Shown piece by piece: positions 1 through 64,000 of a stretch of 64,000 nucleotides of DNA. The translations under genes were made by a program, and so were the position numbers. The stretch comes from Mayamaea pseudoterrestris (lineage: Eukaryota; Bacillariophyta; Bacillariophyceae; Sellaphorales; Sellaphoraceae), in contig BROI01000006.1 in the NCBI GenBank assembly GCA_027923505.1, positions 496,001 to 560,000 on the forward strand. The letters are read 5' to 3'. The notes under the pieces were generated by a model. That model did no database searches, was not told the DNA's origin, and saw only the letters and a program-made list of their open reading frames with translations. Within the stretch, counting starts at the first letter, position 1. Every line of letters starts with the position of its first letter.

Positions 1-254
1 TTCAGAGTCACAAAGCTTTGATGTTGCTGCTGATTGCTGCTGTTGAAATCTTCATTCAGTAAATCATCCATGGTGACGACGCGAGGAGCCAGCTGCCAGC
101 TCACCAAGCGCACCACGACGCGCCACGCAGCAGACGGCAGGTCTACTTGATCCAATGCGACGACTTTGCCTCGACCATAGACGGTCAGTACCTCGCAGCC
201 CAAGGAGGGCGCTTCGTTCGCCAGAATCTGTGGCTTGTATTTAATCTTGGGCAT
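1..254 (-). CDS. Truncated unknown gene, N-terminal part only
   Basis: An open frame starts at the ATG complementary to 252-254 and runs off the left edge of the window for 84 codons without a stop. The protein begins MPKIKYKPQI. Its central part (about residues 20-60) contains YGRGKVVALD, then WRVVVRLVSWQLA, then an acidic stretch and a Q/S-rich segment. The 'YG-G-V...VRL-WQLA' pattern resembles a short beta-barrel-like motif that I associate from memory with stramenopile hypothetical proteins. I do not recognise a named family. No intron signal is evident in the visible part. The next gene, at 944, is transcribed in the opposite direction, so 255-943 is probably a shared divergent promoter. 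Function is unknown, and only the start of the protein is available. Confidence 0.6.
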   Translation of the reverse strand, partial: MPKIKYKPQILANEAPSLGCEVLTVYGRGKVVALDQVDLPSAAWRVVVRLVSWQLAPRVVTMDDLLNEDFNSSNQQQHQSFVTL

Positions 255-943
255 GCTGACTGCGATTGATGATCCCAAGTGGGACGACTGCTAGTAGTCT
301 TTCGTTTCAAGCCGAGGGCTTTTGACACTGCAGCGCTCGCAATAGATAGAGCTGCTATTCTTTTTTCAGGTGCGACGACAAGCTTGCATTCCAAAGCCTG
401 CAGTCAATAATTAGGACGAGGTGCGCGCGGCGCAGAAGGCTTCGATCGGTTATCGATTGATTGATGCAGCCTCACTCGCAATCCGTCGTGATGTCACGAG
501 AATACGGCCCACACAAATTTGGACGCCGGCCGGCCCACATTTTGGTGTCCAATGAAAGGCCTTGGACAAACTGGCTATGGCTCACAGTGTACAATCGAAT
601 TCCATGGGGCTGGCACAACAGTTATCAACGGAAACACAAAATGACTGTCGTTTCGGTACTCATTCAACCGCTTGGAAACGGACGCAACCATCGCCAACGC
701 ACGAGTTCAAATCAGGAGCCCTCTACTTGCCTGAATGGTTGCAACGGGCGAGCAACGCACCCGTCGGTCCTCACTAAAAGTAAATAGAGAAACGAAACGA
801 CTATTATGCGGCCAGAATTCTTCGTAAATGATCGAATGGGGTTTTGCATCATTCCGTTTCATCGTCGCGAGCAACAGCAATCCTTGAAGAGAATCACCAA
901 CCACCTTTATCATACCTCATCTGCATTAGAATACATTTAAATC
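255..943. other. Divergent intergenic region, nothing convincing coded
   Basis: This 689-base stretch separates two genes transcribed away from each other and probably holds both promoters. Short open frames occur on both strands (for example 461-787) but show no domain, no recognisable composition and no splice context. I see no RNA gene or repeat. Confidence 0.5.
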
Positions 944-3900
944 ATGAGAATGCGACTCGTCAATGGCGTATTTGACCGCTTGTGGCGGTCCTGCGGCTGC
1001 GGCTCGGACATGAGAGAATCCACCTACGCCGCGCAGGAAAAGAGCAACTTTATCGGACTCGCGCCAACCTACAGCAACAGCATTGAAAGTAGCGACATTA
1101 GTAAAGGGAGCAGCAGCAGTAGCAGCAGCAACTACAGCACGGATAGTGGTAGCACCATCACTGGGCCAATGGCTCCCGATGAAATGCTTTGGAACGAAGG
1201 CATGTATGAGAATGGCAGCTTTGACGGCAAGGTGTACCCTCGCAATGTCGTCATATTACCGACGGCTGTCAAATGCAGCGTCACCAATGAGAATAACAGA
1301 CTCGTCAGCAAGTCATACAGCCAGTCTCGCCTGGCGGTTGCTTCCGTTCCTCGAGATTCGCTCCGCACTGGCGACGACGACGACGACGACGACATTCCAG
1401 ACGTGACGGCAAGCGCCACGGCACTCATCCTGGGAGCCATTGACAATCAAGACGCATCTTCCAAAAGTGCAACAGAGAAAAGCGACAATCTTGTTGGCAG
1501 TGACGTTGAATCGGAACCGTTTGACGTCCAGCAGCAAACAGTAAACCAAGCGAACATTGAAACGTCAACATTGAATGGGGCGGAACAAAAGCTCAACGTG
1601 GGCGAGCAAAGCAGTCATGCTAAGCACAAGCGATCGGCGCTGGAACCGGAAGGTTTGGTGGCATGCCCGAATGTGCGCAGCGCCGACTCTGCCGTTTCAA
1701 CCATGTCTGACGACGCCGGCAGTCACGTTGCGATCAAGGCGGCCGCGACGGACGAGACGATGCACATTGGTCAATTGCTAGCTCTCCTGTCTAAATCGTT
1801 GAACGAGACGGAGTTATCAGCAATGGTGAATGCTGATGCTGCGGAAGACCGAATCGCGCACGAGATGGCTGGAATGGACGAAATTATGAATATTGATCAG
1901 CTGCACTTGCGAGCGCCTGTTGCCGTGAAAGAAATTGCAGGCAAAGACGACGCGAACAGCAATGTGGCTGCGATTAACGCAGGCTCACTACCGGTAGTGC
2001 ATGATGGTTCCCTCTCGTCGACAGCATGTGACACGAGTCAGCTCGAACATCGCGAACCGAAGCAGGCGCTGTTACGCAGTGACGTATGGAGGGTGGTGTC
2101 TGACGAGTCGCATTGGGAGGATCTTCAAAATGAACAGCGAGAAAGCATGCAAGAGCATGCGGAGAAGGATGATGAAGTTAGGGATAGTCATGACATCTGC
2201 CTTACCGATTCCGAGCTAACTGATGAGGCTATCGAGTCATTGGCAGCTCGTTCATTTGTTGCTTCCCAGAACTTGAAGGAGCTTGACGGCTTGACAAAGC
2301 CTGAGCACATAGCACATAAGCATCAAGCACCACAAGCGAAAGAGCCATGCGCAGCGACTCACAAGGAGTCGGCATGCACGACAGCCGAGAATGATTCGCG
2401 GCTCGAAAAGATTGTGAAACTGACACGTACTTACTTGCAAAATATGCAAGCGGAAATGGATTCTGTACCCTTCGATGAACTCATGCTGCCTCCAAAACAA
2501 CCAGTGTCTCTATTAAATTCAATTGATGAAGCAGTACTCAATGCAGAGGCTTTACTGACCAAAATTAATTTGGCAGTCGCTGCGCTTCAAATCAAGGAGA
2601 GCGTTGGCCAAACTGATAGACTTGATGGACCTTCGAGCAAACCTTCTGCCATCAATTCTGTATTGCCTATCGGTAGTCGACCTCGGTGCCATGCAAATCA
2701 TCTGCGCACCGGCAGCGTAAAGCGACGGTCATTTCCGTACGAGATTGTTTCGGAGGCACCAATACAAAACCGTGTTAAGCCATCTGAAATAGGTTGCCTT
2801 GTGCAGGACAGAGTTCCCGAGTCAATTGCGATCAATTTTTTTGAAATGGAAGAGGAAATTACTTTTCAAGTAGCGAGTTACGAACTTTCTGACATTGACT
2901 CGAAGATAGACGAGTGTGCAATGAATGTCGACGACAGCGCAGATGGCCGAACAATGAGAAGCGAGTTGTCTATAGTTGAGACATCGAGCAAATCAGCTAA
3001 TAATGACGCAGTGCCAGCTTCGAATGAAGAAACTACTTCTAAGCTCCCAAATCAGAGCAATTCCAAGATCTTATCGGCCGCCATTCCAACGCCTACCGGA
3101 AGTACTATTAACGACTCGCATATTAAGGCAAGCACAATTGATTCATTGAGCGGAACCAACCAGCACGTTTCTACAAAGGATGATCTATTTGATACAAAAT
3201 ATGCTGAGGAGACCAGCGTCGTAGGCTCTGATGATGGTCTTCGAGCAATTGAAGATGAGATGTCGCGTTTAGCAGTTTGTAACATGGACGCTTCGTCAAA
3301 TACACCCGATCACGGCGATTTGACAGCAGCTGATGCCGACATTGAGACTCCAATCGCCGATGATTGTGATTCTACAAATGACGACACCGGTGATCGGCCC
3401 AGAGTAGAATGCGCTATCAAAAGTGACCATGCGTTCATAAGCAAAGTTCCGATTGCGTATTCAAACGTAAATATGGACGGTTCTAAATGCATCAAGGCTT
3501 GCGCCGCATCTATCTTGGTGCCATCATCGAGCGGCGATGAGGAGCATGAACTCGCCTGTTACAACAAAGACACTCCAACTCCTTTAGTATCCGAAACGTG
3601 CTTGACTCCCCCGCCAGACATTAGCGCCAGTACATGCACCGAGATGGGCGAGCACAGTGATGGAAAGGACTGCACAGATAGCTCAATCAACCTTGATAGT
3701 GGTGAGCCTAGCGATGAAAGCAAGCAGGCGTCGCAAGAGTTGCACTCATCAATCGCGGCGAGTTGCAGTGATTTAACTGGACCAGGTGACAGTGATTCTG
3801 CCAGCCAATTTGAACACAATACACCCGCCAGAAAGTTGGAGATTATAATACCAGACGCTACTGATTGCAATACTTATGACCCCGATCCAGTGCTGAGTTG

Positions 3901-4177
3901 TCGCGGTCAAGAAGCGGCACTGTCGTTTGCTTCGAATCTATCTAGTGACGAGACCATTTGCGAGGAAGCGCCTATTATTGCTCCTCCCGCACCGTCACCG
4001 ACTCCCAAACTGGAAACATATTCCTTCATTCAAGGATTTTGGAGAAATCTGGAACAAGTCATTTCACCTCACAGTCAAGCAGCAGCAGCTGCCACGCCAC
4101 AGCCCAAACAAAGTGTGCGCGCAGTGGCAGTTGCGTGTCGGGCATCAACGTTCATTGCTCCAGTGACAAAGCGCTAA
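944..4177 (+). CDS. Large acidic, Ser/Asp-rich disordered protein (1077 aa)
   Basis: This is a single uninterrupted frame of 1077 codons starting at the first ATG after an A/T-rich leader. No family is recognised. Composition is strongly biased to Ser, Asp, Glu, Ala and Thr, with a poly-Ser run near residues 45-60 and seven Asp in a row encoded by seven GAC triplets (1373-1393). A degenerate internal motif built on 'DE-M-I-QL' occurs twice near residues 269-325 (DETMHIGQLLALL and DEIMNIDQLHLRA). The C-terminus has a more ordered aromatic patch (YSFIQGFWRNLEQV) before an Ala/Gln-rich tail. No signal peptide or membrane segment is visible. The length of the frame in sequence of mixed base content is the main argument that it is real. 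It is probably intrinsically disordered, and any regulatory or scaffold role is a guess. Confidence 0.75.
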   Translation: MRMRLVNGVFDRLWRSCGCGSDMRESTYAAQEKSNFIGLAPTYSNSIESSDISKGSSSSSSSNYSTDSGSTITGPMAPDEMLWNEGMYENGSFDGKVYPRNVVILPTAVKCSVTNENNRLVSKSYSQSRLAVASVPRDSLRTGDDDDDDDIPDVTASATALILGAIDNQDASSKSATEKSDNLVGSDVESEPFDVQQQTVNQANIETSTLNGAEQKLNVGEQSSHAKHKRSALEPEGLVACPNVRSADSAVSTMSDDAGSHVAIKAAATDETMHIGQLLALLSKSLNETELSAMVNADAAEDRIAHEMAGMDEIMNIDQLHLRAPVAVKEIAGKDDANSNVAAINAGSLPVVHDGSLSSTACDTSQLEHREPKQALLRSDVWRVVSDESHWEDLQNEQRESMQEHAEKDDEVRDSHDICLTDSELTDEAIESLAARSFVASQNLKELDGLTKPEHIAHKHQAPQAKEPCAATHKESACTTAENDSRLEKIVKLTRTYLQNMQAEMDSVPFDELMLPPKQPVSLLNSIDEAVLNAEALLTKINLAVAALQIKESVGQTDRLDGPSSKPSAINSVLPIGSRPRCHANHLRTGSVKRRSFPYEIVSEAPIQNRVKPSEIGCLVQDRVPESIAINFFEMEEEITFQVASYELSDIDSKIDECAMNVDDSADGRTMRSELSIVETSSKSANNDAVPASNEETTSKLPNQSNSKILSAAIPTPTGSTINDSHIKASTIDSLSGTNQHVSTKDDLFDTKYAEETSVVGSDDGLRAIEDEMSRLAVCNMDASSNTPDHGDLTAADADIETPIADDCDSTNDDTGDRPRVECAIKSDHAFISKVPIAYSNVNMDGSKCIKACAASILVPSSSGDEEHELACYNKDTPTPLVSETCLTPPPDISASTCTEMGEHSDGKDCTDSSINLDSGEPSDESKQASQELHSSIAASCSDLTGPGDSDSASQFEHNTPARKLEIIIPDATDCNTYDPDPVLSCRGQEAALSFASNLSSDETICEEAPIIAPPAPSPTPKLETYSFIQGFWRNLEQVISPHSQAAAAATPQPKQSVRAVAVACRASTFIAPVTKR
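1373..1393 (+). repeat. (GAC)7 microsatellite coding poly-Asp
   Basis: Seven GAC triplets in a row encode seven aspartates in the large acidic protein. Pure-codon runs like this can change length by slippage. Confidence 0.9.
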
Positions 4178-4215
4178 ATGCGGTCTATCGACTGCGTGCT
4201 TTCTATATCCGTGGA

Positions 4216-4265
4216 AATTGCGACCGGTACATCTCCAAATAATTGCGACCGGTACACCTCCAGAT
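4216..4265. repeat. 25-bp tandem duplication, two copies
   Basis: Positions 4216-4240 and 4241-4265 are two abutting copies of a 25-base unit beginning AATTGCGACCGGTACA, differing at two positions (T/C and A/G). The repeat lies just downstream of the stop codon at 4177, probably in the 3' untranslated region of that gene. Each copy carries a CCGGTAC core. Confidence 0.9.
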
Positions 4266-4491
4266 ATCCCTTTGTGGTCACCATCTGCACCATGTCTGTC
4301 CGCTAAAGAACATAAACAAATAAGTAATAATTCATTGCATGCATAGGATATAAAGCTGTGATTGCACGATACAGGTATGCACCGATACGCTATGCTCTGG
4401 GAAGGTAGCTAACTTCAGGCTCGGCTCGCTTTGTTTTCAAGATGAAAACCCCGTCAACGGATATGAAGACGAGGCTGCCGGCCTTCGTTCA

Positions 4492-5991
4492 ATGGCGATG
4501 AATGGAGTCGGTTCTGACGATGACGAGCCTTCATTACTCGCTATCAACTTTCGCTTGTCATCTCCCGACATGGTTGCTCCGAATCAGAGCAATGGCATGA
4601 TAAGCAAGGTTTGTAATAGCAGCAACGGTTCATCTCGAGGACGGCAGAAATACACGCAGCCTTCCTCAATGCTTCGCTACGCCAGCTGCTTGGCGCTCCT
4701 CCTCCTTGTCGGTCGACAGTTTTATCCGCTGCGCATACTTCCATCGACAAACCAATTAGCAGACAATCGACAGCGCGAAACATCACTAGTTTTGCAGCAT
4801 GCTAGCGATACAAATACTGCCGCTAGCGGCGGCAGACGGATAAGCAAGTCTGGCAAGAGTCGGACGCAGCCATTGTCAAAGCAGACAAAAAAGACAGCGA
4901 CCATTCGAAGACATCCATCAAATACTCAAAACAGCGCCACTGATTCTAGCAGCATTGCCGCCTGCATGTTAATGAAGGACGACAATCACTGGCTCATCGA
5001 GTGGCTCGCCTTTCACTACCACGTACTGCCGCTCCGCGACTTGATTCTGGTGCGCGACCCCCACAGTCAAACCTCACCCGAGCCAGTGTTGCAAAAGTGG
5101 AGATCTCGCATGAATATTACCGAATGGGATGGAGACAAGGTTGTTCCCGACTTCAAGTGGCAGCAGTATCGTAGCGGCAAGATTGACGACACGCGATTGC
5201 ATCGAGCGCGGCAACAATTCTTTTACGCGGATTGCTTGCGTCACTTTCAAGAGCAAGGCAAGCAATGGATCTTGCTGACGGATACGGATGAGTTTATACA
5301 ACCAAACTTTTATGCACTGCCGAGTGAGGGACGTGTGCCACTGGAAGAATCGGGAAGCGTGTTGCGGACGCTGCATTTGCAGACGAGGTTGCGGCGCCAG
5401 CAAGACAGACCAGTCCCCAAGTGTCTCCATATTCCACGCATTCAAATGGCGTCGCACCAAACGATACATGCGAGCAATGATATTCTACCGTCACTAAACA
5501 CTTCCCATATGCTTACTACATCATGGCTGCATCACAATGGCCACGAAATTATTCAAGTGCCCGGTGCAAATTTGGACGGCAAGAACATTTTGAACGTTGC
5601 CAGCATGGGCCATCGCGAAATTCCGTCGCGAGCACATTCGGTACACATGGTGGTTCCAAAATATTGTCCCGCGACCAATGGCAATCGACTCGAGCACGAA
5701 GACTCGTGGCTGGTGGTTTACCACTACCCGGGAACGTACGAACAGTATACCTATCGCGCGGATCCTCGCGACGCGCTGGCGCACCGACCCAAGCGGTGGG
5801 ACTTGTGGAGGGAAATGGGAGAGCCAAATGCAACATCAATTCGCGATGAAAGCATGGGCATGTGGTTGCCGGGCTTTGTAAAGAGTGTTGGCGAGCAAGA
5901 GGCGGAGAGGTTGTTGGAGCATGTCGGTGTTTTGGAAGAGTTGCCGGAAAAGAAAGATGCGGAATCAGAAGCTGCAGTGAAGGAGTCGTGA
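4492..5991 (+). CDS. GT92-family (DUF23) glycosyltransferase, type II membrane protein
   Basis: This is a 499-residue intronless gene. A single hydrophobic segment at about residues 60-80 (core SCLALLLLVG), preceded by basic residues, looks like a Golgi signal anchor. It is followed by a Ser/Lys-rich stem and then the catalytic domain. The domain opens with CMLMKDDNHWLIEWLAFHYH (about residues 161-180), the hallmark start of GT92/DUF23 proteins. A metal-binding DxD motif lies in LLTDTDEF near residue 263. Later VHMVVP and YHYPGTYEQY match the family's C-terminal part. Known members transfer galactose to N- or O-glycans in the secretory pathway, but donor and acceptor here cannot be told. The ATG at 4492 is used because upstream ATGs at 4442 and 4463 are out of frame. 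The family call is fairly secure and the substrate is unknown. Confidence 0.85.
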   Translation: MAMNGVGSDDDEPSLLAINFRLSSPDMVAPNQSNGMISKVCNSSNGSSRGRQKYTQPSSMLRYASCLALLLLVGRQFYPLRILPSTNQLADNRQRETSLVLQHASDTNTAASGGRRISKSGKSRTQPLSKQTKKTATIRRHPSNTQNSATDSSSIAACMLMKDDNHWLIEWLAFHYHVLPLRDLILVRDPHSQTSPEPVLQKWRSRMNITEWDGDKVVPDFKWQQYRSGKIDDTRLHRARQQFFYADCLRHFQEQGKQWILLTDTDEFIQPNFYALPSEGRVPLEESGSVLRTLHLQTRLRRQQDRPVPKCLHIPRIQMASHQTIHASNDILPSLNTSHMLTTSWLHHNGHEIIQVPGANLDGKNILNVASMGHREIPSRAHSVHMVVPKYCPATNGNRLEHEDSWLVVYHYPGTYEQYTYRADPRDALAHRPKRWDLWREMGEPNATSIRDESMGMWLPGFVKSVGEQEAERLLEHVGVLEELPEKKDAESEAAVKES

Positions 5992-6311
5992 GGAGCTGTC
6001 TGGAGGAATCATACTTTTTTAGCAAGCGATGCTGCCTAGTCGATTGGAACAATTTCCATTCTTGGTTTTGGCCGGTCATTCTGGACATTCATCGGCAACG
6101 CGACAGGTAGACGAACAATACCTATTCGCGGTTACAAGCACAATAAGGTTCTAAGGAAGGGTTTCCAAGCGCAACCTATATGCGTCTCTGATCGTTTAAA
6201 ATATAAGGCATATAATCAACTGAGTAAAAATTACTTTTAATCGTCAATATATGTTCGTTTACAGGTCTAATCAACCCAGACTCCTCCATTCGCGATCACT
6301 CGCTTAGTTGC
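5992..6311. other. Convergent intergenic region
   Basis: These 320 bases lie between the 3' ends of two convergent genes and become A/T-rich near 6170-6250. They probably hold both polyadenylation regions. I see no gene, RNA or repeat here. Confidence 0.5.
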
Positions 6312-7769
<1,458 letters not shown>

Positions 7770-9275
7770 TTAACCTTTTCGCACCCGCTTATTCTGTTTC
7801 ACATGCACGACAAAGTCACGTTCGGTCAATGTTGCCGCCGCGTCTTGCGGCGAGTGATGCCTTCGTGACTGCACCAGCTTGGACTGCGCCACGATTGCAT
7901 CATGGTCCGCCAGCTCGGTCCAACGATGCGCCAGTCGCTGACCATGCCGCGAGTTGAAATGCTCGTGACTTAGTCGCGTCCATCCCAAATCCGGATACTC
8001 CCTCACCAATCGCAGCAACTTCGCATCTTCCTGCGGCGTAAAGGGTCGCGACGAGTACGCTGGGTCCAACGATCGGTTCCACTTGTCGGAAACGGCCTTG
8101 GTACTTCGATTTGGAAAATGAGTCGACGTTAAAAACAGTGGCGACGCCGACGATCCTTCCTCACTCTCGTGAGCACCGCCTCGACTATACACTTTCATCA
8201 AAATGCACAATCGTCGCTCCTCCTCATCACTCCACGCTTCATGTTTCAAGTTTGGATTCAGCAAGGACGAGTTGATGCGCGCCAACAAGTGACTCTTTGG
8301 GACTCCCGACAGTATCGTTGCGAAATCGCGCACCATGGTGCCATCCACCACGCACTGCGGACCAGCCGCCGCCAAGTATTTCAGTAAAAACTCATCTTGA
8401 AGCAAGCTCCAGCGAAAGGGCTGCACGGGCCGCAGCTTGGTTTGGTACGCCACCAAACACTCCCAGGGAGTTCGCTGCCGCACGTTGCCGTCAGTCGACA
8501 GTACTTGCGCAATGTCATTCCAGTTTGGATTTGGTTGCAAATGCAGTAGCTCGGACATTTTAATGGCGTCACTCTTGGTGAATGGAGTTTGCGAGCGTTC
8601 CATGCGCAGTCGCTTTGCGCGGAGTCGGCACGAGTCTGGCGATTGATGAATGTCATGAACATCGCGTAGAGTGTTGGATATTTGGTCCCAGTCAATGGAT
8701 GCGCTAGAGGCAGCAGTAGCAACAGCAGTAGAACCAGCAGTGGCAGTAGCAGCAGCAGCAGTTTGAGTATTGTTTCCATCCTTTGTTGTTGTACCGGTAG
8801 CAATATTGGCTGTTTGCATCAAGTTCCACAGAATTTCGGAGTGCGACTTGGACCACGGCGGCTGCGAATGATACAAAAAGGTGGCCTGCTCCAGTTTCCG
8901 TCGGCGCAAAGTGTCACTGTTGGGTTGCGGCTGCGAATGGTCCGGTCCAGTGAAGAACGACTTGTCCCACTTTTTGCGTCGTGGTGCGGCAGTAGCGGCG
9001 AGATTGTTGTCACGCCTGCGGCGGCTCACATGTTCATCTGCCGCTTGTCGCAGTATTAAATCGCGTTGACGACGGTTCGCCAGCTTGTTTCTGGCGATTT
9101 CCTGCAGCTGTGTCAATATAGTTTCCTGCACGTTGCGGTTGGCATGGAGAAGCTCCTGCAGCGACGCTTTCAGTGGCGGCGCCAGTGCTGCCTCCAAATC
9201 ATTGTCTGCTGCATCAACGTGAGGCAACGATTGATTGTTTGCCATGCGTTTCCGTTTTGGGAATGACATGATCAA
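7770..9275 (-). CDS. SNAPc subunit 4-like Myb/SANT repeat protein
   Basis: This is a 501-residue single-exon protein. The N-terminal half is charged, with a coiled-coil-prone stretch, a basic segment (VSRRRRDNN) and an Ala/Thr-rich linker. The second half holds consecutive Myb/SANT-type helices: WNDIAQVLSTDGNVRQRTPW near residue 255, FRWSLLQDEFLLKYL near 290, AWSDEEERRLCILMKVY near 345 and PFTPQEDAKLLRLVREYP near 410, ending HRWTELADHD near 455. The spacing, and the variant lacking one Trp per repeat, recall SNAPC4/SNAP190, the Myb subunit that binds proximal sequence elements of snRNA genes. A more general Myb-like transcription factor is the alternative. Two ATGs (codons 1 and 3) are possible starts. 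It is probably nuclear. Confidence 0.7.
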   Translation of the reverse strand: MIMSFPKRKRMANNQSLPHVDAADNDLEAALAPPLKASLQELLHANRNVQETILTQLQEIARNKLANRRQRDLILRQAADEHVSRRRRDNNLAATAAPRRKKWDKSFFTGPDHSQPQPNSDTLRRRKLEQATFLYHSQPPWSKSHSEILWNLMQTANIATGTTTKDGNNTQTAAAATATAGSTAVATAASSASIDWDQISNTLRDVHDIHQSPDSCRLRAKRLRMERSQTPFTKSDAIKMSELLHLQPNPNWNDIAQVLSTDGNVRQRTPWECLVAYQTKLRPVQPFRWSLLQDEFLLKYLAAAGPQCVVDGTMVRDFATILSGVPKSHLLARINSSLLNPNLKHEAWSDEEERRLCILMKVYSRGGAHESEEGSSASPLFLTSTHFPNRSTKAVSDKWNRSLDPAYSSRPFTPQEDAKLLRLVREYPDLGWTRLSHEHFNSRHGQRLAHRWTELADHDAIVAQSKLVQSRRHHSPQDAAATLTERDFVVHVKQNKRVRKG

Positions 9276-9543
9276 TCCACTTTACTTATAATATATGTAG
9301 CTGCTGAAAAGATGTATTTGTTCCCGCAATGGCAGTGGGAGAAAGCAGCAGCAGCTTTGCCATGGTCGATGTTGTGGGTGACTGTCACAAAAGTCGCACC
9401 GGTCTACGTTCGGCCGACGGACGAATCTGTGACAGAATGTCGCACCGATTCACAATCGCGATCTTCCGACATCCACGCTCTCCGCACCCACAAGTCACCA
9501 TGGCGAAAATACATCTCCTCTAGAATGCGCAAAAGTTTGCAAA

Positions 9544-11427
9544 ATGGCAATCATGATACTTTGCAAACCGAGTATTTCATCCTTCTTGAAGAAAAGTACA
9601 AATTTTCGACCGCAGCAGCAACAACGAGACGTCTGCTCATGCTTGCAACGACGAGTGCAGCAGCAGCTTCAACGCAATGTTAGCAGCATTCGAATCACTT
9701 TACGCCATGCTGTAACGACAACGACAAGATCGATTCGTCAATGTTCCGTCCAATTACGGAATTTGACGGAAACAAAAGGACGCTGGAGCAGCGGCAGCGA
9801 GAATATGATAACTGATTGTTCATGCACATCGCCGCCTCAGCTGAACAAATCACGTTATTCATATTCGACTGTTTCAAAAGACTCTTTTCCTCATTCTCAT
9901 GCAAACACTGACTTAGAATCATTGCGTCATTCCGTCCGCATTGTCGAAAATGGAGCGGCCGTTCAAGTTTCCTTTGCGCCACGCAGCAGCAGCAGCACAC
10001 GCAGCAGCAGCAAAAAACACTTGAACAATGACAACGAAACCATGATCATTTCCACCTTTCACGCTCCATGGCTGTGGCACAATGATCCGCGATTTGTGCA
10101 TTCTTCGTCGGGGCAGAGACTGCGATCCATTTGTAGCTACTATGCGGGTGAATATAAGTTGGTGGAGTGTCGCCTGGTGCGCGATTCACCGCACGTTGCG
10201 CCGCCGTTGGGATCCTGGCACGCCTCGGCGGCAGATATATATGGGCAAGGAAAAGGAAGAAATGGAAAAGATAAAGTAGAAGAAGAAGACCATGAGCTGG
10301 ACCAAGACAATGACAATTTCCTGCAAGTTACATGGCAGAATGCTCTTACAAACGAGAAAATGCAGTCGCACTACTGCATGGCCTGGCTGTGGCAGTGTCG
10401 CTACGATGACGCGGCGCTGCAGCAGCGGCGAGACGCCACCATTGTTTCGCCCAGCCAAGCCATTAGTAGCAGCAAGGCGCCCAAAACGTTTGACTATGCA
10501 AATGTAGTAGCTACAGACGAAGGAATTTTCCAACTGCTGCATGCAATATTGGAGGACGGTGCCGCCTTGGTGCGCAACGCACCAAAGTCACTCGAAGATG
10601 AACCAGCCGGCGCCGCTACATTCACCGTCAAAAAACTGGCGCAGTCACTCGCCGGAGATACATCGCACGGACACTTGTACGGCGACATTTTTCACGTCGT
10701 CACCAAGCGCAACGCCGAAAACATTGCCTACACGAGCCACGCGCTCGTGCCGCACCAGGATTTGGCCTACTACGAGTCGCAGCCTGGACTGCAGCTACTG
10801 CACTGCGTGTGTAACGATGCGAACACTGTCATTGGCGGTGCGTCAACCTTGGTGGATGTCATGGCGGCGGCGACGGAGCTGCAAACGCTGGCGCCAGACT
10901 TGTTTGACGTTTTGAAACGTGTGGAAGCAACCTTTATCAAGCAGCGGCATGACGCCGACATGGTCTTTCGTGGTCCCTGCGTTACGGTCGACTCGTCGCA
11001 TCAAGTCACTGGTGTGCGATGGAGTCCGCCCTTTGAGGGCCCGGTGTGTACGAACCGCGTCGAGGCATATTTCATGGCCAAGGCTGCCTTAGAGTTGATG
11101 GTGGACAATGCCTTGCCGAACGACAATCTTGTTGGATTGGATTATGAATTGCAAAAAGCGCTGCGCCAGTATGCAAATGACTATACGTGGGAGTATCGCT
11201 TGCAGCCCGGTGACGTGCTGGTCTTCAACAATCAACGCATGCTGCATGGCCGACGCGAATTTTCGTTGACGGAGAATGCGCAGGACGGTGATCGACACTT
11301 AATTGGATGCTACACCAACATGGAAGAGACGTTGAATCAGTATCGACTACTGCGGCGCAATCGACTGACAAAGGATCCTTCATTGCTGATTCACCGTAAT
11401 GCTGGAAACAATAGTGGTGGCGATTGA
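9544..11427 (+). CDS. Gamma-butyrobetaine/trimethyllysine hydroxylase-like 2-oxoglutarate dioxygenase
   Basis: This is a 627-residue single-exon protein. The first ~50 residues are Arg/Gln/Ser-rich without acidic residues, as in a mitochondrial presequence. A GBBH N-terminal-like domain follows (FHAPWLWHNDPRFV at about 168-181, then VECRLV and YCMAWLWQCRYDD), though it carries a Lys/Glu-rich insert near residues 232-250. The TauD-type oxygenase domain covers about 360-620. HQD at 404-406 supplies the first His and Asp of the iron site, and RMLHGRR holds the second His near 568, followed by the 2-oxoglutarate-binding Arg region. GLQLLHCVCND, GGASTLVD and LQPGDVLVFNNQRMLHG match BBOX1/TMLHE closely. 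The family hydroxylates trimethyllysine or gamma-butyrobetaine in carnitine synthesis. Which of the two steps this enzyme performs cannot be decided from sequence alone. Confidence 0.85.
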   Translation: MAIMILCKPSISSFLKKSTNFRPQQQQRDVCSCLQRRVQQQLQRNVSSIRITLRHAVTTTTRSIRQCSVQLRNLTETKGRWSSGSENMITDCSCTSPPQLNKSRYSYSTVSKDSFPHSHANTDLESLRHSVRIVENGAAVQVSFAPRSSSSTRSSSKKHLNNDNETMIISTFHAPWLWHNDPRFVHSSSGQRLRSICSYYAGEYKLVECRLVRDSPHVAPPLGSWHASAADIYGQGKGRNGKDKVEEEDHELDQDNDNFLQVTWQNALTNEKMQSHYCMAWLWQCRYDDAALQQRRDATIVSPSQAISSSKAPKTFDYANVVATDEGIFQLLHAILEDGAALVRNAPKSLEDEPAGAATFTVKKLAQSLAGDTSHGHLYGDIFHVVTKRNAENIAYTSHALVPHQDLAYYESQPGLQLLHCVCNDANTVIGGASTLVDVMAAATELQTLAPDLFDVLKRVEATFIKQRHDADMVFRGPCVTVDSSHQVTGVRWSPPFEGPVCTNRVEAYFMAKAALELMVDNALPNDNLVGLDYELQKALRQYANDYTWEYRLQPGDVLVFNNQRMLHGRREFSLTENAQDGDRHLIGCYTNMEETLNQYRLLRRNRLTKDPSLLIHRNAGNNSGGD

Positions 11428-11788
11428 GGTTGCTGGTGACGACTGTGGTGGCTTGTTTTTGCGCGAGTGATTACTGCTATGTCGTGTACACACAAACATG
11501 AAACAAACATCTGCTGTTTTCGCGAATTGAAAGGCGTGCCCTTATTCGAAGCTTGGTAACGACTCGTTCTCGATTCGTTTGCAGGAGCACCGGATCACTT
11601 CAGATGGCAAATTTTGCCCACGCCCACGGAGACGTAAAGATTACAAAGTTCCTTTTCGGGCAAGCTATCTATTGATATGAACATCTAACGTTTTAAAGTG
11701 TATTTCTATGTAATTTTTGATCTATTTTACTTCCGTTCCTTACAAGAGTTGCATTCGCCGCTGTTGTACAAACGTCCTAAGAGCCTCT
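11428..11788. other. Convergent intergenic region
   Basis: These 361 bases lie between the 3' ends of the dioxygenase and methyltransferase genes, and are A/T-rich around 11640-11740. I see no gene or structured element. Confidence 0.5.
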
Positions 11789-13074
11789 CTACTTATTAAT
11801 TACCAATTGCTTCTCGAAAAAGCTCGGAGCAAGCTTCACAAAGGCATACTCGTACATGGTGCCAGCAGGCTGCGCCGCTGGAAGAGTGTTTGGTTCCTTG
11901 GCAAAAGGAACGAATCCCTTATTAAAGAATTCTTGGAAAAAGTCATTCAGCTTGACACCAGCAGCTTCTCGGCCATTTGCTGCATGCACTTCAATAAGGA
12001 TTTGTCGAATGTCTACTGATTCATTGATCCAGTCCTTGTAGGATGTCCACTCGCAACCTTCGCAGTCAATTTTGAAAATGTCAATGCGCCTTCCAACGTG
12101 ACCGAGTCGCTGCTGGACTTCCGCCAATGAGTATGTTTCCCATCTATTATGTCCATTTTGTGCGGTATAGGACGACTTGAGCCCCCATGCATGGTAGTGA
12201 CTGATAAAAAGATAGATGTACAAAACAGTCAGCCCCATAAATTCTCAGTTGCGCGATGCAATGCTGAAAAATGACTGCCAAAACGCACTGACTCACATAT
12301 TCTTCGTCTCCACGTCGTCTGGCCGAGCAAGTTTTGGATTTGGATCGAAAACATGAATCTCGCAATGTTTGTTTCCGACAATTTCGTTGAGACCGTCTTC
12401 GAACATGTAGTTTCCAGCCGATCCTACAGAGTAAACTAAACAATCATTTCGCTTCTGCAACCGATGTGGATCACATGTCCTGCACCAAACAATGAATTGA
12501 CGAAACGTGAGAATACGGGCGCAAATGGACATTCACCTGTAACATTGTCTGCAAGAACGTACCATTTGGGGCCGTCTCCGCGACCTCCTACGCGTCGTCG
12601 GTGGGGACAGTTAAAAATTGGGTCAACATTAGCGAACATCCACACAGCCATTGACGTTTTACTATCGCCCGGTTCTTCAAACATGGCTTTGATATGTTGC
12701 GGAAGCTCAGATGGATCTGGGTCGGTTGGCCCAGATGGAGGGCGAAAAAAGATGTCTTCAGCGTGATAGCTGTTGCGAAGCTGCATCCAGTCGGACTCGG
12801 AGATGTCATCGAAGAAGCCTAAGCTTTCGCGAAAAGCAAGATCGAATGACTTCGCATTGTATGAGTCTGCGCTTGAGGTCACATCAGTTGAAAGCTTGAC
12901 AGCAGTAGTAGTCTTGCGAATTGTTGGTGAAGCTGCAGAATTAGCATCACATTCCGACTTGAATCCAAACAAGGAGCCTCCAGTCAGCAGCACGAGAGCA
13001 GCCACCGGAAATAGCAATCGACTATTCGCTCCCAGCGTCCATCCCTTTGCTTCGGAAACATTCGAGACTGTCAT
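11789..13074 (-). CDS. METTL24-like membrane-anchored methyltransferase
   Basis: Three exons on the minus strand, 13074-12563, 12479-12297 and 12200-11789, join to a 368-residue protein. Introns of 83 and 96 bases have GTACGT and GTGAGT donors. Residues about 20-40 (core LLFPVAALVLLTGG) form a signal anchor, followed by a disordered stem. The catalytic part reads GDGPKW then TCDPHRL across the first junction, then CLVYSVGSAGNYMFEDG, HVFDPNP, HYHAWGL, IDIFKIDCEGCEW and ILIEVHA. This order is that of the METTL24/Methyltransf_22 group, related to FkbM S-adenosylmethionine-dependent enzymes. The glycine-rich SVGSAG loop and FKIDCEGCEW are the expected cofactor and active-site strands. The target is unknown. 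Golgi-side O-methylation of glycans or lipids is a guess based on the anchor. Confidence 0.82.
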
Positions 13075-13144
13075 CGCAGCGTGCTAATTGTTTCTTTATG
13101 ATGAGCATCGATGAAAGTTTTGGAGAGTCACAACTTGTCGTTGG

Positions 13145-15031
13145 TTGATGCATCGCCAAATGGCACAAGCGCGTATGAAAGCTTCATTAAAACTTACAGT
13201 CGGACCGGTACCGGTACACAAACACTTCTTCGTAGAGCTCCGTACAACCTCCGCTGCGCCCATGATCGCGCAGCTCTCACAGTCAAGCATCACAAGCAGC
13301 ACATCATTGAGGCAAAACAACATGTCTCTCGCGCCAGAGAATCCTTCCATTGAACCACTACTTCGATCACGTTCTCCACCGCGACATGCCTTTCGTTTTC
13401 GAAACGACGCCGCTTCCGTGAGAACCTCCAGCCCAACGAATCTAAACATTGGTGTCACGACGCCGGAGCCTCGTCCACCGGCAGGTGCTAGTCGAGTTGC
13501 TGGACCCGAGACGGCGTCTCATCGCTTCCTGCTACAGCAATTTCTTGGACGAACATATGGGACCAATTATAAGATTTACATCTGGATAATTCTCCAAGCC
13601 GTCTGCGTCGGTTTTGCAGCGGTACTGGTGCTTGGACTCGTCACGCTATCTCAAAATCTCTGGCTTGATTTAAACTACTCCTTCATGCCACCGACCAAAG
13701 GACAGTTCAACTGGATGTACGTTACAGGCATGGGAGGTTTCATGGCAGGTCTGTTCTTACTCATTCCCGGTGCGCCAGCTGTTAACGGCTACGACTCATT
13801 TACGCGAATGCTTGTCAAGCTAGAGGCAAACTCTTCGGAAAGTATTCCAATGCTACTAGCAAGTTGCGTCGTATTGTCATGCGGGGCTCCTCTCGGCCCT
13901 GAAGTTGCGCTTGTCGCCGTTGCAAGCTGCATATCAAGCTTTCTCGCAAGCTGGATACATAATGCTCGCTCGAAAGCAATCCTCCTGTTAACCAGCTTGT
14001 CGGCTGTCTTTGGATCAATCTTGGGGCCCTTCATTCCACTAGTATTGGTGCATGAGTTAGCAGTGACGGGACGGCCAGACAAACTAACAATTGACAGTGT
14101 CATTGCGGAACAGGTCTTGGAGGATGAAGCAGAAGGCCGCCGCACTGGCATTGCGTTGCAGCCCCATACGCACGACCATCTTGAAAGCCTTACTCTACAA
14201 CTCGTTTCATCCTTGATTGTTGCCTGGATCACGCGCTCCATTGCGCCGACGTTGGCGCCAATGATTGACTTTTCGCAAAGCGACAAGCGCGACACGGAGT
14301 TTTGGCACTACGGAGTTGCAGTCTTGCTTGGACTTTTGTGCGGGATGGTGGGCCTTTGCATACTGACGTTATATGCGCTGGTATGCACAGTTCGACGCAA
14401 GTCCTGCAAGTGGCTGCGACGCCGTGGGATTCCGCTCTGGGCGACGCTGCTTTTGTTTACAACGTTAGCTGGTATCCTTCATGGCTTGTTAGCAGTTTGG
14501 TGCCCATACTCGTCCACGATGGGATTGCAGCTAATACAGGGGTCGTGGGAAGCTGCTCAGAATCGGGAGAGTCTTTTGAACGCTCGGGACTTTTGCTTCA
14601 CTGCGATTGCTCGCTCCGTTGGTCTTGCAGTGACACTTGGCTGTGGCTTTCTTGGGGGGATGATTATTCCCTTGTTTGTGATTGGTGGCTGCATTGGATT
14701 TTCTCTTGTTGTGTCTATCCATTGGTTACCCATGTCGCTAGTCGTACCATGCTGCTTGGCAGCTTGCCCAGTCTCGCTGTGTCCAATACCATTGACTGCA
14801 ACAATTGGAGTTGCTCTAATGCTGGGATGCTCAATGGAGCAGTCAACGGCAATTTTGATTGCCTGTCTATCTTCATGGATGTTGACGGGGGGAGATGGCG
14901 TCGTTCGTTCTGTTGCCGAGTGGACCATAGGATTGGAAGGGGCTCTTGTGGACGATGATAGCTTTCTTGATGAACCATCCGATGATGATATTATACGGAA
15001 TGTTCGTGAAACTATTTTTGGCGAGCCCTAG
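13145..15031 (+). CDS. Divergent ClC-family chloride channel/transporter
   Basis: This is an intronless protein of 628 residues if the ATG at 13145 is used. The ATG at 13322 would give 569 residues and would leave more room for the promoter shared with the divergent methyltransferase gene, so the start is uncertain. About ten hydrophobic helices begin with IWIILQAVCVGFAAVLVLGL near residue 148. ClC pore signatures are present but altered. The region equivalent to GSGIP reads PAVNGYDSF, the second reads SCGAPLGPEVALVAV (family GxEGP), and GCGFLGGMIIPLFVIGG corresponds to GGxFxP. CBS domains are absent. This resembles the short, CBS-free ClC branch of algae and bacteria. It probably moves chloride or other anions across an internal or plasma membrane. 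Channel versus exchanger mode cannot be told. Confidence 0.75.
   Translation: MMHRQMAQARMKASLKLTVGPVPVHKHFFVELRTTSAAPMIAQLSQSSITSSTSLRQNNMSLAPENPSIEPLLRSRSPPRHAFRFRNDAASVRTSSPTNLNIGVTTPEPRPPAGASRVAGPETASHRFLLQQFLGRTYGTNYKIYIWIILQAVCVGFAAVLVLGLVTLSQNLWLDLNYSFMPPTKGQFNWMYVTGMGGFMAGLFLLIPGAPAVNGYDSFTRMLVKLEANSSESIPMLLASCVVLSCGAPLGPEVALVAVASCISSFLASWIHNARSKAILLLTSLSAVFGSILGPFIPLVLVHELAVTGRPDKLTIDSVIAEQVLEDEAEGRRTGIALQPHTHDHLESLTLQLVSSLIVAWITRSIAPTLAPMIDFSQSDKRDTEFWHYGVAVLLGLLCGMVGLCILTLYALVCTVRRKSCKWLRRRGIPLWATLLLFTTLAGILHGLLAVWCPYSSTMGLQLIQGSWEAAQNRESLLNARDFCFTAIARSVGLAVTLGCGFLGGMIIPLFVIGGCIGFSLVVSIHWLPMSLVVPCCLAACPVSLCPIPLTATIGVALMLGCSMEQSTAILIACLSSWMLTGGDGVVRSVAEWTIGLEGALVDDDSFLDEPSDDDIIRNVRETIFGEP
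13209..13216. promoter_or_regulatory. TACCGGTA element in divergent promoter
   Basis: The octamer is embedded in ACCGGTACCGGTAC (13204-13217), about 135 bases upstream of the methyltransferase ATG. It also lies ahead of the alternative ClC start at 13322. Two overlapping CCGGTAC cores occur here. Its regulatory role is inferred from recurrence in this window. Confidence 0.3.
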
Positions 15032-15513
15032 ACCCTCTTGCGACCTGCTCGACTTCTGTTCATTAATCGTTTTCGGTGAAAGCCTTGGAAAAGAAATCAC
15101 CCATGACGACTAGAATAGCTTAAGTATCACTCCCAGTAAACTGCAATGTCGCGACAAACGTAATGCTTCCCGCCACGATGCGCCAAAGAAATGCCTTGAC
15201 GACGCTACGAATTGTCGTTTCCGAAACGGAGCCACCGTCCGGCAATTCAGCCACTTGCGACGCTGCCAAGTATCCTTCTTCTGCGATAGTTTACTTGGCG
15301 TTCCCTCATATTGGCTAAGCTTTGCCATGGCTTCTTCTCGATGGTTAGATAGTATGTACGCACGTGCAATATATTCAATGCATCTCTTGGTGTACTATAA
15401 GATAAAATATTGTTGTGCGGATCACTAATTCTTATCGCTTAGTTAATTTTATAAACAAAATTGTGCGTTGCGATCGCTGTGACTCTTGGAAAAGTGCGAG
15501 GAGGTCATGCATC
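15032..15513. other. Convergent intergenic region
   Basis: These 482 bases lie between the ClC gene and the first type II membrane paralog, which converge. The segment near 15340-15470 is A/T-rich. Short frames (for example 15110-15328) lack any recognisable feature. No RNA gene or repeat is seen. Confidence 0.5.
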
Positions 15514-16764
15514 TTAACATTGAAGATGGTTATCACGAGTTCTTGTACAATTTCGACCAAGAATGCTTGCCAACGTATCCTCGACGACAAGTCCTGAGTT
15601 TATAATGACGGCATTTCGGGGTGCCGTGTGGCAGTCTTGGGCCCAAACAACATTGCCTGGCCGTGCCCGAAGCAAGCAGAGAGTCGGATGTCTTGTCACG
15701 TGAAATCCATTTTCTAATATCGCCGGTAAAATTTCGTTAGCGACAAACCTTTCCGGATGCATAGACCAACCGTATTCTCTTGGTATGTGCAGAGTCGCAT
15801 TCGCATGGCTATCCATGCGACCAAACCTCCCCGTAGCCCACGTTACGACAGCGTCCCGAGGCCCGTAAATTAACCTGTCATTGACAGGGTATGAAGCAAA
15901 GTAAGGAATAACAACCTCATTGTTGCCGATATCTATACCTCCATCGGCTTTGAGAAAAATGTCGATCGGTGTCATATACACAACGTCTGAACGCATCATG
16001 GCGACGCGCGAATACTTGAAATCGTACATTAGCTCGTGCTCTTCCATAAGGCTCCAAACCGATTGTATACTGTGCCACATTTTGATAATCTAAAAGGATC
16101 GAGAAAGACAATTTTAGTGATGACTGCTGGTGGCTGCATCTGCACTCTCAATCGATGAATCGCTACATACGTTATCAACAGTACCAGGGAATAGGTAACT
16201 TGGCTCAATCCAAGGAAAATAGAGGTACTTGCCCTGGGGATCCCTGACATGGCGAATTTTTTGAAGCGTCTCGTTGCGCCTCGTTTGAAACTCGTCGTCT
16301 GTGTCAGCAATGAATGCCACAAGGGGCGGCCTCGGAGCTCCTGCGGAAGCATTAAGTATGTATTCTCGAATGTCGAAGATTTCCATTGGACTTATTTGTC
16401 CTCCTTGCATGCCTATCCGGCCTTTTGGTTCGAACGTTACATTATAGTAATGAATGTAGTAGTCGCAAGTGTGATTGGCGTTGATGTTGATGACATTTCG
16501 GATGACTGAAGGCAGAACCAGATCTTTGAATGCGCGAGGAAGACCATAAAAGTTGATTGCGCAACGATTTTCTTTGTAAATAGACTGGACATCTATTATT
16601 GCGGTGTTACTAGTAGATTCATTTGCACTGAAGGTGCCCCAAACTGATTGAAGCCAATCTTGTTTTGACTCCGAAATGATCCAATAAATGCTATTGAAAA
16701 TGATAGAGCTTATTAACAGTACATTGCACCTTCTGTTGCTGTATCTTGAGGCTCCAATGTTCAT
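15514..16764 (-). CDS. Type II membrane protein, glycosyltransferase-like family, paralog A
   Basis: Two exons, 16764-16171 and 16089-15514, flank an 81-base phase-0 intron and encode 389 residues. Residues 14-31 (core VLLISSIIFNSIYWII) are a signal anchor. The luminal part starts with CAINFYGLPRAFKDLVLPSV, followed by CDYYIHYYN. After the splice point comes IIKMWHSIQSVWSLM, then YSRVAMMRSDVVYMTPIDI, YFASYPVNDRLIYGP, and a final Cys-rich segment with CLLRARP. The same order of blocks and the same intron position occur in the gene at 30074-31697, so the two are paralogs. 'MRSDV' and 'NDR-IYGP' look like nucleotide-sugar-enzyme motifs, but I cannot name a CAZy family. A secretory-pathway glycosyltransferase is the likeliest role. 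Several NxS/T sites are present. Confidence 0.75.
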
Positions 16765-17043
16765 GATGCAGAGTTTATGTTGTCTCGAGGCATCGACTGC
16801 CGCAATTCTTTCGTCTGGTCATGATATTGTGGGCCCCTCTATTCGGCACCTCGTCGTCGCTGCAGGTCATCGCGATTTTGTTCAAGGATCGTGGTTGTTG
16901 CGACATCATCCGGTACTAAAATTTAGTTAGGTTGGTTTTCTCGCACGGGACAGTGTGAATCTGAATCATCTCTATACATAAGATGCTAAGATCAAGATTA
17001 GTAATATAAAGATGTGACACTACATACTCGTCTCGTACAAAAA

Positions 17044-18559
17044 TTATTCCTCTGATGCTTCATCCGGCAACAGCTGTCCATCCGCCGCCGCCTTGAGAAC
17101 GAACGATGTCAATCCCCTTCCGTCAATGAACGGAATTTGTAGGCCTTTCAAACCATCCGGCATGTTGACATACACGTCGGTGAGTAAAGCATGCGGCGAA
17201 AGGTGATATGACCACGAGTACATTGGCCGGGTGGCCGCGTTGGAATTGCGCGCCCAGTACTTGTCGTCCAACTTTGTCAAGATACCAAGAGCCGCGAGTA
17301 CATTTCCAACGTCGTACAAGCGACGAATCTTGGTCTTTAGTCCCTTGTATGCCAATGAAGCAAGTTGCTTGGCATCCTCCGGCAGTGTGATAGTTTTGCA
17401 CACCAAGGCGGCAAGCTCATGCTGCGTCCAGGTTCGTCCGGTAATCTTGTCCGAAGCATCGGCAAGCGAAACAGCTTCGTTGCCAACCAAAAAGACCTGC
17501 AGAAACTGCTGCGACAGGCGGGAGAGCGACTTGGCGTCCGTTGTCGAGCCCGCGGCAGTTGTAGACGAAGCTTGTTCGGGAACTCGTTTCGTCTTTGGAA
17601 TCTTCAATCCATTTCGTGCGGCGTCGTATGGATGCGTGAGAAGAGCTTCCTGCTGCAGCAGAGCTAGCATTTGCGGTAAATGCTCGGATGTTAACCAAAC
17701 GTATGTATTCTTTGCATGCTTGGTGACCATGTAGACTGACTCGAGAATGTTAATGACATCGTAAATGCGCCGACGCTCCACCTCGAGACTTTTGGCAAGC
17801 TCGTCCACAAGAATAACCGTTCCCGCTGGCTGTTTGGACAAGTGGTCGGTTATAACGACGGCGAGAGCCCCAAGCGACTTGCGTTTGCGATCGTAAACGG
17901 CTTCAGAGGAGCTTGCAGCTGTCGCATCAGCAACGCTTCCATCAGCAGCAACATTTGGAGCTGACATGCCATTCACCACGGCAGACCGCGGCTTCTTGCT
18001 AGGAGTCGGAGTCACTAGAGAGTGATCCGCCGGATGTGTCTGCTTGAGCGGACCATTGGAACTTGGATCAATGGAGGGACGAGCAATCGTAAATGAAGCA
18101 GCTAATTCTGCACCCGACGGACGACGTTCCTGGATTGAAAGGTTGGAATCAGTGACCGCAAACATGTAGCATGATTAACGGACTTGCTTGAAACCTTGTA
18201 CATACCTGTGGAACCGCAAACTCGTCAACTTCTTCTTCTCGCTGATGAGGATGCTGCTGATCATCTTCCGCTGTCAATGACAATCCAAAGTCTCCATTGA
18301 AGTCAACCGAAAAATGATGCTCATTATGAGCGAAGAATGCAGCAGCAGACTCATCGGGTTCCGATTTCTCGGCCGATCCACTCAAGACGCTTTGCGAAAA
18401 GGACGAAAGTGTTGCAGCGGCGAGCGATCGAGGGGAAAAGAGTGATGGAGCAGCTGCATCACCACCCGGCATGTCGGACGCCGACGAATCCTTGTTATTC
18501 AAGGGCGTTCCATTCATTGTTTCCGTCATTTGCAACTTTGCAGCTTTCGTAGCAGACAA
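17044..18559 (-). CDS. E2F: Atypical E2F transcription factor with two DNA-binding domains
   Basis: Two exons, 18559-18206 and 18129-17044, separated by a 76-base phase-0 intron, encode 479 residues. Two winged-helix domains are visible. The first, about residues 201-266, holds KSLGALAVVITDHL and the recognition helix RRRIYDVINILESVYMV. The second, about 318-416, holds KSLSRLSQQFLQVFLVG and LKTKIRRLYDVGNVLAALGI. Two tandem E2F domains in one chain, with no dimerisation leucine zipper or marked box between them, define the atypical E2F7/E2F8/DEL group. That group binds TTTSSCGC sites without a DP partner and usually represses cell-cycle genes. The N-terminal 200 residues are disordered and acidic. 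A perfect E2F site lies about 136 bases upstream of the start (18695-18702), which suggests autoregulation. Confidence 0.92.
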
Positions 18560-18694
18560 AACTGTATATTAACAGGTTTGCAATGTATTTTATAATAAAA
18601 CAATGCTGCAAGGACGGAATTGTTTGAGTGTCGCTTGCTCGGCTGCGTGAAATCACAAGAATGTGCCAATGGCGCGCCCCGGCAGGCGCGGCGC

Positions 18695-18702
18695 GCGCCA
18701 AA
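18695..18702 (-). promoter_or_regulatory. E2F consensus site in divergent E2F / ATP synthase epsilon promoter
   Basis: GCGCCAAA on the plus strand is TTTGGCGC on the minus strand, a perfect TTTSSCGC E2F site. It lies in a GC-rich block (18671-18700) between the E2F gene start at 18559 and the ATP synthase epsilon start at 18868. The surrounding 12 bases GCGCGCCAAATC recur upstream of the RAD5-like gene at 47304-47315. Confidence 0.55.
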
Positions 18703-18867
18703 TCCAAACGGCGCATTGCCGGTCTGACTCGGCAGTCACGGAATCTGGAATGTCCAACGCAAGGAACTTGGATCCAGTCGATTCCACACAAGCTGCCGCC
18801 AACAGCCGCGACTTTTCTCACCTTCTCTTGATCCCGTCAATATCTCGCCTTTGACTATCACACGATT

Positions 18868-19240
18868 ATGAGCGGACCACCTGTGACTACCTTTTGGAGA
18901 CTCGCTGGCATGACTTATCTGCAGGTGAGAGAGTGTAGGCGCGATCAAAGTTTATGGTCGAAGTCATCGCAAAGGCAAAGGCTTTTTTCTCTCTCTCTCG
19001 GCGACGAAGGAATAAAGCGACACTTGTCTGTAAAGCTGTTTAAAGTACTAACGGGTTTTGTCTTTAACTTCGCAGTACATTAATCGAGCTGCCGGAGCCA
19101 TGCGACATGCGCTCAAGGAACCGGCCAAGTCAAAGGCGCTTGAGCAGGAAACCTTTCACTACAAGACGGCTCTTTGGAACGCAGGTACGCAAGCGCCAAA
19201 GCGAGACATTACAAGTCTCAGTGACTTGACACCAAAGTAA
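18868..19240 (+). CDS. ATP5F1E: Mitochondrial ATP synthase F1 subunit epsilon
   Basis: Exons 18868-18924 and 19076-19240 encode only 73 residues. The joined N-terminus TFWRLAGMTYLQYINRAAGA matches the mitochondrial epsilon subunit pattern (W-x-x-AGMTY-x-x-Y-x-N). ALKEPAKSKAL follows, as in plant and animal proteins of 50-75 residues. The protein caps the central stalk of F1-ATPase in the matrix and, as in other species, needs no cleavable presequence. The 151-base intron has a GTGAGA donor, a perfect TACTAAC branch-point sequence at 19046-19052 and a CAG acceptor at 19073-19075. This is the clearest branch site in the window. The gene is divergent from the E2F gene, 308 bases away. A gene this small is easily missed, but the homology is good. 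Confidence 0.9.
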
Positions 19241-19544
19241 ATATGTTGTTGAATGATTTTTGGAGCTGCTTCCAAAGTTCTCAAGGTTGATTTCAGCTAC
19301 ATGATTTCGATTGACAAAACTACTTATGAAATCAAAAGATAAATAGCTTAGTTACTTTATACGGTTATGATTCTATGATTCTATTCTACATGATTTAAAG
19401 GACATACATTCTTCGCAACAACACTTATACCAGTAGATAATTGGCTTGGCTGAAACTTAGCGCGAGACCTCCAGCACACCACCAAACTCGCACTGCACCA
19501 ATCACCCCGAGCATTTCAAACACAAACACCATCATCAAGACTCC
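19241..19544. other. Convergent intergenic region
   Basis: These 304 bases lie between the 3' ends of the epsilon-subunit and CPS genes and are A/T-rich from 19300 to 19400. Nothing else is seen. Confidence 0.5.
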
Positions 19545-22500
19545 TTATCCAGCATCTCCTCCGAGCCCGTGCAAGTCAGTGGTCCATCCGACCGTAGGAA
19601 TGTTGTAAAACTCCCCAATGTGACGAGGCGCAAAGCATCCATCGTCCATGCCGCGGGCAAAGCATTCGGCTAGCTGAATGGCGCACTTAACGTCGGTGAT
19701 CAACGACACACCAAAGTCGACCACGGCGCGACGAAGAATGTAGCCACTCGTCACCTCCTCCTTGCGGCTCGAACCTTCACTCAAGTTGAGCACCAGATCA
19801 ATCATGCCATTCTTAATGACATGGAGCGCCGTGCCTTCCTCATGGTCCATTTCGCTCTCCGGCTTTGAGACAATGGTAATGTCAATGTTCAACGTGTCTT
19901 GGTAAAACTTGGCGGTTCCCGGCGTGCCATACAACTTGTAGCCGAGCTTGCTGAACGTCGCGACGGACGAAATCATCTCCTTGCGGAACTTCTCCTCAAA
20001 GATGGACAAGAGGATAGTGCGGTTCTTGTTTGGGAGCTTGAAGCTGGTTGACAACATGCTCTGCAAAAAGGCTTCATGAGTCGTCTCTCCAAAGCAAGCG
20101 ACCTCACCAGTCGACGCCATCTCCACTCCCAGCGTTGGATCAGCGCCACGAAGGCGGGTGAATGAAAAGATTGGCGCCTTGACACAGACGTAATCAATAT
20201 CGAGCAAGGAAATCTTGTACGGCTCCGCGTCCAGTCCCAACATGGCGCGAGTCGCCAGCGAGATAAAGTTGTGGTTGAGTGTCTTGCTGACAAACGGAAA
20301 GGTTCGGCTCGCTCGAAGGTTGCATTCAATCACCTGCACCTCATTCAGCTTGGCCATGAACTGAATATTGAATGGTCCAGTGATGCGCAAGCTCTTGGCG
20401 ATCGCAGCCGCATATCGCTTCACTTGCCGAATGGTGCTCACATACAGCTTCTGCGCCGGCAGAATGACGGTTGCATCGCCACTATGCACACCCGCATTTT
20501 CCAAGTGCTCGCCAATGGCGTAGTTCAAGATTGTTCCCTTGTTGGCCACCGCATCAAACTCAATTTCCTTTACATTGACCATGAACTTTGTCACGACAAC
20601 CGGCTTGTCGTTACCAACGTCCGTCGCTAGCGTCAAAAACGTGCGGAGCTGTTCCTCGTTTGCAGCGACACGCATGGCCGCTCCCGAGAGAACAAAACTT
20701 GGCCGTACAAGAACCGGAAAGCCAACCTTGTTGGCGAAAACAACGGCTTCGTCAGCCGATGTCAACACCGACCACGGCGGTTGCATAATGCCAAGTCTGT
20801 CAAGCATGTCGGAGAACTGGCGACGATCCTCTGCGCGCTCAATGTCCTGAGCCTGAGTACCTAAAATCTTGGCACCCATTGAAGAAAGTGGATCGGCAAG
20901 ATTGTTGGGAATCTGTCCTCCCACCGAGACAATGACACCCGCAGCACCTTCCCGTTCATAAATGTCCATGACACGCTCCAGACTGAGCTCCTCAAAGTAA
21001 AGTCGGTCGCTCTCGTCAAAATCAGTACTGACGGTCTCAGGGTTGTAGTTAATAATGATACTCTTGAAACCATCTCGGCGCAACTGACGAATGCATGAGA
21101 CTGCGCACCAATCAAATTCGACTGAGCTACCGATACTGTACGCTCCGCAGCCCAGGACGATAACTCCCTGCTCCTTGTACTGAGCCTGTTCCATCTGCGC
21201 CAAAGCGCGGGCTTGGCGACGGTGCTCTTGCGTCTTGCCATCGTCTGAATCAATCGTGTTGGAGCGCGGACGAGTGAATCGAGGCGAGAGCTCACGGGTG
21301 TGCTTTGAGAGCGGAATGTCGTCAGCATTACCCGAGTAGGTGACGTAAAGGTAATTCGTCTGGGCAGGGAACTCAGCTGCAAGAGTATCAATAAGTTTCA
21401 CGACGGGCGTAACGCCAAGAGACTTTCGGACGCTTCGAATTAACGCTTCGCCTTCCAAGCCCGAAGGAAGATTAACATATCGTGCGATCTGATACATAGA
21501 AAAAGAGTTAGATGCAGCGATGGCAAAATTTATCATCTTGCGAAACATCTGATGCTTACCTGTCGATCACTGAAGCCAGCAACCTTCAACTCTCGCATTC
21601 GATCCTTGCCATTGGTAGCAACAAGATCATCCACATTGCCAATGGACTTGACAGCTGCACGCATCTCGGCAATCCTCTTGAGCTTGCAAAGAAACCAGCG
21701 ATCAATCTTCGTCAGTTCATACACCTTGTCGACAGACCAGCCCACCTCGAACGCTTTTTGAACTGCAAACAGCCTCGTATCTGTCGGAGTTTTCAGCTGA
21801 CTTTCCAAATCCATCGTCTCAACTATCATGTTCGAGTCTTCGCCTTCAAGACCGTCGAGTGAAGGGTTAACCATGCGGCAAGCTTTTTGAATCACTTCTT
21901 CGAAGGTTCGACCGATGGCCATCACCTCACCGACACTCAACATGGAAGACCCAAGTGTGTTACTAACCCGGGCAAACTTCTTTAAATCCCAACGTGGCAT
22001 TTTGAGAACACAGTAGTCAAGACTTGGCTCAAAGCAAGCTGTAGTTGTCTTCGTCACCGAGTTGCGAATCGAGACCAGATCCTTGCCAAGCGAAATCTTC
22101 GTAGCAACGTAGGCAAGCGGATACCCCGTGGCTTTGGACGCAAGAGCAGATGATCGAGACAGCCGCGCATTGACTTCGATGATACAGTATCGCTCGCTTT
22201 CCGGATGGAGCGCATATTGAATGTTGCACTCTCCGACGATGCCAAGATGCCGAACCACTTTAATCGCCGTGCGTCGGAGCATAAAGTACTCTCTGTTTGT
22301 CAATGTCTGCGAAGGAGCCACGACAATGGAGTCTCCGGTATGGATACCAAGTGGATCAAAGTTCTCCATGTTACAAACTGTGATGCAGTTATCACTGGAG
22401 TCGCGGACAACCTCATACTCGAGCTCTTTCCATCCGCGCAAATCCTGGTCAATGAGAATTTGCTTTGACGTCGAAAATGCCTTGGCCGCAAGCTCACGAA

Positions 22501-24584
22501 ATTCTTCATCGTTCTCTGCAAAGCCAGAGCCTAAACCACCAAGGGCAAAAGCAGCTCGGATCAAAACCGGGTAACCGATCTTGTTTGCCGCTTCCATTGC
22601 TTCCTCCATCGACGTCGCGCTGTATGATAACGCAATGGTTTCGTCAATCTCCTTCAGCTTCTGACTGAAAATCTCTCTGTCTTCAGTCGCTTCGATGACA
22701 TCAATAGGTGTTCCAAGCACCTCGACACCTTCAGCTTGCAACTCACCCGACTTCCACAAGTGGACACCTACGTTCAAGGCGGTTTGGCCTCCCATGCTGA
22801 CAATAATTCCATCCGGCTTTTCCTTTCGGATGATATCCATGACAGTGTCCGGCTTGATTGGAAGAAAATAGACGCGGTCGGCCGAGCGAATCTGCTTCTC
22901 CTCCTTATCCTGCGAAGTCTGCACCGTAGCAATGTTCGGGTTGATCAAAATGACTTCAATTCCCTCCTCCTTTAACGCCTTGATGCACTGGCTTCCAGAA
23001 TAATCAAACTCTCCGGCTTGCCCGATGCTCAAACCGCCGCTACCAACAAGCAACACCTTCTTGTAAATCTTGACTCCATATCTCAAGCCGTCTTGAAGAA
23101 CAATCGGCTGCGACTCCTTGCGGACATGTCCGACAAAGCGTTCAAACAAAAAGGCAGTATCGCATGGGCCACCACACGCCTCGGGATGAAACTGCACACT
23201 AAAGAACGGCTTGTGCTTGTGAATGATACCTTCGTTCGTCAAGTCATTAGCGTTCAAAAAGAGCGGCTTCCAACCATCCGGAAGCGTGGCCGGGTCAACG
23301 GCGTAACCGTGATTCTGCGGCGTAATGTAGCAGCGACCCGTCCGAAGGTCAATGCACGGCTGATTCATGCCGCGATTTCCGTACTTGAGCTTAAACGTCT
23401 TGGCACCAGCAGCAAGGGCGAGTAGCTGATTTCCCAAGCAAATACCAAAAATGGGCCTGGCTGGCTCCATGTTCAAAGCAAACTTGATTGACTGAATCGT
23501 TTCAGGGCACATGGTTGGATCGCCTGGTCCATTAGAAAGGAAAAGCCCCTCCCATTCCAAGTTTTCTGGATTCGCTTCGAGATCGTAATTGTACGGAACC
23601 AATGCAAGCTCAACCTTGTACGTATGCACCAAGTAGCGAATGATGTTGTACTTCATTCCGCAATCATATCCAATAATCTTGGGCGAGTTTCCCTTGCCGT
23701 AAATGACAACCTTCTTTGTGGAAACTTCAGCGACCAAGTTCCGCTTGTTTGGATCTTCGACAAGGTCCATGGGAACCGTAGAAAGGATCTCTTTGGGATT
23801 CTGTCGAGAGATGAAGCACATTGTGAGCGTACGTTGTAGTCGTCACGCTCACTACCTGCATATCCAGCAGCACTTACAATCTCCATTCGTCCAAGAATAG
23901 ACCCGTGCTCTCGTAGCTTCTTAGTAAGTTCTCTCGTATCAACATTGTGCATGGCAGGAACGTTTCGCTCTTTCAGCCAATCGCCCAAACTCTTCATGGC
24001 GGCCCAATGCGAATGTTGCCACGAGTAGCTCGAAACAACCAAACCAGCAATGTGAATCTCCGAACTCTCAAAAAAGTCGGGAAGTCCATGAACATCCTTG
24101 ATACTTTCGTCCGGAACTCCATAGTTGCCAATCAATGGATACGTCAGTACCAAGATTTGACCACGATAACTTGGATCCGTCAGGGCCTCGGGATAGCCAA
24201 CCATGCCAGTGTTGAAGACGACTTCACCGCTCATGGTTGTGTTTGCGCCAAAGGATTCGCCGAGGATGGGAGGAGAGCCATCGGCAAGGTACAAGACGGC
24301 AGGGTCGCCCTGGAAAGGAAGATGCCAAGAGATATAGAGGTGAGTGACATGGAATACATGAAAGCTTGCGGGTTGTCTATCTCGCGCCTCATTGGCCATT
24401 CAACTCTTCACACGACCATACGCTAACGTACCTGCTTGTCGAGACAGCTGAGGTCGACACCTCCGTTGGATCCGTTCATGGGTCTTTTAGCTTGTCGAGA
24501 GTTTGCAAAAACTCCGAACACACTTGAAAGTGTGAGCTTGGATGATCGCTGGCCGCAAAGGAAGAAACGTGACGAGAGGCCCAT
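19545..24584 (-). CDS. CPS: Glutamine-hydrolysing carbamoyl-phosphate synthetase, fused small and large subunits
   Basis: Four exons, 24584-24432, 24309-23878, 23800-21560 and 21488-19545, all joined in phase 0, encode 1589 residues. Starting at ATG 24779 instead would give 1654. The ATG at 24584 begins [20 protein letters not shown], a good mitochondrial presequence, so it is preferred. Domains in order are the small-subunit fold, glutaminase with Cys near 316 (FGICLGNQ) and His/Glu near 400-402 (FHPEACGG), the first synthetase half from about 442 ([18 protein letters not shown]), the second half ([20 protein letters not shown]), and the allosteric MGS-like domain near the end. The glutaminase triad is intact, so glutamine should be the nitrogen donor (CPS II/III type). 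It is not fused to aspartate transcarbamylase or dihydroorotase. It makes carbamoyl phosphate for arginine/urea-cycle or pyrimidine synthesis. The compartment rests on the presequence only. Confidence 0.95.
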
Positions 24585-25024
24585 GGCATTGGGCGCGCCA
24601 TGGATTGGTTGGTGCTCGAGGCCGTGATGGAGTGGTCGCTTGTGCTCCGAGCATGAATGAGGCCGTTTCCTTCCACAGTCAATGTGAAAGTACAATGATG
24701 ACTCAGATGAGCAGCAACGAATGCCACGCAACCGAAGTCCATTGGTGAAAGCGAACAATGTTTGGTTCCACAAATCCATCGAGACAAATTGCCCACACAG
24801 TCAAAGCCTTGACGAGTTCATGCTAACAAGAGCTGCCAGGGCGAAGTCTATCGATATTGGAGCTACTATCGCCACTAAAAAAATGAGGAATGATGTCGTG
24901 AAATAAGGCTAAAAGAGAAAGCAACGAATTTTTGGAAGCGATCCCGTGTCGTCTTTTCGCGCGAGTTTCCATCGTTAATTTGCAATGATTTTCTAATCTA
25001 TCTGTTAAGCCAAGCAACTCATCT

Positions 25025-27424
25025 CTATTTCTTCTCTCCATTTGCCTGATCAAGTAGACGGTGCACTCCGGAAACAACGTCGTCTACATTCAGAAAAGTG
25101 GCCATGCTGCCTAGCGGGTTGTACGTTCGCGGTGCAGCCACATGCATCCAACACGCGGGCAGCTTTCCATCTTTATGAAGCGAAACTGCTGTATTGGAGA
25201 GCACATTGGAGCCCGGTCCATCCTTGCAAATGTCAGCAAACAGCAGTCCCTGATATTGCAGCGCTATATCCTTTAGCCCGGTCGGCACCTCACTGAGGTA
25301 CGGGCAATCAATAATATCCAACTCCGCCTCGCACGAGATGACTTTTAGCTCCACCAGTGCCTTGCGTGCCTGTAAGCATGTTACGACTCCGTTGCCGTAC
25401 GTTACCATGGCCCATATGCCTTTTGTTCCGTAGCGTTGAATCTCGTGAAAGCCCATCGCGGCGTACTCACCACAGTTGTTCGGGTAAACGCGCTCCCAAC
25501 CCTTGTCCGTGCCATGCAAATGCCTGCGATTGAGCAAGTCGGTGCAGTCAATGAGCATAACTACTCTCCCAGCCTGCGCCTGCAGTACAGCGTTTCGGAA
25601 TCCGCGCACATAGTCTTCGCCGTTGCTGTAGCATAACACATCCACTCCTGCAGGCATGTGTTGCAAGCTATTGTGTGTGTGAAAGTTTCCTCCAAAGAGT
25701 CCGCGATCAAACCCTTGAACGCGAATAATCATGCCATTGGGGCATTTTCCGGCACTGAGCCAATACATGGCAGCAATTTCGTAAAACATGTCAGCGCCAC
25801 AATCAAGGTATTTGGCGTATGGAATTTCGACCACGGGGATGAGCCCCATTTGCGCAAAACCAGCGGCAGCTCCCAGCAAAGAAGTTTCGTCTGGTGGAAA
25901 GTCCAGTATCCGATTGTTGAACCTGTTCTTGATGCCTTCTGTGACGACGTAGTAGCCTCCGTGACGGCAATCCTCGCCAAGATAGACAAGGTCATCGTGG
26001 CGCTCCATCACTTCCATGATGACGCGATTCATGTGCTTGCGCATGACTTCGCGCTTTCCACTCGAGTCTTTATCCAACGAAACGCATTGCATTTTACTCG
26101 GGAATGTAGGTACTACTACCATTGGCGCGCTTACTCTTGCCATCATATCATTCCGGTCCACCTTTGGTTCCTCGACAGCCAGGTCAAACGCATTCTGCAC
26201 CATGCACTGCAACTCTGCAAACAAGTCGCGGACGCTGGTGTAAGTTGTCGCATTGTATACTTCAACGGCTTGCACAATGGCGCTCTCCAAGAGGCGCGTC
26301 TTCTCAAATGCTGCAATATCGCCCTTTTCCAAATATGCCACTTGTCGATCCGTCGCCGCATGACCGAACCGACGCACCAAGCCGGTATAGTGAATCATTG
26401 ACGGAGCCGCATGCTTGCGACTATAATCAGTCGCTTCCTTGGTCGCACTATAAACATCCATCATGTCGTTGCCATTGGCGCCAAAGAGTGGCACCAATGA
26501 ATCGTTGCGAAACAAGGTATTTACATATCCTTCCGTCTTGTAGGAAATACTCAAACCATTGTCCGATATTCCAAAAACGACGGGGCACTTGATGCGCTTG
26601 TGTCGAGCATGTCGTGCTAAATGGTACGCCGACCAAAAGTGTGCATTATGTACGGATCCATCGCCGAGCGTGACAAAGGAAATGGGTCGCAATTGATTGC
26701 CACTTTCATCGACAAGCTTGCCTTGATCAATCAGCGAATACGCCAACGCCCGTCCCACGGCTGGACAGCATTGACTCGCCAGTGTACTCGTGACGATAAA
26801 GTCTCCGCCAATGCCTTTGCGAAGCTTGCCCGATCCAATCGAACAGTGCACGCCGCCAGTGACTGGATCGTTTCGACTGACCGTGTAGCCACGAGCGCGC
26901 TGCAGTAAAATGTCCTCCAGTGTTGCCATTACATCTTCTGTATCATTTTCTTCTATTTGTTTATTTAATTGTCGCGCAATATTAACTCCAACATGTCGAT
27001 AGTGCAGAGCGACGGCATCCGCTGGATTCAAAGCGTGGGCCGCAGCCGACAATGCTTCCTCGCCGCATGGACCAATCGTATAGTAGCCAACGCCGCAGAG
27101 ACTGGCGCGCCTTGATTCAACGTGCAGGGCAAACGTTGCAAGCATGGCAGTCAGTGACGTTTCAATTTGAGAGTTTGACATGACGTGCCTGTAGCCAGCG
27201 AGTGGAGGCTTGGGAGGCGTCACTTTCCGAGTAGCGTCGTTTCCATTCGCCTTGAGCTCCAAAAACTCCGTCAAGGCGACAGTAGCTCGATATTCTGCCA
27301 GCTGCTGGAATTCCTTGGCGAACGTGAGTCGGAGCTGACGCATATCGGTAGAAAGGAAGCGATTTGTATGTTGCAGTACAAGCGAATCTGAAATGCGGAG
27401 GAGTCGACGCCTCCATGAATACAT
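25025..27424 (-). CDS. Fused E1 alpha-beta 2-oxoacid dehydrogenase (branched-chain type), mitochondrial
   Basis: One uninterrupted frame encodes 799 residues from the ATG at 27424 (816 from 27475). The downstream ATG is preferred because MYSWRRRLLRISDSLVLQHT is a strong mitochondrial presequence. The first half is an E1 alpha domain: GPCGEEALSAAAHAL, YRHVGVNIARQL, the substrate-side GGVHCSIG and the thiamine-diphosphate motif GDGSVHNAHFWSAYHLARHA continuing to GISDNG. The second half is an E1 beta domain: YLGEDCRHGGYYVVTEGI, FPPDETSLLGAAAGFAQMG, PVVEIPYAKYLDCGADM and PTGLKDIAL. E1 enzymes decarboxylate pyruvate or branched-chain oxoacids and pass the acyl group to lipoyl-E2. In most mitochondria alpha and beta are separate proteins. 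The single-chain form resembles some bacterial E1 proteins. Substrate (branched-chain, pyruvate or other) is not certain. Confidence 0.88.
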   Translation of the reverse strand: MYSWRRRLLRISDSLVLQHTNRFLSTDMRQLRLTFAKEFQQLAEYRATVALTEFLELKANGNDATRKVTPPKPPLAGYRHVMSNSQIETSLTAMLATFALHVESRRASLCGVGYYTIGPCGEEALSAAAHALNPADAVALHYRHVGVNIARQLNKQIEENDTEDVMATLEDILLQRARGYTVSRNDPVTGGVHCSIGSGKLRKGIGGDFIVTSTLASQCCPAVGRALAYSLIDQGKLVDESGNQLRPISFVTLGDGSVHNAHFWSAYHLARHARHKRIKCPVVFGISDNGLSISYKTEGYVNTLFRNDSLVPLFGANGNDMMDVYSATKEATDYSRKHAAPSMIHYTGLVRRFGHAATDRQVAYLEKGDIAAFEKTRLLESAIVQAVEVYNATTYTSVRDLFAELQCMVQNAFDLAVEEPKVDRNDMMARVSAPMVVVPTFPSKMQCVSLDKDSSGKREVMRKHMNRVIMEVMERHDDLVYLGEDCRHGGYYVVTEGIKNRFNNRILDFPPDETSLLGAAAGFAQMGLIPVVEIPYAKYLDCGADMFYEIAAMYWLSAGKCPNGMIIRVQGFDRGLFGGNFHTHNSLQHMPAGVDVLCYSNGEDYVRGFRNAVLQAQAGRVVMLIDCTDLLNRRHLHGTDKGWERVYPNNCGEYAAMGFHEIQRYGTKGIWAMVTYGNGVVTCLQARKALVELKVISCEAELDIIDCPYLSEVPTGLKDIALQYQGLLFADICKDGPGSNVLSNTAVSLHKDGKLPACWMHVAAPRTYNPLGSMATFLNVDDVVSGVHRLLDQANGEKK

Positions 27425-27824
27425 AATTTTTGCCCCGTAATTGAAATAAATGCAGCAGTAGACACGTCGGCCCAACTCATAAAGCAGTTGCTCGAGTCCG
27501 TCCCAAGATTGCGTGAGATCTGTCTTGTCTTGCTGTGTTTATGGAGCGTTTCTGTCATGGTCAAGCGAGAAAGAACTTTCGTGTCGTCGGCGTCAACTTA
27601 TTGTCGCAGCGGTACAAGAATCAGCAATCGGTCTGAAAACTGGCGTACCGGTATGCTGGCAGTCTTAACAAAGTAAGGGAAGAACAACTCTATATAGTTA
27701 CTATGAGGACTAACCATAACACCTACAGTCAAAAAATCAGCCGAGACGCATGGGCGCAAAGTGAAGAAAAACTTAGCTGGGCACCACATTGCTGAAATGA
27801 TCGAATCGTAAAATATTCACATTA
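27425..27824. other. Intergenic region upstream of the fused E1 gene
   Basis: These 400 bases separate the E1 start from the 3' end of the DUF6824 gene on the same strand. TACCGGTA lies at 27646-27653, about 222 bases upstream of the E1 ATG. No gene or RNA is seen. Confidence 0.5.
27646..27653. promoter_or_regulatory. TACCGGTA palindrome upstream of fused E1 gene
   Basis: The same octamer palindrome found upstream of PSMA7 and two divergent gene pairs occurs here, about 222 bases from the E1 start codon. A regulatory role is inferred only. Confidence 0.28.
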
Positions 27825-29312
27825 TCAATGATCGTGCTTACTTGCTATCTTACGATCTATCGTATCATCCTGAGAATACTTGGGAGATTCACGTCTGGTG
27901 CTTGTCGTGTCGTCGGGGAATCGTGGTAGGCCAGGTCGAGTTGCCGCTGTCCGACTGATAGCACCGCGTGCCCTATAAGCACCCATAGGGAAGCCAATGC
28001 TGGTAGTTTCTATCGACTTACACAGATCTGGCTTGAGACAGAAGGGGCTTTCACTGTTACTAGGCTCAATATGATGGTCAACGGCGCTCACGTCACTCTC
28101 TTGGTTGGGTTTGTCACGGTTTGTCCCGGAAGGAGCGTTGGATGATGGCTTTGCATTCTTATCGGACTCTAGTATTTTGCCTTCCTCTTCCTTCTCCACC
28201 GCAGCTCCGTTCAACATCCACCCTCCTCCTCGAAGAGACTGGCTAAGCTTCTTGATGGCTTCTGCATTTCCCACTTCATGATACCAAATACTCGGGCTAT
28301 CATTGTCAGTACTCTCATGCTCCTGCAAAAATCGCCCATTTCGAACGCGAAAGTAGTTGACCAAGTTGGCTGCCAGTAGCTTCTTGTCTCCCTTGGCAGC
28401 AGCCTTGTAAGCTTGCTTGTACTTGGTCACAATGTCTCGATAAAAGACGTTGCCAGGGTGTTTGGGTGCATTCTTGGTGCGTCCCATTAGAATATCGCGG
28501 CTCGTTGGAGCAAGAATGCGAGTCACTGGATCAGGATCAACGAAGTTGTGAAGTGGAAAGCCCGTTGAGCCATCCGCAGGAGCGACAAAGTGTCCATGCT
28601 TTTGCAACAGTGGAGCCACGCCAGCCGGCAAAAGAAGCGGATGTGGATGCTGGTCAAGCTCGTTCAGACGAGCAAAGGGCTGCTTGACTCTTTGTCGCTT
28701 GTTAGGCGAGTAAGACCAGATAAAAGGTGGAGCATGCGGATTGGTCGCCGACACGGCAATGCATTGCTGGCCGACGTATTTCTTTGTTCCTAAAGAAGGC
28801 TTGGGTTTAATGTCGACGTAGGGTTGCCCATAAGGTAGATTCTGATGTGCAGGATTTCGTCTCGGTTGCTGCGGAATTCGAAACCGCTGATTATCAGTAT
28901 TTGTACGAGTAGGAAAAGCTGGGGAAAGCAGCTGTCTTTCAGCAGCGAGTCGTTCTGCAGGACTCGGCGCGGCATTTGCAGTCCCTTTCATCTCCCCGCT
29001 TGATGTCTTTGTCCCACTCTTGAAACCAAGGACAATGTCACGAACGTGATCAGAAGGTTTACTTGTCGCATCAGTCGTCGACGGAGCGGATGTAGCGAGA
29101 TCCGGAAAGAGAGTCGCTTCATTGCCGCTAACATTATGATTAAAGTCATGGTCTTGAGGTTCTGCATCATCAAACTGTCCGGGGACAATGTCATGCTCTG
29201 GCAACGGATCTTCCTTCCTGACGCCAAGAGGCGACGATGCAGCAGATGCTAGCGAGTCGACACCATGAAACGGATCATCGTCTATTCCATTTGACCTTGT
29301 CATTGTCATCAT
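27825..29312 (-). CDS. DUF6824-domain protein, diatom-type
   Basis: This is a 495-residue single-exon protein. Residues about 265-360 contain a domain starting SRDILMGRTKNAPKHPGN, then VFYRDIVTKYKQAYKAA, KKLLAANLVNYFRVRNGRFL and later WYHEVGNAEAIKKLSQSLR. This 'D-L-GR----HPGN--FR--V' domain matches DUF6824, a family strongly expanded in diatoms and other stramenopiles. It has no established biochemical function that I know of. DNA- or protein-binding regulatory roles have been assumed because members often sit in disordered nuclear-looking proteins. Outside the domain the protein is Ser/Pro/Asp-rich, low in complexity, and lacks membrane segments. The ATG at 29312 and those just after it (MMTMTRSNG) are alternative starts. 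A perfect 12-base inverted repeat lies about 150 bases upstream. Confidence 0.82.
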   Translation of the reverse strand: MMTMTRSNGIDDDPFHGVDSLASAASSPLGVRKEDPLPEHDIVPGQFDDAEPQDHDFNHNVSGNEATLFPDLATSAPSTTDATSKPSDHVRDIVLGFKSGTKTSSGEMKGTANAAPSPAERLAAERQLLSPAFPTRTNTDNQRFRIPQQPRRNPAHQNLPYGQPYVDIKPKPSLGTKKYVGQQCIAVSATNPHAPPFIWSYSPNKRQRVKQPFARLNELDQHPHPLLLPAGVAPLLQKHGHFVAPADGSTGFPLHNFVDPDPVTRILAPTSRDILMGRTKNAPKHPGNVFYRDIVTKYKQAYKAAAKGDKKLLAANLVNYFRVRNGRFLQEHESTDNDSPSIWYHEVGNAEAIKKLSQSLRGGGWMLNGAAVEKEEEGKILESDKNAKPSSNAPSGTNRDKPNQESDVSAVDHHIEPSNSESPFCLKPDLCKSIETTSIGFPMGAYRARGAISRTAATRPGLPRFPDDTTSTRRESPKYSQDDTIDRKIASKHDH

Positions 29313-30073
29313 TTTTCTGTCCGCTGCCGCTTCTTCTTGTGCGCGCCCATTGTGACCCTTTGCGAAACTCCGTTTGGAGCTCCCCGACGAACATGCAACG
29401 AACCTGCATCATCACACTGTCGCCATCGATCCTCGCGACGCCATGCGCGCCATGGTGGTTGCGGGAGTCCTCAATGTGAAAGAGGACTCCCGCGAAACAG
29501 ACATTACTGTGAAGCAAAGAGTGCCTTTAAATGACCCAACTGTGACTTGAATTTCCGTCACAGAAGTACCGCAACGACATTTTCCTAGCTATCCGCATTT
29601 TTTAATTTCTATATACGTGAAAGATAGCCTGCGCAAACTTTGTCGTGTACCAATAGCAAAGCAAGTAATTCTTTGGCTTTTGATCCTCTTAACAATGCCT
29701 CGAGCGACTCCTTTTGCCCCAAATTGTTCCTGCCACGCAAAAGAGTCCAATGGAGCTGCCGGAGCCTTGCCAAACATGTTTTGCATAATCATGATTTTAT
29801 CGTCAGCACCTTGATGCTGCAAGTCAAATGCGGCGGTAATGACCCGTGAACGGTGAATGCGAGTGTATGCCTACATCGTGCAAGAATTGGTCATTTCTAA
29901 TCGATTACATTCATATCTCCTACAGCTCAGTCGCTTGTCGCAACATTGAAGTCATCGTCTTAAATCACTGCCAATGCTATTTGTCGTACATAACCGCATG
30001 TAGTACTATAGACGAACTCAAGATATAAGAGCATGCCCGCGAGTTACAGACATGGCTCAAGTTGCGTGACGCG
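29313..30073. other. Intergenic region with hairpin and possible orphan exon
   Basis: These 761 bases lie upstream of the DUF6824 gene and downstream of paralog B. Besides the hairpin at 29461-29493, a minus-strand frame of about 77 codons (29822-29589) is preceded by a splice-acceptor-like TTTGACTTGCAG. It encodes APAAPLDSFAWQEQFGAKG and then a basic C-terminus. I could not find a convincing first exon, so it is not called as a gene. The rest shows nothing recognisable. Confidence 0.35.
29461..29493. repeat. Perfect 12-bp inverted repeat with 9-base loop
   Basis: GCGGGAGTCCTC at 29461-29472 is the exact reverse complement of GAGGACTCCCGC at 29482-29493, with loop AATGTGAAA between. The stem has 9 G-C pairs out of 12. 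It lies 149 bases upstream of the DUF6824 start codon, so it could be a DNA operator, a 5'-UTR hairpin or chance. Confidence 0.85.
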
Positions 30074-31697
30074 TCAAGCCTCTGCAGTTTCCTTCGTGAC
30101 GCCTTCCCGACACTCGAGTTGTATGACACCTTTTTTAATATTCTCGTCCAAGCGACTCACGCGACATGGTCGTTTGATCAAAGGCTCAATAATCCGTCGA
30201 TTTTTGTCAACGTCGCCACAGTCGTTGAGCCAGACGGATTCGTCGACGCGGGTACGCAAAAAGCACATGGATTCGTCCTCCTCAATGTCAATGCCAAGCG
30301 CATGAATGGCGGGGAAAATGGTGAGATCCAAAAAGTACTCGTCTTGCATTCCATGTCCAGGACGTGCATTGGCGATCATGCGAACGTGCTGGTCGATGCG
30401 TCGAAAGCGCTCTGCTGCCCATATTCGAACGGCAGGAGCTGGTCCATATATCATTCGATCATTGACTGGCCACTTGGCAAAGCCTGGCACTACGGCAGTT
30501 TTTTGTATCATGGCGCTGGAAGTAGCATCTCCGTTGACGCTGTAAATGTTAATTGGCGTCACAAATGCAACGTCGGAGCGAAGCATGGCAACACGAGTAT
30601 ATTCAATGCCTTGCTCCGTTTCATATTCCTTCATGAGCTGCGAAACTGCCGACAAGCCGTCCCACATGCGTATAATCTGATGTAAACGAGGGAACGAAAT
30701 AATGAGCGGTATATCATCGCAGCGTGCAGTTCGATTGGCACGTATGACAAGTACGTACATTATCAGTCGTTGTCGGGTAAACGTATGACTTCTCCTTGTA
30801 CGGAAAATAAACATATCGGCCTCGACTATCCTTAGCGCTTCGTGTCTTGTTGATGAATTCGCCTCGACGTTCAAAAAAGTCCTCCTCCGTCGTCTTTGTA
30901 AAGCGTACAACTGGAGTATGCGAGCCACCGGTACCAACTTTTGTTGCCTGCTCGCTAGCTACTTGCTTGACAGCATCTTCAAGCTCAAACACTTCCTTTG
31001 GATTCAAAACTCCTCCTTTTCCAGACCGTGATGGTGCTTCCTGCTCCAAATAATGATAGTGCACAAAAAAGTCGCATTGATAGGGAGCATTCGGCTTGAG
31101 AACATTTTCAATAAGCGTCGGAAGTACCAAGGCGGAAAAGGCGCGCGGAAGTCCCCAAAAGCAAATGGCGCAGCGTTCTGGTGTCTTTGCTGTATATATT
31201 GGTCGAGGTTGGCCATTGGGGAGTTTCGTGGCGCCCGACGTCCAATGCTGCTTATTGGACTTGCGGCCGCCTCCTTGATGCGACAGCTGACTGGTTAATT
31301 GCTGCTGCTTTTCACCATTTTGTGACTGATGCATCTGCTGAACTGGTAGTTGCTGCTCTTGCTCCTTCCTTTGTAGTTGCTGCTGCTGTTTTCTGCGTGG
31401 ATTGCGAATGCCTTCATTGCGCTTGCTGCTGCTAGGAGTGCTGTAGATTGCCACATTTTCCATGAGCGCTCGACCAAAGTACCGGTCCATCGAAAAGATT
31501 CCTAGCGACCCAAGCCCAAACAGAGCCATTACTTTCCATGTCTTTAAATCCCGTAGCGAGCGACGACGTTGATTTGATGCTAAAGTTGAGGACGGACAGC
31601 GAGAGCTTGACTGAGATGATGATGCGGATGCGGCAGATGAGCATGTGGGCGAGCCTGTTACCGTCTGGCTGCGACGGTTTCTGCTACCTGAGAACAT
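30074..31697 (-). CDS. Type II membrane protein, glycosyltransferase-like family, paralog B
   Basis: Exons 31697-30759 and 30676-30074 flank an 82-base phase-0 intron and encode 513 residues. A Ser-rich cytosolic tail precedes a membrane anchor at about residues 54-72 (core VMALFGLGSLGIFSM). A long Gln-rich stem with runs of four or five Gln follows, and then the same luminal domain as paralog A: ERCAICFWGLPRAFSALVLP, CDFFVHYHY, YVYFPYKEKSYVYP. Across the splice come IIRMWDGLSAVSQLM, YTRVAMLRSDVAFVTPINIY, FAKWPVNDRMIYGPA and SMCFLRTRVDESVW. The intron splits both genes at the equivalent Asp-Asn/Ile-Ile junction. It differs from paralog A mainly in its long N-terminal stem and a basic, non-Cys C-terminus. 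It is probably a Golgi enzyme acting on glycans. The exact reaction is unknown. Confidence 0.78.
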
Positions 31698-32083
31698 GAT
31701 GACTAATAAAATTTAAGCGAGTTAGGTATACAATTGGGCAGCAAAGGATGGGCCGGCTATATTCTTCTCTTCAGCGCTGCTCGTCATCACAACATGGCGC
31801 AGCTCGTCGGAGTCGTTGTCGTCGTGAATACCGCTGCGATGATTGAGCAACTTTTTTAAAGCTGTCAACGGTCACGCGCGAGCCATGCCAGTGCGAAGGC
31901 TATCGCCAAAACACGAGCGTCCAACTCATCGCGAGCACCTATCAGCTTTTGCACACACGCAACATCATATTCTTGTCCTTGCACAAACGAAAGAACACTA
32001 CTGGTCATTAAAGAGATTACCATCTCATTCTTAATAGATTTTGTAAGGCAAAGTGGAGGTAGATCATCGCTTTATGTGCAACC
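31698..32083. other. Divergent intergenic region
   Basis: These 386 bases separate paralog B (minus) from the fucosyltransferase-like gene (plus) and probably hold both promoters. No motif, RNA gene or repeat stands out. Confidence 0.5.
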
Positions 32084-33784
32084 ATGGCCTCAACAATGAA
32101 GTACCTGGTGGCTGCAATCTCAAGCCTATCGCTTGCATTGCTGCTGTCTACGTCGAATACGCTTCAGACAGTGTATAAGCTTGGAATGAGCGCCAAGAGT
32201 AGTGATCCCTTTGCGTCAAGTGAAACGACAATTACCAAGCCAAGTGTGAGAAGCATCAAATATACAACGAACATTCGCAGTTCCTTGAATGACGACGAAG
32301 CTACACAGACAGCAACGACGAAAGAATTGCTCACGGATTCCGTTGAATTAAACAGCATGTCTTTAGATGATAAGGCAGCAAATCCTTCGACCAGTGGCTC
32401 CGCTTCTCCGCCAGTGGACGCAGCACCAAGGGCAGCATCTGCCAGTTCACCTTCACTACCAGACGTTGTTTTTAAATATCCGCTCAATGCAACCAGGATT
32501 GATGGGCACACTGTTCCAATACCACTTCGGGTCATGGAGAGATACGTTCAGCAACATTCGGTGGATGCACTTCGTAACGACCCGCACCCAGAACATCGCA
32601 GATATGCCATTGCCTTTACGCAATGCCCTTTGCAGGTAAGCAGGGAGTGTTTTGAGTGCGCCATATGTTAACAATACGAATTCGCTTTATTTAATACCCT
32701 TCGATATTCAAAGGCAGGCAATCACGCACACATCTTTTGGAACGGCATTCTCTGGTCCATTTTGACGAATCGGACGGTCCTATACAAGTACTGGGACCAA
32801 GAAACCTGCCTCAAACATGGCCAGAATATACACAAGCACATTTGCAAGATGGCCAACACGGAGGCTGACTGTGCACAAGTGCTTGTGCGAGCACCCTGGA
32901 TTGCATCGTACGACGAGTGGAAACATGTCTTTGATGAGGATGGGGAACCCTTTCAAATACCGTACCACGCAACAATGGGTCGGTCTCGTGACGAGCCTCG
33001 TTTTCCTGTGCCCGACAACTACGAAGAAAGTTATGGCGTTGACCTCGTTTCAAAGTACCCGCAACGGCTCGTTATCTTTAGCGAGTGCTACTCCAAGTTC
33101 CAGCAACTCGCCAATAGTGCATTGCAAGAGACAGTTTTGTTGAGCGAATACGGCCGAAAAACTGTGGTTGAGCTGTTCAGTCGAGGCGACAATTTTCTTT
33201 ACGGTATGCTTCATCGGTACACTTTTGAACTGGCCGCACCGCTACGAGCAAAGGTGCTAGAATCGACGCCGACACTTTTAAACGACACGGACTATTACAC
33301 CATCGGACTACACTCGCGACACAGATTTGACAGCCTCGATGGCTGCGACATTAGCCGTGAAATTGATTGTTTCAGGCAAGTCTTGTCGTCGCCACGACGC
33401 GACAAGTCACTTCCGGTGAAGGTGGGTCTTATGAGCGACAGAACTTGCACTGTTGACAAACTGACGTCCTATCTGGAGCAAAAGAATATCACTGTTGTAG
33501 CAGCAAAGCACGACGAACCAAGTCCAGACACTAAAGTCGAACATGGACCCTTTGCGGGCGCTGCCTTCTTTGTTGACATGGCCATAGTATCCGCTGCGCG
33601 GTCAGCCTTCATCGCCATGAGCCGATCGTCATCCGACTTGATGAGAGAGTTGATTGTGTTTGACCAAATAATGGAGCGGTGGGAAGCCAGACTCGATAAT
33701 AGTCAAGATAGGGTTACACAATGCACGCTCCCTTATATAAGCGACCCCGACGCGAAGAAGAAGGGCGAAGTGGCTGACGCCTAA
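32084..33784 (+). CDS. Secretory fucosyltransferase-like protein (tentative)
   Basis: Exons 32084-32635 and 32714-33784, with a 78-base phase-0 intron, encode 540 residues. A signal anchor at residues 7-24 (YLVAAISSLSLALLLST) precedes a Ser/Thr/Ala-rich stem. Just across the junction lies QAGNHAHIFWNGILWSILTN, then WDQETC. In the C-terminal half YTIGLHSRHRFDSLDGCDIS and CFRQVL recall the GDP-fucose-binding 'H-R--D' region of GT-B fucosyltransferases. VGLMSDRTCTVDKL and FVDMAIVSAARSAFIAMSRS resemble the following loop and the 'S-FS---' donor-site region. The assignment to a protein O- or alpha-fucosyltransferase-like clan rests on these short motifs only. It belongs with the other membrane-anchored glycan-type genes in this window. 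Confidence 0.65.
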
Positions 33785-34195
33785 TGAATTGGGTCAACAA
33801 TTGATACGATACGATTCTACTTGCTTAACGAACCTTCGCAGGCTGCTGCGTATTTGCACACGCTGACGGCGACTTCCTTCTTCATTATATACCACCGAAA
33901 ACCCTTTTTTAGATATACATTTTAGATTATGTGTTGCTGTGTCTGGCTTTGACCTTCAAAAACACACATTACCTTGCACAATCAAGCACAGATAGACTAT
34001 GCGCTACAGCCGCGACGAAACAACAAGCATCGCTGCACACATGCGCCATGTTTCTCTATCACGTCGAATTGGGATGCAAGGCGTCGAGTGTTGTCTGCAC
34101 GAAATGAGCAAAAGACGATATTTTCTAACTGCTTTGCTTAATATTTTAGATTGTAGATTTACCACCATATGGCCCGTTATGAAACCGCTTACTGT
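33785..34195. other. Convergent intergenic region
   Basis: These 411 bases lie between convergent genes and are A/T-rich at 33880-33920 and 34120-34170. Short frames without features occur, but no gene is supported. Confidence 0.5.
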
Positions 34196-34936
34196 TTATT
34201 TCGATGCCGCCTTTTCCAATTCCTGCGGTAACCACGGACGGAAAAGTTTGAGCTGCTTGTCCGTGTAAAGGCACGGAGTCAGCGGCGGCAGTGGGAAGGT
34301 TGGAACCGACAGAGCCGTATCGGCAATGATTTGCGGACGAACTTGCCAGGCTTCCTGAGTTGGGGAGGGTTTAGAGTGTTTGATCATGGTTTCAGGTTCC
34401 GTTTCCGCCGTCATGATGCTGTACGCATCCTTTCGGTCGCTAGCATCCACGACACTGTCAAAATCGGAATCGGAATCGCCCATTGACATTGTCGAGCAAG
34501 TCGAGAACGACTTGTCGAGTCCAACGCAATTCGAAGAATCGTCATTAAGCAGCAATATGCCATTGTCATATTCGCTGCCGACGGTAAATCGGTCATCATT
34601 GTCCAGACTTGTATCGTCGTCGCGCTCAAAAATGCTGGACGTCAGCAAGACTCCATGTGGCGATGATTCAACTTGATCGCAAGAGCCCCACCACAAAGGC
34701 AGTCGCGAGATGAATATCGTTTCCCTGCCAATCATGTAGCCAGGGTGGTCAGAAAGCAATCGATCAAGGAAAAGGTCGTCCTCAAACACACCATACTCGC
34801 ACGACTGCTCGCGACAGTGACAGCGATGGATGCGAGTATCGAGTGAGCGTTTCACCGACGAGTCGCAAATATCAGCCATCTTTACTGGTCGGTGGAAAAA
34901 GTTGTACGTGTTAAAGCCTGCAATGTTGGACGTCAT
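34196..34936 (-). CDS. Unknown acidic protein (246 aa)
   Basis: This is a single-exon frame of 246 codons with no family recognised. The N-terminal third has a Cys/His cluster (HRCHCREQSCEYGVF, about residues 37-51) and an aromatic patch (LPLWWGSCD). The middle is very acidic and Ser-rich (many DDD, SDSDSDFDS). The last 40 residues are Pro-rich and end in a short ordered-looking helix (DKQLKLFRPWLPQELEKA). No membrane segment or signal peptide is seen. The gene is divergent from the Deltex-type gene, whose start lies 469 bases away. Base composition and the absence of stops over 740 bases favour a real gene. Zinc binding by the Cys/His cluster is possible but unproven. Confidence 0.6.
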   Translation of the reverse strand: MTSNIAGFNTYNFFHRPVKMADICDSSVKRSLDTRIHRCHCREQSCEYGVFEDDLFLDRLLSDHPGYMIGRETIFISRLPLWWGSCDQVESSPHGVLLTSSIFERDDDTSLDNDDRFTVGSEYDNGILLLNDDSSNCVGLDKSFSTCSTMSMGDSDSDFDSVVDASDRKDAYSIMTAETEPETMIKHSKPSPTQEAWQVRPQIIADTALSVPTFPLPPLTPCLYTDKQLKLFRPWLPQELEKAASK

Positions 34937-35405
34937 AATGGTTTAGATATAGGTCGTTGCGCAAGTCGTAGGTCGTAGTCGTAGGGTCAATCGCGTATCG
35001 CGGTTGTGTTATTCGACGCGATTAGTTGTCGTTTCAATAGTGCTGTCTTCGTTTCGCGAAGCGAGAGAGTGAGAGACTTGCAACCGGTTGCCCTGCCATG
35101 TACGTCTGAAAAGAAACGGCTCGGCATCTTGATGCTTTCACGACTGCACCTCCATGGTGACGAGATGAGAGCAAGTAACGATCGCCAAAATCTCGAGACT
35201 TTAATACCAGTACGACGTTTGATTCCGAAGTGAGACTCGCAGTCAACGGGACATCGCGCAGCGAGATCAAAGCATTTGCAGCGAGCAAGCACATGGGAAC
35301 ACGACGAGACTGTAGATTTTCTCTTGTCAAAGTAATCTACACGGAAGAATATCTCTACAGAGTTCCCTGCTTGCACTAGCAGCGTCACATAGTATCATTG
35401 GAACG
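34937..35405. other. Divergent intergenic region with CCGG palindrome
   Basis: These 469 bases lie between two genes transcribed apart. A perfect 12-base palindrome GCAACCGGTTGC lies at 35080-35091. Frames on both strands here look like noise. No RNA gene is seen. Confidence 0.5.
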
Positions 35406-37707
35406 ATGAGCAGTTCCGCATGCAAAACGCGAGCTCGAAAAATTCGCGACGATGAATTCCTTGCCGCTCTTGCTGCTGCTAATGACTCTGACAAGAAGCC
35501 TGCTGCCGCAGCCGCATTTGGTGATAGTCCGCAGCAAAATATCGCGGCTCTGGGATTATCATCGCGTGCAAAGCGGGCTCGCCGAAATCTCGATGGCGAC
35601 AAGAAACTTCTTGCCTTTCTAGCGTCTGGCGACGCTGACAAGAAGCCTTCCGCTGTTTCTGTACTTGACTTGACAAGCAGCGATCTAATGGATGACTCGA
35701 AAATGCCAGCAGCTGCCGCTTGGGCTGTTTCAAACGACGAAAATGACGACGACGAAATTGTCTACCTTGGAACAAGCAATCTAAAGGCGTTTGGAAATGC
35801 GCAACGAGCAACTCGGTCTAGCAGCTTGATGCAGCGCCGCAAGACACGAGCGTCCGCGCCCTTTCAATCATGCGACGCGGACTTGAAGCTTGCTTTGGAA
35901 ATGCAGGACGATGAGCTAGACAGCATGCAGGCAGACGCCGACCGACTCTTCGCAGAGTCATTGCTCAAGGATCTTTATAATGAATCCAAGGAGCAGGAGG
36001 AAAAGGCAATGATGTCAACGGAGCAAGGACGGGCAGTCAAATTTGTGCAAGCTGTTCTTAAGTTGCACGCACGAAGAATTGAAAAAGCTTGATCAGCAAC
36101 CGCCGGTACTTTCTGGCCATGAGAATATCGCGACGGTCGCAATCGATGATTTAGTTTACCTGGCCGAGCGGCTCATTGTCAAGCAAAACGAATTCAAGGC
36201 GACGAATGTTTGCAGCAACATTTGCATCGGTTTCCACTACACAAAGCCGGAAAATATGAAACACATTCGAACCAACGGACTTTTAACTAGAATGGAACGT
36301 TCCGACAAGAAAATCAAAGCGAAGTTTAACGGATCTGCGTACGGAGTCGGTGTTTACACTGCAAGCAACCCGATTGCGTACCGCGGTGCAAAGCAATATG
36401 GTCCCATTTGCCTCATTGTTGCTCGTTTGAAAGGAGAGGTTTCTAAAGATATTTTTTCGCCGACACTTACTTACGAAAATGGACCCCTTGTCGTACTTCG
36501 ATCTTCCCACCAATGCCTGCCTTTGATTCAGTTTACGATTACGCCTGGTAATCTGACTGAGCAGTATCATGTGCGGCTCCAAGCTTTGATCGACTCGATT
36601 TTCAACGGCGGGCAAGCAACGCCAATTCAATCAGCGTTGGCGGCTCACATGGCAGCCAGCGGGGGACCAATGGGAGCGGCTTTCATGGGGGCAGCTACTG
36701 CGAAACCGACCGCTCCCGTGACAGCGGCAGGCGGCGGGCAAGCAGCGCCAATTCAACCAGCGTTGACGGCTCACATGGCGGCCCGTGGAGGATCATGGGG
36801 AGCGGCTTTCATGGGGGCAGCTACTGTGAAATTGACCGCTACCGTGACAGCGGCAGTTTCAGCTGCGTTAGCGACTGCACCGAACATGACCAGTGGCGCG
36901 CAGTTGCCCCAACAAGCGCCCTTGGCGCCTGGGTCGTCCAACGTTGGCTTGAATTTGGTACCTCCAGTGACAAGCGTCGCCTCTGCTGCGGGCAACAAGA
37001 CTATTACTTACGTTGCTCCGTCTGTTTTTGGTCAAGCGGCTCGAAAGAATATTTTGACTGTCCGAGTAAGTCCCGTGCTTCCCTCGGGCAATTGTGTCAT
37101 TTGCCTAAATACCTTGGGTCATTCAAAGCTGGGACGCTTGCGGTTGTGCGGACATGACTTCCATTATGATTGCATCACCACTGGAGTTTTGCACTTGAGC
37201 CGCTGTCCGATGTGCAACATTAAGATTGGCGATGAGCCTCAGGGAATGATGCCCTCGGGAACAATGAGCATTAGCACACGCCCATCGATGACCTGCGGAG
37301 GGTGGACGCCAGGAACGATTGAAATTCATTACAGGATCTCGGGCGGCACACAGATGGCCTACCACGCGTGAGTATTAGGCCTTGCGTGTTGTTGTGTAGT
37401 ATGTTTGCAATTTGTATCTGACGAACTGCATTTACAGCAATCCTGGAATTCCATTCGCTGGTATATCTCGTACAGCATTGAAGGCCGACTTCTTCTCAAG
37501 AGACTTGAGTACGCGTTCTCGCACGGGCTGACCTTTACGGTCGGAACGTCGCTTACTACACGGGCACATAACTGTGTGACTTGGGCCTCGATTCATCACA
37601 AAACGTCTCCTAATGGCGGTGTCCACGGCTTTCCAGATGCAAACTACTTTGTCAACTGCAACCAAGAGCTCGATGCAGCCGGTGTTCCGCCTGCTACATT
37701 GTTGTAA
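35406..37707 (+). CDS. PARP-like, RING and Deltex C-terminal domain E3 ligase (3' part disturbed)
   Basis: The best model joins 35406-36044, 36097-37367 and 37476-37707 (713 residues). The first intron is only 52 bases and could instead be a frame change. The N-terminus is acidic, with a repeated DKKPAA/DKKPSA block. A PARP-like ADP-ribosyltransferase fold follows, with CIGFHYT near residue 256 and AYGVGVYTAS near 299. Next comes a 42-residue tandem repeat, a RING finger (CVICLNTLG ... CGHDFHYDC ... CPMC, about 545-585), and the Deltex C-terminal domain (GTMSISTRP, GTIEIHYRISGGTQ, LEYAFSHGLTFTVGTSL, WASIHHKTSPNGG). Deltex proteins are ubiquitin ligases whose C-terminal domain binds ADP-ribose/NAD. 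The first usable acceptor (37437) continues the Deltex domain correctly for 13 codons and then loses frame. The second (37475) restores frame but skips that part. An assembly error, a damaged allele or altered splicing would each explain this. Confidence 0.78.
36606..36856 (+). repeat. 126-bp in-frame tandem repeat in the Deltex-type gene
   Basis: Two adjacent copies begin at 36606 and 36732 and keep the reading frame (42 codons each). Both encode GGQA-PIQ-AL-AHMAA followed by GAAFMGAAT. They differ at a modest number of bases, implying a fairly recent duplication in the linker between the PARP-like and RING domains. Confidence 0.9.
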
Positions 37708-37905
37708 GCCGCCGTCTACTCGTCCCTAGGATATCAATGCACCGTAGAAGTAGACTGATCGTATAACACAATATTGCAAGTAACACAGAAAACATTGAAG
37801 ATAATACTGACAAGCACAAATAATGATACTGGGCCGCTATCATTAATTGAAACAACACGACACTGCGGCGACAGCAAGATATTGAACATTTCAGCTCGCC
37901 GCCGC

Positions 37906-39445
37906 TCATTCCACCAATAGGTTCTTAAAGTCAGCTCCCAGAGACGTAAACTTGTTGGTAGCAATGACAGTTTTGACTGCAGCCTTGAACTTTCGCTTGG
38001 CATTGAACTTTTTGAATTGGTCAAGGTTGACTCCAAGATCATGACTGGCCAGGGACGCGTCATCGCGTCTGATCCAAGTGTGAGCAAGTGCGCTATCGGC
38101 TGTTAAACGTTTCGCCGGATCCACTGTCAACAATGAGCTGATAAGGTCCTTGGCATCCTTCGAAACCTGTCCCCAATACTCCTCGTGAAACTCGTACTGT
38201 CCCTTTCGAATTTTACGAAACAACTCTCGCTGGTTCTGCTCAATGAACGGAGGGTATCCACCTAAAAGAATGTAGACAATGACCCCAAGACTCCACATAT
38301 CAGCCTGCGTGTCGTATAGTTGCCCCTCGAGAATTTCTGTAGCATTGATAAGTTGTCGTGAGCCTGGCCACAGATCTGAACCGAACGCTCACTCATCCCC
38401 CAATCCCTCTTCCTTCGACTCACCTGGACTGACGTAGCCTGGTGTTCCACATTGTGTCTTCAATGATCGTGGCTTTGTGCAACGTTTCGCAAAACCAAAG
38501 TCCGCAAGCTTGACCATGGAGTCGCTCGAGTCAGACTGCAGGAAAAACGAGAAGAACGACGTGAGACAATGGCTCCCGTCCTCTTCTTTGTATCCAGCAC
38601 TTCACTTGAGCTTTGCATCGGTCCAAATAAAGACGAATGATCAATTTTCAACGTACCAATAGCAAAAGGTTTTCTGCAAGGAAGGAGGAACGTTTTAGTA
38701 TCATTGCTGCAAGTTCCGCAAAACGCACACACGCGGCAAAAGTCCCCATGTATACATACCTGGTTTCAAATCGCGATGCGCCACCTGCTTCGCGTGGCAG
38801 TAGGCTATTGCCTTGAACAAAATGACGCATGTATCGCGCGCCTCCTTTTCGTTGTAGTAAGACTTTTTCACAATGCGATCAAAGAGCTCTCCTCCCATCA
38901 TTTTTTCCGTCACTAGGTAGTAAAAGTCCTTTTCGTCAAAGACATCGTAGAGGTGTATAATGTTTGGATGCTGCAGCTCCTGAAGGATTTCAATCTCATC
39001 CTTAAGCGCTACTTCGTCCTCGTGCGTCAATTTTGTCTTGGTGACAATCTTGATGGCGTACGATTCGCCCGACTTTTTGTTGGATCCTTCCTTGACGACT
39101 GAAAATGCACCAGTGCCGAGCTGAGTCGCAATCGATTGAATAGATTTCATGTAAGGCATATTCGTAATGCATAAACTATATTTAAAGGATTACGAAAAAC
39201 GTCGTGTCTCTTCTTACCTCCTTTCCAATCTTGTAGACATCGGCTACCTTTTTCCCGACATTCGGCCCAATCGCCACTGACGCCCTCTGTATCGTCGGCT
39301 TTTTGTTCTTCGTCGACCGGCAGAAAAGAAATGTGTTAGCTTGAATCGTCAATAGCACTGTTCCAGCAACAAAAGACTACAACTGCTCACGCACCGGCGA
39401 CGACGAGGATGGAGGTACAGCTGGAGTGGATGGCCCGCAGCCCAT
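37906..39445 (-). CDS. CaMK-group protein kinase with N-myristoylation motif
   Basis: Six exons are inferred: 39445-39395, 39307-39218, 39120-38760, 38673-38657, 38535-38424 and 38336-37906, giving 353 residues. The fourth exon is a 17-base microexon encoding most of ENLLLL. The N-terminus MGCGPSTPAV has Gly2 and Cys3, suitable for myristoylation and palmitoylation. The kinase domain has LGTGAFSVV (48-56), the ATP-anchoring Lys near 71, HRDLKPEN from 162, DFG near 185-187 and CGTPGYVSPE. A short tail after the domain (LDQFKKFNAKRKFKAAVKTV) looks like the autoinhibitory/calmodulin-binding helix of CaMKs and CDPKs. There are no EF hands, so it is CaMK-I or CRK-like rather than a CDPK. All junctions keep frame and fit GT-AG. 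It probably phosphorylates Ser/Thr at membranes in response to calcium-calmodulin. Confidence 0.88.
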
Positions 39446-39968
39446 GATATGAAATTATTGGTGGCAGTTGCAGAAAAAGGAAGGTTGGTTGAAGCTTTAT
39501 AAAGCAGATTTCGCAAGAGTAGCAGGATCGATTAAAGTGCAAACTTTTTGCAGTATCAGCAACGCTGCGATATATAATGCAAATTTGAAATTCGAGTCGA
39601 CCCCAATCGGAAGAAGCGCAAGGTTGGTGGCAGTGTGATGCGGTGCGGATCTTTTCGAAAAAGCCACCAGGCGCGGCGATAGCTCGCTGACAAGTGCCGG
39701 AGCGACGTGCGTCGGAGTATCAGTGACGAACGCGGGGCATATGAAAATGATGACTCATTTAGTCATGGTCGTTGATCGATGCGAACTTTCATCGACGTTA
39801 GTCGTGTGCCCAGAGAAATTTCGGTGGACATCGTAGCTGGCGGCATCGAAGGAGGATGATACCGGTAAGGCTGGACGTTGCTGAAGCATCTCACATTACG
39901 CACTGCAACAATAACCGAGGTGTCTGCGAGACAAGTTGTTTCAATTCGAGCTACGTGGACTATAAGAC
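39446..39968. other. Divergent intergenic region, kinase / CRAL-TRIO-like gene
   Basis: These 523 bases separate divergent genes and probably hold both promoters. TACCGGTA lies at 39860-39867, about 102 bases upstream of the plus-strand ATG. No other element is recognised. Confidence 0.5.
39860..39867. promoter_or_regulatory. TACCGGTA palindrome upstream of CRAL-TRIO-like gene
   Basis: This is the fourth upstream occurrence of the octamer, about 102 bases from the ATG at 39969. Its significance is inferred from recurrence in promoter-proximal sequence. Confidence 0.28.
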
Positions 39969-42900
39969 ATGGCGCCGTTGACGCAAGAAACAATACTCGC
40001 AGCCATGAAGCATCTTCCGTTCGAAACGACGCGCGCCGCTCGATCCGCCGTTGCCAGAAACGTTTCCTTGCTGCAGCAGCAGCGCCTTCCTAAAGACGTT
40101 TGGGATGCGGCCATGCGGCTGGCTGCCTACTGGAGCAAGAGGTGTGAGCTGTTTGGAGAGAAGTATGCGTATGGATCACTGGAAGACTATTTTGCGTCGC
40201 CGGATGATACGACGACAGAGTCGTCGTCGTCATCAATACTTGAACAGGAGCGACTAGAGACGATACAAGTCTACCAAACTGGTTTCATATCGAGTTTGCC
40301 ATCTGATAATGCGGGACGACCTGTTGTTTGGTTTGACTACTCGAGAATAGAAACTCAGTTGGGCAAAGAAAACGCCTGGATTGTTCTACAGAATCATATA
40401 CTGCGCTGCATGTTTTATTGGTGCCATTCTAACCCGCACTGGCGTGACATTGTCGCAATTGCCTTGATTTACGCAAATGATACTCATTGGGAACGATCCC
40501 AGCAGCAGCCTGCCTTGGATATGCTCCAGCAATGCTTTTGTCTTAAGTTTCATGCCATTCATGTTTGCGTATTGACGAGTCCATCCACTCGAAGTTCCGT
40601 AATCCCTGCGTTTATGCAAGGCTTTCGCCCCGTCAGTCAACTGCCATTGCACTTGCAATTTAACGATAAAGAAGGAATACGGAAGGAGTTACAGGTGAAA
40701 GGTCTCTCACTTCAGTCCATACCAGAGTCTATTGGTGGGCTTTGGGAGTACAGCAAATTTACAAAGTCATTTACGAGGAGCAAACGTACTCGCGCATCAA
40801 GTCAAGAAAATGGCGATCAGAAACCTGTAGCATTCTCAGGTTTGAATGCGCCAATGCCAACTTCCTTGACGAGAGAAGCAATTATCCAGCCGGTATTGCC
40901 ACTATCGGCGTCGCACTCAGCCTTCCCCAACAACCAACACACTGCTTCCATTAACCCAGCTTCACTCATGCTTGACGATGGACAGTTTCTAGAAACGTCC
41001 ATGATGCAGCAAGAAGGCATGCGACAATTAGACGAGGCCATGGACATGCTTCCACCCGAAGACAAGGCAGCTTACCAGGCAGCCGTGCGACAGGTGCCAT
41101 ATCTAGTCATGCAGGAGTCAAACCCTGTTCGTTTTCTTCGCTTCGAAAAGTACAATGCATGGGCTGCTGCCCGGCACTTGGCAGCATACTGGACGAAACG
41201 GGTACAGATCTTTGGCGAGCGAGCATTTCTTCCTCTCATTTTAAGTAGTGCCGGTGCACTTCACCAGGAAGACATTGATCAAATCAAGTCGGGTTACTTC
41301 ACGTTTTTGCCTGTTGATTTGCTTGGAAGGACTGTCGTTTGCTATGATCCTGTGCGGCGACAAAACAATACGCTGATTTCTCGAATGCGCGCTAGTTTCT
41401 ATATCTGGTCCATTATTTGCGAGAATGACTTGTCGACTACGAATGGATTCGTCGCGCTGGTCATGCTCGGCCGTGGAACGTTTAATCCACTGGATACGAC
41501 AATTAAAGAGTGTGTCGACATGGTAGTGGATACGTTTCCCACATTTCCACAAAGCTTTCACATTGTAAACTCTCCAACAGGCCTCGGTCAGCGGATATTC
41601 TTTGATTTGCTTCTCCCGCTGGCTGTAAGGTTCATGGGACGACTGATTAATGAGCGCACAGCCATTCATGTGGGCGAGCCGGCGGAGTTGGTTGTAAAAC
41701 TTTGTCGAAACGGGCTTACTCGGCAAAGTATGCCAGACTGTATCGGAGGTTCCTGGACGTTTGATCAACACCGTCAGTGGATTCGTGATCGCATGGAGAT
41801 CGAGTATATGCGATTTCGGACATATATACCGATGCGGAATTATGCACTCAGTCGCACAGCTCTGGTTCCCGATGTTGCCGCTCAATCGGCTTCGTTGGCG
41901 CTGATGCCGTCGATCGAGCATGCAGACGTTACCGACAAAGCAATCATTCAGCAGCACGGCGATGCTTTGCGTCGGACGATTGACTCTGTGCCGACTAATA
42001 CAAAGTCTGCTTACACAAGTGCGATTCAGCAAGCACCAGAGGTTGTGGACAAGGAGTCAAACGTTGTACCTTTTCTTCGACATGCACGATTTGACGTTAA
42101 AGCGGCAACATCCTTGCTACTCAAATATTGGCAGTCGCGTACTGATATTTTTGGCAGCCGCGCATCTCTTCCACTTCAACAGACTGGAGAAGGGGCTCTA
42201 GAGCGCAGAGATATTGCAGTTATCAGCTCTGCATACCTCATTTGCTTACCTGAGGATTCCTCTGGCAGATCGGTCATGTTTTGTGACGGCTCTCGGTTGT
42301 CCAAGAGTTCAAGAGAATCTCGTTTGCGCACGAGTTTTTACATGTTCTCAATTGCCGCGGAAAACGTCAAGTCTCAAACAGATGGAATTGTCTTGCTGTA
42401 CGTGCTTACGGAAGCTAGTTTTGATCGAGCCAACAAGGAATGTCTTCAGCTAGTAGTAGACTCGTTGCCGCTGTCCATTTTTGACGTGCATTTGCTCCAG
42501 CACAATGACAGCAAAGAAAATGCAAGCTCAGCTCATACAATTGATCAGAATTTGTTGAGCTATCTAAATGATGTATCGAGCAATCGAGTTTATCATCACA
42601 GCGCGCCAACCAAGGGAGGACTCGCGCAATGTCTATCTCAACATGGTCTTTCGCCTGCTGGTCTTCCCAAGACGATTGGCGGCAAGTATGGTTTTGACAA
42701 CTTTGTCCAATGGCAAGAGCTACGTACTCGTTATGAATGGGAGCTTCCTGCTGGCATTAGCAACACGGAAGAGGAGACATCATTTTTTAACTTTAGCCGA
42801 GTGAAGCGACTGACTGACCTTTCGGCAGAGGAAAAGAATGAAAGGAAACGAAAGCTTAATGTAATCCATTCGCGACGGAAGCGAGAGCGAGAAAGAATTG

Positions 42901-43016
42901 AAGTGGAAGTATTAGAGGAGCGGTCTATTGAGCTGGCGGAGGAAAAGTCGGTCCTTGCGTTCGAGGAGAAGCGTCTCAGAGATCTCCTCCGCGAAGCTCA
43001 ATCCTGTCTCCCTTGA
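39969..43016 (+). CDS. Triple CRAL-TRIO-like repeat protein with C-terminal bZIP-like segment
   Basis: One frame of 1015 codons contains three divergent copies of a ~260-residue unit, at about residues 1-250, 350-620 and 660-930. Shared landmarks are a helical lead with 'A--LAAYW-KR---FGE/S-A' (RLAAYWSKRCELFGE, HLAAYWTKRVQIFGE, LLLKYWQSRTDIFGS), 'GF-S-LP-D--GR-V-F-D' (SLPSDNAGRPVVWFD, FLPVDLLGRTVVCYD, CLPEDSSGRSVMFCD), and a closing 'GL----MP--IGG-W'. These fit the CRAL-TRIO lipid-binding fold with its CRAL-TRIO-N helices, though divergently. The last 70 residues carry KNERKRKLNVIHSRRKRERE, a bZIP basic region, followed by a heptad-rich helix (VEVLEERSIELAEEKSVLAF). The combination suggests a lipid- or ligand-sensing DNA-binding protein, but this is inference. 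A purely cytosolic lipid-transfer role with a coiled coil is the alternative. Confidence 0.75.
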   Translation: MAPLTQETILAAMKHLPFETTRAARSAVARNVSLLQQQRLPKDVWDAAMRLAAYWSKRCELFGEKYAYGSLEDYFASPDDTTTESSSSSILEQERLETIQVYQTGFISSLPSDNAGRPVVWFDYSRIETQLGKENAWIVLQNHILRCMFYWCHSNPHWRDIVAIALIYANDTHWERSQQQPALDMLQQCFCLKFHAIHVCVLTSPSTRSSVIPAFMQGFRPVSQLPLHLQFNDKEGIRKELQVKGLSLQSIPESIGGLWEYSKFTKSFTRSKRTRASSQENGDQKPVAFSGLNAPMPTSLTREAIIQPVLPLSASHSAFPNNQHTASINPASLMLDDGQFLETSMMQQEGMRQLDEAMDMLPPEDKAAYQAAVRQVPYLVMQESNPVRFLRFEKYNAWAAARHLAAYWTKRVQIFGERAFLPLILSSAGALHQEDIDQIKSGYFTFLPVDLLGRTVVCYDPVRRQNNTLISRMRASFYIWSIICENDLSTTNGFVALVMLGRGTFNPLDTTIKECVDMVVDTFPTFPQSFHIVNSPTGLGQRIFFDLLLPLAVRFMGRLINERTAIHVGEPAELVVKLCRNGLTRQSMPDCIGGSWTFDQHRQWIRDRMEIEYMRFRTYIPMRNYALSRTALVPDVAAQSASLALMPSIEHADVTDKAIIQQHGDALRRTIDSVPTNTKSAYTSAIQQAPEVVDKESNVVPFLRHARFDVKAATSLLLKYWQSRTDIFGSRASLPLQQTGEGALERRDIAVISSAYLICLPEDSSGRSVMFCDGSRLSKSSRESRLRTSFYMFSIAAENVKSQTDGIVLLYVLTEASFDRANKECLQLVVDSLPLSIFDVHLLQHNDSKENASSAHTIDQNLLSYLNDVSSNRVYHHSAPTKGGLAQCLSQHGLSPAGLPKTIGGKYGFDNFVQWQELRTRYEWELPAGISNTEEETSFFNFSRVKRLTDLSAEEKNERKRKLNVIHSRRKRERERIEVEVLEERSIELAEEKSVLAFEEKRLRDLLREAQSCLP

Positions 43017-43290
43017 TACAGATTTAACAGTTGATGCATTCATAAGTAAGTCATTTTGGCGGTAGGGCTCGGAATACTGGTGCTGGTTGCAAGCAACACT
43101 TCATTGACTGATTGACTATGAGTGCAATCGCTGTCGCGCAACTACTCCAACGTAAGAAATACACATCAAAGCTAAAACCAAGAGCTTTAAAACTTAAAAT
43201 TAGCATTTCGCTGTTTTATAAAATATGATTAATGCATGAAGTGCTTCTTTCGTTCAAGCATATAATTGCGCCATGGGCCGCAGCTTTTGT

Positions 43291-43740
43291 TCACACCGAA
43301 AGGTCCTCTAAAACGTGCAATTCCGCCAATACATCGTTGATCATTCTGGCTGTACTTCTATCCTCTGTCGCTGGCAAATCTGGACATCTGGAAGGCAGCT
43401 TCATGGCAAAGTCAACGATGGATTTCGTTGTTGAAAACCCTCGTAGTGACATGGGTGGAGAGCTCGGCGGCTCCGATTCCTTGCAAGCTGGCTCCCAGCG
43501 ACACGCCGGATAAGTCTTTTCACGCTTTATAGTACGCCTCCTGCCTCCATGAACCATTTTCGTCAATCCATCGCTTGAGTTCCAGCGTTTTGGTTTCCGG
43601 AGTGGTGAACGCAGCTGCTTTTTCCGCGTTTCCGACTCTAGAGGCGATGGCGCATTGTCTGAAACAATGACAATGTCCTTGACAGAAACGCAATATTCCT
43701 GAGCCAGTCGCTGCATATACACACCCGACATTGCTTCCAT
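43291..43740 (-). CDS. Small unknown basic protein (149 aa)
   Basis: This frame of 149 codons is on the minus strand, convergent with the CRAL-TRIO-like gene, and has no recognised family. The middle is very basic and Pro/Ser-rich (RKKQLRSPLRKPKRW, GGRRRTIKREKTYP), with a Trp/Cys patch (ACRWEPACKE) and a PPSSPP linker. It ends in an acidic, Leu-rich helix (INDVLAELHVLEDLS). The pattern of short SP/RK-rich blocks with isolated Trp is reminiscent of small diatom-specific nuclear proteins, but this is only an impression. No membrane segment is seen. An upstream exon is possible, since nothing strong marks the ATG at 43740. Confidence 0.5.
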   Translation of the reverse strand: MEAMSGVYMQRLAQEYCVSVKDIVIVSDNAPSPLESETRKKQLRSPLRKPKRWNSSDGLTKMVHGGRRRTIKREKTYPACRWEPACKESEPPSSPPMSLRGFSTTKSIVDFAMKLPSRCPDLPATEDRSTARMINDVLAELHVLEDLSV

Positions 43741-44628
43741 GCCGCCCTATAAGTGAATGGAATCGAAAAGCAAGCGACGCAACGTTGCGAGTTTGTGCAT
43801 CAGCCGCTTTACTGGTTGTGCAACGAATTCACGAGTAGAATCCTCGCGAAGGCATCTTGTTTGTAACTATTGCCCCGGCGAATTTTGTTGACGGTGCGAC
43901 GCAACCTATGGGTTGACAGTGAAGGAAGGTTGCGTACCATTGCAGGCTTTACTTCGAGGTATAGGCTGCCGATGTTGAAATTGAAAGATTGTAAGGCATT
44001 ATTGACCTACCTGTTGCGACTTATTAATGACACCACTTCATATAAAGCATGCAAGAACATTATATTTCTAGAATGGGTCTACACGCCATCAGACTTTTGT
44101 CATTCCGTTGACGAAGCTAAATCTGGATCGTACCTACCGTATTAGTATAAACCATCAAATTTGAATGAGCTGTTTACGTTAAGTAATGCCAAATTATGTT
44201 TCGACGGCATGGGCATAGGAGACGACAGATGCCTCAGACCTCGATGACTTTCGTACTCGTACGTTGTGCGTCAACAGAGCAGGAGCGCGCATTTGCTTCA
44301 TCAATCTAAAGTATGTATACGGAGAGCTACTGAACGATGCATAAATCGGAACAATTGATTACTAAAGTAGTGGGGGTGCTTAGGTAAATAACGACACTCA
44401 CTTTCAAGCCGAAAACCTCGTCCTGCGCCCAACAATCCTTCTTCATCGAAATAGTTTAATGTATATAGAGTCATCATACTCCCCTTCCTTTCCGTCTGTG
44501 CCTGCGCCAATAGACTTCTTTCCCAACAATATGACTCTTGATTCTTCCTCGCTTCACTCCGTACCCTTCACCCCGTCATCTTCACCCAAACGATACCACC
44601 ACATCGGCTTCTCCATACCGCCGCCAAT
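43741..44628. other. Long intergenic region, no supported gene
   Basis: These 888 bases lie between the small unknown gene and the 3' end of casein kinase 1. They include frames of 91 codons (43870-44145, plus) and 69 codons (44510-44301, minus) that lack recognisable composition or convincing splicing. Much of it is A/T-rich. No tRNA, snRNA or repeat is recognised. Confidence 0.45.
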
Positions 44629-45564
44629 TTAGTAACGCCCAGCTTCTTCACCGGCAACGTATGGACGCTCCGCTCCAGCAGCCTGGCTCCAGTCCCAGTC
44701 CAAGCTGTTGTTATTGTTCGTGTATCCCTGCGAGCGGAACAAGTCACGAAACATGCCGCGCAAGTAAGCAATGTTCGGCTTGGCTTCAAACTTAAGCGAG
44801 CGGCAGTAAGCCAAGTATTCGGCAAACTGCGACGGGCAGCCCTGGCAGAGCGCCGGAATGGTAATGCTCTGCTTCTTCTCCATAATCAGCTTGTACTTTT
44901 TTGTCGCCGACTTGGCCTTGAGCCCTTGCCAGGGGAGTCCACCCTTGAGAAAGTAGACCAAAACGTAACCAATCGACTCGAGGTCATCGCGACGACTCTG
45001 CTCGACTCCAAGATGGTTATTAATCGACGCATAACGCGGCGTTCCCGTGAGCGAGCGGCCCTCGCGCTGGGGAATGTGCTGCAGCGTCCGAGGGTGGCGG
45101 TAGCGCTTGGAGAGACCAAAGTCAATGCAAAAGATAATATTGCCATTGCCCTGACCAGCATCCGTGACAAAGTTCGCTGGCTTAATGTCACGATGAATCA
45201 AATGACGCGAGTGCATGAGCTCAACGCGCTCAAGCATTTGATCCGCCACCATGAGGACCGACTTGAGCGAAAAGCGCCGGCCGCACTTGTTGAAATGGTC
45301 CTCGAGCGACGGTCCGAGCAAATCCATCACCATGAGGTTGTACGAGTCCTGCGTTCCAAAGTAGTGAACCTTGGCAAAGCCGGGAGCGTTCTGGAGTTCA
45401 CGGTAGACCTTGTACTCGTGACGGAGCTGGGGACAACGAGCTCCATGCTTCTCAAACTTTACGGCAACCTTTTCGCCGTTCGCTCCGACGCCGAGATAAA
45501 TATCTCCAAACGATCCTCCACCCAGGCGCTTGGTAATGCGGTACTTGGAGATACTAGACTGCAT
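44629..45564 (-). CDS. CK1: Casein kinase 1
   Basis: This is a 311-residue intronless gene that is almost only the catalytic domain. LGGGSFGDIYLG forms the Gly loop, AVKFE holds the ATP-anchoring Lys, and LIHRDIKPANF and IDFGLSKRYR are the catalytic and DFG loops. LTGTPRYASINNHLGVEQSR is the CK1 signature replacing the usual APE motif. It ends shortly after the kinase fold (FRSQGYTNNNNSLDWDWS) without the long regulatory tail of CK1 delta/epsilon, so it is alpha-like. It is a constitutively active Ser/Thr kinase with broad roles in the cell cycle, DNA repair, vesicle traffic and clocks. The gene is divergent from the unknown gene starting at 45944, 380 bases away. The identification is secure. 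Confidence 0.96.
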   Translation of the reverse strand: MQSSISKYRITKRLGGGSFGDIYLGVGANGEKVAVKFEKHGARCPQLRHEYKVYRELQNAPGFAKVHYFGTQDSYNLMVMDLLGPSLEDHFNKCGRRFSLKSVLMVADQMLERVELMHSRHLIHRDIKPANFVTDAGQGNGNIIFCIDFGLSKRYRHPRTLQHIPQREGRSLTGTPRYASINNHLGVEQSRRDDLESIGYVLVYFLKGGLPWQGLKAKSATKKYKLIMEKKQSITIPALCQGCPSQFAEYLAYCRSLKFEAKPNIAYLRGMFRDLFRSQGYTNNNNSLDWDWSQAAGAERPYVAGEEAGRY

Positions 45565-45943
45565 GCTGACTCTTTAGTGTTGCTTTTGAAGGGCAACGAA
45601 ACAACTCGTCCAAACAGGCTCGGCTCGGAGTTGTTGCATCTGCGGCTCATGGCCATTGACCGGCTGCCCGACTTCGATTGGATCGCTGAGGAATCGCTTT
45701 TTCCAGGCTCGGTGCGAGATATTTAGTATAGAAATGTCCACAGCGGACATACGCACGTGCCCGCACGGTCATTTCCAATCCGGCATGGCGCGCACCAAAG
45801 TAACCCTAACTATAAGGAGCACGCTCATTCACGGGCGCCATGAATTCCTTGGCGCAAAAAAACCTTGTCCGCTCGTTGGGCTTGTTGCTCTTACATTATC
45901 GCTCGAGCGAGAGCCTTCTCTCGCATTTTGCAAGCAAAGAGAC

Positions 45944-47064
45944 ATGGCTACAATGTTTAATTCCTTCCTCATGAGCGAAAATATTACCGAAAGTCCCGAG
46001 ACGCATGGTGCAGCAAGCGTATCAGGCTCGTCAACAATGACGATTGCCACGCCTCCACCAAAGAATTCTACTGCAACCACTGTCACGCCGCCACCAATCT
46101 GCGAAGAAACCATCACATTGGAGACGATTAAAAACACCCCACCTAGTGACTTGTCGATGGATGCCATTTTCTTCATTATGAGAGGCCAACCCGACGAGCT
46201 GCTTGGATCTGCGACGCCAACGGAAACGCATTCACACCAAGGATACGGCGGCTTGTGGTTTCGTGACTATGCGCATGCGGCCAAGTGCAAGAGTGCTTTC
46301 AATAAGCAGTTTATCAATGTCAAGCTTGGAGTTGGTCCAGTAATGACGAACAAGCGAACTCCCAGCAAGCGGGATCGAACCATTTTGTTCGAAACGCCTC
46401 GTTCCGTTCCGACGCGTTCATCGCGGCGCATTGCCAAACTGGCGGCGCCGGATTCCGAGACTATTTTTGACGATGATGGCGATGTCTTCGACGACGATGA
46501 CCAAAACGACGAGCACTCTGGTAGTATCGAAACTATGGCGCAACCAGTCGCCAAGCGACCACGCAAGTTCAAGATTGCAGCCACCTACAAGCCGCTTTCA
46601 CCGGAACAGTTTGCCCAACTTGAAGCATACTGCGAAACGCATGCATGGCTCGATACGTTTGACTCGTACTTGGCAAACGTTGAACAGATTAGTGCGGCCA
46701 ACAAGCGCAATGTGTTGCGTCAATCAAGACTCTTGGTGAATGGACAAACCATTGGCTATCAACATTGGCCACAAGGCGTTGCCTTTAATCAGGCGCGCGC
46801 AAAGATTCATTTGGGCACAGACTTGATGCAGCTATTGATGGAGGCTGATGCGTTTGAGCGTGAGCATGGACGTGACCTTGGGAATGGTAAGAGTTGTGGA
46901 CTGTAATACTGGATTGCGCTTTTGTCATGTGTATGTTTGACTCACCCGTCGATTTTTTCCACTACTTGTTTGCAGGCTGGCTGCTTCGCCACCCCATTCA
47001 AAAGCTCATCAACTACCAGCGTCATGTTTTGGACGAATTGGAGCAGCCTCGTGGTAGCAGCTGA
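45944..47064 (+). CDS. Unknown two-exon nuclear-looking protein
   Basis: Exons 45944-46886 and 46976-47064, with an 89-base intron (GTAAGA donor, TTTGCAG acceptor), encode 343 residues. An earlier in-frame ATG at 45656 exists but lies only 91 bases from the CK1 start on the other strand. The ATG at 45944 sits in a better context (gacATGGCT). The N-terminal half is Thr/Pro/Ser-rich, with basic blocks (KRTPSKRDR, RSSRRIAKL) followed by an Asp-rich run. The C-terminal 120 residues look ordered and helical (PLSPEQFAQLEAYCETHAWL, REHGRDLGNGWLLRHPIQKL across the splice). I do not recognise a family. The basic and acidic pattern suggests a nuclear or chromatin-associated protein, which is only inference. 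Confidence 0.7.
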
Positions 47065-47454
47065 TGAGAAGATTGAACGTTTCGCGTTCTTGTGTACACT
47101 TCCGGCCAAAACACACATCCTATCGTATGACGGACTTGCATGAACTTAAAAGCAACTATTTTGTTAATGTGCCTGTATTTCCACCTTTACGTAAGCATGT
47201 TGTTGGCTCGATTGCCGGTGTTGGTTGCAGCAACATAGCTCGCTTGGCAAAGATCTGGATCTGCTCCTGTCGCAACGTTTCTCATGGTCCGGCCGGCGCG
47301 GAAGCGCGCCAAATCTCTCACCAATGCTGAAACGTGATGCCGCAGCGGGTCGCAAGCGTTGCCATCATCATTCCAACACTGTCAAGTGATCACCGGCTGA
47401 GTTCTGCACGTCACATCTACAATAGCAACTTTACTGCAGCATCATTATTATCAC
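47065..47454. other. Promoter region of the RAD5-like gene
   Basis: These 390 bases lie between two plus-strand genes. They contain the E2F site at 47306-47313 inside a GC-rich block (47289-47312), about 142 bases upstream of the ATG at 47455. No other gene or RNA is seen. Confidence 0.5.
47306..47313 (-). promoter_or_regulatory. E2F consensus site upstream of the RAD5-like helicase gene
   Basis: GCGCCAAA on the plus strand (TTTGGCGC on the minus strand) is a perfect E2F site, about 142 bases upstream of the helicase start codon. The 12-mer GCGCGCCAAATC around it is identical to that in the promoter of the atypical E2F gene at 18693-18704. In other eukaryotes E2F factors control DNA-repair and replication genes, so the placement makes sense. 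Confidence 0.55.
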
Positions 47455-50400
47455 ATGTCAAGCTCGGAGGCGAACGAGCAGGATGCTCGGCGTCAGTCAG
47501 TGGCGCCATCAGAATCCTTGTCGAATGCATCGCTCCTGGCAGCCTCCAGCATGCGCACCGTCACTCCAGCTGTCGGCAGCAACAGTAACAAGCCATTGAC
47601 AGAAGACACAGTTCTTGAAACGCCAGCAATCGTATCACATTTACGGGGAGAGCAAGCAATGCTGCCGAATGCAGACGAAGCTGAAGTAGTCGACGATGAG
47701 CAGCAAGCCAAGCAATCCGCAACGACTGACACTGAATCGCAGCGGACGAATACAGAATTAGAAACAGCCGCCGCCTTTCCATCAATTCTGGAAACGCCAA
47801 CAAACATGTCGAAAAATCCATCTGCCGCTGCATCAAGCTCTGCGAGTATTTCCACGCCGATCGTTTTGGATGGCGTGCTTGGCAACGAAAATTCCTTGCC
47901 TTCCTCATTAATGTCAGCAGAAGCGCAAGCTTTACTTCCAGCTCGATCAATGAATAGAGCAAAGCCGAATCCAAAAGCCTTGAAAGATTCAAACTCCTCT
48001 TTCAAGGGATCTGCTGCATTACAGAGCGTGCTGGATGACGATTTCTGCGTCAACACGCCAGCAGTCACGGCAGCATCATTGCGAATGCAGCAAGATCGCA
48101 TTTCTACTACGAGTACGGACGAAGCAGACACAGAGCCTTTATCTTCAGCAAAGCGATTCTCGTCATTGAAAAGCTTTTCAGACTCTGGCAGTGAAAGTAG
48201 TGCGTCTCGCGATGTCAAGCCATCGTTGGCAGCACTGAATAAATCGTCGTCAGCAGCAGCAGCAGCCAATGACGAAGTGGTTGAAATGAAGCTCTTGGGG
48301 TCAAGTGATTTTACCATTGTCAATGTTCACAACAACGCTGGTGCTGCAAATGTGCGAGGAACGGTCAAGCTGGTGCGCAATCCAAAGAATGTAAGTTACG
48401 ACACGTGTTTTCTTGTTGTTGTCATATCCAAAGGCGATTCGAGTCTGACGCTACGGTATGTTTCTTGTATTTTCATTTACATAGGCTACAGATTCTAATA
48501 CAATTGACGTGCTAAACTCGTCGAAAGCAAAGCTCGGCAATATTGATGCGCACGAAGCAGCGCACCTGGCGCCCTTGCTTGATCAGTATCCTAATCTGCT
48601 CGTGACCGCCACGGTGGCGGGCCCCGACGATGATTGCATTATCATCAAGGTTCGATACTATGCTTCTCATCCGTCCATTGAAAATTCCGTTGCTGCTCTT
48701 CATGAAGTGCTCGGTCCACTCTTTCAGCCAGCGCCCGGTGCTGACAACTCCGACAAGAAACCAGCGCACCCTCGTCCGATTCAACTTGCATCAGCGGCTG
48801 CGCCACCCGACTCTCCCGGATCACTGAGCGTCTCTTCATCTAGCACAGAAGGCGAAACAATTGAAGAGTTGAAAGTGTTTGGTTACAGCATGTTGACGCT
48901 GGTAGGCATGCAGTATCATTCGGGCCATGGCCAAGTTACAGTGGGCGACAAGGTCAAACTTGTTCGCGAGCCGCTTAACATTTATGACGCCAATGCCATC
49001 CGTGTTGATAACATGAGCGGTACACCAATTGGGCATATTGAACGCAAACAGGCACAGATGCTAGCGGTGCTGATGGATCTTCACAAAGCTGTGCATTATA
49101 ATGCGTCGATTGCTGGTAAAGTACGCCACTCAGCGCTGCCGGTCAAGGTTGAGTACGCAGCAACGTCGGAAGCCGGGCCCATTTATAAGGCCGCTTACAA
49201 GAAACAATTGAAACAGTTGTTTCAGATTTTGGAAGGAGAATCGGCTGGCAGCGACTCTCGACCGGATTTCGCATCCAGTGGCGGTCAATCTTCCCACGCG
49301 CCTCCCCCGTCTGCCCCTCGCATTATTGGCTTTAGTTTGTTGACACTTGTCGGTATGCGATACCATTCGGGATGTCTTGCAATCACCACAGGCGATCAGG
49401 TCCAGCTTGTTCGGGAGCCGTATAATAAGCATGATCCGAACGCTGTCCGGGTCGACACAATGGCAGGCGAAACAATTGGACATGTTGAGCGTGAGCAAGC
49501 CAGATTTCTATCTTATGTCATGGATAGCACCACATCGCTCGTATATCTTTCGGCAATCGGCGCGCAGCGATATTCGAAGGTGCCCTTGGTTGTCCGCTTT
49601 GCTTGTGCTCCCGCAGATACAGCGACATGCTTGGCGATTTTGAGATCTTTCTTAACGGGCTTATTCCATACTACTGACGGCACTGCAAGCAATACTTTAG
49701 CGCTTGCAGGAATGAATGGAATAGTTCAAAATGGGCTATCTCGCGCTGTCGAAGCAAGAGTTCAAACGCAAGTGGTGGACTGGGAAGGACAGCGAGAAGA
49801 GATTGATGAGCTCTTCGAGAAGCAATCGGAAAATCTTTTAGAGAACCTTCCACCTTATGAATTGCCTCCCTTGTTATCGCACTTGACCTTTTACGACTAT
49901 CAGAAGCAGGGGGTTTCGTGGTTGATTAATCAAGAGAAACCGTCCATTCCATCGTACTGGTCAGAAACGGTTGAAAGTGGCATGAAAGTCTGGAAGTGCG
50001 CTCTTACGGGCGAAGTCGTGCACAATGAACCCAAGCCCATTCAAAGCGCCATTCTGGCGGATGGTAAGTGAAGTTCGACTCTCGTGCACAAGATTCGACG
50101 CGCTTTCTCACGCCAGTGTGGTATCGTATACTTTAGATATGGGGCTTGGCAAGACGCTTCAAACATTGGCGTTGATTTTGGCTAACCCTCCTAAAGGATA
50201 CGACACGTACCCTCTGCCAAAATCTATTCGCACCACTGATGATGCCCCACGGACGACTCTCATCGTCTCACCGCTGAGTGTCATGGCTGCTTGGCAATCG
50301 CAGATTGATCAGCACATTAACCGCTATGTCGCGGATCGAACACTTACGGTTCGTGTGTATCATGGAAGTAATCGCGGGAAGGTTCTTCAAATGATTGAAA

Positions 50401-52476
50401 GCGGCCAGGTCGACATTGTTCTCGCTTCGTATCAAACGCTAGCCAGCGACCTCTCGATTATGAGGAGTGCGATGAGGAAAGCTGATGCAAGCGACGACGA
50501 TGCCTTATTTGAATTACCTCGCGCAAAGAAAAAACAAAGGGGTGATCGATGGATCTTCGACCTTTGCTTCCATCGACTAGTGCTTGATGAAGCTGTAAGT
50601 TGATGCGATCATTGTACAAATTGCATTTGTTGTTTGTAATATCATTGCTAAAGTTGTTTTCCTCCACATTGCTCAGCATATGATTAAAAATAGCAAGGCA
50701 AAGATGTTCGAGGCCGTTACCTCATTGACTGCCGATCGCAAGCTTTGCTTGACAGGTAAGTTGCTTTAAGCAACCGCTGGGCCAGTGTAAATGTGAGCGG
50801 CACTAACTTGATCCCACCCACACCGTGATACAAATAAGGCACACCAATGACTAATGCAGTGACCGATATTCACTCGCTCCTGGCGTTTCTAGAAGTACAA
50901 CCGCTGGGTTGCGCGGATGTCTTTAAGCGTTTTATTGTGAATCCGATACGGGCTCACAAGGAGATTGGTTTGGATCGGCTTAGGACGGTAATGTCATACA
51001 TTTGCCTCCGGCGAAAGAAGCAGAAAGTTATGCAGACTATCAAACTTGTGCCAAAAACAGGTACGAAAAAGCCGTTGGTTGGTTATAGACTGGATATTTG
51101 TGCTAAAATTATCACCATTCGTTTTGTGTCGCTTGCAGTGGAGATTCGCAGCGTAGAGTTCCCCGCCGGAAGCGAGCACAAACGAACCTACGATGCTCTT
51201 TATGACACTGCTAGAGCTTACTTCATCGATGCTCTCGAGACAAGTGAAGATGGAGTGTTCGGTAAATTTTCGGAGATGCTTGGTAAGACTGTGCATTTAG
51301 AACGAGTTGGATCGACAGTAGATGCCCTTGACTCACCAATTGGCATCTTTGCAGGGCTCATTTTGTATCTTCGTAGATCTTGCAACCATCTCAGCCTAGT
51401 ACCCCACGGCTATCGCACACGCGCCACAGAATCTCGTGCAACCATTATGAAATTATGTAAGAAGGAAGGCAAGACTTTGCTAGAATACCTCCGAGGAGCA
51501 TTTAACAATGTTGAGCAGCTCGTGGAATGTGCCGTCTGCATGAATGAGTTGGAAGAAAAGGATGCTGTCATTCTTCGAAAATGTCGGCACATTTTTTGTG
51601 AACCCTGTTTGAATCAAATCCACAATCAACTCTGTCCGTTGTGTCGCGACTCGTACACTTCGGACGACATGGTCAAGAAGCATACCGCCGAAGCAGCCGT
51701 GAAGCAAGACGTTGTCGACATTAATAAGGAGATTCAACTCCATACTCGTTCTCCAAAGGTACAAGCCATGTTGGACGCCATTGACGAAATGAAGGCGGAC
51801 GAGAAGGCCGTCATTTTTTCGCAGTGGACAACCATGTTGGACATCGTAGCGGGCGAATTTCGAACCCTCGGTATTAAATATACTCGCATTGACGGAACAA
51901 TGAATGCTCAGGCTCGCGTACAGGCAATGAAAGAATTTGAAATGGAGAGCACTGAGAAGAAGGAAGCGCCACGTTTCATCTTGTGCTCTTTGAGTAAGTT
52001 TTTGTGAGGCGGTGGGTTGGATGGCACGTTTACAGTCCATTGATTAACCAACCATTGTCCTGCTCTCCCTACAGTGGCTTGCGGGACAGGAATCAGTTTA
52101 ACAAGAGGAAATGTAGTTTTCATTCTTGACCCTTGGTGGCAAGGAGTGCGTCATTGCGTCGTCTATGCCTCTTGAGTTTGTCATTGTCATTGCTCACTCG
52201 GGCTTGCCATCTCCTTGTACTTTTTAGGCCGCCGAGAACCAGGCAATGGATCGATCGCACCGCGTGGGACAGAAACGAGCCGTACGATGCTACCGATTCC
52301 TCATGGCAGGATCGATTGAGGAGCGTCTCGTGACTTACACGCAAGTGAGCAAGGCCACGCTGGGCAAGGCGTCGACCGAGAAGCTGAGCGCCGCCGAAAA
52401 GCGCAAAGCGCGACTGACAGCCATGTGCGACTTATTTGAGGTTGATCCTTCCAAGTTGGATGTTGTTTGGGACTAA
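47455..52476 (+). CDS. RAD5: RAD5/HLTF-like SNF2 helicase-ubiquitin ligase with three HIRAN domains
   Basis: Eight exons: 47455-48390, 48485-50063, 50137-50594, 50677-50755, 50839-51060, 51139-51993, 52075-52145 and 52228-52476, giving 1482 residues. The first 270 are disordered. A degenerate HIRAN copy (VKLVRNPKN, about 275-335) is followed by two good ones near 438-510 (FGYSMLTLVGMQYHSG, LVREPLNIYDANAIRVDN) and 590-662 (FSLLTLVGMRYHSG, LVREPYNKHDPNAVRVD). The SNF2 motor has DMGLGKT near 839, and a DEAH box split by an intron between Ala and His. A RING finger (CAVCMNELE ... CRHIFCEPC ... CPLC, about 1222-1270) is inserted before the C-terminal lobe (FSQWTTMLDIV, ENQAMDRSHRVGQ). HLTF/Rad5 polyubiquitinate PCNA and remodel stalled forks, with HIRAN gripping 3' DNA ends. 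The call is secure, and three HIRAN copies are unusual. Confidence 0.93.
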
Positions 52477-52703
52477 ATTTAGCCTTTTTTGGAATTCTTG
52501 TTACGTATGTATGAGCTTGAGATGCGCAATAGTTGCGCCAATCTGGTCATGATATCAATGTTAGCTCCGACGTCGCAGCGGCATTTGTCGTAGGATCTGC
52601 ATCGCCATGATCACATTGCATTTTCATTTATTTCATGGTGCACGTACTCGGGTTTGTTACACTCCTTCTTCCTCTTAGTATACATAAGCAGTTTGACTTC
52701 AAT

Positions 52704-54653
52704 ATGGATTCAAAAAATGCCCAAAAGCAGCAACTACTTCCCGATGTAACGACAGGAAGCAGCAGCATAAGCAGCAGCACTGATGAAACAATTTTGGAAC
52801 TTGCTCAACAACATCCACTCGCTTTGTCGTCGTCATCATCAACAACGAACCTTTACTTCAGTTACGGAACGGCAGGCTTTCGCTACAAGGCTGACATTTT
52901 AAATGGTGTCATGCTGCGAGTGGGCATGGCGGCGGCACTCTTGCCGACGCTCGAGTCTACTTGCCAAATTGGAGTCATGGTGACGGCTTCCCACAATGAT
53001 GAGGTAATACATTAAAAAGAACGAGACTGTAGTGAATTGCAGATTAGAACTTGCTCTAATTTAGTTACGCTTCGAACATGGAGCCGATGAATCACGATAG
53101 CCTTCGGTTGATGAGTTGTTAAGAATAACTTCTCACAACGTGTTTGTTGCCCATTTTCGTCACAGTCATATAATGGCGTCAAATACTCGGCAGCTGATGG
53201 AGGCATGATTGGACCTGACGACGAAGCCTTGGCGGTGGAGATTGTGAATGCACCGAGTCCAGCTGAACTGATAAAACTGATTCGACAGAAACAGCAACAA
53301 TCTACAATTACTGCATCTACCATTCACATTGGCCGCGACACTCGGTCCCACTCGCTACGATTCTCAGAACTAGTCGTTCAAGGCGCTCTGGCGGTGAATC
53401 CCGCACTGAAAATTGTCAATCATGGCGTGGTGACAACGCCCATGCTGCACCACGCGGTCATGCACGCCAATGGGGCGTTTGCATTGCCGGCATTGATTCC
53501 GCCCCGACGAAACGTCATTGGATATTTGCAGCTCCTGGCGCACTCTTACGTTGCACTGCTCAGTACTGCTGGAGACTGTAGCAACGAGACTGCATCATTG
53601 CGACGGCCGCAGCTAACGGTGGACAGCGCCTGTGGCGTTGGTTACGCCGCTCTGCAAGGGCTTTGTGAGTGCTTGCAATCGCTGGGTTGTTTGGACGCTC
53701 AGCGATTCGTTGCCGTTAATCCACCGGGTGCTGGCCCATTGAACCATGGATGCGGTTCGGAGCATGTTCAAAAATCGTTGGAACCGCCCATTGTCTATGG
53801 TGCCACTTCTGCTGACAATGGTCACACGAATCTTGGCGCATACTGCTGCTCATTCGATGGAGACGCCGACCGCATTGTCTTTTACTCGCGCGAGCAGCCA
53901 TCCATGTACTTGTTGGATGGCGACAAGATGGCCACGCTCATTTGCGCGTTTCTCCGCGAGCAGCTCGACGTTTTGCAGGCGCCCATTCGACTGGGTGTCG
54001 TGCAGACGGCGTATGCCAATGGAGCGTCTACTGACTATTTACGAAAATTTCTGGGAGAAGAGTCGGTCGCGATTGCCAAGACGGGTGTCAAGTATGTTCA
54101 TGCGTCGGCTCATCAATTTGATATTGGCGTTTACTTTGAAGCTAATGGGCACGGAACAGTTGTATTTGGTCAAGCCTTTTACGATTATGTGGCAACTTGC
54201 AAACCGCGAACTTCAGCGGCGAGAATAGCGTTGGCGAGGTTGCGTGTTTTGCCAAGCATGGTGAATCAAGCCGTGGGAGATGCGCTTTCGGATATGCTGC
54301 TGATTGACGCCATCTTGTGTTTACAAAACATGTCGATTGGGGATTGGAACGCCATGTACTCGGATCTGCCATCTCGTCAACTTAAAGTACTGGTCAAGGA
54401 TCGGTCCATTATAAAAGTGAATGAAAACGAAACGAAATGCCTTGAGCCGCCGCAGGTCCAGGATGAACTTGACAGGGCAATGCGTATGGTTCGAGGCCGA
54501 GCATTCGTTCGACCGAGTGGAACGGAAGATGTCGTCCGAGTGTATGCCGAAGCGCCGACGCGGGAGGCTGCGGATGAGCTGGCAAAGATTGCGGCTCAAA
54601 TCGTTGATCGGCTTTGTGGTGGAGAAGGAAGTGCGCTTGGAAGTAAATTGTGA
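52704..54653 (+). CDS. PGM3: Phosphoacetylglucosamine mutase
   Basis: Exons 52704-53003 and 53166-54653, with a 162-base phase-0 intron, encode 595 residues (animal PGM3/AGM1 is about 540). Landmarks are FSYGTAGFRYKAD, the phosphoserine loop VTASHN near residue 94-98, NGVKYSAADGGM after the splice, the metal loop DGDADRIVFY near 331, the sugar-binding FEANGHGTVVFG, and the phosphate-binding RPSGTEDVVRVYAEA near 548. It interconverts GlcNAc-6-P and GlcNAc-1-P in the cytosol, the step before UDP-GlcNAc. That precursor feeds N-glycans, GPI anchors and chitin, which some diatoms make. The ATG at 52704 is preferred. An upstream ATG at 52635 would add a hydrophobic leader not expected for this cytosolic enzyme. 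A Ser-rich N-terminal extension is lineage-specific. Confidence 0.92.
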
Positions 54654-54755
54654 TGTTAATTGTATGTTGGTGCATCATGCTTGGAGCGTATCATTTCTGC
54701 ATCTCAGCTGGTCAGAAAGGCACTCGAAGTAGCCTCTGGCAGTGGGAAGCGCTGA

Positions 54756-57700
54756 TTATAGTTCCATGTCCTGGTGCATGAATTCCAGAATGTCGGTAAA
54801 TACTATGCAAGAAAAAGGCATATGTGAGATCTAAACACAAATTTAAGCGAGACAAGGCTTCGAAGTAACTTACCGGCTGCCAGAATGTCGTAATTTCTAT
54901 TATTGTTACATGCGAAAAACAGGATGATGAGCATATCGGTATCGACAAAGCAAAAAATAATTTCTCCTCTAGGACATTACGCACCGAGTCGTTTCTTTAT
55001 GCTCGACTTGAATGGCTTCTATGACTGTTGTTGTGTACTCTATTCCAGTAGTCCTGCTCGTCCCAGTGTTGTGATACCGAATCATCTCTGGCTTGTACAT
55101 TGTTCCGTGAGGATGAGATGTTCCAGTGTCACTTGACTCCTCGATTTTCTTCTCTTTCAACGGTGCAACCTCGCGTTTGGGTGGCGGGCCCTGGAGCCAC
55201 TCTACGGCCCCTTGCGGACGATGACTGATCTTTATATCATCTAGCGGGCTTGAGAGACCTTCACCGCTGTGCGAGTACCTCAGTGCGCGAGAAGCATGCA
55301 GAAGCCAGGTGTGTGCCCAGGCCAAAGAAAGGTAAGGGACACTACCGTCTCCGCTATGCGGTAAACTGCCTTGTCTTCGGTTTGTTCTTTTGCGCTTCTT
55401 CCCGAACAAATCAAATCCTTTGGCAGTGTCCATTCGTTCGTCTTCGAGTTGACCAGCAGCTAGCTCAGTCGTGATGCCTGTCAATCGCGGAATACTATGC
55501 TCCTCTTTCTCGCCATTCCTGTCAAGGTTTTCGCTTTTCTTGTACTCGTAGGCCACCTCCGTCGATACGTCGACACCATACGCCAGGATAACGTGCTTGA
55601 TAATCGGGCGCTCCCACGTTCTGTTTAAAAAGTGCTTCACTTTGCCATCCCAAAACGATTCCTTGAGCTGCTCTTGTTTGATTTTCAGCGGCTCGTCCTT
55701 TTCTTTGAAAATGTTATTAAGACTAGTAAAAATGTTGCCAGTTTGCACGTCCTTTGCGCCGAAGGGAATCGTTTCGTTCACCGCACACGGAGCCTTTTCT
55801 TTCTCCTTGCAATATTCGCGCGTGACTGAAACCATTGGGAAATCGGAGTCCCAGTCTCGTCGCTCCTTAAGGAGAACCCTCAGCGCAGGACTATATAAAA
55901 CGAAAAAAGCAGGATGAGCAAAAAAAATTCGACAAAATGCGGATGTGCACGCACTACATCATTCTGACATTGACGTACTAATGCTCCCATGGATCACCAT
56001 CAGGCAATGTCTGGTTGTCGTCCAACAATGGACCGAACTCTACTTCGGTAAATATGTCATCGAGGCAAGCTAATTTCGCGTCCGACTGCTTCTCGGAGGA
56101 ATTTTCATCAGTTGGCTCTTCGTCCCATCTCTCGGTATCCCATGAGTCGCAGAAGGCTGCCTTTGTTGATACTGGGTTCACAGTATGCGTTGATCCAAAG
56201 GTTATTTCCATTCCCCGGGCGTCCTCATCGGTTAATGGAAGACCCATACTCTCGCCGCTTATTACAGCACGCAAAGGATTGACAGCCCCGAGCATTGGAG
56301 CAGCAAGGCCGACATAGCTCCAGATATGCTTCTCTACCCATTCGAAAAACATGTCAGTTCCTTCCAGTTGCGCAAGTTCCCATAGCTTTTCGTGTCGCTG
56401 TATAGGTTTCCCATCCTTCATCTCACTGTTCGCCACCGAGGACCACCACTGATCCACGCCATCCATCCAATTGGGCAGAATGGACGTTATGCCTTCCAAC
56501 GTTGATGAAGGGCTTGAAGTCGCTTCCGCAGCCTTCCTCCGTGCTTTTGCTCTACGTTTTGCCTGTCGAATATAGCGAGCATAAGCTTCCTCCTTGAGTT
56601 GCTCTCTCATCCACTCCAAGAAATAACGAAAGACCAAATTTCCCATGCTGTGAGCCACCATGATGCCCGGCTTTCCGTTGCTTTCCACGGCAGCCTCAAT
56701 GCGTCGCCTCGTGAGAGTCAAGAATCCATCGCGCTCCTCCAATTTGTCGGGACTGAGGCGCCAGTCGTATGGCAGACCAACTGTGTGAACGTACAATTGT
56801 CTGTAAAGCGGACTGTCTCAAAATAACAAACCGATCCTGACACACACCCGATGCGCATTTTGCTTACCAATATTTGTAACATCATAGCCCAAATTATCCG
56901 CCAACCACTGTATCAGCCAGGCATACACTGTATTCGTCCCGCCAATAAGCATATTGCTTCCAATGCCGCCTGGACTCAGACTCGAAATCGCATCCAGTCC
57001 TTCATCCGGCCGCAGCTTGCAGCCTGTCGTGACATCGTCCGTATCACTTTGGTTCCATCCGAGACGCAAACATTCCCGAAAGCAGTCGATTGATATGGAC
57101 GACATTTGCAGCACCAAATTAATGTTGAGCCATACATAGTCTTGGACCTTAATGTCGCTCAGCAACGGATGCTGCGGACAAGCTTTGAATCGCCACGCGA
57201 CAAGTCGCGTCGATGCCAAGCCTGGCAGTAGAAAAATGGGCGGTCGCTTGTTTCGTTTTGATGATTGTTGCTCATGTGGCGGTTGCTGCTGCTGCTTCTC
57301 CTCTCCGTTTGGTTTTTGCGAAACTCCACTGCCCGAGCGACGAAGGGTTTCTCGCATGTGCAGTATCGACGAGTCCGATCCCCAATGCTTGTCCACAAAG
57401 AGCGACGAAGAGCATTGCCCCTTGTTTCGATTGTCTGGATCGTTTCCTCCGTAGCTGCACGTGGCGTCTATTGTTGCAGCATCAAGGGTAGAGATTGGCG
57501 GCTCGTAACAAGTGGCATCCTCTGAGGTTGTACAGTCTGGATCGGCTTGGACAGGATCATACAAGCTGTCTTGTTGATCGTCCGTGAGGATTGTGAATGC
57601 AGATGATGCTTTCGAATCTTTCTCTAGATTTGAAGGATCTGATGCATCTTTCGATGCAGCGTCGACATTGTTGTCAGCCATGACATCTACGCCAGCACCA

Positions 57701-57810
57701 TGGAAAGATAAGAGAGCATACAGATGAAAAATGACCAGCGAATACGGTATAAAATTGGCTACTCGGCCTAGCCTTCTTCTTCGGTTGAAACATCTCAGTG
57801 ACAGCGGCAT
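54756..57810 (-). CDS. PDAT: Phospholipid:diacylglycerol acyltransferase (PDAT, LCAT-like)
   Basis: Five exons, 57810-56868, 56816-55979, 55890-54985, 54896-54874 (23 bases) and 54802-54756, encode 918 residues. The first intron is only 51 bases. A signal anchor near residues 21-38 (core IPYSLVIFHLYALLSF) precedes a disordered acidic stem. The LCAT/PDAT fold follows: FLLPGLASTRLVAWRFKACP, the nucleophile motif VAHSMGNLVFRYF, VGLAAPMLGAVNPLRAVISG, the Asp region SGDGSVPYLSLAWAHTW, and a His in VEHKETTRNYDILA that completes a Ser-Asp-His triad. Large inserts, including a basic one after the nucleophile helix (about 75 residues, RRAKARRKAAEA), make it longer than plant PDAT. It transfers an acyl chain from a phospholipid to diacylglycerol at the ER, making triacylglycerol. 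A pure LCAT-like phospholipase is the alternative. Confidence 0.88.
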
Positions 57811-58449
57811 GGTTCTTCGTGGTCAACTGGCATTCACACCTCTGTCAGATGGGTCGTCAAAAATCGTCGGCACTTGGCAAGATCCGATTTTCAACTGGAC
57901 GAGAGAAACAATGATTGCTGTAGATAGAAACGGCAAGACCAGGGTTTGATAAACAATTCAATTTAAGACGGGATCAACGATTGGAGCTCAGCACAAATGA
58001 TCGGCAGGCCAAAATGTGAGTGATGACAGTCAATTCAATCGTGCGTATGCAGCTTAGTTGTAGCAGAATGTCGTCCCATTGGATGAACGACGGCTGATGT
58101 GGCGCAGTGGTAACGCATTTGACTTGTAATCAAAAGATCCCGAGTTCAATCCTCGGCATCAGCTTTGTTATTCTTTTTGCTACCGGAAGTGATTATTGTT
58201 TTTGCCGTGCTACAGTAAGAAATGACAGTCACCCAATGACTTTTTAAGCTATGATGGCAGTGACTTGTTACATAACGTTCAATCTGCACTTTCGTGGGAG
58301 TGACTTGACTCGAGTAAAACTTATAGCGGCGAATATTTTAAGTCCGCAATATACATTGTTGTCGCCGAGCGCATATGGTTATTTGCTCGGCAGTCGTTGT
58401 CATATAATCGTGATAGTACAACACAGTGTCTTTTCTATAAGGCCGCGTC
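57811..58449. other. Intergenic region holding tRNA-Thr
   Basis: Between the PDAT start and the 3' end of the protease gene lie 639 bases. The tRNA gene occupies 58093-58163, and a T-run at 58174-58178 fits a polymerase III terminator. The remainder shows no gene or repeat. Confidence 0.55.
58093..58163 (+). tRNA. trnT-UGU: tRNA-Thr (anticodon UGU)
   Basis: These 71 bases fold as a cloverleaf. GCTGATG (58093-58099) pairs with CATCAGC (58157-58163) as acceptor stem. The D arm is GCGCAGTGGTAACGC, a variant with a three-pair core. The anticodon stem TTTGA/TCAAA encloses loop CTTGTAA with anticodon TGT, and the T arm CCGAG-TTCAATC-CTCGG is perfect. The anticodon reads threonine ACA. There is no intron, and CCA is not encoded, as expected for a nuclear gene. 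A- and B-box sequences are intact and a TTTTT terminator follows at 58174-58178. Confidence 0.95.
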
Positions 58450-61034
58450 CTACCACCGTATGCTTGCACCAGCCTTAATTTCTTCCTCCGAAGGTGTATT
58501 GGCAATGGCCATGCTGCCACTGACGCCGCTTCCGTCAGCTCGCTCCACCGAACTACCCTTGGCCATGATGCGGTCATACTTCTTGTCGCTCGCCAACAGC
58601 TTGATGGTTGCCTGAACCTGCTCGTCCGTCTTGATGAGACGCTCAATCAGCATGCTTTCCGGAACGTATCGCGCTAAAATGCTTTGCGTAATGTCTTCCT
58701 TAATATCGCTTCGATATCGTTCAAAGTCCTTTTGAATCTCGCGTACAATGTTAGCCTGAAGCTGCTCTACGCCCTTTTCGGAACCCTTGTACCCACTCTT
58801 CTTGAGTGCCCTTTTTAGGTCGGCGAGCGACTTGCTATAAATCGCCTCAAGCTCGAGCTCGCCAGATTGTTGCTTCTTATTTACAAATGCTTGAAAGCTC
58901 TTGTACGTATCCTCGTCAATTTTAAACTGATGACCTGTCAGTTCATTATTCTTGCACCATTCTGCGGCAAAATCGTTCAAGACACCTGATCGCAACAACG
59001 TAACTTCCAGGGCTGAAGCCTTGGGCGCTTGAACTTTATAGTCAGCTTCCACTCCGCCGCCGTCTTTCACAATGCGTCCAGCCTTGGTGTAAAACGTTTG
59101 ACGGTCATTTTCGCGGACCTTTGTTTCAGTATATCCAGCGTCTTCAGCTCCCAAGCCTCCCCCTTCTTTATAGGTAATTCCTTGTATGCACCGACCACTG
59201 GGAGTGTAATACTTGGCAACTGTAAACTTTAGCGAAGTTCCAAACGGCAGCTCCTCAACATTCTGCACTAGACCCTTGCCAAACGTACGATCTGCACCAA
59301 CAATAACGCCACGATCCAAATCCTGAACAGCTCCAGATACAATCTCAGCAGCAGACGCGGTCCCTCCATTGACCAAAACAGCAAGCTTGGTGCTTGGATC
59401 AAGTATCGGATCCACCCGAGACCTGTAAATGACACCAGGAAAGCCGCGTCCTCGAGCTGCCACAATGTCGCTGCCCTTGGGAACGAGCTGTGACGCGACA
59501 TCGACGGCAGATGTCAAGAGTCCGCCCGGATTACCACGCAAATCAAGAATAATGCCCTGCAGCGACTGCTTGCCATTGGTGGCGTCCTCGGCGGAGCGTT
59601 GCAAGTGGGCAATGGCTTGGCGCATTTGTCGTCCAGCATCGGAAGTAAAACCCGATAACTGCACGTAGCCAATGCCATCTTTTGGATCTCCTACCAAAGT
59701 AGCAAGCTTTACGTCCCTGTTGAAGTAATACTTCTTAGAAAATGACTTGTCCGCAAGCTATGCAACATTCAAAACACTTCTTACTCACCTTGTTCGAACA
59801 ACTGTCCGCGGCATGGAAATTGTCTGCACTCCATCAACGCCAACCCGCTCAAATCCAATCGTCACCGTCGTACCCGGCACACCGCGCAGCATGTTTCGAA
59901 CACTCTCCACAGTCGCGTCGGGGCCTACAGGCATGTCGTCCACTGCAACAAGCTTGTCACCAACTCGCAAGCCGTAATCAAAAGCGTAGCCCTCAAACGC
60001 AGAAACAACGCGAATGCCTCGTTCCTGAGCCTTGGCCATGACGTTGCGGAGTTTATCGTCAGTGTCGTCGGCATCCGACTCGCTCGATATTTCGTCCGTT
60101 GATCCGTCATCGTTTGTTTGCATGGAAACATCCTTACTACTGCCGCTGCCACCTGCACTACTCTTTTCTTGAAAGCTCTTGACCTTTTCCATAGTCTTGG
60201 CATCCGTCCCCGAAATGACCAAACCGACTCCCGCGTATTTCCCTTCAATACTTTCCGCCATGTCCGACGCCTCCTGCGCACCCTCAAACTCCGTGTACGG
60301 ATCGAGCGATCGTAACATGGCCGACACTCCCGTTTCAAACAGCTTGTTGGCATCCACTTCATCCACATAGGCCGACTGCAGGTCGTTGAGTATGGTTTCA
60401 AACAAGGTTACGGGCTGACTCGACGTTTCCACCTGACTGTAAATGGGCACCAAAATGGCCGTCATGGCAATGAAGGCGCCGGCGCAAAAGCTCAGCAGCA
60501 CCACTTGAAACTGCTTGAGCTTGTCGCCAACGAGTTGGAGCGTGTGTTTGGCGGATTTTGAAATATTCAAGTGGTCCAGAAACGTTGTCGCATTTTTCGA
60601 CGAGTCGATACTTGCTGCTGCGTCGTCCGGCTCATTGCTCTGTTCCTCGGGTGGTTGCTCCGCATCTCCAAGCTGCCACGAGTGTCGTCGCTGAGCAGAG
60701 CCTTCTGGTTGTAATCGAGTAGGTTTCCATGAACGAATTCTGCAAAACAAGTCGGGTTTTGGAGCAAAAAGTGAGTGACTTTACTGCACGCGAAGCGCGA
60801 GTAGCATCGATAAACTCGTATGCATGGAACTTACAAGTCACGTTTTCGTCGTCGTCGTCCACCATGCTGCTGCATGCAGAGACTTGTCGTCGTCGTCTGC
60901 CATGGTTGATTCGATAAAGACTGAAACGGAGACAGTTTGTAAACTGCAGCATGCGACACCAAGGCATTGGTCGATGGATTCAGAGCTGCGAGTAGGACGA
61001 ATAAAAAGACTTGAAGCTTCATTGTCATTACCAT
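58450..61034 (-). CDS. CTPA: C-terminal processing peptidase (CtpA-like), probably plastid/thylakoid
   Basis: Exons 61034-60835, 60739-59789 and 59716-58450 encode 805 residues. The N-terminus has a signal-peptide-like core (LQVFLFVLLAAL) ending STNALVSHA, followed by an acid-free, Ser/Thr/Arg-rich stretch. This is the bipartite layout of diatom plastid import. A single membrane helix (VVLLSFCAGAFIAMTAILVP) lies near residue 150. DPYTEFEGAQEASDMAESIE begins the protease. A PDZ domain carries a ~50-residue Ser/Asp/Glu-rich insert. The S41 core has LDLRGNPGGLL, then VNGGTASAAE with the catalytic Ser near 503, and FGKGLVQ with the catalytic Lys near 529. CtpA trims the D1 protein of photosystem II. 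A helical C-terminal extension of about 200 residues is longer than usual. Plastid location is inferred from the leader. Confidence 0.9.
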
Positions 61035-61396
61035 ATTCCACTATTGAAACAAGCTACTTCTATATGCTGCAATGCGTCTCGTTCTTCCTCGCTTTGGGCG
61101 AGAACAAGCGGCGGCAATGCAGCTTGTCAAGTTGTTCCGCCAGCGTGTCGCTGCCGAAGAACTTTTTTGACGTCGTGGCGTGAACGAGTACCGCTACGAA
61201 TGTGTGTCACACTTTTAGCTATTGTGTTTCGTCCGAATATGTATCATCATACTGTAACGATGACTTCTTGTTGGTTGTTCGTTAGACGGTTGGCAAGTAC
61301 CCCCTTGCACTTCACAACCAGTATTGATGAGATTCGAAATCATGCAAAAAATGTGTACATTATTTATATATAAAAGGTAGAAACCTTGGATTCAAA
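61035..61396. other. Intergenic region between protease and RING genes
   Basis: These 362 bases lie upstream of the protease gene and downstream of the RING gene on the same strand. They are A/T-rich at 61330-61380. No gene or RNA is seen. Confidence 0.45.
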
Positions 61397-62560
61397 TCAC
61401 CGCAACGACCGCTTCGTCCGTCGCTTCTTGGTAACGTCAATGTACTCCTGTCGACAGGTGGGACAGGTTGGACGACGAAGCAGCCAGTCTGTGATGCAGT
61501 CCACGTGAAAGGCGTGCTTGCACTGCTCATTCTTGGACCATGCGACGACTTGGCCCGCTTCGTACTCGGCCAAGCAAATGTCGCAAATGAAACCATGCTG
61601 CACTGTCGAGCAAGTTTCGGTTTCGTCATTCTCATTACTAATGTCATGTTCAGCATCTCCACTGGCGGCAGTCCGAGCCGCGCCAGCTTGTTGCTGCGGT
61701 GGCGCAACGTTTAAGAATGCTTCAACGCTGCTCGCATCTGGTGCAGCCAATGGAACTGTTGAAACCATTGCCTTTGTGTTCGTCGCATTGCAAGTTTCGG
61801 CATTATTCTCGATATCAGCAGCAGTAGTAGTAGCAGCAGTAGTCGCTTCCAATACCTTTATTTCGTCCATGGAGAGTGGTTTGGAGAACAAGAGGCAATG
61901 ACACTGTTCGTTTCGTTCTTCGTCGTCGCCGTTGTCATGCTGCTGCAGCATGCACCAGTAGACGGGTCCATCAACGAGTTGATTGTTCAAAACGTTGACT
62001 GCTCCTTGTGCATTTGCAGCTGCTGCGTGAACGATTCCTTCACACTGCCGCTTTAACAATCGATCGTACACTTGCTCACGCTTCAGTCCAGTCGAAGGCT
62101 CCCTTTTGCAGCAGCAGTACCAGCATACAAACAGAATCACAAAGCAAGTATACAGCAGCAGATAAGGCCAATACATGAACAGGAGAACTGGAAGCAATAC
62201 GAGAAACGCAATGAACACCAAGCAGTAACCGACAAGGCGCACCAAGCAATTGTTTCGAACAGTATAATGATGTTGAGCTTGTCGTCGATTTACTAATGAT
62301 GGAGCGTCCGAAAGCGATCTGCGGGACAAGGGTTGAGAAGGAGGAGACGCAACTGATTGATTTGTTGCAGTGTTACTACAAGTTCTGGTAGTAGTTTCAG
62401 TAGCAGTAGCAGTGGAATGTAGTGGCAGCTGCGTGGAAGATGATGATGCACCAATCGCCGGCGGACAAATAATGTTTTCGGAAAAAGCCAAGGGAGCTAG
62501 TTTATCAGATGCCGCCGCCGCCTCTGCCGGCAAGCATCCACTCTCAGTGCTGCTACTCAT
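61397..62560 (-). CDS. Membrane-anchored RING-H2 ubiquitin ligase
   Basis: This is a 387-residue single-exon protein. A Ser/Thr-rich cytosolic N-terminus precedes a long hydrophobic region at about residues 105-150 (GYCLVFIAFLVLLPVLLFMY and LLLYTCFVILFVCWYC), likely two membrane helices. A variable linker rich in Ala, Thr and Gln follows. The RING-H2 finger is close to the C-terminus, about 322-372: CDICLAEYEAGQVVAWSKNE, then CKHAFHVDCITDWLLRRPTC, then PTCRQEY. It has the C3H2C3 pattern with the Pro-Thr-Cys pair typical of E2-binding RINGs. A basic tail (KKRRTKRSLR) ends the protein. Proteins of this layout (ATL/RNF13-like) ubiquitinate membrane or secretory-pathway targets. The substrate is unknown. 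It is divergent from the gene at 62938. Confidence 0.88.
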   Translation of the reverse strand: MSSSTESGCLPAEAAAASDKLAPLAFSENIICPPAIGASSSSTQLPLHSTATATETTTRTCSNTATNQSVASPPSQPLSRRSLSDAPSLVNRRQAQHHYTVRNNCLVRLVGYCLVFIAFLVLLPVLLFMYWPYLLLYTCFVILFVCWYCCCKREPSTGLKREQVYDRLLKRQCEGIVHAAAANAQGAVNVLNNQLVDGPVYWCMLQQHDNGDDEERNEQCHCLLFSKPLSMDEIKVLEATTAATTTAADIENNAETCNATNTKAMVSTVPLAAPDASSVEAFLNVAPPQQQAGAARTAASGDAEHDISNENDETETCSTVQHGFICDICLAEYEAGQVVAWSKNEQCKHAFHVDCITDWLLRRPTCPTCRQEYIDVTKKRRTKRSLR

Positions 62561-62937
62561 TGTATTTGTCTTGAGGAGTCAATTCGCAAGTCGATTCTCT
62601 CCATGGAGCGAAACGAATTCTCGTTCGATGAGTTTTTTCATAACCGCTCCGACACCTGAACGAGTACCAGTGCGTCGCAAGACCTAGTCGTAGAAATGGC
62701 GCGCCTTGTTCGCTTTTCCTCAAAACACTCCGCGTTGCCACAGACACGGCCATCAACAAAAGAGCTGATTAAATTGAGATACAAATCTAAACTTTCAAAG
62801 GAGAGAGGCAAAGCATTTTCGACGAACGACTGCAGCAACAAAGAGTGACGTTCACAGAGACAAGTGACTGATCCAGATAGCGACAGATTTTCGGAAGATC
62901 CATCAGCTTTTTGCCCCTATCGTATTCTACGTCAAGC
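62561..62937. other. Divergent intergenic region
   Basis: These 377 bases lie between divergent genes and contain a GGCGCGCC palindrome near 62697. It is a likely shared promoter. No gene or RNA is recognised. Confidence 0.45.
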
Positions 62938-64000
62938 ATGACCAACGTCATGGACGAACGCAGCAACTATCTAGCCGCCAATCGCGCGCGACGAGCCAGC
63001 TTGACGTGCATTTCACGGGGCGTTCCGAATGCGACGCATCGTTTGCCGGGCAAGCCCACGGACGTTGCCACCCGGCGGCGCTTGAGCATGACGACGAGTA
63101 CAGCAGCTGATTTGGATTGTCCGGGGTTTCTGCGCAATGGATTCAACGTGAATCATGCAGCAGCAGCAGCAGCAGCAGCATCGACGACGACGCGAAGCAA
63201 TAGTCCAGTGCGCGGCGTGCGACGAACTGCTTCGGGGCTGCAGCAGCAGCAGCCATCGGCCTCCAGGCGCAGCAGCCACCATGTGAAATCTTCCTCGCAC
63301 CCTCGATCCACTGCAAATGCTTTACAAGGCAACAGTGCTACGAGTACTTCAAATGGCAGGCACGAGAGCCGGCGTCATGGCGCCACTAAGAGCAGCTCGC
63401 ATCACGACGGTGTGGCGCAACTATTGACGAAACACTTGTCACACCGAAACAACAACAGCAGCCGACGAAGCCGCCTGCATCGATCGGCGAGCATGTCGAG
63501 CATTGCCAGTGGCGCCGCCAAGGGGTGCACGGCAGTGGCAGCGAAACCGATAAGTGCATCTTCCGTGAGTCCCAGCAATCGGGGCCGCCGCCGCAACAGC
63601 ATGCTGGCGGCCGCTGAAAGAGGTTCATCATTGCATCAAGATGCGCCTACGATGCGAGGTACAGTGTCAACGAAATCGAATACACCAGAGATTGTGCCGA
63701 AAACCAGTTATTTGTACGAGTTTGACGATGACAATGACGATGTCGACGTGGAAGAGTTTGCCGGAGACAATGTTCCAGAGGAAAAAGCTTGGTTGAGTCC
63801 ATTTGAAGCAAACCCAGAGACGCAAGACGATAATGCCGACACGAACAGTGCTGCCATTGTGCAAAAGTTGCGTCGACTGGAGCGTCAGCGCATGCGCAAC
63901 CCGGCGGCTGCGGCCGCGTCGACGGTACTGAATACGCGTCGAGGTAGGGCGCCCGAGCGAGCGGCGAAACCATCATTGCCGTTGGAAACAACTACAACAG
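62938..64000 (+). CDS. Truncated disordered Ser/Arg-rich protein, N-terminal part
   Basis: An open frame starts at ATG 62938 (agcATGACC) and continues without a stop to the right edge, giving at least 354 codons. The protein is low in complexity: Arg/Ser/Thr-rich blocks (RRASLTCIS, RRLSMTTST, RRNSMLAAA), eight Ala encoded by GCA triplets (63157-63180), four Gln, and His/Asn runs. Repeated R-R/K-x-S sites look like basophilic kinase targets. An acidic patch near residues 260-285 (FDDDNDDVDVEEF) precedes a possible coiled coil (AAIVQKLRRLERQRMRNP). The start of a more ordered domain may lie beyond the window. No family is recognised. It could be a cytoskeletal or signalling scaffold, but that is speculation. 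Confidence 0.65.
   Translation, partial: MTNVMDERSNYLAANRARRASLTCISRGVPNATHRLPGKPTDVATRRRLSMTTSTAADLDCPGFLRNGFNVNHAAAAAAAASTTTRSNSPVRGVRRTASGLQQQQPSASRRSSHHVKSSSHPRSTANALQGNSATSTSNGRHESRRHGATKSSSHHDGVAQLLTKHLSHRNNNSSRRSRLHRSASMSSIASGAAKGCTAVAAKPISASSVSPSNRGRRRNSMLAAAERGSSLHQDAPTMRGTVSTKSNTPEIVPKTSYLYEFDDDNDDVDVEEFAGDNVPEEKAWLSPFEANPETQDDNADTNSAAIVQKLRRLERQRMRNPAAAAASTVLNTRRGRAPERAAKPSLPLETTTT
63157..63180 (+). repeat. (GCA)8 microsatellite coding poly-Ala
   Basis: Eight GCA triplets in a row encode poly-Ala within the truncated gene at the right edge. It is a pure-codon, potentially length-variable tract. Confidence 0.9.

What the first reader, a model, noticed from the sequence alone, without database searches (positions are those of the whole stretch)
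35406..37707. One-chain PARP-like + RING + Deltex ubiquitin ligase
The gene strings together a PARP-like ADP-ribosyltransferase fold (CIGFHYT, AYGVGVYTAS), a RING finger and a Deltex C-terminal domain. In animals the comparable pairing is a complex of two proteins, PARP9 and DTX3L, that joins ADP-ribosylation to ubiquitination. A single-polypeptide version in a microalga could be an independent solution, perhaps able to modify ubiquitin or its own substrates with ADP-ribose. The linker between the two activities is a recent tandem repeat, so the module spacing is evolving.
Basis: partly seen in the sequence, partly recalled or inferred. Interest (0 to 1): 0.78.

Follow-up and report, generated by a model that had tools for sequence, protein, structure and literature searches.

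The report
ADP-ribosyltransferase-like Deltex ubiquitin ligase gene
A probable algal gene joins an ADP-ribosyltransferase-like domain to a Deltex-type ubiquitin ligase in one reading frame, a pairing that could attach ADP-ribose and then ubiquitin with one protein, but the copy in this sequence carries two reading-frame defects.

Summary
[quoted passage not shown] DTX2 in the PDB E 5.7e-26 with a gap-padded query. The residues matching DTX2 His582 and Glu608, which activate ADP-ribose for ubiquitylation, are both kept. The PARP-like part is probable but divergent. It fails Pfam's PARP cut-off (12.9 against 26.7 bits); yet its only two Pfam hits are both ADP-ribosyltransferases, its local profile score against four PARPs beats all 400 shuffles, and a search by its motif alone returned phage ADP-ribosyltransferases. 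By eye it keeps the H and Y of the H-Y-E triad and lacks the Glu. This part, the linker, the RING and the start of DTC lie in one open frame, so the fusion stands. The copy may be a pseudogene, an assembly error, or partly rescued by a longer intron. Two structure predictions failed (pLDDT 33 and 37); eukaryotic genomes were not searchable. Verdict: new variant of a known kind; function inferred.

The parts
35406..36066 (+). N-terminal region in frame 0 (ORF1 runs 35316-36089), no Pfam domain; acidic/basic low-complexity start, then a charged helix-like stretch
   Evidence: Coding signal in frame 0; 0 Pfam families at E <= 10.
36013..36092 (+). Overlap of ORF1 and ORF2 in which the frame changes; no GTRAG intron; holds a five-A run at 36082-36086
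   Evidence: A run read.
36205..36597 (+). ADP-ribosyltransferase-like domain; His of FHYT at 36235-36237, Tyr of GVGVYT at 36355-36357, strand PLVVL from 36484
   Evidence: below curated cut-offs.
36607..36858 (+). Two in-frame 126-nt tandem copies in an Ala/Gly/Pro-rich linker that runs to about 37089
   Evidence: 16 differences, dN/dS 0.96.
37093..37215 (+). RING finger, eight Cys/His ligands (C3H2C3 pattern by sequence); Asn after the last Cys
   Evidence: (zf-RING_2 E 3.5e-7), coordinates, alignment to DTX2.
37240..37367 (+). N-terminal part of the Deltex C-terminal domain
   Evidence: DTC positions 1-42, 15.1 bits, below cut-off.
37368..37437 (+). Intron, 70 nt, GTGAGT...TTTACAG; alternative acceptor at 37475 (108 nt)
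   Evidence: eight other putative introns in the window are 48-83 nt.
37438..37477 (+). DTC segment NPGIPFAGISRTA in a third frame, followed by a 16-nt gap relative to DTX3L/DTX2
   Evidence: Alignment to DTX3L NPGKRYPGIQRTAYLPDN.
37478..37707 (+). C-terminal part of DTC with stop codon; His matching DTX2 H582 at 37594-37596, Glu matching E608 at 37666-37668
   Evidence: E 5.8e-21; DTX2 E 4.6e-13; roles from PMC7615817.

Best explanation
The locus descends from a single-chain Deltex-type E3 ligase in which an ADP-ribosyltransferase (ART) domain precedes RING and DTC. In the intact form the ART domain would use NAD+ to put one ADP-ribose on the chain itself or on a bound target. The RING would recruit an E2~ubiquitin, and the DTC His-Glu pair would activate the 3' hydroxyl of that ADP-ribose so that ubiquitin is placed on it: writer and ubiquitylator in one molecule, joined by a flexible linker. 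Shown here: the domain order in one open frame, the DTC catalytic pair, and an ART-like H and Y. Inferred: the ART fold, any enzyme activity, cis coupling, and that an intact protein is made.
For: RING and DTC by Pfam and PDB. His and Glu matching DTX2 H582 and E608 are kept; their role is from PMC7615817 and PMC10810221, passages. ART: the only two Pfam hits of the 175-aa segment are PARP (E 0.079) and DarT (E 0.082), while 0 of 9 reversed or shuffled controls hit an ART family. Local hhalign against PARP10/14/15 and TNKS2: 24.9, with 0 of 400 shuffles as high (maximum 20.5). hmmsearch: 12 of 20,000 shuffles as high, and ORF2 ranks first of 474 window ORFs. The motif YGxGxYTxxNP alone returned 51 viral loci, of which 31 have an aromatic(or V)-H-[GS]-[TSGA] motif 15-45 residues upstream, against 174 of 20,000 background positions. 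Ten of these 51 loci, picked by me, all hit ART-PolyVal. ORF2 is open through ART, linker, RING and DTC start.
Against: No curated ART cut-off is reached; the shorter 131-aa cut lost the PARP hit and kept only DarT (E 0.048). Full ORF2: no ART hit. PDB, PHROGs and NCBIfam gave no ART hit. Shuffles also reach E 0.02-0.07 with unrelated families (3 of 9). The global hhalign score was equalled by 1 of 400 shuffles and its C-terminal part is misaligned; the ORF ranking is narrow (5.9 against 5.1 bits). The window does not itself hit ART-PolyVal, only 1 of the 10 phage sequences passes that family's cut-off, and the phage hits are partly related to each other. The window motif is FHYT, not H-G/S-T. 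The third triad position is not Glu (by eye). Structure prediction failed twice. Two frame defects.
Confidence: 0.45

Rival explanations
1. This copy is a decaying pseudogene or relaxed paralogue of an intact gene elsewhere: architecture real, locus not functional. It is compatible with the best explanation at the level of the gene family.
For: Frame change around 36,066 with no GTRAG intron and a DTC gap that is not a multiple of three. The linker repeat evolves with dN/dS about 0.96. Frame changes looked at in neighbouring genes (CPSII, HIRAN-SNF2) coincide with GTAAG donors, so frame loss is not general in this sequence.
Against: Coding signal persists on both sides of each defect and the DTC catalytic residues are kept, so decay would be young. 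A five-A run in the overlap is a place where assembly errors are common (general knowledge). The 108-nt intron restores the frame in DTC.
Confidence: 0.4
2. The ART-like domain is a pseudo-enzyme or ADP-ribose/NAD+ reader, as PARP9 is inactive, and the RING-DTC half ubiquitylates ADP-ribose made by other enzymes.
For: No Glu at the third triad position (by eye); the divergent HYT in place of HGT; PARP9 is described as inactive with Q-Y/S-T/S (PMC2964712, passages).
Against: H and Y are both kept, and mono-ARTs such as PARP10, 14 and 15 work without the Glu (PMC2964712, passages). No macrodomain or other reader domain was found by Pfam.
Confidence: 0.25
3. The ART similarity is spurious; the gene is a plain RING-DTC ligase with an unrelated N-terminal region.
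For: No curated ART cut-off met; no ART hit in PDB, PHROGs or NCBIfam; structure prediction uninformative.
Against: Both Pfam hits are ART families; shuffle tests; H then YGxGxYTxxNP in the right order and spacing as in phage ARTs.
Confidence: 0.1
4. The ART-like part and the RING-DTC part are two neighbouring genes joined by the assembly or by misreading.
For: An Ala/Gly/Pro-rich stretch separates them and coding scores are low over the repeat.
Against: One open frame of 452 codons covers both, with frame 1 the best-scoring frame in all windows from 36021 to 37326.
Confidence: 0.04

Closest known systems
Deltex family E3 ligases (DTX1, DTX2, DTX3L): RING-DTC
   Same: RING followed directly by DTC; His and Glu that activate the ADP-ribose 3' hydroxyl are kept; PDB matches to DTX2, DTX1 and DTX3L. 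RING-H2-type ligand pattern as described for DTX1/2/4 (PMC8424196, passages).
   Different: An ART-like domain precedes the RING; no WWE domain found by Pfam; this copy lacks five DTC codons plus one base.
PARP9-DTX3L complex of animals
   Same: Pairs a PARP-type fold with a RING-DTC ligase.
   Different: Two proteins there, one frame here. PARP9 has macrodomains and an inactive Q-Y/S-T/S site (PMC2964712); here H-Y and no macrodomain hit. No KH-like region was found by Pfam.
PARP10/14/15-type mono-ADP-ribosyltransferases
   Same: Weak local similarity over 58 columns, 28% identity, around the H and Y motifs; no triad Glu.
   Different: HYT instead of HGT; below the Pfam PARP cut-off; no shared accessory domains.
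ART-PolyVal (PF18760) domains of phage polyvalent proteins
   Same: H upstream of YGxGxYT..NP at similar spacing.
   Different: The window itself does not hit PF18760; the rest of the domain does not align well.
Other single-chain PARP plus ubiquitin-system proteins: Dictyostelium U-box-macro-PARP (DDB0232928), fungal and algal PARP6/8 with a UBCc domain
   Same: A PARP domain and a ubiquitin-transfer domain in one chain (PMC2964712, PMC4245714, PMC1266365, passages).
   Different: Their ubiquitin-side domains are a U-box or an E2-like domain, not RING-DTC, so they lack the known ADP-ribose-ubiquitylating site.

Membership tests
Deltex (RING-DTC) E3 ligases | RING finger with complete Zn ligands | tested here: met
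   zf-RING_2 30.8 bits against cut-off 27.3; eight ligands by sequence.
Deltex (RING-DTC) E3 ligases | DTC domain directly after the RING | tested here: met
   DTC C-part 75.5 bits against 25; joined match to DTX2 E 5.7e-26.
Deltex (RING-DTC) E3 ligases | Catalytic His and Glu (DTX2 H582, E608) | tested here: met
   Aligned; numbering offset inferred from the construct 390-622 named in PMC7615817.
Deltex (RING-DTC) E3 ligases | Complete, in-frame DTC | tested here: inconclusive
   70-nt intron: frame lost, 16 nt missing; 108-nt intron: frame kept, conserved segment dropped.
PARP (PF00644) | Reaches the curated family score | tested here: not met
   12.9 bits against 26.7; no hit for the 131-aa cut or the whole ORF.
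PARP (PF00644) | Triad His and Tyr | tested here: met
   FHYT at 36235 and GVGVYT at 36355, aligned to H and Y of PARP10 by hhalign; HYT rather than HGT.
PARP (PF00644) | Third triad residue Glu (polymerase-type) | tested here: not met
   By-eye placement on GPLVVL; no tool alignment places this strand reliably.
ADP-ribosyltransferase fold | ART fold in a structure model | tested here: inconclusive
   pLDDT 32.8 alone and 37.3 with nine phage sequences; no fold search was run.
PARP9 (of PARP9-DTX3L) | Tandem macrodomains | tested here: not met
   No macrodomain in the three ORFs at E <= 10.
Single-chain ADP-ribosyltransferase plus ubiquitin ligase | Both activities in vitro | not testable with these tools
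   Needs biochemistry.

The most novel reading that the evidence does not exclude
The intact form of this gene is a self-contained 'ADP-ribose, then ubiquitin' writer: one polypeptide that lays down mono-ADP-ribose and ubiquitylates that same ADP-ribose, making the hybrid ADP-ribosyl-ubiquitin mark without a partner PARP, in a lineage reported to have few or no PARPs.
Probability: 0.3. Interest if true: 0.75.

Novelty: new variant of a known kind. Interest (0 to 1): 0.5.

Why it matters
ADP-ribose ubiquitylation by Deltex enzymes is recent knowledge, and in animals the ADP-ribosyltransferase that supplies the substrate is a separate protein. A natural fusion would say which two activities belong together and give a one-protein system to test it. 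If the organism is a diatom (not tested), it also bears on reports that sequenced diatoms have no PARPs (PMC2964712; at least two PARPs later reported in Thalassiosira oceanica, PMC4245714; passages) and on the report that Deltex-family genes are up-regulated during sexual reproduction in four diatom species (PMC12618581, one passage). Whether those Deltex genes carry this architecture is unknown to me.

Tried and rejected
Relatives: the search for related loci in viral contigs with the ART part, the DTC part and the RING-DTC start found none. A stricter ART motif pattern found 0 loci in viral contigs and 0 in genome contigs. A DTC pattern gave 40 loci in genome contigs, of which one (L052) reads as a real DTC by eye, and 7 viral loci, none a DTC. 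The own genome is not held. DTC as a family rang in none of the 14 control genomes, which shows nothing.

Structure: AlphaFold2 of the ART segment alone (pLDDT 32.8) and with nine phage sequences (37.3). Both were too poor for a fold search, so none was run.

Intron for the first frame change: 27 frame-keeping GT-AG joins examined, no GTRAG donor. Rejected as the likely explanation, but a non-canonical intron is not excluded. A programmed frameshift was considered and not tested.

Second ART or DTC copy in the window: none. The DTC profile gives one strong hit (E 3.3e-21), the next E 4.6. In the PARP profile ORF2 leads with E 0.44 only.

Ubiquitin-binding motifs in the N-terminal region were considered by eye; Pfam found none, so no claim is made.

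Literature: searches listed no paper on a PARP-RING-DTC fusion. I judged from listings and passages only, and the library is open-access PubMed Central.

Full report
What is there. The gene runs from ATG 35406 to TAA 37705-37707 on the plus strand in three frame pieces: ORF1 35316-36089, ORF2 36013-37368 and ORF3 37372-37704. Pfam finds nothing in ORF1, a RING and the start of DTC in ORF2, and the rest of DTC in ORF3. The RING passes its cut-off. The N-part of DTC (15.1 bits) does not pass on its own and the C-part (75.5 bits) does.

The Deltex half. The C-terminal DTC piece matches DTX2 at E 4.6e-13. Read together with the RING and the NPGIPFAGISRTA segment, with five X over the gap, it matches DTX2 at E 5.7e-26, DTX1 at 1.9e-23 and DTX3L at 3.4e-23. 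With the 108-nt intron instead, DTX2 falls to E 6.5e-18, and an unrelated glycosyl hydrolase also appears at 5.3e-4. [quoted passage not shown] DTX3L has H707 and E733 (PMC10810221, passages). The window has His at 37594 and Glu at 37666 in the same alignment columns. So this half has the known parts for ubiquitylating ADP-ribose.

The ART half. For: the 175-aa segment 36085-36609 has two Pfam hits at E <= 10, PARP (0.079) and DarT (0.082), both ADP-ribosyltransferase families. Of nine controls (one reversed, eight shuffled), three hit something at E 0.022-0.07, none of it an ART. A profile of PARP10, PARP14, PARP15 and TNKS2 scores the 118-aa core at 24.9 by local hhalign, above all 400 shuffles. 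By hmmsearch, 12 of 20,000 shuffles equal or exceed it, and ORF2 is first of 474 window ORFs of 60 aa or more. A pattern for YGxGxYTxxNP, run on viral contigs without further selection, returned 51 loci. In 31 of 51 an aromatic-or-Val, His, Gly/Ser, then Thr/Ser/Gly/Ala motif lies 15-45 residues upstream, against 174 of 20,000 random positions in ORFs over 150 aa of the same loci. Ten of the 51, picked by me, all hit ART-PolyVal, at E 1.9e-8 to 0.017.

Against: none of the scores passes a curated cut-off. The 131-aa cut hits only DarT (0.048) and the full ORF hits no ART family. PDB, PHROGs and NCBIfam show none either. The hmmsearch alignment covers 18 residues and the margin over the next window ORF is small, 5.9 against 5.1 bits. 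Global hhalign is matched by 1 of 400 shuffles. Only one of the ten phage sequences passes the ART-PolyVal cut-off, several phage loci are near copies of each other, and the window does not hit that family. The window has FHYT where most ARTs have H-G/S-T. Structure prediction failed twice. I put the ART assignment at about 0.85. The third triad position, placed by eye on GPLVVL, is not Glu; PARP10, 14 and 15 are mono-transferases without it and PARP9 is inactive (PMC2964712, passages).

One chain. ART, linker, RING and the start of DTC lie in one open frame, which is the best-scoring frame in all windows from 36021 to 37326. The linker holds two 126-nt copies, in frame, with 16 differences and dN/dS about 0.96.

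Two frame defects. First, coding signal moves from frame 0 to frame 1 with no gap. Breakpoint scores are nearly flat: 24.0 at 36066-36067 and 23.35 at 36024-36025, against about 20 at worst. All 27 frame-keeping GT-AG joins lack a GTRAG donor. A five-A run lies in the overlap at 36082-36086. Second, the intron at 37368 has a GTGAGT donor and two usable acceptors. The 70-nt form fits the eight other putative introns in the window that I picked by hand (48-83 nt; only some were checked for frame) and yields the conserved NPGIPFAGISRTA, after which 16 nt are missing. The 108-nt form keeps the frame but loses that segment. In the CPSII and HIRAN-SNF2 genes the frame changes that I looked at coincide with GTAAG donors, so the sequence is not generally full of frame errors. 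Pseudogene, local assembly error and rescue splicing all stay open.

Organism. Not told and not tested. The window is eukaryotic (short GT-AG introns). A DUF6824 protein suggests a diatom to me from recall only.

Comparison with the known. PARP joined to other ubiquitin-system domains is in print: U-box plus macro plus PARP in Dictyostelium, UBCc or RWD with PARP6/8 in fungi, plants and others (PMC2964712, PMC4245714, PMC1266365, passages). I found no paper on ART plus RING-DTC in one chain in searches. This is therefore a new variant of a known kind: a Deltex ligase by tested features, an ART-like domain by probable but uncurated similarity, and not a member of Pfam PARP by score.

Noticed in passing
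L052, around 7298-7320, minus strand (Endozoicomonas cretensis contig OODV01000002.1): A bacterial ORF piece of 264 aa ends in a clear Deltex C-terminal domain, apparently a eukaryote-like gene in a bacterium; the only real DTC by eye among 40 pattern loci.
   Followed up: partly
viral loci L001-L051: Many phage contigs encode a YHGT...YGxGIYTAxNP ADP-ribosyltransferase segment; 10 of 51 tested hit ART-PolyVal.
   Followed up: partly
19548-23842, minus strand: Fused glutamine amidotransferase plus carbamoyl-phosphate synthase (CPSII-like) gene with an apparent 71-nt intron.
   Followed up: no
48485-52004, plus strand: HIRAN-SNF2-RING-helicase gene of HLTF/RAD5 type in several exons.
   Followed up: no
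27828-29408, minus strand: Protein with DUF6824 (E 5e-21), which by recall is common in diatoms; the only hint at the organism that I used.
   Followed up: no
61400-62578, minus strand: A second RING-H2 protein in the window (zf-RING_2 E 1.7e-11), with no DTC.
   Followed up: no
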